Assembly: GCA_944390365.1 (NCBI GenBank)
Contig: CALXPW010000008.1
Span: forward strand, 1 to 40,459
DNA length: 40,459 nucleotides
Source of the DNA: an uncultured Clostridia bacterium
GTDB lineage: Bacteria; Bacillota; Clostridia; TANB77; CAG-508
Direction of reading: 5' to 3'
Shown: in pieces, positions 1 to 40,459 of the stretch
Numbering within the stretch: the stretch's first letter is position 1
How the letters are laid out: each line of letters starts with the position of its first letter
Notes under the pieces: model-generated
Told to the model about the DNA's origin: nothing
The model's input: the letters and a program-made list of their open reading frames with translations, nothing else
Database searches by the model: none
Program-made: the position numbers and the translations under genes

Positions 1-91
1 ACATAAAGTTTTTAAAAATACTACATTTTTTTATTTTTATACATATTTTCTTTTTTTTTGGAAAATATATACTAAATAATTTTATTTTTTA

Positions 92-122
92 GAGAAAAGA
101 TTTGTGCCCTTTTTTCATACTA
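92..122 (+). promoter_or_regulatory. Possible sigma-G-type promoter for the ger operon
   Basis: CATACTA at 116-122 matches the -10 pattern of forespore sigma-G promoters (CATnnTA) and lies about 30 bases before the gerA start. The -35 region (about 92-98, AGAGAAA) is a poor match. The call rests on the -10 and on the known forespore expression of ger operons. Confidence 0.3.
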
Positions 123-152
123 AACTGGGCAAGAAAGGATAAATAATTATTT

Positions 153-1913
153 ATGAAAATAGTAGATACATTTAAAAAAATATTTTTTCCTATAGAAGAG
201 CCTTCTCACGACTTTTCTCTTCCTGCAAATGATGATGATTCGTCTAGTAGTTTAGACACTAATAAAAGTAGTGCTACACAATCAAACAGTAATTTTTCTA
301 ATAGAAACACTACTAATGCCTCCAACATAATATCTGATGAATTTAGTGATGTTAAAGAAATTTTTCCTAGTATAGATGTGAACATTGAATATATAAAAGT
401 TAAATACAATCTTTTAATAAATAGTGATATTGTTCTTCGCGAATTTCTTTTAACTGCAAGAAATAAGCAGTATAGAGCCTTTTTACTTTTTATAGATGGC
501 ATGACAGATATGGATTTAGTTAATAATTATGTTTTAAAACCTTTAATGCTTAAAAATAATGCAAATTCTTTTGATGGAAATCAAAATCAGGTTGTTTCCG
601 AGGCTGTAACAAACAATATTACTGTAAGAAAAGTTAAAAAGTTTAATATTAAAGAATATATTTTAAATTGCTTGCTTCCTCAAAATAATGTAATGACTCA
701 AAAAGAATTTAAAGAAATTTTTTCTAGTGTTAATTCGGGAAACTGTGCTCTTTTTATTGATACTTTAGATATTGCTTTTGACATTGACGTTAAGGGATTT
801 AAAACAAGAGCCATCAATAAACCAGAAAATGAAGTAGTCCTTAGAGGTCCACAAGAAGCTTTTGTTGAAAATCTTCGTACTAATACTTCACTTATTAGAA
901 GAATTATTAACAACGAAAATTTAATTATGGAAAATATTCGAGTTGGAACAGTTAGTAAGACTGTTTGTTCTGTTTGCTATATGCAAAATATTGCAAACGA
1001 TGACCTTGTTGCTGAAGTAAAGTATAGACTTAACAATATTGATATCGATTATTTGGTTTCTTCTGGTCAGTTAGAACAACTTTTAGAAGATAACACAAAA
1101 TATAGCTTACCTCAAATTATTTCTACAGAAAGGCCTGATAAAACATCAACTTATCTATTAGAAGGTAGAGTTGTCGTACTTGTAAACGGCAGTCCGTATG
1201 CTTTAATTGTTCCAGCTGTTTTTGTAGATTTCTTAGAGTCTTCTGAAGATAAAAATATTAAATTTCAGTTTGCAAATTTGTTAAAAATTATAAGAATTGC
1301 ATCCTTTTTAATAACTTTGCTTTTGCCAGGAATTTATGTGGCTATAACTAGTTTTCACTTAGAATTTATTCCTACAGAATTATTATTTGCTATAGTGGCT
1401 TCTCGTGCATCAGTTCCTTTTTCAATTATTTTCGAGATAATTATTATGGAACTATCTTTCGAACTTATACGTGAAGCCGGTTTAAGAGTTCCAAGTCCAA
1501 TTGGCCCTACTATAGGTATAATTGGTGCTTTAATTATTGGCCAATCTGCAGTTGAAGCTGGTATTGTTAGTCCTATTTTAATAATAATTGTTGCAATAAC
1601 TGGTATTACTTCTTTTGCTATTCCAGACTACTACCTTGCATTTCACTGTAGAATATGGCGTTTTGTGTACATTATTTTTGGCTACCTTGCTGGTTTACTT
1701 GGAATTGCTTTTGCTTCGTTTATTCATATTCTTATTGCTACTAAGGTGCAATCTTTTGGAGTATCGTATTTGGAACCATATATTCCTTCTAAAGGTCGCC
1801 TTTCTAGTGGAATATTTAATAAACCTATTTGGAAACGAGAAAAAAGAGAAGATTTTCTTGACACCAAGAAAAAAGATAAGCAAGAACACATTAGTATGAA
1901 GTGGAGGTTCTAA
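153..1913 (+). CDS. gerA: GerA-family spore germination receptor, A subunit
   Basis: A subunit of a spore inner-membrane germinant receptor, which in this family senses nutrients together with the B and C subunits. The 586-residue protein has a Ser/Asn-rich hydrophilic head (about residues 20-60), a soluble N-terminal domain carrying the family motif RGPQEAFVENLRTN (about 230-243), then a C-terminal membrane domain from about residue 375. That domain contains LPGIYVAI and VPSPIGPTIGIIGALIIGQ, both typical of GerA/SpoVAF proteins. The start is preceded by AGAAAGGA at 132-139, a slightly long spacing. Its stop overlaps the gerB start (TAATG). First gene of gerA-gerB-gerC. The germinant cannot be predicted. 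Confidence 0.95.
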   Translation: MKIVDTFKKIFFPIEEPSHDFSLPANDDDSSSSLDTNKSSATQSNSNFSNRNTTNASNIISDEFSDVKEIFPSIDVNIEYIKVKYNLLINSDIVLREFLLTARNKQYRAFLLFIDGMTDMDLVNNYVLKPLMLKNNANSFDGNQNQVVSEAVTNNITVRKVKKFNIKEYILNCLLPQNNVMTQKEFKEIFSSVNSGNCALFIDTLDIAFDIDVKGFKTRAINKPENEVVLRGPQEAFVENLRTNTSLIRRIINNENLIMENIRVGTVSKTVCSVCYMQNIANDDLVAEVKYRLNNIDIDYLVSSGQLEQLLEDNTKYSLPQIISTERPDKTSTYLLEGRVVVLVNGSPYALIVPAVFVDFLESSEDKNIKFQFANLLKIIRIASFLITLLLPGIYVAITSFHLEFIPTELLFAIVASRASVPFSIIFEIIIMELSFELIREAGLRVPSPIGPTIGIIGALIIGQSAVEAGIVSPILIIIVAITGITSFAIPDYYLAFHCRIWRFVYIIFGYLAGLLGIAFASFIHILIATKVQSFGVSYLEPYIPSKGRLSSGIFNKPIWKREKREDFLDTKKKDKQEHISMKWRF

Positions 1914-3025
1914 TGAATTACAATAAACTTGGAAATTTTGAAGCGATTTGTTTAATTGTGGTTTTATTCATAAATCATCTTGTTTTAAATTTACCACAAA
2001 TGATATTAGATAATTCAAAAAATGCTTCTATATTAAATTGTATATATATTTTAGCACTTGTACTTATTTTTGTATTGTTAATTGTAAAACTTTTAAAAAA
2101 TTTTGCCGGTTTAGATATAATTGATATATCTGAATACTTAGGTGGAAAATTCTTACAAGTTTTAATTGGAATTCTTTGCATAATCTATTTGCTTATAGAA
2201 TCTTCTTTTTTAACTAGAATGTTTACTAAAAATTTATTTTTAGCATATTTTAATGACTACCCTATTTCATTTATAGTTTTCCTTTTTTTGTTTGTCGTAG
2301 TTGTTGCAAATTTAATGGGGAAAAAGTCCATTATAAAAACTAATACTATAATTGTTCCTATTGCTCTATTCAGCATATTATTTACCTTTATATTTGTTGC
2401 AGATTTGCTTAGGGTAGAACGTTCTCTTCCTATTTTAGCAGATGGAGCATCGACCATATTCTTAACTGGAGCAAGTAACATATTTGCATTTAATGGATTA
2501 TTCTTCTTGTTTTTCATTTCTCCATTACTAAATAAAAAAGAAGATATACCGAAAATAGCATATTCTTCTACTTTAATATGTGGCATATTTTTAATTTTAT
2601 CAATAATGGCATTAGTTTTTGCTTTTTCTGATATATATTCTGTTGTTAGAATATCGCCACTTTATTTTATAATTATCAATAGTAAACTTAGCAGTTTTTT
2701 AGAAAGACCGGAAATTATATTTATATTTATTTGGACTTTAAGTCTTATGTCATTTTTAAGTATAGCTGTAATGTTTATTTTAAATATATTTAAGAAAATG
2801 ACAAATATGAAAGAAGTTAAAACTCTGTCTGTAGCTGTTTGTACCATTATTTTTACTCTCTCTTTGCTAATAGATAATGTTTTTACATTAGAAAAGGTAG
2901 CAAATGCTTTTTATAAATATGGCACTCTGGTGCTAGTTTTTGGAATATTTACTTTAGTGCTAATAGGTGCAAATATTAAAAAAAGGATGTTAGAGAAAAA
3001 CCAAAATATTAACTACAAAGAATAG
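1913..3025 (+). CDS. gerB: GerB-family spore germination permease, B subunit
   Basis: Membrane subunit of the germinant receptor, belonging to the endospore-germination permease branch of the APC superfamily. The 370 residues are almost entirely hydrophobic, with about ten predicted helices, starting MNYKLG-like (MNYNKLGNFEAI). The ATG at 1913 is preferred over a GTG at 1901 because GGAGG at 1903-1907 sits at ideal distance and the ATG overlaps the gerA stop, implying translational coupling. Length is normal for the family (about 360-370). Confidence 0.93.
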   Translation: MNYNKLGNFEAICLIVVLFINHLVLNLPQMILDNSKNASILNCIYILALVLIFVLLIVKLLKNFAGLDIIDISEYLGGKFLQVLIGILCIIYLLIESSFLTRMFTKNLFLAYFNDYPISFIVFLFLFVVVVANLMGKKSIIKTNTIIVPIALFSILFTFIFVADLLRVERSLPILADGASTIFLTGASNIFAFNGLFFLFFISPLLNKKEDIPKIAYSSTLICGIFLILSIMALVFAFSDIYSVVRISPLYFIIINSKLSSFLERPEIIFIFIWTLSLMSFLSIAVMFILNIFKKMTNMKEVKTLSVAVCTIIFTLSLLIDNVFTLEKVANAFYKYGTLVLVFGIFTLVLIGANIKKRMLEKNQNINYKE

Positions 3026-3096
3026 TGTTTTTACTTTTTTTGTAGTATTTAATATCAGGGCAATAAGACTTAAATAAGCTAAAAAAGGAGGTTCTT

Positions 3097-4344
3097 ATGA
3101 ATTATAAGGTACGTAAAGCATTTGCAATTTTTATACTAACTTTGCTAATACTAGTTGCAACTACAAGTTATTATGGTATACGTGGTATAGACAATCTTGC
3201 TTATGTTGTTGCTATTGGCATTGATGTTGGTGCTAATGAAAATTTATTACTTAGCCTTCAAATTTCTTTGCCGAATGGTGGCGAATCATCTGGCAGTTCT
3301 TCTCAGTCTACATCTGTGGTTGTAGAGTCTGTTGAATGTTCCTCTATAAATGCTGGCATAACTTTATTTAACAGTTACTTAGGTAAGGAAATAAATTTGT
3401 CTCATTGTAAAGTACTTGTTATCTCAGAAGAATTTGCAACACAAGGGGTTAGTGAAGTATTATATACTCTTACGAATGAGATACAATTTAGAACTACTTC
3501 TAATATAATAATAAGTAAATGTGATGCAAAATCGTATTTAGAGTATTCCGCTCCTCTTTTAGACAAAGTTTCTGCAAGATATTATGAAATTGCTCCTACC
3601 TCTAGTGAATATACCGGCTACACAGAGAGTATAACTTGTAATGAATTTTTATCAGCAATTAGTAATAATTTTTCTAGTCCGGTAGCCATACTTGGCTCTA
3701 TAAATTCTGAGGCTACTCAAAATCAAGACTTAAGTTCTTCTAATGTTACGTCTTACTATACAGCTGGTCAAACACCTATATCACCTAAAAATGATGGAGT
3801 AGAAACAATGGGGCTTGCAGTTTTTAATAAAGACCAATTAGTAGGTGAATTAAATGGATTTGAGTCCATTTGCCATTTAATAATTTCTAACAAATTAAAA
3901 AATGCTCAAATTAGAGTACCTAGCCCTGTTAAAGAACTTGATTTTATGGACTTATACATTGAATTCGATGATGACACCAAAAATTCTGTATATTTAGTAA
4001 ATAGTACACCATTTATTACTTCTAAAATAAAAATAACTGCAAAAATGCAGTCTATGAACAAAAACATTAACTTGAAAGATGAGGAATTAGTTAGCAAAAT
4101 CGAGACATCTGCTGAAGCATTTCTAAAGGAAAATATAATGAACTACTTGTACAAAACTTCTAAAGAGTTTAGAGCAGATATTGATAGTTTTGGACTATAT
4201 GCTTCAAAATATTTTTCTACAAACCAAGAATGGGAAGACTACAACTGGATACATCATTACAAAGATGCATATTTTGATGTGGACATTGATGTAAATCTAC
4301 GTTCTAGTTATTTGCTAATTTCTACTGATGAGGAGAGTGAATAG
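3097..4344 (+). CDS. gerC: Ger(x)C-family germination protein lacking a lipobox cysteine
   Basis: C subunit of the germinant receptor, normally a lipoprotein on the outer face of the spore inner membrane. The 415-residue protein has an N-terminal hydrophobic segment (about residues 9-27) followed by GIRGIDNLAYVVAIGID, which aligns with the conserved WDRREINDLAxVxAIGID start of mature GerC proteins. The acylated cysteine that should precede this is absent: the junction reads TTSYYG. The protein is therefore probably held by an uncleaved signal anchor. The start is well supported by AAGGAGGTTCTT before the ATG. There is a 71-base gap from gerB. Function is assigned from family and operon position. 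Confidence 0.9.
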   Translation: MNYKVRKAFAIFILTLLILVATTSYYGIRGIDNLAYVVAIGIDVGANENLLLSLQISLPNGGESSGSSSQSTSVVVESVECSSINAGITLFNSYLGKEINLSHCKVLVISEEFATQGVSEVLYTLTNEIQFRTTSNIIISKCDAKSYLEYSAPLLDKVSARYYEIAPTSSEYTGYTESITCNEFLSAISNNFSSPVAILGSINSEATQNQDLSSSNVTSYYTAGQTPISPKNDGVETMGLAVFNKDQLVGELNGFESICHLIISNKLKNAQIRVPSPVKELDFMDLYIEFDDDTKNSVYLVNSTPFITSKIKITAKMQSMNKNINLKDEELVSKIETSAEAFLKENIMNYLYKTSKEFRADIDSFGLYASKYFSTNQEWEDYNWIHHYKDAYFDVDIDVNLRSSYLLISTDEESE

Positions 4345-4345
4345 T

Positions 4346-4495
4346 ATGAGTTTTGTAATTTTCTTTACTTGCATTTATGCTTTTTTAGAAACTGCTATTA
4401 GCGGGTATTTTGAATATAAAGAGAATAAGTTTGTTGGAGTTTTGCTATACTTGATTGCTGTATTTTGTTTAGTAGTGCCGAACTTCTTAGCTTAA
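4346..4495 (+). CDS. Small two-helix membrane protein at the end of the ger operon
   Basis: A 49-codon ORF beginning one base after the gerC stop and running MSFVIFFTCIYAFLE to ...CLVVPNFLA. AGGAG at about 4330-4334 gives a usable ribosome site. It has two hydrophobic segments (about residues 3-18 and 29-47) joined by a charged loop with YFEYKENK. Some Bacillus germinant-receptor operons encode small two-helix D proteins that modulate the receptor; position and shape here fit that class. No sequence motif proves homology, so the role is inference. The ORF ends just before the element at 4510. Confidence 0.6.
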   Translation: MSFVIFFTCIYAFLETAISGYFEYKENKFVGVLLYLIAVFCLVVPNFLA

Positions 4496-4509
4496 TAACG
4501 TTGTTTTTT

Positions 4510-4753
4510 ATTTTTTGAGAAGGTAAACAAATCTAGGTCACCTATTTATTTATTTTAAATTTTCGACTTAAGGTGGGGACCGACAAGTTACAGTATGTGA
4601 AAAAATTACTCTTGAAGAAAAAACTTTTTTTTCTTCAAGGTAGAATTTAGTATCATCCCATTGTAATTTTTTCTACAGACTGTTACGTAGTTGGGGGTCG
4701 AAAATAAAAATAAATAAATAGGTGACCTAGATTGTTTTATACCTTCTCAAAAT
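4510..4753. ncRNA. G-core structured palindromic element, copy A
   Basis: Lies between the convergent ger operon and rnr. The arms 4530-4556 and 4707-4733 are a perfect 27-bp inverted repeat; outer arms continue imperfectly (GAGAAGGTA at about 4516 against TACCTTCTC at about 4740) into the 3' end of rnr. The core at 4557-4706 carries AAGGTGGGGACCGACAAG near its left side and GTAGTTGGGGGTCG on its right. Predicted nested stems are CGAC/GTCG, CCGAC/GTTGG, ACAGTATGT/ACAGACTGT (one mismatch), AAAAATTAC/GTAATTTTT, and an apical CTTGAAGAAAA/TTTTCTTCAAG hairpin. No clear U-tract follows on either strand, so the transcribed strand is unknown. Confidence 0.6.
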
Positions 4754-6689
4754 CAATCTGTCTAGAATTCTTGTCTGCTCTAATTACTCTAATTCTAATC
4801 TTGTCGCCAATGTGGTACATTGTTTTTGTTTTTTCTCCAAGTAGAGTCTTGTGGTCTTCGTCATATATAAAGTATTCGTCTCCGAGTTTGTCGAATCTTA
4901 TCATTCCTTCTACTGTGTTTTCCAACTCCACAAATATACCAAATGAAGTAATACTTGATATAATTCCATCGTATTCTTCTCCTATATGACTTTCCATATA
5001 TTCTGCCATTTTTATATCTACACTTTCTCTTTCTACTTTTTGTGCTATTTTTTCTCGTTCTGATGATTCTTCTGCATATTTAGTAGCTTGCGTGCTGTAT
5101 TTTGCTATTTCTTCCTCACTTAAGTTATACCCCTGTTTTAGATATTTTGAAATTATTCTGTGTATGAATAAATCTGGGTATCTTCTAATTGGTGATGTAA
5201 AATGGCAATAATATTTACTTGCAATTCCAAAGTGGCCTTTGTTTTCACTTTCGTATCTTGCTACTTTAAGTGTTCTTAATACAAGAGTAGAAACTACTCT
5301 CTCTTCTGGCTTTCCCTTTACCTCATTCAACACTTCTGCGAATGCTGTTGGATGTACCTCTTCTTTTTTGCATTTTACTCTATACCCTAAATTAAATAAA
5401 AATTTATTAAGCTCACTAACCTTTTCCATATCTGGTGCTTCATGTACTCTGTATATAAATGGTGCTTCAAGCCAATAAAATTTTTCGGCTACTGTTTCGT
5501 TTGCTGTAAGCATAAATTGCTCTATTATTTCATTTGCAAATTTTAGTTCATATTTTGTAATATCTACTGCAATTCCTTTTTCATCTAATATAACCTTTGT
5601 TTCTGGTATGTCTAAGTTTAAACTTCCTGCCTTTTCTCTTCTTTTCTTTAAAATATGTGCAAGTTCTTCCATTAGTTTAAAGTGTTCTACATATTTCGAA
5701 TAATGTGCTACAACTTCTTTATCAGAATTGTCCAATATTTTTTGCACATTTGTGTAACTCATTCTTTCAGTAACATTTATAACACTCTTAAATATATCTG
5801 ATGATACTACTTGTCCATTTTTATCAATTTCCATAATACATGAAATTGCAAATCTATCCTTGCCTGCATTTAAGCTACATATACCGTTTGAGAGTTCTAC
5901 TGGAAGCATTGGTATAACTCTATCTAACATATACACACTTGTTCCTCTAGCAATAGCTTCTTTATCTAAAAAAGAACCTTCTTTTACATAGTGGCTTACA
6001 TCTGCGATGTGTACTCCTAAAATATAATTTCCATTTGGCAATTTTTTTACATTTACAGCATCATCTAAATCTTTTGCATCATCGCCATCTATTGTAAAAA
6101 TTTCTTCATCTCTTAAATCTTTTCTATTTACAATATCTTTTTCATCTATTTCTTGGCTAATCTTCTTTGCTTCTTTTATAACAGGCTCTGGAAACTCATA
6201 GGGCAAATCATACTCTTTAACTAAAGATAGCATGTCTACACCAGCTTGGTCTATATATCCAATAATTTCTATAATCTTTCCCTCAGCACTTTTGTCTGCC
6301 TTTGGTAGTTTAGTAATCTCTACAACCACCTTTTGATTGTTCTTAGCCTTCATTGCATCTTTTTTTGCAATATATATGTCCGTGCCAAGCTTTTTATCAT
6401 CAGGTACCACAAAGCCAAAATTTCTACTCTTTTGGTATGTGCCAACTATTGTATTTTTTTCTAGTTCAAAAATTTTACTATCTTCCTTTATTTTTGGCTT
6501 TTTTATGTCTAATTTTGCATTCTTTATTTTTGCTTTTTTATTTTTTACTTCTTCTTTTTTTATGTCTTTCAATTCCTCTTCTATTTCGTTAAGTCTATTT
6601 TTTAGTTTTGCTATTTCTTTATTCTTTTTGTTTAAAGCTTTCTTTTTATTTTCTAACTTTTTATATAATTTTCTATTATTCTTACTCAT
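4737..6689 (-). CDS. rnr: Ribonuclease R (3'-5' exoribonuclease, RNase II family)
   Basis: Processive 3'-5' exoribonuclease that degrades structured RNA and works in rRNA and tmRNA-linked quality control. The 650-residue protein has a Lys/Glu-rich coiled N-terminal stretch (about 1-70) in place of the usual winged-helix region, a cold-shock/OB domain (about 80-125, with RNFGFVVPDD), the RNB catalytic domain (about 190-510) with acidic active-site motif TIDGDDAKDLDDAV (about 199-212), and a C-terminal S1 domain (about 565-645). The basic tail seen in many RNase R proteins is missing. The ATG at 6689 follows AAAGGAGA; an in-frame TTG at 6707 has no ribosome site. It follows secG on the same strand, a common Firmicute order. 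Confidence 0.95.
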   Translation of the reverse strand: MSKNNRKLYKKLENKKKALNKKNKEIAKLKNRLNEIEEELKDIKKEEVKNKKAKIKNAKLDIKKPKIKEDSKIFELEKNTIVGTYQKSRNFGFVVPDDKKLGTDIYIAKKDAMKAKNNQKVVVEITKLPKADKSAEGKIIEIIGYIDQAGVDMLSLVKEYDLPYEFPEPVIKEAKKISQEIDEKDIVNRKDLRDEEIFTIDGDDAKDLDDAVNVKKLPNGNYILGVHIADVSHYVKEGSFLDKEAIARGTSVYMLDRVIPMLPVELSNGICSLNAGKDRFAISCIMEIDKNGQVVSSDIFKSVINVTERMSYTNVQKILDNSDKEVVAHYSKYVEHFKLMEELAHILKKRREKAGSLNLDIPETKVILDEKGIAVDITKYELKFANEIIEQFMLTANETVAEKFYWLEAPFIYRVHEAPDMEKVSELNKFLFNLGYRVKCKKEEVHPTAFAEVLNEVKGKPEERVVSTLVLRTLKVARYESENKGHFGIASKYYCHFTSPIRRYPDLFIHRIISKYLKQGYNLSEEEIAKYSTQATKYAEESSEREKIAQKVERESVDIKMAEYMESHIGEEYDGIISSITSFGIFVELENTVEGMIRFDKLGDEYFIYDEDHKTLLGEKTKTMYHIGDKIRIRVIRADKNSRQIDFEKV

Positions 6690-6704
6690 TGGTCTCCTTT
6701 CTTC

Positions 6705-6741
6705 CAAAAAAAGAACATATATCTTTTACTATATATGTTCT
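6705..6741 (-). terminator. Intrinsic terminator between secG and rnr
   Basis: On the minus strand an 11-bp stem (AGAACATATAT / ATATATGTTCT at 6731-6741 and 6712-6722) with an 8-base loop is followed directly by six or seven U residues at about 6705-6711. The rnr ribosome site starts only a few bases further on, so rnr expression from the secG promoter would need readthrough or antitermination. Confidence 0.75.
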
Positions 6742-6763
6742 ACAATATTTATATTTTAATACC

Positions 6764-7015
6764 TTACATTACAAATAAAATTGATAAAGCTATTGCAAGT
6801 ACAGCAAATAAAACTCCAGAGATAATTGTTGCTCTTTTAAGTCTACCTTCTTTTGTTCTACCTTTGTTTTGCTCATAGAAGTTATTTGCGGCAGCTCCTG
6901 TAATTGTTTGTGAAGCTCCACTTGTATCCTTTGCTTGTATTGTAGCAAGTACTATTAACACTATACATACTAAAACATATATAACTAACACTATATTTCT
7001 TATTATTTCTACCAT
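6764..7015 (-). CDS. secG: Preprotein translocase subunit SecG
   Basis: Small accessory subunit of the SecYEG channel that aids SecA-driven export. The 83 residues form two membrane helices (about 4-24 and 62-82) flanking a conserved polar loop with ASQTITGAAANNFYEQNKGRTKEGRLKR, matching the SecG loop that precedes the second helix. The ATG at 7015 is chosen over a TTG at 7024 because GGAAGGAA then has normal spacing. Located immediately before rnr. Confidence 0.92.
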   Translation of the reverse strand: MVEIIRNIVLVIYVLVCIVLIVLATIQAKDTSGASQTITGAAANNFYEQNKGRTKEGRLKRATIISGVLFAVLAIALSILFVM

Positions 7016-7094
7016 TAGAATCAATTCCTTCCTATTTTCTCTTTTAGTAACAATAATTATTCTACCATATATTTATATGAATTTCAAGTAGTTA

Positions 7095-7128
7095 TTCTAA
7101 GATTTTGCAGATTTGTAAAATCTTAGAA
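7095..7128 (-). other. 12-bp hairpin overlapping the DUF4363 stop
   Basis: TTCTAAGATTTT (7095-7106) pairs perfectly with AAAATCTTAGAA (7117-7128) around a 10-base loop. It overlaps the stop codon of the DUF4363 gene. No U-tract follows, so it is more likely a 3'-end stabiliser or weak terminator than a strong one. Confidence 0.5.
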
Positions 7129-7542
7129 AATGTTCTTTATACTTAACTTTGTCTTTTCCTCTATATGTTTTAAAATAAAACTACACTTTTCTACTTCTGG
7201 TACAATCTCATCATATTTTTCTATCTCGTAAAATCCTTTTATGGCATAAATCTGTGTTTCTACCTTTTCTAGCTCATCGTGTTCTATATAATATGCAAGC
7301 TTTTCTTGTAGCTCGTTCCAAGTATTTTCTAAATTATCCACTTCTTCCTTAATTTTATTTTTATCTATACTACTGCTTTCAGTATTTGTTTTATTACTTA
7401 TATTATCGCAAACAATTTGTGAAACAACATCTAGTCTTTCACTCATTTTATTTACACTATTTTTTGTATAGTTTTGTGTTATTATATTAGTTACTATTAT
7501 AAGTACTATTATAAATATACAAATAATTAGTTCTTTTTTCAA
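7123..7542 (-). CDS. DUF4363 family protein
   Basis: A 139-residue protein with one N-terminal membrane helix (about residues 4-22) and a soluble helical tail rich in Glu/Lys. The ending KCSFILKHIEEKTKLSIKNIF resembles DUF4363 proteins, which in Clostridia often sit next to DUF421 genes, as here. Biochemical function is unknown. The start is a TTG at 7542, with AGAGGAGG upstream at good spacing; no better ATG exists. It lies 66 bases after the DUF421 gene on the same strand and is probably co-transcribed. Confidence 0.7.
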   Translation of the reverse strand: MKKELIICIFIIVLIIVTNIITQNYTKNSVNKMSERLDVVSQIVCDNISNKTNTESSSIDKNKIKEEVDNLENTWNELQEKLAYYIEHDELEKVETQIYAIKGFYEIEKYDEIVPEVEKCSFILKHIEEKTKLSIKNIF

Positions 7543-7583
7543 TATCTATGCCTCCTCTATTTATAATCTATTAAGCTGAAAAG

Positions 7584-7607
7584 AGCCTGTCTCCAAACAT
7601 GACAAAT
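7584..7607. repeat. Degenerate copy of the GACCTGTCCCC repeat
   Basis: This 24-base stretch agrees with 40294-40317 at about 19 of 24 positions (GCCTGTCTCCAAACATGACAAAT against ACCTGTCCCCAAGTATGACAAAT). It abuts the stop codon of the DUF421 gene. It appears to be a single decayed half of the palindrome family seen near 40.3 kb. Confidence 0.45.
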
Positions 7608-7608
7608 G

Positions 7609-8289
7609 CTATAACCCCTTTTCTTCTTTCTCTTGGCAGAAAAAATTACCTTTACCATCAATAGTTACAAGTAGAGCTTGTTCTGGCAAAATCCCAAACT
7701 TGTTAACTTGCTTTTTTAACCAGTCATAATCTTTTTTTAGTATTTTTAAATTTTCGTACATCACTTTTCCGTCCACAACTAAATCGTAAGCTATTCCTTC
7801 ATACTCTGGCTCTATTCCAAAATCTTCTGGGATTGTGGTTCTTTTATTTGGCTTTTGTATTACTGTAATTTGTCCACTAGTTTCTAATATTGCATATTCT
7901 ACATCTCCAATATTTACAATATTGTTACCTCTTAATCTTTCTTCTAGTTCATTTACAGTAAATCTTTCTTTTTTTAAATTCTTTTCATTTATTTTTCCTC
8001 TATATATTAGTATAGAAGGCTTACCACATAGTATTTGCCTTGCTTTTATACTTTTTATATTTAGTATAGAAATAACTAGGTGCATCACAAGTAATGCTAA
8101 AATTGGAATTATACCATTTGTAATTGGTATTCCTGTATCTGCCATTGGTGTTGATGCTAAGTCTGCTATCATTATTGATATTGCAAGTTCAAATGGTTGC
8201 AATTGTCCTATTTCTCTTTTTCCCATTAGTCTCATTACAACTAACACTATTATGTATAATAAAATTGATCTAATAAAAATTATTAACAT
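7609..8289 (-). CDS. DUF421 (YetF-like) membrane protein
   Basis: A 226-residue protein with three N-terminal membrane helices (about 4-85) and a cytosolic alpha/beta domain. The motifs RLMGKREIGQLQPFELAISI (about 20-39) and GKPSILIYRGKINEKNLKKE are characteristic of the DUF421/YetF family. Some YetF-type proteins are associated with the spore or cell membrane, but the activity is unknown. The ATG at 8289 is preceded by AGAGAGGATAAAT. It heads a two-gene unit with the DUF4363 gene. The last codons abut a decayed palindromic repeat. Confidence 0.88.
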   Translation of the reverse strand: MLIIFIRSILLYIIVLVVMRLMGKREIGQLQPFELAISIMIADLASTPMADTGIPITNGIIPILALLVMHLVISILNIKSIKARQILCGKPSILIYRGKINEKNLKKERFTVNELEERLRGNNIVNIGDVEYAILETSGQITVIQKPNKRTTIPEDFGIEPEYEGIAYDLVVDGKVMYENLKILKKDYDWLKKQVNKFGILPEQALLVTIDGKGNFFCQEKEEKGL

Positions 8290-8355
8290 ATTTATCCTCT
8301 CTTATTTTGTATTTATAGTTATAGTTTTTACATTTTTTTATTTATTATACAATTT

Positions 8356-8397
8356 AAGAGAAATATTATACAAATAAACATATACAATATTTCTCTT
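8356..8397. other. 12-bp hairpin upstream of the DUF421 gene
   Basis: AAGAGAAATATT (8356-8367) and AATATTTCTCTT (8386-8397) pair perfectly around an 18-base loop. On the plus strand AAAAAAATTTTTTT follows, giving a terminator-like appearance, but no plus-strand gene lies upstream. It sits in the 341-base gene-free stretch 8290-8630. Confidence 0.45.
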
Positions 8398-8448
8398 TTA
8401 AAAAAATTTTTTTGAATAAATTATTTTTTTTAGTTCATAATAAGAGTA

Positions 8449-8578
8449 ATATCAAAGATTATTTTTTACTTTATTTATTATTCTTTGAAGTTCTTTAGAA
8501 TTTATATTTTTTATACTTTGTTTTGTTTTTTCTTATCTCTTTACAATAATATAGCAGTAGAAATAATCTTTGATATTG
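8449..8578. repeat. 16-bp inverted repeat enclosing about 98 bases
   Basis: AATATCAAAGATTATT (8449-8464) is perfectly complementary to AATAATCTTTGATATT (8563-8578). The interior is very AT-rich and shows no ORF or G-rich core. Together with the hairpin at 8356 this is all I can see in the gap 8290-8630. Confidence 0.55.
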
Positions 8579-8630
8579 ATTTTATTTTAGCTTTTAATCT
8601 GTTTAAATAGATTTAAGGAGGTTTTATACG

Positions 8631-8999
8631 ATGGAGAATAATCAAGCTCAAGCTAAAAATAATACTTCTACTGTATGGCAAGTTGTCGGAAGATTGATTA
8701 CAGCAGCCATTGTTCTTGGTATAACAGCATTTTTTACACCAGGTTTCCAAATTAGTAATATTTGGGCTTTAGCTGCAGCTGCAGTAGTTCTTACTATAAT
8801 AGATTATTTACTTACAAGATTTACTGGTCTTCACGCAAGTGCCTTTGGTAAAGGTTTTGTAGGATTTGTTTTAGCAGCAGTTGTATTATATATAACCCAA
8901 TATTTTGTTGCAGGATACACAATTTCTTGGTTAGCTGCAATAGTTGGTGCCTTAGTTTACGGTGTTGTTGACTACTTCTTGCCAGGTGAACAGTCATAA
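8631..8999 (+). CDS. Small holin-family-like integral membrane protein
   Basis: A 122-residue protein with a short polar N-terminus (about 1-17, rich in Asn/Gln/Lys) and four membrane helices separated by short turns. The pattern (GFQISNIWALAAAAVVLTIIDYLL, in two halves, then a second similar hairpin ending VDYFLPGEQS) resembles the 4-helix 'phage holin family 4' membrane proteins that are widespread in non-phage contexts. AAGGAGG at about 8616 gives a firm start. No endolysin or phage gene adjoins it, so a lysis role is not supported. Confidence 0.7.
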   Translation: MENNQAQAKNNTSTVWQVVGRLITAAIVLGITAFFTPGFQISNIWALAAAAVVLTIIDYLLTRFTGLHASAFGKGFVGFVLAAVVLYITQYFVAGYTISWLAAIVGALVYGVVDYFLPGEQS

Positions 9000-9009
9000 G
9001 GAAAATACT

Positions 9010-9101
9010 ATTTCAGCAAAAGGGGACGGGCTTAAATTGTAAAAAAAGGTAACATAATTAAAGCCTTTTTACAATTTAAGCCCGTCCCCTTTTGCTGAAA
9101 T
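9010..9101. repeat. Perfect 36-bp palindrome of the GGGGACGGGC family
   Basis: Bases 9010-9045 and 9066-9101 are exact inverted copies, separated by a 20-base loop (9046-9065). Each arm contains GGGGACGGGCTTAAATTG. The same sequence, slightly diverged, forms the outer arms around element copy B (17952-17980 and 18233-18262). It follows the holin-like gene by ten bases and may end transcription in both directions. Perfect arms imply recent origin or active correction. Confidence 0.85.
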
Positions 9102-9112
9102 TTTGCTTAATT

Positions 9113-9135
9113 TACTCCTCTTCCTCATCAAACTG
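9113..9135. repeat. 23-bp direct repeat, left copy (ABC gene 3'-end remnant or att-like)
   Basis: TACTCCTCTTCCTCATCAAA plus CTG matches 11948-11970 at 22 of 23 positions. Read on the minus strand it encodes QFDEEEE and a stop, the exact C-terminus of the ABC exporter gene that ends at 11947. It is either the left end of an insertion into that gene's 3' end or the last scrap of a lost paralogue. Confidence 0.7.
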
Positions 9136-9165
9136 TGTTGTGTATCTTCGAGGGAAGAAAATTTA

Positions 9166-10593
9166 TTATATAATATTATTTATTTCATTTATTATATTAT
9201 ATACTCTTGCATCATTATATGTTCCATTTTCAAAAAGCATATCTAAAAAATTAGTATCACTCGTAATGAACTGAATAATTTTTTTGCAAATAGAATTTTC
9301 AAATAATCCAAGCCAATTATAATAATCTATAGACATTTCTCCATCAATATAGTAGTTTACATTAATTTCTTCTTTTTTTAATTCATATGGAGAAAATCTT
9401 AATAGTAACTTAAATATTTCATATTTTTTTCCATTGTTATAATTTAAATTACACTTCTTATTATATTGATCAAATTGATTTTCTACTTTTCTTCCTGTCT
9501 TTCTATCATAATTTATTAATAATATTTTATTATAAACTGTTTCCTTATTTTCTAATAATAAATATTTATATTCATCATTATAAAAAATGTGTATAATTAT
9601 AAAATACAATACCAGAATAATATTATATATATTACTTAAGTCGATATTTTTTTCTATTAGATATTCTTTTATAGAAATATATTTTCTTAATACTTTCTTT
9701 ATGTGTCTAGAGTTATAAAACTCAATATTATTCAGAAATTTCACAATTTTTTTTGAATCCTCATGACTAATACTCATAATTGTAACAATAGCATCTTCAA
9801 AATTTTCTATATTTATATTATTGTTAATACTAAAATTAATAGGAAATATTTTTTCTAAATATTCATCTGCTTTATTAAAATCATTATTATATTTATTTTG
9901 CAATGCTAAAGTAACAGCTTTTTTATCTATTCCTATTATAAATATAATATTTTTATTTACAGATAATAATAATTTTATAGAAGATATTAAATTAATAATG
10001 TTTTCTGATTCACATCTATCCAAATCATCTAAAAATACAACTAATTTTTTGTTATTAAAAGTCATTTTACTATATTCTTCTTCGAATTCATTTATTTTTT
10101 CCCACAAGCATTTATTATCTTCTATCTTTTTTACTCTTTCTTCATCTAATTTTTGCACCTCATCTATAGCCTCTCCTGGCTTTATATTTATTATTCCTAA
10201 ATTAATGTCTATTCCTTTTGCCATGCTTTTTAATATACTATATCCTGTTTCTAGTATATTTTTTCCATTTTCCTTAAGCCTATTAATTTTCTTATTTTTA
10301 GTCATGAATTTTAACAATGAATATGGTAAATTATCATCTTTTTCATATTTCCAAGTATCAAACCATACTGTTTCAAATTCATTTTTAGGTAAGTTACTTT
10401 CTATTGTTTTCATTAAACAACTTTTACCAATTCCCCATAACCCATATATTGCAATTAAATTATTTTTTTCTAATAATTTTTTGTTATTTTCTAATTGTAA
10501 AAAATTACAAATTGCTATTGCTTTATCATAAGTTCCAAACATATCATTTCCACTATTTAATACTTTTATTTCTTCAATTAAACTTTCCTCCAT
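9166..10593 (-). CDS. KAP-family P-loop NTPase
   Basis: A 475-residue STAND/KAP-type NTPase. Visible motifs are Walker A YGLWGIGKS (about 50-58), the KAP signature VWFDTWKYEKDDNL (about 76-89), Walker B LVVFLDDLDRCE (about 184-195) and a following sensor-like stretch IIFIIGIDKKAV. KAP proteins often carry membrane helices between Walker A and B; here the only strongly hydrophobic segment is later (about 322-338, IILVLYFIIIHIFY). Family members are common in phage-defence and plasmid settings, but no effector domain is recognisable. AAGGAGA precedes the ATG at 10593. It follows the KilA-N gene on the same strand, within an AT-rich insert. Confidence 0.85.
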   Translation of the reverse strand: MEESLIEEIKVLNSGNDMFGTYDKAIAICNFLQLENNKKLLEKNNLIAIYGLWGIGKSCLMKTIESNLPKNEFETVWFDTWKYEKDDNLPYSLLKFMTKNKKINRLKENGKNILETGYSILKSMAKGIDINLGIINIKPGEAIDEVQKLDEERVKKIEDNKCLWEKINEFEEEYSKMTFNNKKLVVFLDDLDRCESENIINLISSIKLLLSVNKNIIFIIGIDKKAVTLALQNKYNNDFNKADEYLEKIFPINFSINNNINIENFEDAIVTIMSISHEDSKKIVKFLNNIEFYNSRHIKKVLRKYISIKEYLIEKNIDLSNIYNIILVLYFIIIHIFYNDEYKYLLLENKETVYNKILLINYDRKTGRKVENQFDQYNKKCNLNYNNGKKYEIFKLLLRFSPYELKKEEINVNYYIDGEMSIDYYNWLGLFENSICKKIIQFITSDTNFLDMLFENGTYNDARVYNIINEINNII

Positions 10594-10614
10594 TTACTTT
10601 CTCCTTGTCATATT

Positions 10615-11415
10615 TTATTTCAATAATTTTCTTTCATTATCTTTTGTTAATATTTTCATTTGTGATATTGCTATTTGATTTCATTTATATAATCTTTCAG
10701 ATTGCGACATTCCTTCATTTATAAATATTGAATTTGTATTTTCTAGATTTGCTAAACATATTAATTCATTTATACTTGCATAATCTCTTATATTTCCTTT
10801 TTGTTTTGGATTCTTTTCTCTCCATTCTTTTGCTGTCATTCCGAACAATGCCATATTTAATACATCAGCTTCTTCTGCATATACTAAATTCATTTGCTGA
10901 CTAGTTAATTCTTTAGGTATTAAATTGTTTTTTATTGCATCTGTGTGTATTCTATAATTTATTTTTGTTAATTCTCTCTTTGCGTCCCATCTTAGCTCTT
11001 TTTGTTCTTCTTGCTTTAATCTTTCAAATTCTTTAATTAAATATATTTTAAATTTTGGGCTAATCCACATTCCAAACTCAAAAGCTATATCCTTATGTGC
11101 ATAAGTTCCTCCATATCTTCCTGTTTTTGCAACTATTCCGATTGCATTTGTTTTATTTGACCACTCTTTAACGCTTATTTTATAACTATTTAATCCTGCT
11201 TGGCTTTTAATTATGGCGAATTCGCCATAATTAAAATTAGGATTATGTAATTCTTCCCATATACCTAAAAATTCAATTGTATTTCTATTTCGTAACCAAT
11301 CTGAAATAAAGAATTCGCCATCTTTTGATTTTAACATATCTGTCAAAGATATGTAATCTTCATTACCTTCGTTATAATAGTTTATTCTTGTATCTAAGAC
11401 TTCGAAATTTTTCAT
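10615..11415 (-). CDS. KilA-N domain protein with an in-frame TGA near its end
   Basis: KilA-N proteins are phage-type DNA-binding or antirepressor-like proteins. From the ATG at 11415 (AAAGGATG upstream) the frame reads DYISLTDMLKSKDGEFFISD, WLRNRNTIEFLGIWEELHNP, the signature GRYGGTYAHKDIAFEFGMWI, then a helical C-terminal part. The frame stops at TGA (10681-10683, after SERLYK, 244 aa). The same frame continues for 21 codons as NQIAISQMKILTKDNERKLL and a Lys, then TAA at 10615-10617, matching the tail usual for this family. TTA-to-TGA would explain the stop. It may be a slightly truncated functional protein or an early pseudogene. Conventional annotation would end at 10681. Confidence 0.85.
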
Positions 11416-11435
11416 AATACCACATCCTTTCGTTA

Positions 11436-11464
11436 ATTCTATCAAACATTTGTTTTGTTGTCAA
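11436..11464 (-). promoter_or_regulatory. Sigma-A promoter of the KilA-N/KAP unit
   Basis: On the minus strand TTGACA (11464-11459) and TAGAAT (11441-11436) are separated by 17 bases. It is placed about 21 bases before the KilA-N start, so the insert has its own promoter reading through both genes. Confidence 0.7.
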
Positions 11465-11626
11465 TAATATTATTTTATTTTTTAATTTTTTATATTTTAT
11501 TGAATAAATTTAACAATTAAATTTAATTTTCATCAAATTTATGATAAATTATTAGCATAATTCAATCTGGCAACGCAGTTTATATATAGATAACTCATAA
11601 ACAATAATTTGTATGGAGGAATTGCC

Positions 11627-11818
11627 ATGAGTACAATTAATAGGGTGCTACATCGAATAGCTGAAGAGAGTAATGGAAAAATGCGTATAGTAAAAGTCCC
11701 ACCAGAAAGGCGGCCAACTGCTGAAAGTCTAAAAAAATTAGACAGAGAAATCCAAGCACAACTTGATGCTAATGAAGCTATGCGTCACAGAAGTTATATC
11801 AACGCTAGTAAACAGTAG
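11627..11818 (+). CDS. Small hypothetical protein (63 aa)
   Basis: Begins MSTINRVLHRIAEESNG; the ATG at 11627 follows GGAGGAATTGCC, whereas a TTG at 11609 has no ribosome site. The product is hydrophilic and mainly helical, with VPPERRPTAESLKKLDREIQ as its core; no domain is recognised. Spot G+C is about 42% over 11701-11760, far above neighbouring genes, pointing to a foreign source. It is divergent from the KilA-N gene, lies inside the direct-repeat-bounded insert, and is closed by a strong terminator, so it is a single-gene unit. Function unknown. Confidence 0.6.
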   Translation: MSTINRVLHRIAEESNGKMRIVKVPPERRPTAESLKKLDREIQAQLDANEAMRHRSYINASKQ

Positions 11819-11826
11819 TTTCCATC

Positions 11827-11855
11827 AAAAAAGACGGGCACTCCCGTCTTTTTTT
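11827..11855 (+). terminator. Strong intrinsic terminator after the 63-aa gene
   Basis: A perfect 12-bp stem (AAAAAAGACGGG / CCCGTCTTTTTT) with a 4-base loop and a T-run, starting nine bases after the stop codon. Confidence 0.9.
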
Positions 11856-11946
11856 GGTGACAAGCAATTTTAGACTATTTACAATTGTTTGTCTAAAATA
11901 TATAATTGTTTATATATTCTAGGTTGGAAAAGAATAGCTGTTTTGA

Positions 11947-12879
11947 CTACTCTTCTTCCTCATCAAACTGGCTATTGTATAGGTCTGCATAGAATCCACC
12001 TTTTGCTAGAAGTTCTTCATGTGTTCCTTGCTCAACTATATCTCCTTGATTCATAACTAAAATCAAGTCAGAATTTTTAATAGTTGATAATCTATGTGCT
12101 ATTACAAAGCTTGTTCTTCCTTTCATAAGGTTATCCATTGCTGCTTGAATTTGTATTTCTGTTCTTGTATCTATCGAACTTGTTGCCTCATCAAGTATTA
12201 GTATTTTTGGGTCTGCCAAAATTACTCTCGCAATTGTAAGTAATTGTTTTTGTCCAGCTGAAATATTTGAAGATTCTTCGTTTATCATTGAATTATATCC
12301 ATTTGGTAATGTTTTAATATAGTGATGCACGTGGGCTGCTTTTGCTGCCTCTATTACCTCATCATCTGTTGCATCTTCTTTGCTATATTTAATGTTGTCT
12401 TTTACTGTACCTCCAAATAGCCAAGTATCTTGAAGTACCATACCAAACATTTTACGAAGTTCTCCTCTGTCAAAGTCTTTTATATTATGACCATCTACTA
12501 GTATTTCTCCATCTGTTACATCATAAAATCTCATAAGAAGTTTTACCATTGTAGTTTTTCCTGCACCAGTTGGTCCAACGATGGCAATTTTTTGTCCTTC
12601 TTTTACTTTTGCGCTAAAGTCTTTTATAATTATTTTATCTGGATTGTATCCAAATTTAACATGCTTAAATTCTACGTTTCCTTTTAATTTACTTGTGTCT
12701 ATGTTTCCTTTTGCGGTATTTACTTCTTCTGGTTCTTCTAGGAATTCAAATACTCTTTCTGCAGCTGCTACCATTGATTGTAGCATAGATGAAATTTGCG
12801 CAATTTGGTTAATTGGCCCGAGTAAATTGTTTGTTATATTGTATAAAACTTTGTATATTACCAACTGTAATTGTTCCAT
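11947..12879 (-). CDS. ABC exporter, ATPase half of a frameshifted gene
   Basis: C-terminal part of the second half-transporter of a heterodimeric type IV ABC exporter. Real homology begins at about 12816 (PINQIAQISSMLQSMVAAAE); the upstream codons of this ORF are a shadow of the other frame. It holds Walker A GPTGAGKTT, Q-loop VLQDTW, signature ISAGQKQ (degenerate against LSGGQ), Walker B ILILDEATSSID with the catalytic Glu, and H-loop IAHRLST. It therefore supplies the ATP-hydrolysing consensus site. Its C-terminus QFDEEEE is duplicated at 9113-9135. See the frameshift site at 12817-12819 for how it joins the preceding ORF. Confidence 0.88.
   Translation of the reverse strand: MEQLQLVIYKVLYNITNNLLGPINQIAQISSMLQSMVAAAERVFEFLEEPEEVNTAKGNIDTSKLKGNVEFKHVKFGYNPDKIIIKDFSAKVKEGQKIAIVGPTGAGKTTMVKLLMRFYDVTDGEILVDGHNIKDFDRGELRKMFGMVLQDTWLFGGTVKDNIKYSKEDATDDEVIEAAKAAHVHHYIKTLPNGYNSMINEESSNISAGQKQLLTIARVILADPKILILDEATSSIDTRTEIQIQAAMDNLMKGRTSFVIAHRLSTIKNSDLILVMNQGDIVEQGTHEELLAKGGFYADLYNSQFDEEEE
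11948..11970. repeat. 23-bp direct repeat, right copy (inside ABC gene 3' end)
   Basis: TACTCTTCTTCCTCATCAAA plus CTG, one mismatch from 9113-9135. It encodes the C-terminal QFDEEEE and stop of the ABC exporter. The pair brackets about 2.8 kb containing the KAP, KilA-N and 63-aa genes. Confidence 0.7.
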
Positions 12880-13777
12880 TTATTGCTAAATATCCACCAG
12901 CTACTGCAACTCCTACATATCCTACATTAGATATGAAGTTCATAACAGGGTGCATTAAACCAGATAGAAATTGTGATTTCCAAGCAGAATGATATAGTTC
13001 ATCATTTGCTTTGTCAAAAGTATTTGTTACTTTATCCTCTGCATTGAAAGCTTTTACTACGGTAAGTCCACCATAAATTTCTTCTACTTGACCATTTACG
13101 TGTCCTAAATATTCTTGTTGTCTACTAAAGTATTTTTGTGATTTTCCTACTATTATTCTTACAACAAAACCTGCTACAGGTAGTATTACTAATGATATAA
13201 GTGTCATCTGCCAACTAATTGAAAACATCATTATTAGTATTCCTATTATTGTACATATTGCTGTAATTATTTGTGTAATACTTTGGTTTAAGTTCATACT
13301 TAGTGTATCAATATCGTTTGTGATAATTGATAATACTTCACCATGAGTCTTTTTATCAAAATAATTCATAGGAAGTTTATTTATCTTTGCAGCTATATCA
13401 TTACGTATTCTATATGTAAGCTTTTGTGCTATTCCTGTCATTGTAAATCCTTGTACGAAGGAGAATATTGCGCTTAATAAATATAGTCCTAGAAGCATTA
13501 TTGCTATCTGTGCTATTTTTCCAAAGTCTATTCCACTTCCTCCAGATAATTTGCTTACAATCCCATTAAATATTTCTGTTGTAGCATTTCCTAGTATTTT
13601 TGGCCCTACAATAGTAAAAATAGTACTTCCTATTGCAAAGATTATTACTATTATCAATCCAATTTTGTATTTAGATAAATACGAATCGATTAACTTTTTG
13701 GTAGTCTTTTTAAAGTCTTTTGGCTTTTCTGTTGTTCCTTGACCTCTTCTCATAGGTCCTCCCATTGGTCCTGGCAT
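12809..13777 (-). CDS. ABC exporter, membrane half of the same frameshifted gene
   Basis: N-terminal part of the same gene: a short Gly/Pro/Met/Arg head (MPGPMGGPMRRGQGTTEK), then the six-helix transmembrane domain of an ABC exporter (helices from about residue 38, with MNYFDKKTHGEVLSIITNDI as coupling region). It ends prematurely at NIQSFIQYNKQFTRAN because of one extra base. Joined to the downstream ORF the product would be about 610 residues, the normal length. The ATG at 13777 directly follows the stop of the partner gene (GAATAGATG) with GGAGG inside the partner's last codons, so the two are translationally coupled. Confidence 0.88.
   Translation of the reverse strand: MPGPMGGPMRRGQGTTEKPKDFKKTTKKLIDSYLSKYKIGLIIVIIFAIGSTIFTIVGPKILGNATTEIFNGIVSKLSGGSGIDFGKIAQIAIMLLGLYLLSAIFSFVQGFTMTGIAQKLTYRIRNDIAAKINKLPMNYFDKKTHGEVLSIITNDIDTLSMNLNQSITQIITAICTIIGILIMMFSISWQMTLISLVILPVAGFVVRIIVGKSQKYFSRQQEYLGHVNGQVEEIYGGLTVVKAFNAEDKVTNTFDKANDELYHSAWKSQFLSGLMHPVMNFISNVGYVGVAVAGGYLAINGTITVGNIQSFIQYNKQFTRAN
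12817..12819 (-). other. Frameshift site in the ABC exporter gene
   Basis: On the minus strand the sequence ACTCGGGCCAATTAACC stops in frame. Removing one G of the GGG run gives Q-F-T-R-P-I-N-Q-I-A-Q, the conserved junction of this family. The cause could be a sequencing error, a true inactivating mutation, or slippage. Confidence 0.85.
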
Positions 13778-16126
13778 CTATTCTCCTCCTTTCCCATTTA
13801 ACTCTTCTTCAGATAATTGTGATAAAGCTATTTGTCTGTAGGTTTCATTATTTTGCATTAATTCTTCGTGTGTTCCCTGTCCTACTATTTTTCCTTCCTC
13901 TAATACAATTATCTTATCTGCATTTAATATAGTGCTAATTCTTTGTGCAACTATAATTACAGTCTTATTTTCTGTCTTCTCTGCTAAAGCTTCACGTAGT
14001 TTGCTATCTGTTTTAAAGTCTAATGCTGAGAAGCTATCATCAAAAATAAATATTTCTGGGTCTTTTGCTATTGCTCTTGCTATAGATAAACGTTGCTTTT
14101 GTCCACCAGATACGTTGCTTCCTCCTTGTGCAATTGGGTCTTGATATTTTTCTGGTTTACCATCAATAAATTCTTTTGCCTGAGCTATTTCAGCTGCTTT
14201 TTCCATTTGCTCATCTGACATAGAATCATCTGCATATTTAATATTTGATTCTATAGTTCCAGAGAATAGTACACCTTTTTGAGGTACAAAACCTATAATA
14301 TCTCTTAAATCTTTTTGTGCTACATCTTTAACATTAACACCATCTACTAAAAGCTCGCCCTCTGTTACATCATAAAATCTTGGTATTAAGTTTACTACTG
14401 TAGATTTACCACTACCTGTACTTCCAATTAGTGCTGTTGTTTTTCCAGGTTCTGCAGTAAAGTTTATATCTTCTAGGATTTCTGTATCGGCGTCAGGGTA
14501 TCTAAACGAAACATTTTTGAATTCTACTAATCCTTTTTTATTTGGTTCAAATCTCTTTGTTTCTTCTTTATCTTTTATGCTTGGCTCTGTATCTACTACC
14601 TCGTTAATACGTCTTGCAGATACTGCTGCTCTTGGAAGCATAATTGATATCATAGATATCATTAAGAATGCCATTACAATTTGCATTGTGTATTGGATAA
14701 ATGCCATCATATCTCCAACTTGTAAGGTTCCTGCGTCTACATTATGTGCTCCTACCCATACAATAAGTACTGTAATTGAGCTCATAATAAACATTAAAAG
14801 TGGCATCATCATTGACATTGCTCTGTTTACAAAAATGTTTGCTTTCATTAAGTCTTTATTCGAATTATCGAAACGCTTTTCTTCTTTCTTTTCTTTGTTG
14901 AAGGCTCTAATTACAGGAAGTCCTGTTAAAATTTCTCTCGATACTTGGTTTAGTTTATCAATTAAATCTTGTAATTTTTTAAATTTTGGCATTGCAACTA
15001 TAAATAATGTTCCAACAACAAATAAAATAGCAAGTATTGCTACACCTATAATCCATGCCATTGAGTTATCACTTGTAGTTAATACTTTTACAAATCCACC
15101 TATACCTATAATTGGTGCATATACAACAACTCTAAATAAAATTGCTATTAACATCTGTATTTGTTGAATGTCGTTTGTGCTACGTGTTATAAGAGATGCT
15201 GTTGAAAACTCTCTAAGCTCTGCTGTTGAAAAGCTTAGAACTTTTTTGAAAACTTTGTCTCTTAAAGTTTTTCCAAGTTTTGCAGCTACTCTTGATGAAC
15301 ATAGCATAATTGTTACTGCACATGTCATACTAATTAGTGCTATGCCTAGCATTTGAAGTCCAGACAATAGTATGTAATCGTTTTGTAGTTTATCTGTATC
15401 TACTCCCAAATCAATATATAACTGTTTTACAGCGCTAATACCTGCCTGCTCTTTTAATGAGTCTGACATCTGTGAAGTATAGTTAGTAAACTGTTCTAGC
15501 ACAACTGCTTGTTGTCCTTCTGGCATTTGCTCTAATAAATCCATTACATTCATATCTTCTAAATTAGTTTGCATTTGAGCCATAGTGTCTTCACTATTTT
15601 CACTTGTAGTTTGACTAGTTAAACTCTCGTTTTCTGATAATGCGCTACCTGCCATATTTCCAGACATGGCTTGCATAATTTGTTCTTTAATTTGATTTGC
15701 CGTTTCCTCACTTGTTATTGCACTATATTCTACAAGTGGAGAAATCATTAAGCCTTCTAAATTGCTTAATTGCTCTTCATCAAGATCTTTTAAAACATAT
15801 AAATTGTTTTCTTCTACATTGTATTCTTTTCCTAAGTATTTCTTTATAACCTTTTCTTGATGATGGTCTGGATTTTCTTCTACTAAATCATAGTTTTCTA
15901 GTATTTGCTCATCATCTTCTGTAAAGAATAAAAGTTCTTCCATAGCTTCTTCTGATACTACTTCTGGGACAGCTTCTTCTATTCCACCATACTGAATTCC
16001 GACATTAACAATTTTAGATGTATAATCTGGAAGTGCTAGGTCTGTTGCTGCTTGAACACATAGTAGAATAACTATTATAAGTACTGTAATCCACGAATTT
16101 TTAAGATTTTTTAATACTTTTAGCAT
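13778..16126 (-). CDS. ABC exporter half-transporter with large extracellular insert
   Basis: First subunit of the heterodimeric exporter (782 aa from the ATG at 16126, which follows AGAAGGAGG; upstream in-frame codons lack a ribosome site). Helix 1 (about 11-31) is followed by an acidic extracellular domain of about 220 residues, rich in Glu, Gln and Met, before helix 2 (about 245). The NBD has Walker A GSTGSGKS (568-575), signature VSGGQ (about 672-676), Walker B IFIFDD (692-697) with Asp in place of catalytic Glu, and Gln in place of the switch His (VAQRIST). This is the degenerate-site partner of the downstream ATPase. The substrate is unknown; such pairs usually export drugs, lipids or peptides. 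Confidence 0.9.
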   Translation of the reverse strand: MLKVLKNLKNSWITVLIIVILLCVQAATDLALPDYTSKIVNVGIQYGGIEEAVPEVVSEEAMEELLFFTEDDEQILENYDLVEENPDHHQEKVIKKYLGKEYNVEENNLYVLKDLDEEQLSNLEGLMISPLVEYSAITSEETANQIKEQIMQAMSGNMAGSALSENESLTSQTTSENSEDTMAQMQTNLEDMNVMDLLEQMPEGQQAVVLEQFTNYTSQMSDSLKEQAGISAVKQLYIDLGVDTDKLQNDYILLSGLQMLGIALISMTCAVTIMLCSSRVAAKLGKTLRDKVFKKVLSFSTAELREFSTASLITRSTNDIQQIQMLIAILFRVVVYAPIIGIGGFVKVLTTSDNSMAWIIGVAILAILFVVGTLFIVAMPKFKKLQDLIDKLNQVSREILTGLPVIRAFNKEKKEEKRFDNSNKDLMKANIFVNRAMSMMMPLLMFIMSSITVLIVWVGAHNVDAGTLQVGDMMAFIQYTMQIVMAFLMISMISIMLPRAAVSARRINEVVDTEPSIKDKEETKRFEPNKKGLVEFKNVSFRYPDADTEILEDINFTAEPGKTTALIGSTGSGKSTVVNLIPRFYDVTEGELLVDGVNVKDVAQKDLRDIIGFVPQKGVLFSGTIESNIKYADDSMSDEQMEKAAEIAQAKEFIDGKPEKYQDPIAQGGSNVSGGQKQRLSIARAIAKDPEIFIFDDSFSALDFKTDSKLREALAEKTENKTVIIVAQRISTILNADKIIVLEEGKIVGQGTHEELMQNNETYRQIALSQLSEEELNGKGGE

Positions 16127-16232
16127 ATTTCCTCCTTCTATTTTTTTATTATTGTTACAATAATATATTATATTGCTTTTTTTGTATGATGTCAATTAGT
16201 ATGGTAGCTTACTTTTGTGAATTTTTTGTGAA

Positions 16233-16265
16233 CTTAGCCCAAGGGGATTATCCTCTTGGGCTAAG
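16233..16265. other. Stable GC-rich hairpin between PIN and ABC genes
   Basis: CTTAGCCCAAGGGGA and TCCTCTTGGGCTAAG fold into a stem of about 14-15 bp with a short loop. It lies ten bases after the PIN gene stop. There is no clear U-run on the minus strand, so it is a probable but not classical terminator. Confidence 0.6.
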
Positions 16266-16274
16266 TAAATTATT

Positions 16275-16676
16275 TTATTCCTTATATTTATTTAAGAACT
16301 CCGACACATTCATTATCTCAGGTCTATCTATTTGTACATCATTAAAATCTTTATCTCCTGTTATAAAAACATCTACATCTTCTAATATAGCTGTATGCAA
16401 TATTATATAATCATCATCATCTCTAATTTCAAATAATTTATTTTCTACGTATGTTGGTGAATATACTAAATCATAAGGAAAATTTTTTAAAAACTCATCT
16501 AAGCATTGTTGACTTACATTAAATTTTGAATCTATCAGTTCTTTTAATTCCTCTATTGTATATGAACATATAACAATTTGATGATTTTTAGAAAGTTCAT
16601 TTATTAGTTCATTTATCTTGCTACTTTTGAATATAAATGATGATATAAGAATATTAGTATCAAGCATTACTCTCAT
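16275..16676 (-). CDS. PIN-domain toxin (putative ribonuclease)
   Basis: A 133-residue PIN-fold protein of the 'putative toxin component, PIN family' type. Acidic metal-binding positions are visible: D6 in VMLDTNIL, E42-E43/E46 in SYTIEELKEL, and D109/D113-D116 in DVFITGDKDF. PIN toxins cleave tRNA or mRNA with Mg2+. It starts one base after the antitoxin stop (TGATATG), so the pair is translationally coupled. The identity of the RNA target cannot be read from the sequence. Confidence 0.85.
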   Translation of the reverse strand: MRVMLDTNILISSFIFKSSKINELINELSKNHQIVICSYTIEELKELIDSKFNVSQQCLDEFLKNFPYDLVYSPTYVENKLFEIRDDDDYIILHTAILEDVDVFITGDKDFNDVQIDRPEIMNVSEFLNKYKE

Positions 16677-16677
16677 A

Positions 16678-16935
16678 TCATTTATTTTTCCTTTCTTTTC
16701 TAAATTCTTTTACAAGTTTTACTACATCTTCTTCATCTTTTATTCCAAGTCTTTCTGCTTCGCCTTCAAATTCATCTTGCATTTTTTCTAGTGCAAGCAT
16801 AGCAGAGTTTTTTATTACAATATCCTCTCCTTTCTGTAAAAATATTATTTTGCTTCCTTCTTTAAGCTCAAGCTTATCCCTAATAGACTTTGGAATAGTT
16901 ATTTGGCCTTTTGTTGTAACTTTTGCAAGTTCCAT
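16678..16935 (-). CDS. AbrB/MazE-type antitoxin
   Basis: An 85-residue protein with an N-terminal swapped-hairpin DNA-binding domain (ELAKVTTKGQITIPKSIRDK, then LELKEGSKIIFLQKGEDIVI, about 2-45) and a helical, charged C-terminus that would bind the PIN toxin. The ATG at 16935 follows AAAGGAGG; an earlier in-frame start at 16965 lacks one. It is expected to neutralise the downstream PIN protein and to repress the shared promoter at 16981-17009. Confidence 0.88.
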   Translation of the reverse strand: MELAKVTTKGQITIPKSIRDKLELKEGSKIIFLQKGEDIVIKNSAMLALEKMQDEFEGEAERLGIKDEEDVVKLVKEFRKERKNK

Positions 16936-16980
16936 TTTCCTCGCCTCCTTTTTCCTTACTTCCATTACTTTTCTTACTTT

Positions 16981-17009
16981 ATTATATTCTATTTTAGCAA
17001 TAATATCAA
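16981..17009 (-). promoter_or_regulatory. Sigma-A promoter of the AbrB/PIN module
   Basis: TTGATA (17009-17004) and TATAAT (16986-16981) on the minus strand, 17 bases apart, about 45 bases before the antitoxin start. It is back to back with the rluA-type promoter. Confidence 0.75.
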
Positions 17010-17057
17010 TACTTTTTAAAAAATTTATTTTTGTAATTCATTATGCCATATAAAGTA

Positions 17058-17066
17058 TGTTATAAT
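17058..17066 (+). promoter_or_regulatory. Extended -10 promoter for the pseudouridine synthase gene
   Basis: TGTTATAAT is an extended -10 motif (TG-N-TATAAT) about 50 bases before the start codon. No good -35 is visible, as is usual for extended -10 promoters. Confidence 0.55.
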
Positions 17067-17115
17067 AAGTTATACACAAAATGATTTTTATTTTATAGAA
17101 AAGGAATGTCGTTAT

Positions 17116-17985
17116 ATGCAAAAGCTTATTGTTGATAAAAAGTTTGATAATAAAAAAGTAAGTGAATATCTTTTTTCTAAGTTTAATGGACTTACCCAAA
17201 ACACATTATATAAAGCCTTTCGAAAAAAGGATATTAGAATTAACAATGTAAAAATTAGCGAAGATAGCATTATTCACTTGAATGATGAAATTACGGTTTA
17301 TATTATTGATGATTTATTATTTAAGAAATTTAACATAGAAAGAGTTTATGAAGACGAAAATATTTTAATAGTAAACAAGCCGAATAATATAGAAGTTGTT
17401 GGAAATGATTCTTTGACTAGTATCTTGGAAAAGGAATATACATATATAGCCCCTTGCCATAGATTAGATAGAAATACTACTGGCTTACTTTTATTTGCCA
17501 AAAATGAAAAGGCATTAAATATACTTCTTGATAAGTTTAAAAATAAAGAAATTGAAAAACATTATTTAGCTAAAGTTTATGGTATACCATGTAAGAAGTC
17601 TCAAAATCTTGTAGCTTACTTATTCAAAGATAATAAAAAGTCTATGGTATACATATCAGATGTGCCAAAAAAGGGTTATGTAAAAATTAAAACTTCTTTT
17701 ACGTTGTTAGAAGCAAACCAAAAAGAGAATTATAGCTTGTTAGACGTAGAACTACACACAGGGAAAACGCACCAAATTAGGGCTCATCTAGCTCATATTG
17801 GCTTACCAATAATTGGTGATGGCAAATATGGCATAAATGAAGTTAATAAAAAATTTGGTTCAAAGACTCAAGAACTTTGTAGCTATAAATTAAAATTTAA
17901 TTTCACAACAGATGCAGGAATTTTGAATTATTTAAAAGGGAAAACTTTTCAGCAATTGGGGACGGGCCTAAATTGTAAATTTTAG
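17116..17985 (+). CDS. RluA-family pseudouridine synthase
   Basis: Converts uridine to pseudouridine in rRNA or tRNA. The 289-residue protein has an N-terminal S4-like RNA-binding region (about 1-65, with LYKAFRKKDIRINNVKISED) and the RluA catalytic domain. The active-site motif is PCHRLDRNTTGLLLFAKN (about 113-130; catalytic Asp in HRLD), and the late motif HTGKTHQIRAHLAHIGLPII is intact. The last residues, QQLGTGLNCKF, are encoded by the GGGGACGGGC palindrome that surrounds element copy B, so the C-terminus is repeat-derived. The exact target uridine is not predictable. The gene converges on ftsH. Confidence 0.9.
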   Translation: MQKLIVDKKFDNKKVSEYLFSKFNGLTQNTLYKAFRKKDIRINNVKISEDSIIHLNDEITVYIIDDLLFKKFNIERVYEDENILIVNKPNNIEVVGNDSLTSILEKEYTYIAPCHRLDRNTTGLLLFAKNEKALNILLDKFKNKEIEKHYLAKVYGIPCKKSQNLVAYLFKDNKKSMVYISDVPKKGYVKIKTSFTLLEANQKENYSLLDVELHTGKTHQIRAHLAHIGLPIIGDGKYGINEVNKKFGSKTQELCSYKLKFNFTTDAGILNYLKGKTFQQLGTGLNCKF

Positions 17986-18262
17986 CTTTTAAATGTATAA
18001 ACTTCGGCTAATTAATAGTCGTGTATATTTTTTATTTATATTGTAGTCTTAAGGTGGGGACCAACAAATTACAGTCTGTATAAAAATTACTCCTCAAGAA
18101 AAAACATGTTTTTTCTTGAGGGTAGAAATTAGGCAAAACTATAGTAATTTTTGTTACAGACTGTTATGCAGTTGGGGGACGGAAATATAAATAAAAAATA
18201 TACACGACTATTTAATTTTATATAATTAGAATAATTTGCAATTTAAGCCCGTCCCCAATTGC
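17952..18262. ncRNA. G-core structured palindromic element, copy B
   Basis: Fills the 295-base space between rluA-type and ftsH 3' ends. Outer arms 17952-17980 and 18233-18262 belong to the GGGGACGGGC palindrome family. Inner arms 18014-18041 and 18185-18212 are a perfect 28-bp inverted repeat. The core 18042-18184 holds AAGGTGGGGACCAACAAAT and GCAGTTGGGGGACGG, with stems GTC/GAC, CCAAC/GTTGG (5 of 5 paired), ACAGTCTGT/ACAGACTGT (9 of 9), AAAAATTAC/GTAATTTTT and an apical CTCAAGAAAAAACA/TGTTTTTTCTTGAG hairpin. Confidence 0.65.
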
Positions 18263-18280
18263 CAAAAAATTAACATAATT

Positions 18281-20083
18281 TTATTTTATTAACTCTTGGA
18301 ATTCTTCTGCAGAAATTACTTCTCTTTCTAATAATGCACCAGCTACTTTATCTAGTTTGTCCATATTTTCTCTAATTAGCTTTTGTGCTGTTTCATAAGC
18401 ATTGTCTAGCAATATTTTTACTTCTGCACCTATCGCATCACCAAATTTTTCTCCAAGTAATTGTAATTCATAAGGATCATCGTCTGTATTTATTGAAATT
18501 GGTCCTAATGTTTCACTCATACCGTATTTTGTTATCATATCTTTTGCAATGTTTGTTGCAACTTCTATGTCATTGCTAGCACCTGTAGAAATATCGTTTA
18601 GTACTATTTTTTCTGCTGCTCTACCTCCCATTAGTGCTACCATTTTTTCTAACATTTCTGTTTTTGAAATATAACATTTGTCTTCATCAGATTTATACAT
18701 TGTGTATCCACCAGCGACACCTCTTGGTATAATTGATACTTCTTTTACACCTTTTTGTGTTTCTAATCTACTACTTACTATTGCGTGTCCAGCTTCATGA
18801 TATGCAGTAAGTTTTTTATCTTTTTCAGATATTACTCTACTTTGTTTTTCAAGTCCTACTGTAACTTTCTTAACTGCATCTTCTATATCTTTATTTGTAA
18901 TTGCCTCATGCTCGTTTATTGTTGCAATAATTGCTGCTTCATTTAAAATGTTTGCTAAATCTGCTCCTGTAAATCCTGCTGTATCTTCTGCAATACTTTT
19001 TAAATTAACATCATTTGCAAATTTCTTATCTTTTGCGTGAATTTTTAGTATTGCTTCTCTTCCTCTCATGTCTGGTAAACCAATTGTTATTCTTCTATCA
19101 AATCTGCCTGGTCTTAAAAGTGCTTTATCTAGCATTTCTGGTCTATTTGTTGCGGCAAGCACTATAATTGTTTCTTCTGTATCAAATCCATCCATTTCTA
19201 CAAGTAATTGGTTTAATGTTTGATTATTTTCAGATTCTGCTCCTCCACTTGTATTTCTTCTAGAACCTATGGCATCTATTTCATCTATAAATATTATACA
19301 TGGTGCTATTTTCTTTGCTTTTTCAAATAATTTTCTTACTCTTGAAGCGCCAAGTCCTGCAAACATTTCTATAAATTCTGATCCACTCATTGAAATAAAT
19401 GGAACATTTGCTTCTCCAGCTATTGCTTTGGCAATTAAAGTTTTACCTGTACCAGGTTGTCCACAAAGTAACACTCCTCTAGGAATTTTGGCTCCCATTT
19501 TATTGAACCTTTCTGGATTCTTTAAGAAGTCTACTATCTCTATCATTTCATGTTTTTCTTCTTCTAGCCCTGCCACGTCATCAAATTTTGTCTTTGACTT
19601 TGTAGTTTCACTATCATATACCTTACCTTTGTCCCCTAGTCCTTGCATTTTAAAGAATAGAACAATAAGTATTACTAATAATATTGTTGGTAATAGTGTA
19701 AAAAATGCAGAGCCTATAGATACAAGCACATTTGTAGGCTTTTGAATAAGTTCAAATTCATCATTTCCTTCATCTACTTTTTGTTGTATAAATTCTGTAA
19801 ACGCTTGTGTACTTGGAACAATAGTAGTTTTTTCTTTCTCTACATCTTTTAACTTTACTTTTAATGTTGTACTTCCTACTGTCATTTCTATTTTTTCTAC
19901 ATTTCCAGCATTTATTTCTTGAATAAGTTCTGTATATGCTAATTCATTTTCGTCTTCTTTATCTTCATTGGTTAATAAGAAATATGTTAAAAATGCTAGT
20001 ACTATTACTAAAGCTATTAAAATTCCAAATAGTATATATTGCTTTTTCTTTTTTTGATCATTATTTTTTTGATTTTCTTCCAT
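18281..20083 (-). CDS. ftsH: ATP-dependent zinc metalloprotease FtsH
   Basis: Membrane-anchored AAA+ protease that degrades misfolded membrane proteins and regulators. The 600 residues comprise helix 1 (about 16-37), an extracytoplasmic domain (about 38-117), helix 2 (about 120-145), the AAA module with Walker A GQPGTGKT (208-215), Walker B IIFIDEID (263-270) and the second region of homology ATNRPEMLDKALLRPGRFDR (311-330), and the protease domain with zinc motif HEAGH (429-433). The pore loop reads MFAGLGA rather than the usual FVGVGA. GAAAGGA precedes the ATG. It is the last gene of the run PBP-cysS-DUF1189-ftsH. Confidence 0.97.
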   Translation of the reverse strand: MEENQKNNDQKKKKQYILFGILIALVIVLAFLTYFLLTNEDKEDENELAYTELIQEINAGNVEKIEMTVGSTTLKVKLKDVEKEKTTIVPSTQAFTEFIQQKVDEGNDEFELIQKPTNVLVSIGSAFFTLLPTILLVILIVLFFKMQGLGDKGKVYDSETTKSKTKFDDVAGLEEEKHEMIEIVDFLKNPERFNKMGAKIPRGVLLCGQPGTGKTLIAKAIAGEANVPFISMSGSEFIEMFAGLGASRVRKLFEKAKKIAPCIIFIDEIDAIGSRRNTSGGAESENNQTLNQLLVEMDGFDTEETIIVLAATNRPEMLDKALLRPGRFDRRITIGLPDMRGREAILKIHAKDKKFANDVNLKSIAEDTAGFTGADLANILNEAAIIATINEHEAITNKDIEDAVKKVTVGLEKQSRVISEKDKKLTAYHEAGHAIVSSRLETQKGVKEVSIIPRGVAGGYTMYKSDEDKCYISKTEMLEKMVALMGGRAAEKIVLNDISTGASNDIEVATNIAKDMITKYGMSETLGPISINTDDDPYELQLLGEKFGDAIGAEVKILLDNAYETAQKLIRENMDKLDKVAGALLEREVISAEEFQELIK

Positions 20084-20100
20084 TTGATTTTTTCCTTTCT

Positions 20101-21168
20101 TTATGCATTATCGCCTTCTGGCTCCTTATTAATCTCCCCATTTTCTTTTTTCTCTTCACGTTTCTTCTTTTTTTCTTCTTTTTCCTTTTCTTGCTCTTGT
20201 TCTTTCCTTTTTCTTTCTTCTTCCTCTTGTCTCTTTTTTTCCTCTTCTTTTCGCTTTAGTTCTTCTCTTACTCTTGCTTGCTCTTCTATTATTCTATTTA
20301 GTTCAAATTGTTTCTTTATAACGTCAGATTTTATCATCAATATAGCCGTAATTATATATATAGATGCTATTGCAGTATACATAATTTGGAAATATTGTAT
20401 TGTAAATCCTGTTAGTGTATTTACTATAAAATAAATGATATTTAAAATCAAAGGTAAAGTCAATGAATATGTTGCTATATTATATATTGCACTATATTTT
20501 AATCTTAATCCTGCTATTCTTGATACTATGTATGCGAGTAGTGAAAGTACAAAAATATCTATTAAAATATTAGATACATACACTATAAACATATATAATA
20601 CTAAAGCTATTCCAAGTACTATTAACGAAGTAATCATTTCTTGTCCAGAAAGTATTTTTATTAGTTCTTCCTTGTCTATTTTGTTAATATTATATTTTTC
20701 GGAAATATCTTTATAAGAATATTCTACTATATTAGTTGAAAGTCCACTTTTTATTATTATTCTATCTTTTAAAATTAATATTCCATTTTCTTGCGATTTA
20801 ATATTATTTATATTTTCTTCTATTTCTTCTTCACTATCTGCTTCTGTATTTATAATAACTACAGGTTGTCCACTAGTATTACCTTCAATTTTAAGCATTT
20901 TTTCGCCATTACTTGGTATTACACTTAGTTCATAGTTTTCGTATTTTATTTCTGATATTTCTGTATTTATATAATTTTCTACTTCTTTTATTGTAGCCCA
21001 AAACTGACATACATAAGCAATAGATATTATTATGCTAAATATAAGTATAATTAGAGCAATATATATAATTGTTCTACTTATTTTTTCAGCAGCTAGACTT
21101 TGATAACCATCAAAATCTAGCACACTAGTTTTAACCTTCTTAAAAAACGAAAGTTTTTGCTTTTCCAC
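20101..21168 (-). CDS. DUF1189-like integral membrane protein with charged tail
   Basis: A 355-residue protein. It has a soluble start LSFFKKVKTSVLDFDGYQSL, helix 1 (about 33-55), an extracellular acidic domain (about 56-180), four or more helices between about 183 and 290, and a Glu/Lys/Arg-rich coiled tail (about 295-350). The topology and the opening FFKK...S..DF resemble DUF1189 proteins, but the family call is tentative. The start is GTG at 21168, with AAAGGAGC upstream. Seventeen bases separate it from ftsH and sixteen from cysS, so it is in their operon. A role in envelope or FtsH-linked quality control would be inference from context only. Confidence 0.6.
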   Translation of the reverse strand: MEKQKLSFFKKVKTSVLDFDGYQSLAAEKISRTIIYIALIILIFSIIISIAYVCQFWATIKEVENYINTEISEIKYENYELSVIPSNGEKMLKIEGNTSGQPVVIINTEADSEEEIEENINNIKSQENGILILKDRIIIKSGLSTNIVEYSYKDISEKYNINKIDKEELIKILSGQEMITSLIVLGIALVLYMFIVYVSNILIDIFVLSLLAYIVSRIAGLRLKYSAIYNIATYSLTLPLILNIIYFIVNTLTGFTIQYFQIMYTAIASIYIITAILMIKSDVIKKQFELNRIIEEQARVREELKRKEEEKKRQEEEERKRKEQEQEKEKEEKKKKREEKKENGEINKEPEGDNA

Positions 21169-21184
21169 TACTTTGCTCCTTTCG

Positions 21185-22585
21185 CTACATTCTTTCTACT
21201 GACATTCCTTCTTTTGTATCTTTTACAACATAGCCTTTTTCTTTTAAATTATCTCTTATCTCATCTGATAATTTCCAATTTTTCTCTTCTCTTGCCTTTT
21301 TTCTTTGTTCCAATAAATCTAGTATTTCTGCTGGTAACTCTACTTTTTTCTGATTTTCTATATATTTTTCTGAATTTTCCAAATCTAATCCTAAAACTTT
21401 ATCAAATTCAGCTAAAAGATTAGCTATTTGGCTAGATTTTGTTTCACTTCTAGCAAGTTCCCATATTATTCCCATTGCTAAAGGTATATTTAGGTCATCA
21501 TTGATTGCCTCTAAGAATCTATTTTTATATTGTTCTATTAAACTATTTTCTATCTTATCATTTCCATTTTTGTGTTTAATATAACTTTCTCTTAATCTAT
21601 TTAATGCTTTTTGAGATGCCATTGCGCCTTCAAAAGTAAAATTTAATTTTGTTCTATAATGTGCTGTGTAGCAAAATAGTTTAAATGCCAATGCTTCAAT
21701 TCCTTTTTCTTCAAGCTCAGATATTGTATATACATTTCCTAAACTTTTCGACATTTTTCCACCATCAACTTGTAGAAATTCCACATGCATCCAGACTTTT
21801 GCCGGTATTTTTCCAAATGCACCTTTGCTTTGTGCTATTTCATTTTCATGGTGTGTTGGTATATGATCCACTCCACCTGTATGAATATCAAATACTTCTC
21901 CTAAATACTTTCTAGACATAGCAGAACACTCTAAATGCCAACCTGGGTATGACAATCCCCATGGGCTTTCCCATTTCATTATATGGTTCTCTGGTGCCTT
22001 AATCCATATAGCGAAATCATAAGGATTTCTTTTTTCTGGATCCACTTCAACTCTTGCACCAGCAATCTGATCTTCTACATTTCTATTTGAAAGTACTGGA
22101 TATTTATCTAATTTAGATACATCAAAATAAATTGCTGTACTTGTTTCATATCCATAACCATTTTCGACAATTTTTTTAGCAAATTCTAGCATATCTGGTA
22201 TATGGTCTGTGGCTTTTGCAATTATTTCTGGTCTATCTATATTTAGTTTTTCCATATCTTTAAAAAATGCTTTTGTGTAAAAATCTGCTATTTCATAAGG
22301 GCTTTTCTTCTCTTTTTTTGCAGCTTTCTCCATTTTATCTTCGCCCTCATCACCATCAGACTCTAAATGTCCAACATCAGTTATGTTCATTACATGTTTT
22401 AAAGTATACCCATTATATTTTAGCACTCTTCTTAAATTATCCATAAATACATAAGTTCTAAAATTTCCTATATGCGCATAACTGTAAACAGTTGGTCCAC
22501 AAGAATATATTCTGACTTCGTTCCCATTTAAGGGAACGAAATCATTTTTTTGTCTATTTAATGTATTGTATAGTTTTATTTGCAT
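21185..22585 (-). CDS. cysS: Cysteinyl-tRNA synthetase
   Basis: Charges tRNA-Cys. The 466-residue class I synthetase has the CGPTVYSYAHIGNFRTYVF start (zinc Cys29 and the HIGH-type motif AHIG), further zinc ligands in WHLECSAM and GGVDHIPTHHENE, and the KMSKS motif GGKMSKSLGN. The C-terminal anticodon-binding part ends RKAREEKNWKLSDEIRDNL, with VVKDTKEG in the usual tail. Length is standard. AAAGG lies before the ATG at 22585. Confidence 0.97.
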   Translation of the reverse strand: MQIKLYNTLNRQKNDFVPLNGNEVRIYSCGPTVYSYAHIGNFRTYVFMDNLRRVLKYNGYTLKHVMNITDVGHLESDGDEGEDKMEKAAKKEKKSPYEIADFYTKAFFKDMEKLNIDRPEIIAKATDHIPDMLEFAKKIVENGYGYETSTAIYFDVSKLDKYPVLSNRNVEDQIAGARVEVDPEKRNPYDFAIWIKAPENHIMKWESPWGLSYPGWHLECSAMSRKYLGEVFDIHTGGVDHIPTHHENEIAQSKGAFGKIPAKVWMHVEFLQVDGGKMSKSLGNVYTISELEEKGIEALAFKLFCYTAHYRTKLNFTFEGAMASQKALNRLRESYIKHKNGNDKIENSLIEQYKNRFLEAINDDLNIPLAMGIIWELARSETKSSQIANLLAEFDKVLGLDLENSEKYIENQKKVELPAEILDLLEQRKKAREEKNWKLSDEIRDNLKEKGYVVKDTKEGMSVERM

Positions 22586-22641
22586 AAACCTTTTGTATAG
22601 TAATTTAATTAATTAAATTATTATACTCTCCTTTCCTTGTT

Positions 22642-25353
22642 TTACGTTTCAACTGTATCATTTGTATTTTCTATTTCATTAGTATTTCCACTTATTTCAT
22701 TTGTATTTGGATCTGGCTCTGGCTCTTCATCGTCTCCTCCTCCTGGTGTTTCAGGCTCTTCTGGTTTCTCTGGTTCATCAGTATGTAAATCATTTATTGT
22801 AAGAGTTATTGTCTCGCCTTTCTTTAACTTTGTACCTGCTTTTACACTTTGTTCTAATATTACTCCATCTGGTTGAGACGTATCAGTTTTGTAAGTAATC
22901 TTTATATTAAATCCACTTAATGCTCTTCTTGCTTCTGATTGTATCATTCCTATAACATTTTCAACTTTTAAAGTCATAGTTTCTTCTGTATGTTTATCGC
23001 ATGTTTCATCTATTTCTTCATATTTATCTCCTGCATTAGTTTTCCAACTTGGATTTATCTCCTTTTCTGGTGTTGATAAATATGTTTTCTCTTCTGTTTC
23101 TGGACAGAACTCTGTTGCAAGCTTTCCTGTTTCTTTACATATTTCTACTGTTTTATGCCCATCACATTCATCAGGTACTGTACCTTGTACAAATACTTCT
23201 GTATATGTATGTGTACATTCTTTTGTAGCTCTTTTTCCTGAATCTGTACAAATTTTTGCAGTTACTATATTGTCTGGTCTTTCAAATCTTTTGCCCTCTA
23301 AGTCTTCATGGATGTCATCCATTATTGCTGACCAAATAACCATTGCTGGATTATCGCTTCTCAATCCTGGAATATAAATATTTTCTGGTTCATCAAATCC
23401 AAACCAAGTTGCAGCTGTATAGTATGGTGTAAATCCACAAAGCCATCTATCTTTCACATTATTGGTCGTACCTGTTTTAGCTGCTACATCCATACCTGAA
23501 ATAGAGCATAGCCAAGCTGTACCATCTGTAACTGGAGAAGTTAGAATGTCAGATAATATATAAGCATTTCCTTCACTCATAACTCTTCTTGTCTCTTGTT
23601 TAGCTTCAAGGATTACATTTCCGTTTAAATCTTCTACTTTTGTATAAAATGTTGGTTCTATGTACTCTCCACCACGTGCAATTGTAGCATATGCTGCTGC
23701 CATTAGTAACGGAGTGGTTCCATGGCTAGTTCCTCCTAATGCTAAACCAAGTTCTTCATCACTTTCATCATATTGTGTCATTCCCAATTCATTTAAAAAT
23801 TCTACTCCGTTACTTACTCCTACATTTGACAAAATTTTCACATTTACTACATTAGATGAATTTGCTACAGCTTTTCTAACAGTTATAAGTCCTAAATATC
23901 CTGTTGAATTTTCCGGAGGATAGTTACCAAAATCTGTTGGTGAGTCATCATATACAGTTGCAGCAGTTATTACTCCATTTTCCAATCCTGGTGCAACTGC
24001 AGCTAGTGGCTTCATAGAAGAACCAGCTTGCCTTCCTCCATTTATCATTGATGTCGCTCTATTAGTTCCATAAGTAGGAGAATCATCTCCAAGTCCACCT
24101 ACTTCTGCAACAACTTGCCCTGTACTATGATCTATTATTACCATTCCAGATTGAGAATGTTCGTTTTTTTCTTTACCTTTTTTCGTAGTTGCATCAACTA
24201 TATATTTATCTTTTAAATATTCTTCTTCCATTCTGTCTTGTATATCATTATCTTGTGTTGTATATATTTTATATCCATTATTATATACTCTAGCTTTAGC
24301 GGCATCCTCATCCATATCATATTCTTCCATCATGTCTTCTATAACTTGATTTATTGCATCTACTTCTAAGAATGATAAATCTGATGTTGATGAGAATTTT
24401 CCCTCTTTGAAAGCTAAACCTTCATTTACCTCTGCTATAGCTTCATCATATTGTTCTTGATTTATAAAAGTTTGACCATTTTCATCAGTTACAGTTAGCA
24501 TTTGTCCTAAAACTGTTTTAGTTCTTGTTTTTATATCTTCTTCGTTATCGTCTCCATTAAATGGATTATAATAGTTTGGTGAATGGTTTATACCAGCCAA
24601 AAATGCTGATTCTGCTAAGCTTAGTTCATCTGCTGATTTGTCAAAATAATAATTTGCAGCACTTTCAACACCATATACTGTTCCACCCATAAATATTTCA
24701 TTCAAGTATAGTTCTAGTATTTGACTTTTTGATAGCATTTGCTCCACTTTATATGCACGTGACCATTCTCTTATTTTTCTTTCTATGCTATCCTCATCAT
24801 CTTTAAGTAAATTTTTAACTAATTGTTGTGTAATTGTACTACCTCCAAATGAAGAATTTCCTCCATTCAAAATATATGTAACAATAGCTCCTGCTGTTCT
24901 TTTTATATCTATTCCACTATGCTGATAAAATCTTTCATCTTCTATAGCCACAAATGCTTCTGGTATGTATTCTCCCATTTCGGACAAAGATATTATTTCT
25001 CTATTTTCTTCTCCTGCTAATTCATGTAATAACTCTCCATCTTTATCATAAGTATACGAATTTTGCATTTTAATTACTAAATCTTCTTCTGATATATTCC
25101 ATGTATCCCCAAAGAATATTGCTGCAAACACACCTGCTCCCGCTAGGCATAGTAATATTATTAATATTATAAATATCTTTATAAATGATCTAAGTTTTGG
25201 ATGTTTTTTCTGCTTTTTAGATTTCTTTTCTTTTTTGGTTGTTTTAACTTTTTTCATTTTCTTTGTATCTTCATTACCACTTTCTTTTATATTTTTTTCT
25301 GTATTTTTATTCTGTATTTTATACATTTTAGTTTTATCATCGTCTCCTGCCAT
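22642..25353 (-). CDS. Class A penicillin-binding protein (PBP1A type) with PASTA domain
   Basis: Bifunctional peptidoglycan synthase (903 aa from the ATG at 25353, after AAAGGAGG; an upstream start at 25428 is unsupported). Order: Lys-rich cytoplasmic head, membrane helix (about 57-82), GT51 glycosyltransferase with EDERFYQHSGID (Glu near 138) and GGSTITQQLVKNLL, then transpeptidase with SSMK (nucleophile Ser about 445), SSN (about 499) and KTGTT (about 626). A Cys-containing linker and one PASTA domain (about 800-865, VENVIGMIQSEARRALSG) follow, then a Pro/Glu/Asn/Thr-rich tail of about 45 residues. First gene of the run into cysS, DUF1189-like and ftsH. Confidence 0.95.
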   Translation of the reverse strand: MAGDDDKTKMYKIQNKNTEKNIKESGNEDTKKMKKVKTTKKEKKSKKQKKHPKLRSFIKIFIILIILLCLAGAGVFAAIFFGDTWNISEEDLVIKMQNSYTYDKDGELLHELAGEENREIISLSEMGEYIPEAFVAIEDERFYQHSGIDIKRTAGAIVTYILNGGNSSFGGSTITQQLVKNLLKDDEDSIERKIREWSRAYKVEQMLSKSQILELYLNEIFMGGTVYGVESAANYYFDKSADELSLAESAFLAGINHSPNYYNPFNGDDNEEDIKTRTKTVLGQMLTVTDENGQTFINQEQYDEAIAEVNEGLAFKEGKFSSTSDLSFLEVDAINQVIEDMMEEYDMDEDAAKARVYNNGYKIYTTQDNDIQDRMEEEYLKDKYIVDATTKKGKEKNEHSQSGMVIIDHSTGQVVAEVGGLGDDSPTYGTNRATSMINGGRQAGSSMKPLAAVAPGLENGVITAATVYDDSPTDFGNYPPENSTGYLGLITVRKAVANSSNVVNVKILSNVGVSNGVEFLNELGMTQYDESDEELGLALGGTSHGTTPLLMAAAYATIARGGEYIEPTFYTKVEDLNGNVILEAKQETRRVMSEGNAYILSDILTSPVTDGTAWLCSISGMDVAAKTGTTNNVKDRWLCGFTPYYTAATWFGFDEPENIYIPGLRSDNPAMVIWSAIMDDIHEDLEGKRFERPDNIVTAKICTDSGKRATKECTHTYTEVFVQGTVPDECDGHKTVEICKETGKLATEFCPETEEKTYLSTPEKEINPSWKTNAGDKYEEIDETCDKHTEETMTLKVENVIGMIQSEARRALSGFNIKITYKTDTSQPDGVILEQSVKAGTKLKKGETITLTINDLHTDEPEKPEEPETPGGGDDEEPEPDPNTNEISGNTNEIENTNDTVET

Positions 25354-25445
25354 GATAAACCTCCTTTGATTATATAAATTTACTAACCTATTATATAATA
25401 TATTACTAAAAAAGGAAAGCTTTTTCATAAATTTTTCACAAATTT

Positions 25446-25485
25446 AAAAACTACTACTTTTTTCAAACTTAAAGTAGTAGTTTTT
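25446..25485 (-). terminator. Intrinsic terminator after the HdeD-like gene
   Basis: AAAAACTACTACTTT (25446-25460) and AAAGTAGTAGTTTTT (25471-25485) form a perfect 15-bp stem with a 10-base loop. The A/T ends give a T-run on both strands; on the minus strand it follows the HdeD-like stop by nine bases. Confidence 0.8.
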
Positions 25486-25493
25486 ATATATAT

Positions 25494-26030
25494 TTATTCC
25501 ATATCCTTAATGTTTCTCATGAATATAAAGCTTTCTATTAAATCCATTACTGCATAAACTAGTAATATAATTCCAACTGTAATCATTAGTGCTCCTGGAT
25601 AAAATGTTACATAAATTCCTCCTATAACCATTAGTATTGATAGGATTAGTACAAAAGCCCATACTTTCTCGTTTATATTTTTTAGTTTAAATGATAGTGT
25701 AAGTCTTGTAAATCCACTATATATTATCCAAATTCCTATCATAATTCTAAATAAATTTTCTATTGTACTACTATATACTATAACTACTAATCCAATAAGA
25801 ATTGAAATTATTCCTAGAGCAATATCGTTACTAAATATACTAGAATTTCCTTTTGCAACGAAATAGTTTATTAACTTAATTATTCCTATTACTATAAAGA
25901 ATATTCCTAAAACTGTTGAAATAAATTGCATAGTAGTCTGTGGATTATATATCATAACCATTCCTATAATTGCTAGTACTAATGAAGTTATTATTGAAGT
26001 CCAACCTGCTTTTTTCAAAAATTTCTCCAT
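25494..26030 (-). CDS. HdeD-family (DUF308) membrane protein
   Basis: A 178-residue protein with six membrane helices in three similar hairpins, the hallmark of HdeD/DUF308 proteins (motifs such as GIFFIVIGIIKLINYF, MIGIWIIYSGFTRLTLSFKL and VYAVMDLIESF). Family members are linked to acid or general stress in enterobacteria, but the molecular role is unclear. GAAAGGAATG precedes the ATG at 26030. It forms a single-gene unit bounded by terminators on both sides. Confidence 0.8.
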   Translation of the reverse strand: MEKFLKKAGWTSIITSLVLAIIGMVMIYNPQTTMQFISTVLGIFFIVIGIIKLINYFVAKGNSSIFSNDIALGIISILIGLVVIVYSSTIENLFRIMIGIWIIYSGFTRLTLSFKLKNINEKVWAFVLILSILMVIGGIYVTFYPGALMITVGIILLVYAVMDLIESFIFMRNIKDME

Positions 26031-26058
26031 AATTTATCACATTCCTTTCTCTAGGTAC

Positions 26059-26093
26059 AAATAAGGTTGGAAAATTATAATTATTTTTCAACC
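26059..26093 (-). terminator. Probable intrinsic terminator after clpX
   Basis: GGTTGGAAAAT (26065-26075) and ATTTTTCAACC (26083-26093) pair with one mismatch around a 7-base loop. On the minus strand TTATTT follows. It lies 13 bases past the clpX stop. Confidence 0.65.
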
Positions 26094-26106
26094 CTTTTTA
26101 TTGTTC

Positions 26107-27426
26107 CTATGCTGTTGTAACATTCTTCTTAGTAGACACCCTCTTATTCATATTATTATTTTTTCTAGATACTTCTCTGTTATTATTTATAACTAGTTTT
26201 GGTGGTGCACCATTTAATACAGTTTCTTTTGTAACAATACATTTTTCTATTTTAGGATTTGATGGTATATCAAACATAATGTCTCTCATTATTTCTTCTA
26301 TAATTGAGCGTAATCCCCTTGCACCAGTTTTTCTTTCAATTGCTTTATCTACTATTAGTTCTAATGCTTCTGGTTCAAATTCTAGGTCTACGTTATCCAT
26401 CTTTAATAGCTTTTTATATTGTTTTACTAGTGCATTTTTTGGTTTTGTAACTATATCTATTAGGGCTTGCCTATCAAGTTCTTCAAGTGTTGCTACTATA
26501 GGTAAACGTCCTACAAATTCTGGTATTAAACCAAATTTCAACAAATCTTGTGGCAATAATTGTTCAAATACTTTGTATTTATCTATATCTTTGTTACTCT
26601 CTATTGTAGCACCAAAGCCAATAGATTTTTTTCCAATTCTTTCTTGAACAATTTTTTCTAATCCCTCAAACGCTCCTCCACATATAAATAGTATGTTTGA
26701 AGTATCTACTTGAATAAATTCTTGATGTGGATGTTTTCTTCCACCTTGTGGTGGTACTGAAGCTATTGTTCCTTCAACTATTTTTAGTAATGCTTGTTGC
26801 ACTCCTTCACCACTTACATCTCTTGTTATAGATGGATTTTCAGATTTTCTTGAAATTTTATCAATTTCATCTATATATATAATTCCTTTTTCTGCTTTTT
26901 CAATATCATAGTCTGCTGCCTGAACTAATTTCAAAAGTATATTTTCAACATCTTCTCCAACATATCCAGCTTCTGTAAGAGTGGTAGCATCAGCTATTGC
27001 AAATGGGACTTTCAAAATTTTTGCAAGTGTTTGAGCAAGTAATGTTTTTCCACATCCTGTTGGACCTAATAATAGTACATTACTTTTTTGAAGTTCTACA
27101 TCATCTTTATCATTTTCTTCTTTGCTACTAATACGTTTATAATGGTTATATACTGCAACTGCAAGAGTTTTTTTAGCCTCTTCTTGTCCTATTACATACG
27201 TATCTAATATTGCTTTTATCTCTGCTGGGCTAGGTAACTCTTCTTTTTCTGTAGTAGTATATCTTATTTCATCGTCATCATATAAGTCATCTTCTACAAT
27301 GCTTGAACATACTTTTATACAATCACTACAAATAAATACACCTGGTCCAGCAATTATTCTATCTACTTCATCTTGTGATTTTCCACAAAAAGAACATCTT
27401 ACATTTTTTTGCTTATTATTTGACAT
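26107..27426 (-). CDS. clpX: ClpX ATPase subunit of the ClpXP protease
   Basis: AAA+ unfoldase that feeds substrates to ClpP. The 439-residue protein starts [20 protein letters not shown] (ATG at 27426 after AAAGGAATTAAAA). It has the N-terminal C4 zinc domain (C11, C14, C33, C36), Walker A GPTGCGKT, pore loop GYVG in [17 protein letters not shown], Walker [11 protein letters not shown] and the ClpP-docking loop IGF (KKSIGFGA). The C-terminus carries a basic, Asn-rich extension ([20 protein letters not shown]). It sits downstream of tig and clpP; a large palindrome separates it from clpP. Confidence 0.96.
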
Positions 27427-27501
27427 TTTTAATTCCTTTCTAAATTCCAATTTCTCTATTCAAAAACGAAGCAAACACGGTATATTGCCTCTTCTATTCT
27501 T

Positions 27502-27629
27502 GTAATTTTGAAAAGAATTGTCTTTTGACTAGGCACACAAATTAAAAATTTATGAGGCGTGCTTTTTGCACGTTGATTAAATTTTTAATTTGTAGTAACA
27601 ACGTCAAAAGCAATTATCTTCAAAATTAC
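27502..27629. other. Three-tier palindrome between clpP and clpX
   Basis: Outer arms 27502-27529 and 27603-27629 pair with a few mismatches (GTAATTTTGAA.../...TTCAAAATTAC). Middle arms 27537-27552 and 27578-27593 pair perfectly over 16 bp. The tip is CGTGC-TTTTT-GCACG (27558-27572). Short unpaired patches lie between tiers. The outer arm begins at the clpP stop codon. The architecture mirrors the G-core elements, but the core sequence is different and seen once. Confidence 0.7.
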
Positions 27630-28228
27630 TTTCTTTTGTCCATAATACCATCAATAAGTCCATACTCCAAAGCTTCTTCTGCAGTCATCCAATGGTCTCT
27701 CTCTGTATCTCTTTCAATAGTCTCAATGCTTTGACCTGTTTTGTCGCTTAATAATTTATTTAATTTTTCTCTTGTTTTTATCATGTGTTCTGCTTGTATT
27801 TTTATTTCTGTTGTTTGACCTGCAATTCCATTTCCACCAATCAATGGTTGATGAATTAGTATTTCTGCATTCGGTGTTGCAAATCTTTTTCCTTTCTCAC
27901 CATTTGCAAGTAATACTGCTCCAAAACTTGCTGCTAATCCAACACATATTGTAGATACTGGGCATTTAATGTAGTTCATTGTATCTACTATTCCCATACC
28001 ATCTGTTATTGATCCTCCTGGGCTATTGATATATAAACTTATTTCTCTATCTGGATCCTCTGATTCAAGGAATAATAATTGTGCTATAACTAGACTTGCT
28101 GTTGTACTATTTACATCTTCTCCTAAAAATATAATTCTATCTTTTAATAATCTTGAGAAAATATCATAAGATCTTTCTCCTTTTGCTGTTTGCTCTATAA
28201 CATATGGAACTAAACTGTTTTTTTCCAT
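27626..28228 (-). CDS. clpP: ClpP protease subunit
   Basis: Serine peptidase that forms the barrel of ClpXP. The 200-residue protein starts [20 protein letters not shown], showing the normal processed N-terminal region. The catalytic triad is visible: Ser in [12 protein letters not shown] (about 101), His in [10 protein letters not shown] (about 126) and Asp in [10 protein letters not shown] (about 175). Nucleophile context is SF instead of the usual SM. AGGAGG precedes the ATG. It lies between tig and clpX, the standard Firmicute order. Confidence 0.97.
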
Positions 28229-28340
28229 TTCAAATTCCTCCTATTTTTTATTTTTATTAAAAAAAGTTAGTGGATAAATCTCTTTATTTTATATTTAGCA
28301 TATATAATAAATATAATTTCCCCCTAACCTTCTATATTAA

Positions 28341-29624
28341 TTATTTCTTTTTTGCATTTTTTACTATAAAGTCTATTGCTTTTTCTGTTTTTAAATTTCC
28401 TTCTATATATTCTTTTAATTGTTCATTTGCTAAAAGTTCGTCTTCTTTTCTACCATATTGTTTTGCCATTTCTTTTATTTTGTCATCAACTTCTTCTGGA
28501 GTAACTTCAATTTTTTCAGCTTTAACAATAGCTTCTAATACTAATCTAGATTTTATATTTCTTTCTGCTTGCTCTTTATAACTATCTCTTATTTCTTTCT
28601 CTGTTTTACCCATTATTTGAAGATATTGATTTAGGTTTAATCCTTGATATGATAATCTATTTTCCATATCTTTTACCATGTTGTCAATTTCTAATTCTAT
28701 CATACCGTTTGGAATGTCTAATTTTGTATTATCACATACAACTTTTATAGCTTCTTCCTCTGTCTCATATTTAGCTTTTTCTGTATTCTCTGTATCTAAT
28801 TTCTCTTTTATACTATTCTTTAATTCTTCTAAAGTGTCAAATTCACTAACATCTTTAGCAAATTCATCATCTATTTTTGGTAATTCTTTTTTCTTTATTT
28901 CATGTAAAGTTACTTTAAATACAGCATCTTTTCCTGCTAAGTCTTTAGAGAAATAGTCCTCTGGGAATTTAACTTTTATATCTTTTTCTTCATCAATTTT
29001 CATTCCAATTATTTGGTCTTCAAATCCTGGTATAAATGTATTGCTTCCAATCTCTAATTCGTGATTTTCTGCTTTTCCACCTTCAAATTCCACACCATCT
29101 ATAGAACCAACAAAATCTATTGTTGTGATATCTCCTTTTTCTACTGGTCTATCTTCTATACTTACTAGTCTAGAATTTCTTTCTGCCATATGTCCTAATT
29201 CATGTTCTATATCTTTGTCTGTTGTATTATACTCTATTTTTTTAATTTCTATACCTTTATATTTTCCAAGTTCTACTTCTGGCTTTGTTTCTACTGTTGC
29301 TGTAAATATCAATTCTTTTCCTTTTTCCATTTGAACTATATCTATATTTGGTCTGCTTACTGCTTCTATTTTGTTTTCTTTTATTGCTTCGTCATATATA
29401 TCTGGAACTAATTCGTTGAAAGCGTCCTCATAAAATATAGCTGCACCATACTGTCTTTCTACTAATTGCATTGGTGCTTTTCCTTTTCTAAATCCAGGTA
29501 TGTTAAAATATTTTGCAGTTTTAGCATACACCTTTTTCATTGCTTCTTCAAATTTTTCTGCTTCAATGTTAAATGTTAATTTTACTTCGTTTTTATTTTC
29601 TGTATTTTCTACTTTTACGCTCAT
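28341..29624 (-). CDS. tig: Trigger factor (ribosome-bound chaperone / PPIase)
   Basis: Chaperone that binds nascent chains at the ribosome exit. The 427-residue protein (ATG at 29624, AAAGGAATG upstream) has the ribosome-binding domain with signature GFRKGKAP (about 45-52), an FKBP-type PPIase domain (about 155-240, GDITTIDFVGSIDGVEFEGG) and the helical substrate-binding domain (about 250-427) ending in a run of Lys. It is upstream of clpP and clpX and has its own promoter. Confidence 0.96.
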   Translation of the reverse strand: MSVKVENTENKNEVKLTFNIEAEKFEEAMKKVYAKTAKYFNIPGFRKGKAPMQLVERQYGAAIFYEDAFNELVPDIYDEAIKENKIEAVSRPNIDIVQMEKGKELIFTATVETKPEVELGKYKGIEIKKIEYNTTDKDIEHELGHMAERNSRLVSIEDRPVEKGDITTIDFVGSIDGVEFEGGKAENHELEIGSNTFIPGFEDQIIGMKIDEEKDIKVKFPEDYFSKDLAGKDAVFKVTLHEIKKKELPKIDDEFAKDVSEFDTLEELKNSIKEKLDTENTEKAKYETEEEAIKVVCDNTKLDIPNGMIELEIDNMVKDMENRLSYQGLNLNQYLQIMGKTEKEIRDSYKEQAERNIKSRLVLEAIVKAEKIEVTPEEVDDKIKEMAKQYGRKEDELLANEQLKEYIEGNLKTEKAIDFIVKNAKKK

Positions 29625-29666
29625 TTTTTTCATTCCTTTCACGTTATATTTCTAATAAGCTTAATT

Positions 29667-29694
29667 ATTATATCACATTTATTTTATTTTGCAA
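29667..29694 (-). promoter_or_regulatory. Sigma-A promoter upstream of tig
   Basis: TTGCAA (29694-29689) and TATAAT (29672-29667) on the minus strand, 16 bases apart, about 43 bases before the tig start. It would drive tig and probably clpP and clpX. Confidence 0.7.
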
Positions 29695-29699
29695 TAGTT

Positions 29700-29969
29700 T
29701 CATACCAAATTTTCAGCATTTGCCACATTATTTACAATATCTAAAATATTAACATCAATTAAATTACTAGTGCCTTCACTAGCTTGTACTTCGGTTGTTA
29801 TATTAAACCAATCTTCTATTCCATTCACAGTCGAAGTATATTTATTATTGTTTTCTTCCATTAAATTTTTTGCTAGATGTACACCATATACCAAAATGGC
29901 TGTTATCACTGCAACCAATAATATAATTCCTATAAACATTGGGATATTAATTTCAACATTTCTATTCAT
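29700..29969 (-). CDS. Hypothetical single-pass membrane protein (89 aa)
   Basis: Starts MNRNVEINIPMFIGIILLVA, with one membrane helix (about 11-30) and a polar external part containing YTSTVNGIEDWFNITTE. AAGGGGAGAAG precedes the ATG. It lies 13 bases after the metallophosphoesterase gene on the same strand, so the two are likely co-transcribed. Its stop adjoins the tig promoter. No family is recognised. Confidence 0.6.
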   Translation of the reverse strand: MNRNVEINIPMFIGIILLVAVITAILVYGVHLAKNLMEENNNKYTSTVNGIEDWFNITTEVQASEGTSNLIDVNILDIVNNVANAENLV

Positions 29970-29982
29970 ATTTCTTCTCCCC

Positions 29983-30687
29983 TTAAATCTTTAACAAATT
30001 GAAATTTATATAGTCTGCACTTATTAATTTGTATTCGATTCCTTGAATTTTCCCTTCAACTGCATCTTTATGTGCTCTCCCATGTAGATGTCCATAATAG
30101 CATTTGCTAATATTGTATTTTTCTAATGTTTTAACAAATTCTGTCTTTTCACCACATTCAATAGAAATTTTACTAATTGGTGGATAATGTAAAAATGCTA
30201 TTATTTCTTTATCCTTGCCAAATTTATTTATTCCATCTTGGATTGATATTTCAAGTCTAACATTTTCTCTTTTTATCATTTTGCTATTACTTTCTGTATC
30301 TAATATATTCCATCCTCTCGTTCCTACAATAATTTTATTTTCTACTAAATAGCTATTGTTATATAGGAAATCTATATTGGTAAATTCATTTTCTTTAATA
30401 AAATTATTCATTTTTGCTACTGTTGTCCACCAATAATCATGATTACCTTTTAATAATATTTTTTTGCCTGGTAGACTATCTAAATATCCAAAGTCTAATT
30501 TTGTATCTTCAAGATGCATTTCCCATGAAAAATCTCCTAGAAGTATTACATAGTCTTCATTTTTTACTTTTTCTATCCAATTATACTTTATTTTTTCGGC
30601 ATGATTATCCCAATTATCACCAAATATGTTCATTGGTTTATTATGTAGAAATGATAAGTGTAAGTCTGCTATTGCATATATTGACAT
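29983..30687 (-). CDS. Calcineurin-like metallophosphoesterase
   Basis: A 234-residue binuclear-metal phosphoesterase. All family metal motifs are visible in order: DLH (about 8-10), GDFSWE (about 51-56), GNHDYWW (about 81-87), HYPP (about 167-170) and GHLHGRAH (about 199-206). The protein is cytosolic, with no signal peptide. Closest in layout to uncharacterised bacterial 'phosphohydrolase' proteins rather than YfcE or CpdA; the substrate cannot be assigned. Confidence 0.88.
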   Translation of the reverse strand: MSIYAIADLHLSFLHNKPMNIFGDNWDNHAEKIKYNWIEKVKNEDYVILLGDFSWEMHLEDTKLDFGYLDSLPGKKILLKGNHDYWWTTVAKMNNFIKENEFTNIDFLYNNSYLVENKIIVGTRGWNILDTESNSKMIKRENVRLEISIQDGINKFGKDKEIIAFLHYPPISKISIECGEKTEFVKTLEKYNISKCYYGHLHGRAHKDAVEGKIQGIEYKLISADYINFNLLKI

Positions 30688-30756
30688 TCTAAACTCCTAT
30701 TCATAATATCACAATTTATTATTTTTTCTACCTAAGTTCTTCTTTTTTATATTTTT

Positions 30757-31749
30757 TTAGTCTTGTATCTTTAAGTTTGGTACAGCATTTAATTCTAAAT
30801 TAGATACTACTCCAGACATATATCTATAATATCCAGCCGATGCAATCATAGCAGCATTATCAGTACAAAGTATTGGTTCAGGATAATATATTTTGTATCC
30901 ATCATTTTCTAATTTTAAAAATTCTTTTCTAATATATGAATTTGCCGATACACCACCTGCTAATGCTATAGTTTTTATTCCAAGTTCATTAGCAGCTTTT
31001 AAACTGTTTTGTACTAGTATATCTGTTACATATTTTTCAAAACTTGCACATAAATCAGCCTTATTTATATCTGGATTTTTATGGTGTAAATTTATTATTG
31101 CTGTTTTTACTCCACTAAAACTAAAATCTAAACCTTCTATATGAGTTTTAGGTAATTCTATATTTGGCTTTCCTTCTTTTGCTAAGTTGTCCACCTTTGG
31201 TCCTCCTGGATATCCAAGTCCTATAACTCTTGCCACTTTATCAAATGCCTCTCCTATTGCATCATCTCTTGTTTTCCCTATTATATTAAATTTATCATAG
31301 TCTTGTATATGTACTAGATGCGTATGACCACCTGATATTATTAGGCATAAAAAGGGTGGCTTTAATTCTTTATGTGTAATATAATTTGCTGCAATATGTC
31401 CTTCTATATGATTAGTTCCTGTTAGTGGCTTATTTAATGCATAACTTAGTCCTTTTGCATAAGATACGCCTACTAAAAGAGCACCTACTAAGCCTGGTCC
31501 ATACGTACATGCAATATTGTCTATATCATCGAATGTAATTTTTGCTTGTTTTAAAGCTTCTTCTGTTACACCAGAAATAGCCTCTATATGATTTCTAGAA
31601 GCTATTTCTGGTACAACACCACCAAATTTTTCATGTATCTTTATTTGTGAATTTATAACATTTGACAAAACCTCTCTACCATTTTTTACTACTGCTACAG
31701 AGGTTTCATCACAACTTGATTCAATTCCTAATGTAATTATATCTTTCAT
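30757..31749 (-). CDS. tsaD: tRNA N6-threonylcarbamoyladenosine synthase, TsaD
   Basis: Transfers the threonylcarbamoyl group to A37 of ANN-reading tRNAs. The 330-residue ASKHA-fold protein starts [20 protein letters not shown] (ATG at 31749 after AAAAGGAGAAATA; the upstream in-frame extension is unsupported). Metal-binding His114 and His118 are in NHIEGHIA, with the nucleotide-binding ISGGHTHLV and the late [12 protein letters not shown] motif intact. The partner genes tsaB and tsaE are not in this window. Confidence 0.96.
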
Positions 31750-31833
31750 TATTTCTCCTTTTAGTATGCCTATATTTTTTTGATTCTTGCTATTTATTTT
31801 CTTAAGTTTTATATAGGTAGATGTCAACTTGTG

Positions 31834-32589
31834 TTAAATAATTCCAAACATTTGTAAAAATAGATTTGTTAATCCATTATTTATTATTAAAATAATTGGT
31901 TCTACTATTAAACTTAGTATTCCTACAATCCACAAAGCTATAAATACTATTTCAAATATTTGACTATGTGAATCCATCCAGTTTTTTGCGTTATATGGTA
32001 AGAATCCACATAATATTTTTGAGCCATCTAATGGTGGTAATGGAATTAAGTTAAATACTCCCAAACCTATATTTATTGCTACTATACTTTGTATTATGTT
32101 TAAAGTAAGTCCTATAGCTTGGCCTGAAGAATATATAACTCCTCCTATGACATTCACACCTGGTGCAAATTTTATTATCAAACATAATACAATTTCAAAC
32201 ACTATTGCAAGTAAAAAGTTCATTAAAGGTCCTGCTGCTGCAACAATTGCCTCTGCTTTAGAAAGTGACATATTTCTGTTAAAATTTCGTGGGTTGATTT
32301 CTACTGGTTTTCCCCATCCAAATCCTGCAAACACAAGCATTATAGTTCCAAATAAATCCAAATGCTTAAATGGATTTAAGTTAAGTCTTCCTTGTCTTCT
32401 TGGAGTATCATCTCCTAATTTATCTGCTGCAAAAGCATGCGCAAATTCGTGAAATGTAATTGCTATTAATATTCCTGGAATAGAAATAACAAAACTAAGT
32501 AATGCTCCATCTCTTGAGAATAAGTTAACAAAAGAGCTAAAAAGCATTAGAGCTATAATTAAAAAAATAAATCTTTTATCTATATACAT
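31834..32589 (-). CDS. Site-2 protease family (M50) membrane metalloprotease
   Basis: A 251-residue intramembrane zinc protease. The zinc motif HEFAH is at 47-51 within a membrane helix, followed by ADKLGDDTPRRQGRLNLNPF, and the third ligand lies in LIPLPPLDGS (Asp about 188). Five or six helices are expected. This compact form without a PDZ domain is common in Clostridia; targets are unknown. The ATG at 32589 has only a weak ribosome site (AAAAGGAT). Confidence 0.9.
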   Translation of the reverse strand: MYIDKRFIFLIIALMLFSSFVNLFSRDGALLSFVISIPGILIAITFHEFAHAFAADKLGDDTPRRQGRLNLNPFKHLDLFGTIMLVFAGFGWGKPVEINPRNFNRNMSLSKAEAIVAAAGPLMNFLLAIVFEIVLCLIIKFAPGVNVIGGVIYSSGQAIGLTLNIIQSIVAINIGLGVFNLIPLPPLDGSKILCGFLPYNAKNWMDSHSQIFEIVFIALWIVGILSLIVEPIILIINNGLTNLFLQMFGII

Positions 32590-32639
32590 AATATAAAATC
32601 CTTTTCAAATAAAATTAAAGTAAACAATTTCCTCTTGCT

Positions 32640-32735
32640 ATTCTTTATATTCCATATTCTAGTTCAATGGTTTCATAGAACAATTTTATAAATTCTTTGT
32701 AATCTGCTTTACTTCTAACTTATCAATAGTTTTAT
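32640..32735 (-). pseudogene. Possible decayed coding remnant
   Basis: Reading the minus strand, one frame gives SKADYKEFIKLFYETIELEY followed by GI and a stop, and the preceding bases in another frame read TLKKHKTIDKLEV. Together they look like the end of a small helical protein broken by a frameshift. No start or ribosome site is visible. The rest of the gap 32590-32833 shows nothing else. Confidence 0.25.
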
Positions 32736-32833
32736 GTTTTTTTAATGTAAAAAAACTGCTATGAGATTAAATTTTTTAGAACTTATTAAGTTTCATCAAT
32801 AGTTCTATCTATTTCATCTTACAATATAGGTGT

Positions 32834-33064
32834 CTATCTTTCTTCTTGATCTAAATTTTTCATTGCTCTTGGACCTCTTGTAAAATCGTTTTCATTTACT
32901 TTTTTTCCATTATATGGTGATGCTAATTCTCCATTTTTATCAAGAATACCTGTCCTTTGTAAGTCTTCTCTAGCTCTTTTCTTAGCTAATTCAGGATTTG
33001 TTTTATATAACTGTTTTAAATCCTCTATATATTTATCCATTTCCTTTATTGTTTCTTCATTCAT
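32834..33064 (-). CDS. Small hydrophilic hypothetical protein (76 aa)
   Basis: Starts MNEETIKEMDKYIEDLKQLY (ATG at 33064, AAGGAGTAAAAA upstream) and is charged and helical. The middle reads TGILDKNGELASPYNGKKV, a 'DKNGxLxxPYN' segment found in short bacterial proteins of unknown role. No membrane segment and no DNA-binding motif. It is a separate unit downstream of lysS. Function unknown. Confidence 0.6.
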   Translation of the reverse strand: MNEETIKEMDKYIEDLKQLYKTNPELAKKRAREDLQRTGILDKNGELASPYNGKKVNENDFTRGPRAMKNLDQEER

Positions 33065-33227
33065 ATTTTTTACTCCTTCTTTATCACAAATAATATACTG
33101 CAATTTTACTGCTACCAGCCTTATTTTGATGAAAATCAGTGGATTTTTATAAAATTTTCACGTTCTAAACCTTTTTTTAATCCATTAATGTTAATATTTT
33201 TAGATTTTAAATTGCAATTAACATTTA

Positions 33228-34730
33228 TTAAGCATTATTAGATAGTGGTTTCATAGTTGGGAAGAATAAAACATCTCTTATTGATGCAGAATTTGTAAGT
33301 AACATTATCAATCTGTCCAATCCAATTCCCATTCCTCCTGTTGGTGGCATACCAATTTCTAGTGCATTAACAAAGTCTTCATCCATTCCACCTGCTTCTT
33401 CGTCACCTTTTTCTTTGGCTTCGACTTGTTTCAAAAATCTTTCATATTGGTCTATTGGATCATTTAGTTCTGAATATGCATTTCCATATTCTCTTCCACC
33501 AATAAATAATTCAAATCTTTCTACTAGTCTTGGATCATCTTGTTTTCTTTTTGTAAGTGGTGATACTTCTACTGGATAATCCATTACAAATGTTGGTTGA
33601 ATTAGTGTTTCTTCTACAAAAGTTTCAAAAAATTCGTTTATTATATGACCTCTTGTATTTTTAATATCTTCAAATTGCACACCTTTTTCTTTTGCTATAG
33701 CTTGTGCTTCTTCGTCTGTATTGATTGTGTTGAAGTCTACTCCTGTCACTTCTTTTATTGCTTCAATCATTGTAATTTTTTTCCATTCTGGTGCTAAATT
33801 TATTTCTTTATCTTCATAAGTTATTGTTGTTGTTCCTAATGTATTTTTAGCAACAGTAGAAATTAACTCTTCTGCCATTTTCATCATATCATTATAATCT
33901 TCGTAAGCTGAATAAAATTCCATATTAGTAAATTCTGGATTGTGCTTAATATCCATACCTTCATTTCTAAAGTTTTTACCAATTTCAAATACTTTGTCAT
34001 ATCCACCAACAATTAGTCTTTTTAGGTTTAATTCTGGTGCAATTCTCAAATACATTTGTAAATCTAATGTGTTATGATGAGTAATAAATGGTCTTGCTGC
34101 ATCTCCTGTTGCAACAGTTGTAAGGATTGGAGTCTCTACTTCCATGTATCCTTTTTCATTCATAAATTTTCTTATTTCTTTTATTATTTCGGCTCTTTTT
34201 ACAAAAGTCTCTTTAACTTCTGGATTCATTATTAAATCTACATATCTTTGTCTGTATCTTAAATCTGTATCTTTTAAGCCATGAAATTTTTCTGGAAGTG
34301 GTCTTAAAGATTTTGAAAGTAAAGTTACTTTCTTAGCATGAATTGATATTTCTCCTGTTTTTGTTTTAAATACAAATCCAGTTATTCCTATAATATCTCC
34401 TATATCATACTCTTTAAATTCTTTGTAACTTTCTTCTCCAAGTTCATTTATACTAACATAGCTTTGGATTCTTCCTTCACTATCTTGAATGTGGCAGAAT
34501 GATGCTTTTCCCATAATTCTTTTAGCCATAAGTCTTCCAGCTACAGTTACATCTTTTCCTTCTAATTCATCATAATTATCTTTTATTTGTTTACTTGTAT
34601 GTGTTCTATTGAATTTTGTTATTTTATATGGATCTTTGCCTTCTTGTTTTAACTTATCTAATTTTTCTCTTCTTACTTTCATTAGTTGGTTTAAATCTAA
34701 TTCTTGTTCTCCATTGTTGTTTTCGTTCAT
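33228..34730 (-). CDS. lysS: Lysyl-tRNA synthetase, class II
   Basis: Charges tRNA-Lys. The 500-residue protein starts [20 protein letters not shown] (ATG at 34730 with GGAGGTTATT; an earlier in-frame ATG at 34742 overlaps that ribosome site). It has the OB-fold anticodon domain (about 50-160, [18 protein letters not shown]), class II motif 2 ([20 protein letters not shown], about 260-280) and motif 3 ([13 protein letters not shown], about 470-485). Its own promoter and a short folded leader lie upstream. No T-box is present. Confidence 0.97.
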
Positions 34731-34743
34731 AATAACCTCCATT

Positions 34744-34823
34744 CGAGCTAGTCATTAGCTCTAGCTAGCTTTTTTGTAATTTTTCTTTTCTAAGCACTTG
34801 GTACGCATTTAGTCTTTGCGTAC
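34744..34823 (-). promoter_or_regulatory. lysS leader with two hairpins
   Basis: The roughly 90-base leader contains GTACGCA/TGCGTAC (34801-34807 and 34817-34823) near its 5' end and GAGCTA/TAGCTC (about 34745-34760) ending just before the GGAGG ribosome site. The second could hide or expose the ribosome site through alternative pairing with the nearby GCTAGCTAG. It is too short for a T-box. A regulatory role is inference. Confidence 0.4.
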
Positions 34824-34830
34824 GTAAAAT

Positions 34831-34859
34831 ATTATATACTATTTTGTTTTTTTTGTAAA
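34831..34859 (-). promoter_or_regulatory. Sigma-A promoter of lysS
   Basis: TTTACA (34859-34854) and a consensus TATAAT (34836-34831) on the minus strand with a 17-base AT-rich spacer, about 100 bases before the lysS start. Confidence 0.8.
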
Positions 34860-34887
34860 CCAATTATTGGAAAGATTTAGAGAAAAT

Positions 34888-35111
34888 ACTTTAAGATGGT
34901 TACAATTCACTCTTGTCCTTTTTCGAAGCGAAGTATGTTTTAATTTTATGTTGTAGCGCTTAAGGTGGGGACCGACAAGTTTACAAACTGTTAAAATGAA
35001 CGAATGTGAATTTTATACAGTTTGTACGCAGTTGGGGGGCCGGAAACATAAAATTAAAACATACTTTACTTCGACATTTTAGGGTGAACCGTGAATTGTA
35101 ACTTTAAGATG
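34888..35111. ncRNA. G-core structured palindromic element, copy C, with flanking direct repeats
   Basis: Occupies most of the 373-base gap between recN and lysS. Inner arms 34931-34952 and 35045-35066 are a perfect 22-bp inverted repeat; TCGAAG/CTTCGA and the outermost GTTACAATTCAC/GTGAATTGTAAC (34899-34910 and 35091-35102) extend it with interruptions. The core 34953-35044 holds AAGGTGGGGACCGACAAG and GCAGTTGGGGGGCCGG, with CCGAC/GTTGG and ACAAACTGT/ACAGTTTGT stems. It lacks the apical hairpin of copies A and B. ACTTTAAGATG occurs at both ends (34888-34898 and 35101-35111), the right copy being the end of recN. Confidence 0.65.
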
Positions 35112-36726
35112 CTTTTCGTAATTCCTTTGCATGTGCAATTGAAATTTCTGTAATATCTCCTGAAGAAATTCTTGCAATTTCTTCTACAACCTCTTCTTCG
35201 TTTAATCTTTTTATTTCTGTATATGTTTTTTCGTTTGTTGTTTTTTTGCTAATGTAATAGTTATATTTTCCCTTTGCAGCAATTGAAGCTGAATGTGTAA
35301 CTACCATTACTTGATGATTGTTTGATATTGTTTTTAATTTTTCTCCTACTGCTTTTGCAGCTTTCCCACTAATACCAGTATCAATTTCGTCAAAAACTAA
35401 TGTAGATACTTTATCTACTTCTGCAAGAACTGTTTTTATTGCAAGCATTACTCTAGACATTTCTCCTCCTGATGCAATTTTGCAAAGTTCTTTTTCTTCC
35501 TCACCTTTATTTGTGCATATCATAAATTCTACTTTATCTAAGCCGTTTGCATTAAAGTCTTTTATTTTTTCTACTGCAACTCTTAAGTTTGCATTACCCA
35601 TTTCTAGGTCTTTTAATTCTATGCTTATTTTATTTGAAATAATTTTTGCATACTCACATCTTAGTAAATTCATTTTCGAGCATAATTCTAGCATTTGTTT
35701 TTTGACGCTTTCTATTTCTTGTTTTAGCTTAGCATTTATCTCATCTAAATTTTCTATCTCGTTAATTTCTTGCTCTAATTTTTCTTTGTATTCTAATATT
35801 TCCTCTATACTATTTCCATATTTTCGTTTTAGTGAAAATATTTCATCTAATCTTTTTTCTACATTATCTCTTTGGTCCTCATCAAAAAATATATCTTCTT
35901 TCATTCCAGATATATCTCTTGCAAGTTCTTGTATTTCATAATATATATTTTTTAATTCTGATAGTTTTTCTTCGTATATTTCTCCACAGTTTGAAATTTT
36001 TTCTAAACATCTTATCGAATTGGATACACTTTCTATAGCTTGATTATTTAAATTTTCATCTATTTCTTCTAAATTTTCTTGTAGCTTTTCAGAATTTTTC
36101 ATTAGATTATGTTCTTCAGTTAATTTAATGTCTTCTCCTACTTTTAATTTTGCATTTTTTATTTCCTCTAGCTGGTAATTAAGTAAATCTAACTTTCTTT
36201 CCTTTTCCTTGTCATCTCCATAATTTTTGCTTAATTCTGCATTTATCTCGTTATATCTTTTATATAATTTTGAATATTCAGTTTTTAATTCTAATATTTC
36301 GTTTCCTATAAAATCATCTAAATATGAAATATGTTTATTTGAATTTAGCAAGTTTTGGTTATCTTGTTGACCGTGTATATCTATAACATTTGACATAAGT
36401 TCCTTTAGTTCATTTACGGTTACTAAACGTCCATTTACTTTGCACGAATTTCTACCGTTTGTATATACTTCTCTTGATACTATGATATTTCCATCTATGG
36501 AATTAGGATTTTCTGGGCAAAATATACTTGCTTCTATAAATGAATATTTTTCTCCATTTCTTATCATATCTTTCGAGAATCTTCCTCCTGCTATAACACC
36601 CAAAGCACCAATTATAAGTGTTTTTCCAGCACCAGTTTCTCCTGTAAGCACATTAAAACCCTCATTAAAATCTATAGACAAATCTTCTATAATTCCTATG
36701 TTTTTAATATGTAATGTAGATATCAT
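35104..36726 (-). CDS. recN: DNA repair protein RecN
   Basis: SMC-like ATPase that acts early in double-strand break repair. The 540-residue protein has Walker A TGETGAGKT (28-36) in FNVLTGETGAGKTLIIGALG, a long coiled-coil middle (about 150-370), and the C-terminal ABC part with signature KIASGGEMSRVMLAI and Walker B LVFDEIDTGISGKAA. It is slightly shorter than typical (about 555-570). AAGGAGG precedes the ATG. It has a strong own promoter with a possible LexA-like site. The last codons overlap the right repeat of element copy C. Confidence 0.96.
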   Translation of the reverse strand: MISTLHIKNIGIIEDLSIDFNEGFNVLTGETGAGKTLIIGALGVIAGGRFSKDMIRNGEKYSFIEASIFCPENPNSIDGNIIVSREVYTNGRNSCKVNGRLVTVNELKELMSNVIDIHGQQDNQNLLNSNKHISYLDDFIGNEILELKTEYSKLYKRYNEINAELSKNYGDDKEKERKLDLLNYQLEEIKNAKLKVGEDIKLTEEHNLMKNSEKLQENLEEIDENLNNQAIESVSNSIRCLEKISNCGEIYEEKLSELKNIYYEIQELARDISGMKEDIFFDEDQRDNVEKRLDEIFSLKRKYGNSIEEILEYKEKLEQEINEIENLDEINAKLKQEIESVKKQMLELCSKMNLLRCEYAKIISNKISIELKDLEMGNANLRVAVEKIKDFNANGLDKVEFMICTNKGEEEKELCKIASGGEMSRVMLAIKTVLAEVDKVSTLVFDEIDTGISGKAAKAVGEKLKTISNNHQVMVVTHSASIAAKGKYNYYISKKTTNEKTYTEIKRLNEEEVVEEIARISSGDITEISIAHAKELRKAS

Positions 36727-36770
36727 AGTTGTTCCTCCTTGCGAAACGTTGTTTGTATTTTTCGTTTAAT

Positions 36771-36799
36771 ATAATACAACCGTTTGTTCGTTTTGTCAA
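36771..36799 (-). promoter_or_regulatory. Sigma-A promoter of recN with LexA-like site in the spacer
   Basis: TTGACA (36799-36794) and TATTAT (36776-36771), 17 bases apart, on the minus strand. The spacer contains CAACCGTTTGTTCG (plus strand, about 36777-36790): the right half GTTCG matches the Firmicute LexA operator (CGAACnnnnGTTCG) exactly, the left half at three of five positions. An SOS link is plausible for recN. Confidence 0.65.
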
Positions 36800-36810
36800 G
36801 TGTTTTTTAT

Positions 36811-36841
36811 AAAAAAATAAGAAATAGCTTTTTACTATTTC
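36811..36841 (-). terminator. Intrinsic terminator after the 778-aa gene
   Basis: GAAATAG/CTATTTC (36821-36827 and 36835-36841) form a 7-bp stem on the minus strand, followed by TTATTTTTTTAT. It starts directly at the stop codon of the preceding gene. Confidence 0.65.
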
Positions 36842-39178
36842 CTATTCTTCCACATCGTACTCATATACCACTATTTCTTTTGTATTAAAATCGAATTCAT
36901 CCACCTTATAATTTACATAGAAGCTTTCCTCTTTTGCAAATTTCAAATTCAATTTATTTGTATCCAGTAAAACTTCTGTTGATAGATTCATACCTACTGG
37001 TAATGTCTTATTAAAATTGTCATAGAACATTATATTTGTATAAAAAACTGCTGGTGTATTTTCTTTTATATTTATTTTGCAAAGTTGTATTTTTGCCTTT
37101 TTGCTTCGTAGTTCTTGCTCTATTGCATTTTTGGGGTTTATATCAAATATATGTATTCCTTCTATGCTTTTTTTGTTATTTACACAATATACAGACATAT
37201 CATAAGGAGCTTGTATTTTGTTTAAAGCTTCTTTTATTAGTTGCAAGTAGCCATGTATATTTTCCTTATATGCTTCTATATCTGTGTCCATGTTGATATT
37301 AAGCACTTTGTATTTGTCTTTTTCTATTTCTCTATGTTTTTGATTGTCTATAGATTTTATCTTTGTTTTATCTTCAATTAAGCCTCCAAAAATATCAAAA
37401 TCTTTAGCATTTATTATTTCTATGTCATTTTGATAATCTTGCTGTAATTTCTTTAAATCTTCTTCTATTGCAGTAGTTACTTTTTTCTTTCTGCCTCGAG
37501 TCTTCTTGTTCTCTTCTACTTCATTTATTTCTGTATTTTCTTCCTCATCGCTTGATTCTAATTCTTTAAATGAATTCGGTACATATCTTATTGCAAATAT
37601 TGCATCTGTCTCATTTTTTGATAGCTTTCTCCTTTGCAACTCATCCATCTTTTTGCCTAATTCTTCCATATCTTCATCATAGTCGAAATATCTTTTCATT
37701 TTTGTTTTTTCGTTTTCTTCTTCCTCTTCTGCCTCTGCCAATGTTTGCATTTCATCTTTACTTGTAAACTTCCAAAATTCAAAAATACTTTTCTTGTGCT
37801 TGTCAATTTCTTTAATATATAAATCTGCATTATCATTTTTCTTAGATAAAATTTCCTCTTTAGTTTCAATTGCTTTTAAATCAAGAGTTAAATTAGTATT
37901 TTCTTTTTTTACTTCTTCTAATTTAGTACAGATATTTATTAAATCTTCTATTGTATACTGTTCTTTTAATTCATATAAAGATTCTAATGTTTCGTCTTTC
38001 TTTTCTTCATTTACGACACGTTTTTCTGGCTTTTTAATAACTTTTTCATCTTTCTTTTTCTTAAAGAAATATCTTACTCTACCAAAAAAAGTTTTTTTAC
38101 ACTCTAAAAATGTTGCTATCTGTTTTTGTCTTAGTAAATATTCTTGTGTCAAATCTTCTATTATTAACTTAAACTTGTCTAGCTTTCTTTTTAATTCTTT
38201 TTTCTCTTTTTCTTCATATTTAAGTTTATCAATTTTGTCTACATATTCTACCTTAATAAATTCTGCTAATTTGCTATATTCTATTTTAGTATTGTTGCTC
38301 CAAAACTCGATATTTCCATCCTTACTTATTTTAGTTGCAAAATGATATTCTTCTCTTGCACCAGTTGCTAATATAAACATTGCTTTTAAGAGCTTATATA
38401 GTTCTAGAGCTTCTTCTTTTGTATATAATGTTATAGAATATGTTGTTCGCATTTTTTCGTATATATTTGTTTGTCCTACAATTTTTATGAATAAGTTATT
38501 GTCTTTATCAAATATTTCATATATATTTGGCCAATCTTTTGTAAAATACCATAAGTAATTCTCCATATCATCTATTTCCGATTTACTTAAAAAACCTCCT
38601 GTATACTCCATATGGCTTATTGGAGTAAATATATATCTTGGTTTTCTGGCTCTTACATTTGCAATTTGCTCTTTTAGCAAATAAAATAGAGCGTTGTTAT
38701 CTTGCTCTTCTGTTGGTACTAACATAAAATATTTTTTTGCATAGTCTGAATAATAAATTTGCCATATATAATTATTTGGATACTTTACTTCAAATGGTAT
38801 CTTTTCATTTAGTTCTTCTTGCTCTTTTGCTATTTCTTCTATCCTTGGAATGCTCATTGTGGTTACCATTTTAATAAATTTAGCAAATTTTTCTATATTT
38901 TCTTCTTTTTCCGAATCTAAATATTCACAAATTGGGCTAGATAATTTATACCTTTGTTTTATATCTGTTAACCTATTTTCTGGAGTTATTAGTATTTCTA
39001 TATCTTTTATGTTTACATATTTATATACCTTATACACTGCATCATCATAAGAATTAGAAGGTCTAAAATTAAGTCCTTCATATTTTTTTAGAAAGGCTGG
39101 TAATTTATCTAGATTTAGACCAATGTATTTTAAATTTTCTTCAAATGTTTTTTCAGTTTCTTTTGCGACTTTAGCCAT
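36842..39178 (-). CDS. Large hypothetical protein (778 aa), charged and coiled-coil rich
   Basis: I do not recognise the family. Residues about 1-300 look globular, with aromatic-rich parts such as NYIWQIYYSDYAKKYFMLVP and YLWYFTKDWPNIYEIFD. About 305-360 is a Lys/Glu coiled coil, then a basic patch (FGRVRYFFKKKKDEK), more helix to about 490, an acidic linker, and an AT-hook-like TRGRKKK near 600. The final 150 residues form a beta-rich domain (GLIEDKTKIKS..., ending VYEYDVEE). No membrane helix, signal peptide or nucleotide motif. It is monocistronic, with an extended -10 promoter upstream, GGAGGG before the ATG and a terminator after. A scaffold or cytosolic structural role is only a guess. 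Confidence 0.75.
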   Translation of the reverse strand: MAKVAKETEKTFEENLKYIGLNLDKLPAFLKKYEGLNFRPSNSYDDAVYKVYKYVNIKDIEILITPENRLTDIKQRYKLSSPICEYLDSEKEENIEKFAKFIKMVTTMSIPRIEEIAKEQEELNEKIPFEVKYPNNYIWQIYYSDYAKKYFMLVPTEEQDNNALFYLLKEQIANVRARKPRYIFTPISHMEYTGGFLSKSEIDDMENYLWYFTKDWPNIYEIFDKDNNLFIKIVGQTNIYEKMRTTYSITLYTKEEALELYKLLKAMFILATGAREEYHFATKISKDGNIEFWSNNTKIEYSKLAEFIKVEYVDKIDKLKYEEKEKKELKRKLDKFKLIIEDLTQEYLLRQKQIATFLECKKTFFGRVRYFFKKKKDEKVIKKPEKRVVNEEKKDETLESLYELKEQYTIEDLINICTKLEEVKKENTNLTLDLKAIETKEEILSKKNDNADLYIKEIDKHKKSIFEFWKFTSKDEMQTLAEAEEEEENEKTKMKRYFDYDEDMEELGKKMDELQRRKLSKNETDAIFAIRYVPNSFKELESSDEEENTEINEVEENKKTRGRKKKVTTAIEEDLKKLQQDYQNDIEIINAKDFDIFGGLIEDKTKIKSIDNQKHREIEKDKYKVLNINMDTDIEAYKENIHGYLQLIKEALNKIQAPYDMSVYCVNNKKSIEGIHIFDINPKNAIEQELRSKKAKIQLCKINIKENTPAVFYTNIMFYDNFNKTLPVGMNLSTEVLLDTNKLNLKFAKEESFYVNYKVDEFDFNTKEIVVYEYDVEE

Positions 39179-39208
39179 ATTTACCCTCCATTCTTTTTAA
39201 CGTTACAT

Positions 39209-39217
39209 ATTATATCA
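39209..39217 (-). promoter_or_regulatory. Extended -10 promoter of the 778-aa gene
   Basis: TGATATAAT on the minus strand, about 30 bases before the start codon. No convincing -35. Confidence 0.5.
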
Positions 39218-39269
39218 TAAGTTATTTCATTATTCTAGGATAATGAAGATTTTTTTATAGATTTTTTTG

Positions 39270-39308
39270 CAATAAAAAGACCACCTAGAGAAATTTCCCT
39301 AAGTGGCC
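39270..39308 (-). terminator. Intrinsic terminator after the alarmone synthetase gene
   Basis: On the minus strand GGCCACTTAG...CTAGGTGGTC forms a stem of about 13 bp with minor mismatches (39279-39308), followed by TTTTTATTG. It lies 17 bases past the stop codon. Confidence 0.85.
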
Positions 39309-39324
39309 TAAACTTTGCTATAAA

Positions 39325-40188
39325 TTAGAGGAGTCCAAACGGGTCAACCGAGTTAACCAAACCCACTAAATCGCAGATTTGACCGTCTCCTGATGCTTGA
39401 AATCCCTTGATTTTTATTTTGGAAAGGTCTAACTTAATACCTGCTCCAACATATTTGTTAATCTTATACGGTAAATGGCTTGCAGAGCCAAATTCTGCTC
39501 TATACTCCATTGCCATTGTGCGTATCTGGATTTCAAATAGTGGTCCGTCAGTCTTCCTTACGACGCAATGAAGACTCTGATATCCATTAGCCTTAGGATT
39601 ACGAATGTAGTCCTTTACATTGTCCTCAAATCCTGGAATTACCAAGCTCTCGCTCGGTATAATAAGCTTTTCTTTTATGCTTTCTTCACATTCTCCTTCC
39701 AAGATTGGTTCTGCTTCGGTTAAGAGGCTACCATTCATAATGAAATATTGCATCAATTCATTTAATACTTCGTAACAGAGCTTAATAGTTTCTTTTGTGT
39801 CCCCTTGCCCTGTACACAGTGTAACTCTGAAGCCAAGGAAATCTCTAATAGTATCCATTGGCTTGTTGTTAATGATATAAAGCCTAATTTTTTCATTTAA
39901 GCCAATAAAGTCTTTCTGCCTCCTTGTTAATCGCATTTTTACGTCGTATTTTTTCGACAACTTTCTTAGGTGTTCCTTTACCTCATAGAACTCCTTCTCG
40001 AGTTCCCGAAGTTTAGTTGGTGCTAGCATGTGCCGAAACTCCTCTAGCTTGTTAGCATAGAGGGAATTCGAAATTGACGGATTAGCACGTAAAAGCTTTA
40101 CATAGAAAGCCCACGCTTCATCCAGTGTTTCTTTACTTTCGAGTACTCCCTGCAAGTCAGGAAAACTAATTTTTTCTGTCAATGCCAT
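39325..40188 (-). CDS. RelA/SpoT-domain (p)ppGpp synthetase-like protein
   Basis: A 287-residue protein with one RelA/SpoT nucleotidyltransferase domain and no HD hydrolase, TGS or ACT domain. Synthetase motifs are intact: IRDFLGFRV (D116, R121), NPKANGYQSLHCVV (Y203, S205, H207) and FEIQIRT (E219, Q221, R223), followed by EYRAEFGSASH. The N-terminal 80 residues are helical and not part of the usual small alarmone synthetases. Spot G+C is about 38-45%, against about 28% next door, suggesting recent transfer. GGAGG precedes the ATG. It could make (p)ppGpp or, like toxic family members, another nucleotide product. No antitoxin gene is visible beside it. Confidence 0.8.
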   Translation of the reverse strand: MALTEKISFPDLQGVLESKETLDEAWAFYVKLLRANPSISNSLYANKLEEFRHMLAPTKLRELEKEFYEVKEHLRKLSKKYDVKMRLTRRQKDFIGLNEKIRLYIINNKPMDTIRDFLGFRVTLCTGQGDTKETIKLCYEVLNELMQYFIMNGSLLTEAEPILEGECEESIKEKLIIPSESLVIPGFEDNVKDYIRNPKANGYQSLHCVVRKTDGPLFEIQIRTMAMEYRAEFGSASHLPYKINKYVGAGIKLDLSKIKIKGFQASGDGQICDLVGLVNSVDPFGLL

Positions 40189-40256
40189 GTAGTAATTTCC
40201 TCCATTTTTAGTTAAACCAAAGTTTATTGTACGTTATGCAAATTGCACATACCAAT

Positions 40257-40285
40257 ATTATACCACATTTTTCTAATATTCACAA
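40257..40285 (-). promoter_or_regulatory. Promoter of the alarmone synthetase gene
   Basis: TTGTGA (40285-40280) and TATAAT (40262-40257), 17 bases apart on the minus strand, with TGG before the -10 (extended type). The leader of about 60 bases contains the small palindrome TGCAAATTGCA. Confidence 0.6.
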
Positions 40286-40292
40286 GTTGTAT

Positions 40293-40375
40293 AGACCTGT
40301 CCCCAAGTATGACAAATATGTCCTTTTAGGGACAGGTCTGTTTAAGACAACTTTGTCCCATTTAGACCTGTCCCC
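40293..40375. repeat. GACCTGTCCCC palindromic repeat cluster
   Basis: AGACCTGTCCC at 40293-40303 pairs with GGGACAGGTCT at 40329-40339, and AGACCTGTCCCCA recurs directly at 40363-40375. Between them TGACAAATATGTCC and AGACAACTTTGTCCC look like related sub-repeats. The family resembles the GGGGACGGGC palindromes at 9.0 and 18 kb, and a decayed half lies at 7584-7607. No ORF overlaps. Confidence 0.75.
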
Positions 40376-40421
40376 AAAAGTGCCCGGGTTTTAAACACTT
40401 TTTCATATGTGAGAATTCTGA

Positions 40422-40448
40422 AAGCATTCAAAATGCTTAATTTTTTTG
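40422..40448 (+). terminator. Terminator-like hairpin without a visible gene
   Basis: AAGCATT-CAA-AATGCTT followed by AATTTTTTTT on the plus strand. No plus-strand gene lies upstream within the window, so it could end a small RNA starting in the repeat region, or be chance. The rest of 40189-40459 holds only the promoter and repeats listed. Confidence 0.4.
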
Positions 40449-40459
40449 TCAAATTTTCC

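Follow-up and report, generated by a model that had tools for sequence, protein, structure and literature searches.

A probable MITE-type transposon with a 9-bp target-site duplication at the end of recN in an uncultured Clostridia bacterium

Described systems closest to the recN-lysS palindrome

Bacterial MITEs, such as the Correia/NEMIS, RUP and ERIC elements, are presented in two reviews as elements of about 200 bp or less with TIRs and a target-site duplication, and as AT-rich, mainly intergenic, hairpin-forming sequences that lack a transposase gene and occur in many copies (PMC2229807, PMC10969869). The palindrome lying between recN and lysS that is considered here, copy C, and the family to which it belongs are like them in these properties. 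Most of the MITEs in the table of PMC2229807 have terminal TA, whereas the TIR of copy C is GTTACAATTCAC and the duplications are 8–9 bp long. In the C family, the arms also diverge in sequence yet remain complementary, and they enclose a core that is asymmetric and conserved, an arrangement not found described in the accessible parts of PMC2229807 and PMC10969869.

The REP elements and BIMEs of REP-associated tyrosine transposases (RAYTs) are a second point of comparison (PMC2817692). They resemble other copies, here called B-type, which have outer arms similar to REP hairpins and occur in a genus with RAYT-like genes, but they are unlike copy C, which lacks arms of this kind and shows a duplication, whereas the REP-bounded copies have none. 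Template switching between inverted-repeat arms is reported to homogenize the arms and invert the spacer (PMC8604942). The cases in PMC8604942 and PMC8794818 are similar to the present one in that the arms diverge yet stay complementary and the spacer flips, but they concern yeast coding sequences and RNA hairpins rather than a dispersed bacterial MITE, for which the same mechanism may be proposed.

Ends and anatomy of copy C

The window (the whole stretch of 40,459 nucleotides analyzed) contains the 11-bp sequence ACTTTAAGATG at 34888–34898 and again at 35101–35111, exactly where a preliminary description had placed a putative 11-bp target-site duplication, attributed to insertion of the palindrome just after recN by a mobile process. 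The right-hand copy shares two bases (35101–35102) with the outer arm of copy C and is the natural end of recN (35104–36726, minus strand), both as first described; it covers the last codon and stop of the gene, and recN is, thus, intact. Copy C is bounded by a perfect 12-bp TIR (GTTACAATTCAC at 34899–34910 and GTGAATTGTAAC at 35091–35102), giving the layout TTTAAGATG – GTTACAATTCAC ... GTGAATTGTAAC – TTTAAGATG, in which a 9-bp repeat (34890–34898 and 35103–35111) is flush with the TIR on both sides. The leading AC of the 11-mer (34888–34889) falls outside this parse; the element also ends in these two bases, and this identity is a coincidence, a chance extension of the 9-bp duplication. The duplication itself is retained, but the length of 11 bp is rejected, because only 9 bases lie flush with the TIRs and 8 bp is the rule in the family. 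The element is 204 bp long, with no ORF of at least 80 amino acids inside it, and its parts are as follows.

34890..34898, no strand: left copy of the target-site duplication, TTTAAGATG (from the sequence and the family flank statistics)
34899..35102, plus strand: probable C-type MITE, 204 bp, TIR-bounded (modal length of the 61 family members, 203 bp)
34899..34910, plus strand: left TIR, GTTACAATTCAC, read from the sequence
34923..34952, plus strand: left inner arm, 93% complementary to 35045–35074, covarying across the family
34959..34978, plus strand: conserved left core, CTTAAGGTGGGGACCGACAA (61 copies in genome G000 at ≤3 mismatches; reversed control 0)
34983..34990, plus strand: inner hairpin stem, left strand, ACAAACTG (copy alignment and covariation)
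35018..35025, plus strand: inner hairpin stem, right strand, CAGTTTGT (copy alignment and covariation)
35031..35038, plus strand: conserved right core, GTTGGGGG (copy alignment)
35045..35074, plus strand: right inner arm, partner of 34923–34952
35091..35102, plus strand: right TIR, GTGAATTGTAAC, read from the sequence
35103..35111, no strand: right copy of the target-site duplication, including the recN stop and last codon

Flank duplications across the family

The C-type ends can be written GTTACAATTCACRG. Left and right TIRs were paired in 2.5 Mb of DNA, yielding 61 distinct TIR-bounded elements, copy C included; all are from the genus of G000, and orthologues from related species were scored as separate entries. 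Forty of the 61 are 189–211 bp long, 203 bp being the commonest length, and the C-type right-end pattern has 44 matches in eight genomes of the genus. Short forms with an internal deletion (49–67 bp) have the same TIRs, confirming the C-type ends, and some of these also have perfect 8-bp duplications. Expected values were obtained from swapped pairs, in which the two flanks compared, left and right, belong to different elements. Perfect 8-bp flank duplications were observed at 12 of the 61 elements, against 0.02 expected, and 8-bp duplications with no more than one mismatch at 22, against 0.17 expected. Flank identity jumps at 8 bp, in smaller sets too, with no perfect case at 5, 6, 7 or 10 bp among the 61, and the only perfect 9-bp duplication is that of copy C (background 0.00 per 61). 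The 61 elements are not fully independent, given the orthologues, yet the margin far exceeds that effect. The real 8-bp pairs and the 9/9 match at copy C are so far above the swapped-flank background that the repeat at copy C cannot reasonably be put down to chance. A coincidental direct repeat beside a palindrome that arose in place would be in keeping with the single locus, with the lack of a repeat at two other copies in the window (A and B) and with a duplication length one base off the family norm, but it is extremely improbable in view of the flush match at ends defined by the TIRs, the 8-bp signature of the family and the recurrence of the C-type unit of about 203 bp at unrelated sites.

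Copy C is, thus, best explained, with a probability of about 0.92, as a non-autonomous, geneless, MITE-type DNA transposon of 204 bp with 12-bp TIRs and a 9-bp duplication. It is called a MITE because it is short and without a transposase gene, has TIRs and a duplication of fixed length (8 bp in the family, 9 bp in copy C), and is dispersed in multiple copies. The insertion by a mobile process just after recN that was first proposed is supported by the family duplications flush with the TIRs. A transposase acting in trans would cut the target with a stagger of 8–9 bp, the element would be joined at the staggered cut, and gap repair would then make the duplication; in copy C, the cut would have run across the end of recN, one duplicate keeping the last codon and stop. 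Several observations count against the MITE reading: the duplication of copy C is 9 bp, one base away from the family norm of 8 bp; there is no clean empty site at recN-lysS; neither an autonomous element nor a matching transposase was found in the DNA and the families searched; and several of the element-free sites in G020 are relics of deletion. With this reading, what had been an ambiguous palindrome is an insertion whose ends, length and cut spacing are known. The case also shows that, where a clean empty site is lacking, family-wide statistics can serve to check a target-site duplication suspected in a metagenome-assembled genome.

The recN-lysS locus in relatives

RecN orthologues were collected from the genus, with one genome per species, for comparison of the locus. 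The closest relatives, G020 (RecN 98% identical), G007 (97%) and G021 (96%), all lack copy C, and none of the three has a second copy of CATCTTAAA after recN; a single ATCTTAAA is present at the end of recN in G020 and G021. The recN-lysS interval of G020 contains a short hairpin, AAAATGGACATACCTCCATTTT, and that of G007 and G021 contains a different palindromic element (L092 and L093), whose orientation is reversed between these two species. The core of this element has TGTCGGTCC in common with the C-type core. No clean empty site at recN-lysS is present in G020, G007 or G021, and the joined flanks of G000 match no relative exactly. The comparison of relatives suggested in the preliminary description has, thus, produced the single copy of the repeat but not the clean empty site, other palindromes being present in the interval; the locus agrees with a duplication and falls short of a textbook empty site. 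In G029, a C-type element lies directly after that genome's own recN.

Several G020 sites without the element are deletion relics retaining an outer arm, which indicates that absence there records loss, rather than later insertion in G000. The G020 absences at L002, L017, L022/L023, L034 and L057, where the outer arm is kept, were therefore rejected as pre-insertion sites.

Copies A and B and the REP-type palindromes

The window holds two further copies of the core.

4567..4586, plus strand: copy A, left core of the module shared with copy C (no recognizable C-type TIR)
17943..18271, plus strand: copy B, core at 18048–18067, inside GGGGACGGGC REP-type outer arms (17943–17981 and 18233–18271)

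Neither has a repeat comparable to that of copy C, as the preliminary description had noted; the coincidence at copy C that it considered on this ground is strongly disfavored by the family statistics, and the absence of repeats is ascribed instead to ends that are not C-type, because copy B has REP-type arms and copy A has no recognizable C-type TIR. Among the palindromes bounded by GGGGACGGG (with GCAAAAGGGGACGGG arms), 31 of 39 contain the core, copy B included, and none of the 39 has a duplication. A solo REP-type hairpin with perfect 36-bp arms (GGGGACGGGC), of the same kind as the arms of copy B, is located at 9010–9101 of the window.

Genes for Y1 transposases (RAYT-type) were found in 24 of the 30 genomes of the genus, and one of these genes, in G020, has GGGGAC hairpins on its flanks. 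These genes, and the frequency of the core in GGGGACGGG-bounded palindromes, are what might be expected of a REP/BIME-like palindrome spread by a RAYT without duplication. For copy C, such an origin is highly improbable, as this copy has a different TIR, no GGGGACGGG outer arm and a duplication of a fixed length (8–9 bp) that contradicts it, whereas it is possible for the B-type copies. Copy C, with a duplication and without REP hairpin arms as its ends, falls outside the REP/BIME class, which the B-type copies fit. The occurrence of one core within both kinds of ends raises the possibility, doubtful but worth stating, that the arms and core constitute a portable structured module captured by two unrelated mobile ends (a TIR element with 8–9-bp duplications and RAYT-type REP palindromes) and conserved since its fold would be needed in cis for spread.

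Candidate transposases

Duplications of about 8–9 bp are known for the insertion-sequence families IS256, ISL3, IS6, IS1595 and ISLre2. The duplication of copy C is within this range, but the IS256, ISLre2, ISL3, IS6/IS240 and IS1595 transposases are absent from G000, and none of the five is present in the genomes with the most C-type ends (G025, G029, G020, G021 and G007); the search covered these five families in draft genomes, in which missing contigs could hide a transposase. Within the genus, the IS256 transposase (PF00872) is confined to G001, G004 and G012, ISLre2 to G018 and G027, and IS6/IS240 over the cut-off to G017; there is no ISL3 over the cut-off and no IS1595. An IS256-derived MITE was rejected, as PF00872 is not present in G000 and the C-type right-end pattern matches nothing in the three genomes that have it. 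No autonomous element, with C-type TIRs 0.33–4 kb apart and a duplication, was present in the 2.5 Mb searched, and no multi-copy transposase was recognizable by eye among the ORFs that occur more than once in a 1.27-Mb portion of G020.

The conserved core and its complementary arms

The core (CTTAAGGTGGGGACCRACAA) is present in 61 copies, all outer types counted and up to three mismatches allowed, in the 1.59-Mb genome G000 (reversed control 0). In the 57 genomes searched, it was detected in 18 of the 29 other species of the genus, or 19 of 30 genomes with G000 included, whereas the 26 genomes outside the genus have none; its distribution within the genus is patchy, with 0 to 61 copies per genome. 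Among the matches listed, exact core matches came from uncultured Clostridia and Clostridium genomes obtained from metagenomes, and viral contigs contained no exact match. The C family appears to be an undescribed MITE family, one that accounts for dozens of palindromes in small Clostridia genomes in which few ordinary insertion sequences were found.

The fold of an alignment of 54 of the G000 copies has a long outer stem, an internal loop that is asymmetric and conserved, and an inner hairpin; the asymmetric core has nearly invariant positions. Changes on both sides with pairing kept are seen at 28 of the 45 predicted pairs (sequences, not events, were counted), and one-sided changes are rare in the long arms. 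Between copies, the identity of the arms is 63%, versus 52% for a shuffled control; within a copy, the complementarity of the two arms is about 94% where they align locally. The unusual part of the family is this combination of a core conserved in sequence with arms that are free in sequence but kept in pairing.

The predicted fold of copy C is strong as RNA (z –9.8), and this, together with the nearly invariant core and the covarying arms, could mean that the module of arms and core serves mainly as a structured RNA that the host retains as a regulator or terminator, its mobility being secondary. Where the genes beside it are codirectional, the core of the G000 copies (L001–L061) was antisense in 23 cases and sense in 10 by a crude ORF call, a possible antisense bias that would suit such a role. 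A chiefly RNA-based function is nevertheless unlikely, as the fold is strong as DNA too (z –8.95), several G020 sites no longer have the core, copy number within the genus varies as given above, and the arm mismatches (31 G-T, 22 A-C) show no clear difference, so that neither strand stands out as the one that pairs as RNA. In Rfam, moreover, neither copy B nor copy C has a match, and no family fits the core. Every Rfam hit in the window falls far short of the gathering score, and the hits lie chiefly on the solo hairpin (9009–9102), where miRNA hits were rejected as matches of this low score to a perfect hairpin.

Under the MITE reading, the long inner arms may have been kept complementary by copying of one arm from the other through template switching during replication, which would also flip the core, as at one orthologous site. 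At that site, L033, the core is inverted inside the arms relative to the G020 orthologue (L138), with flanks of 455 and 395 bp. A second apparent inversion, at L042, was discarded, the G020 match being about 44 bp of REP arm and paralogous. L007 and the orthologous G020 copy (L146) have almost the same core, but both arms have been replaced together. Template switching fits both the complementarity of the arms and the flip of the core, in which it may have had a part, and the pattern of arms and core provides a natural test of template-switch homogenization against compensatory selection. At the G020 orthologue of L009 (L140), the same intergenic site is occupied by a third structured palindrome, with CTGTGAAAAGTAAC, which is close to the C-type TIR, nearby.
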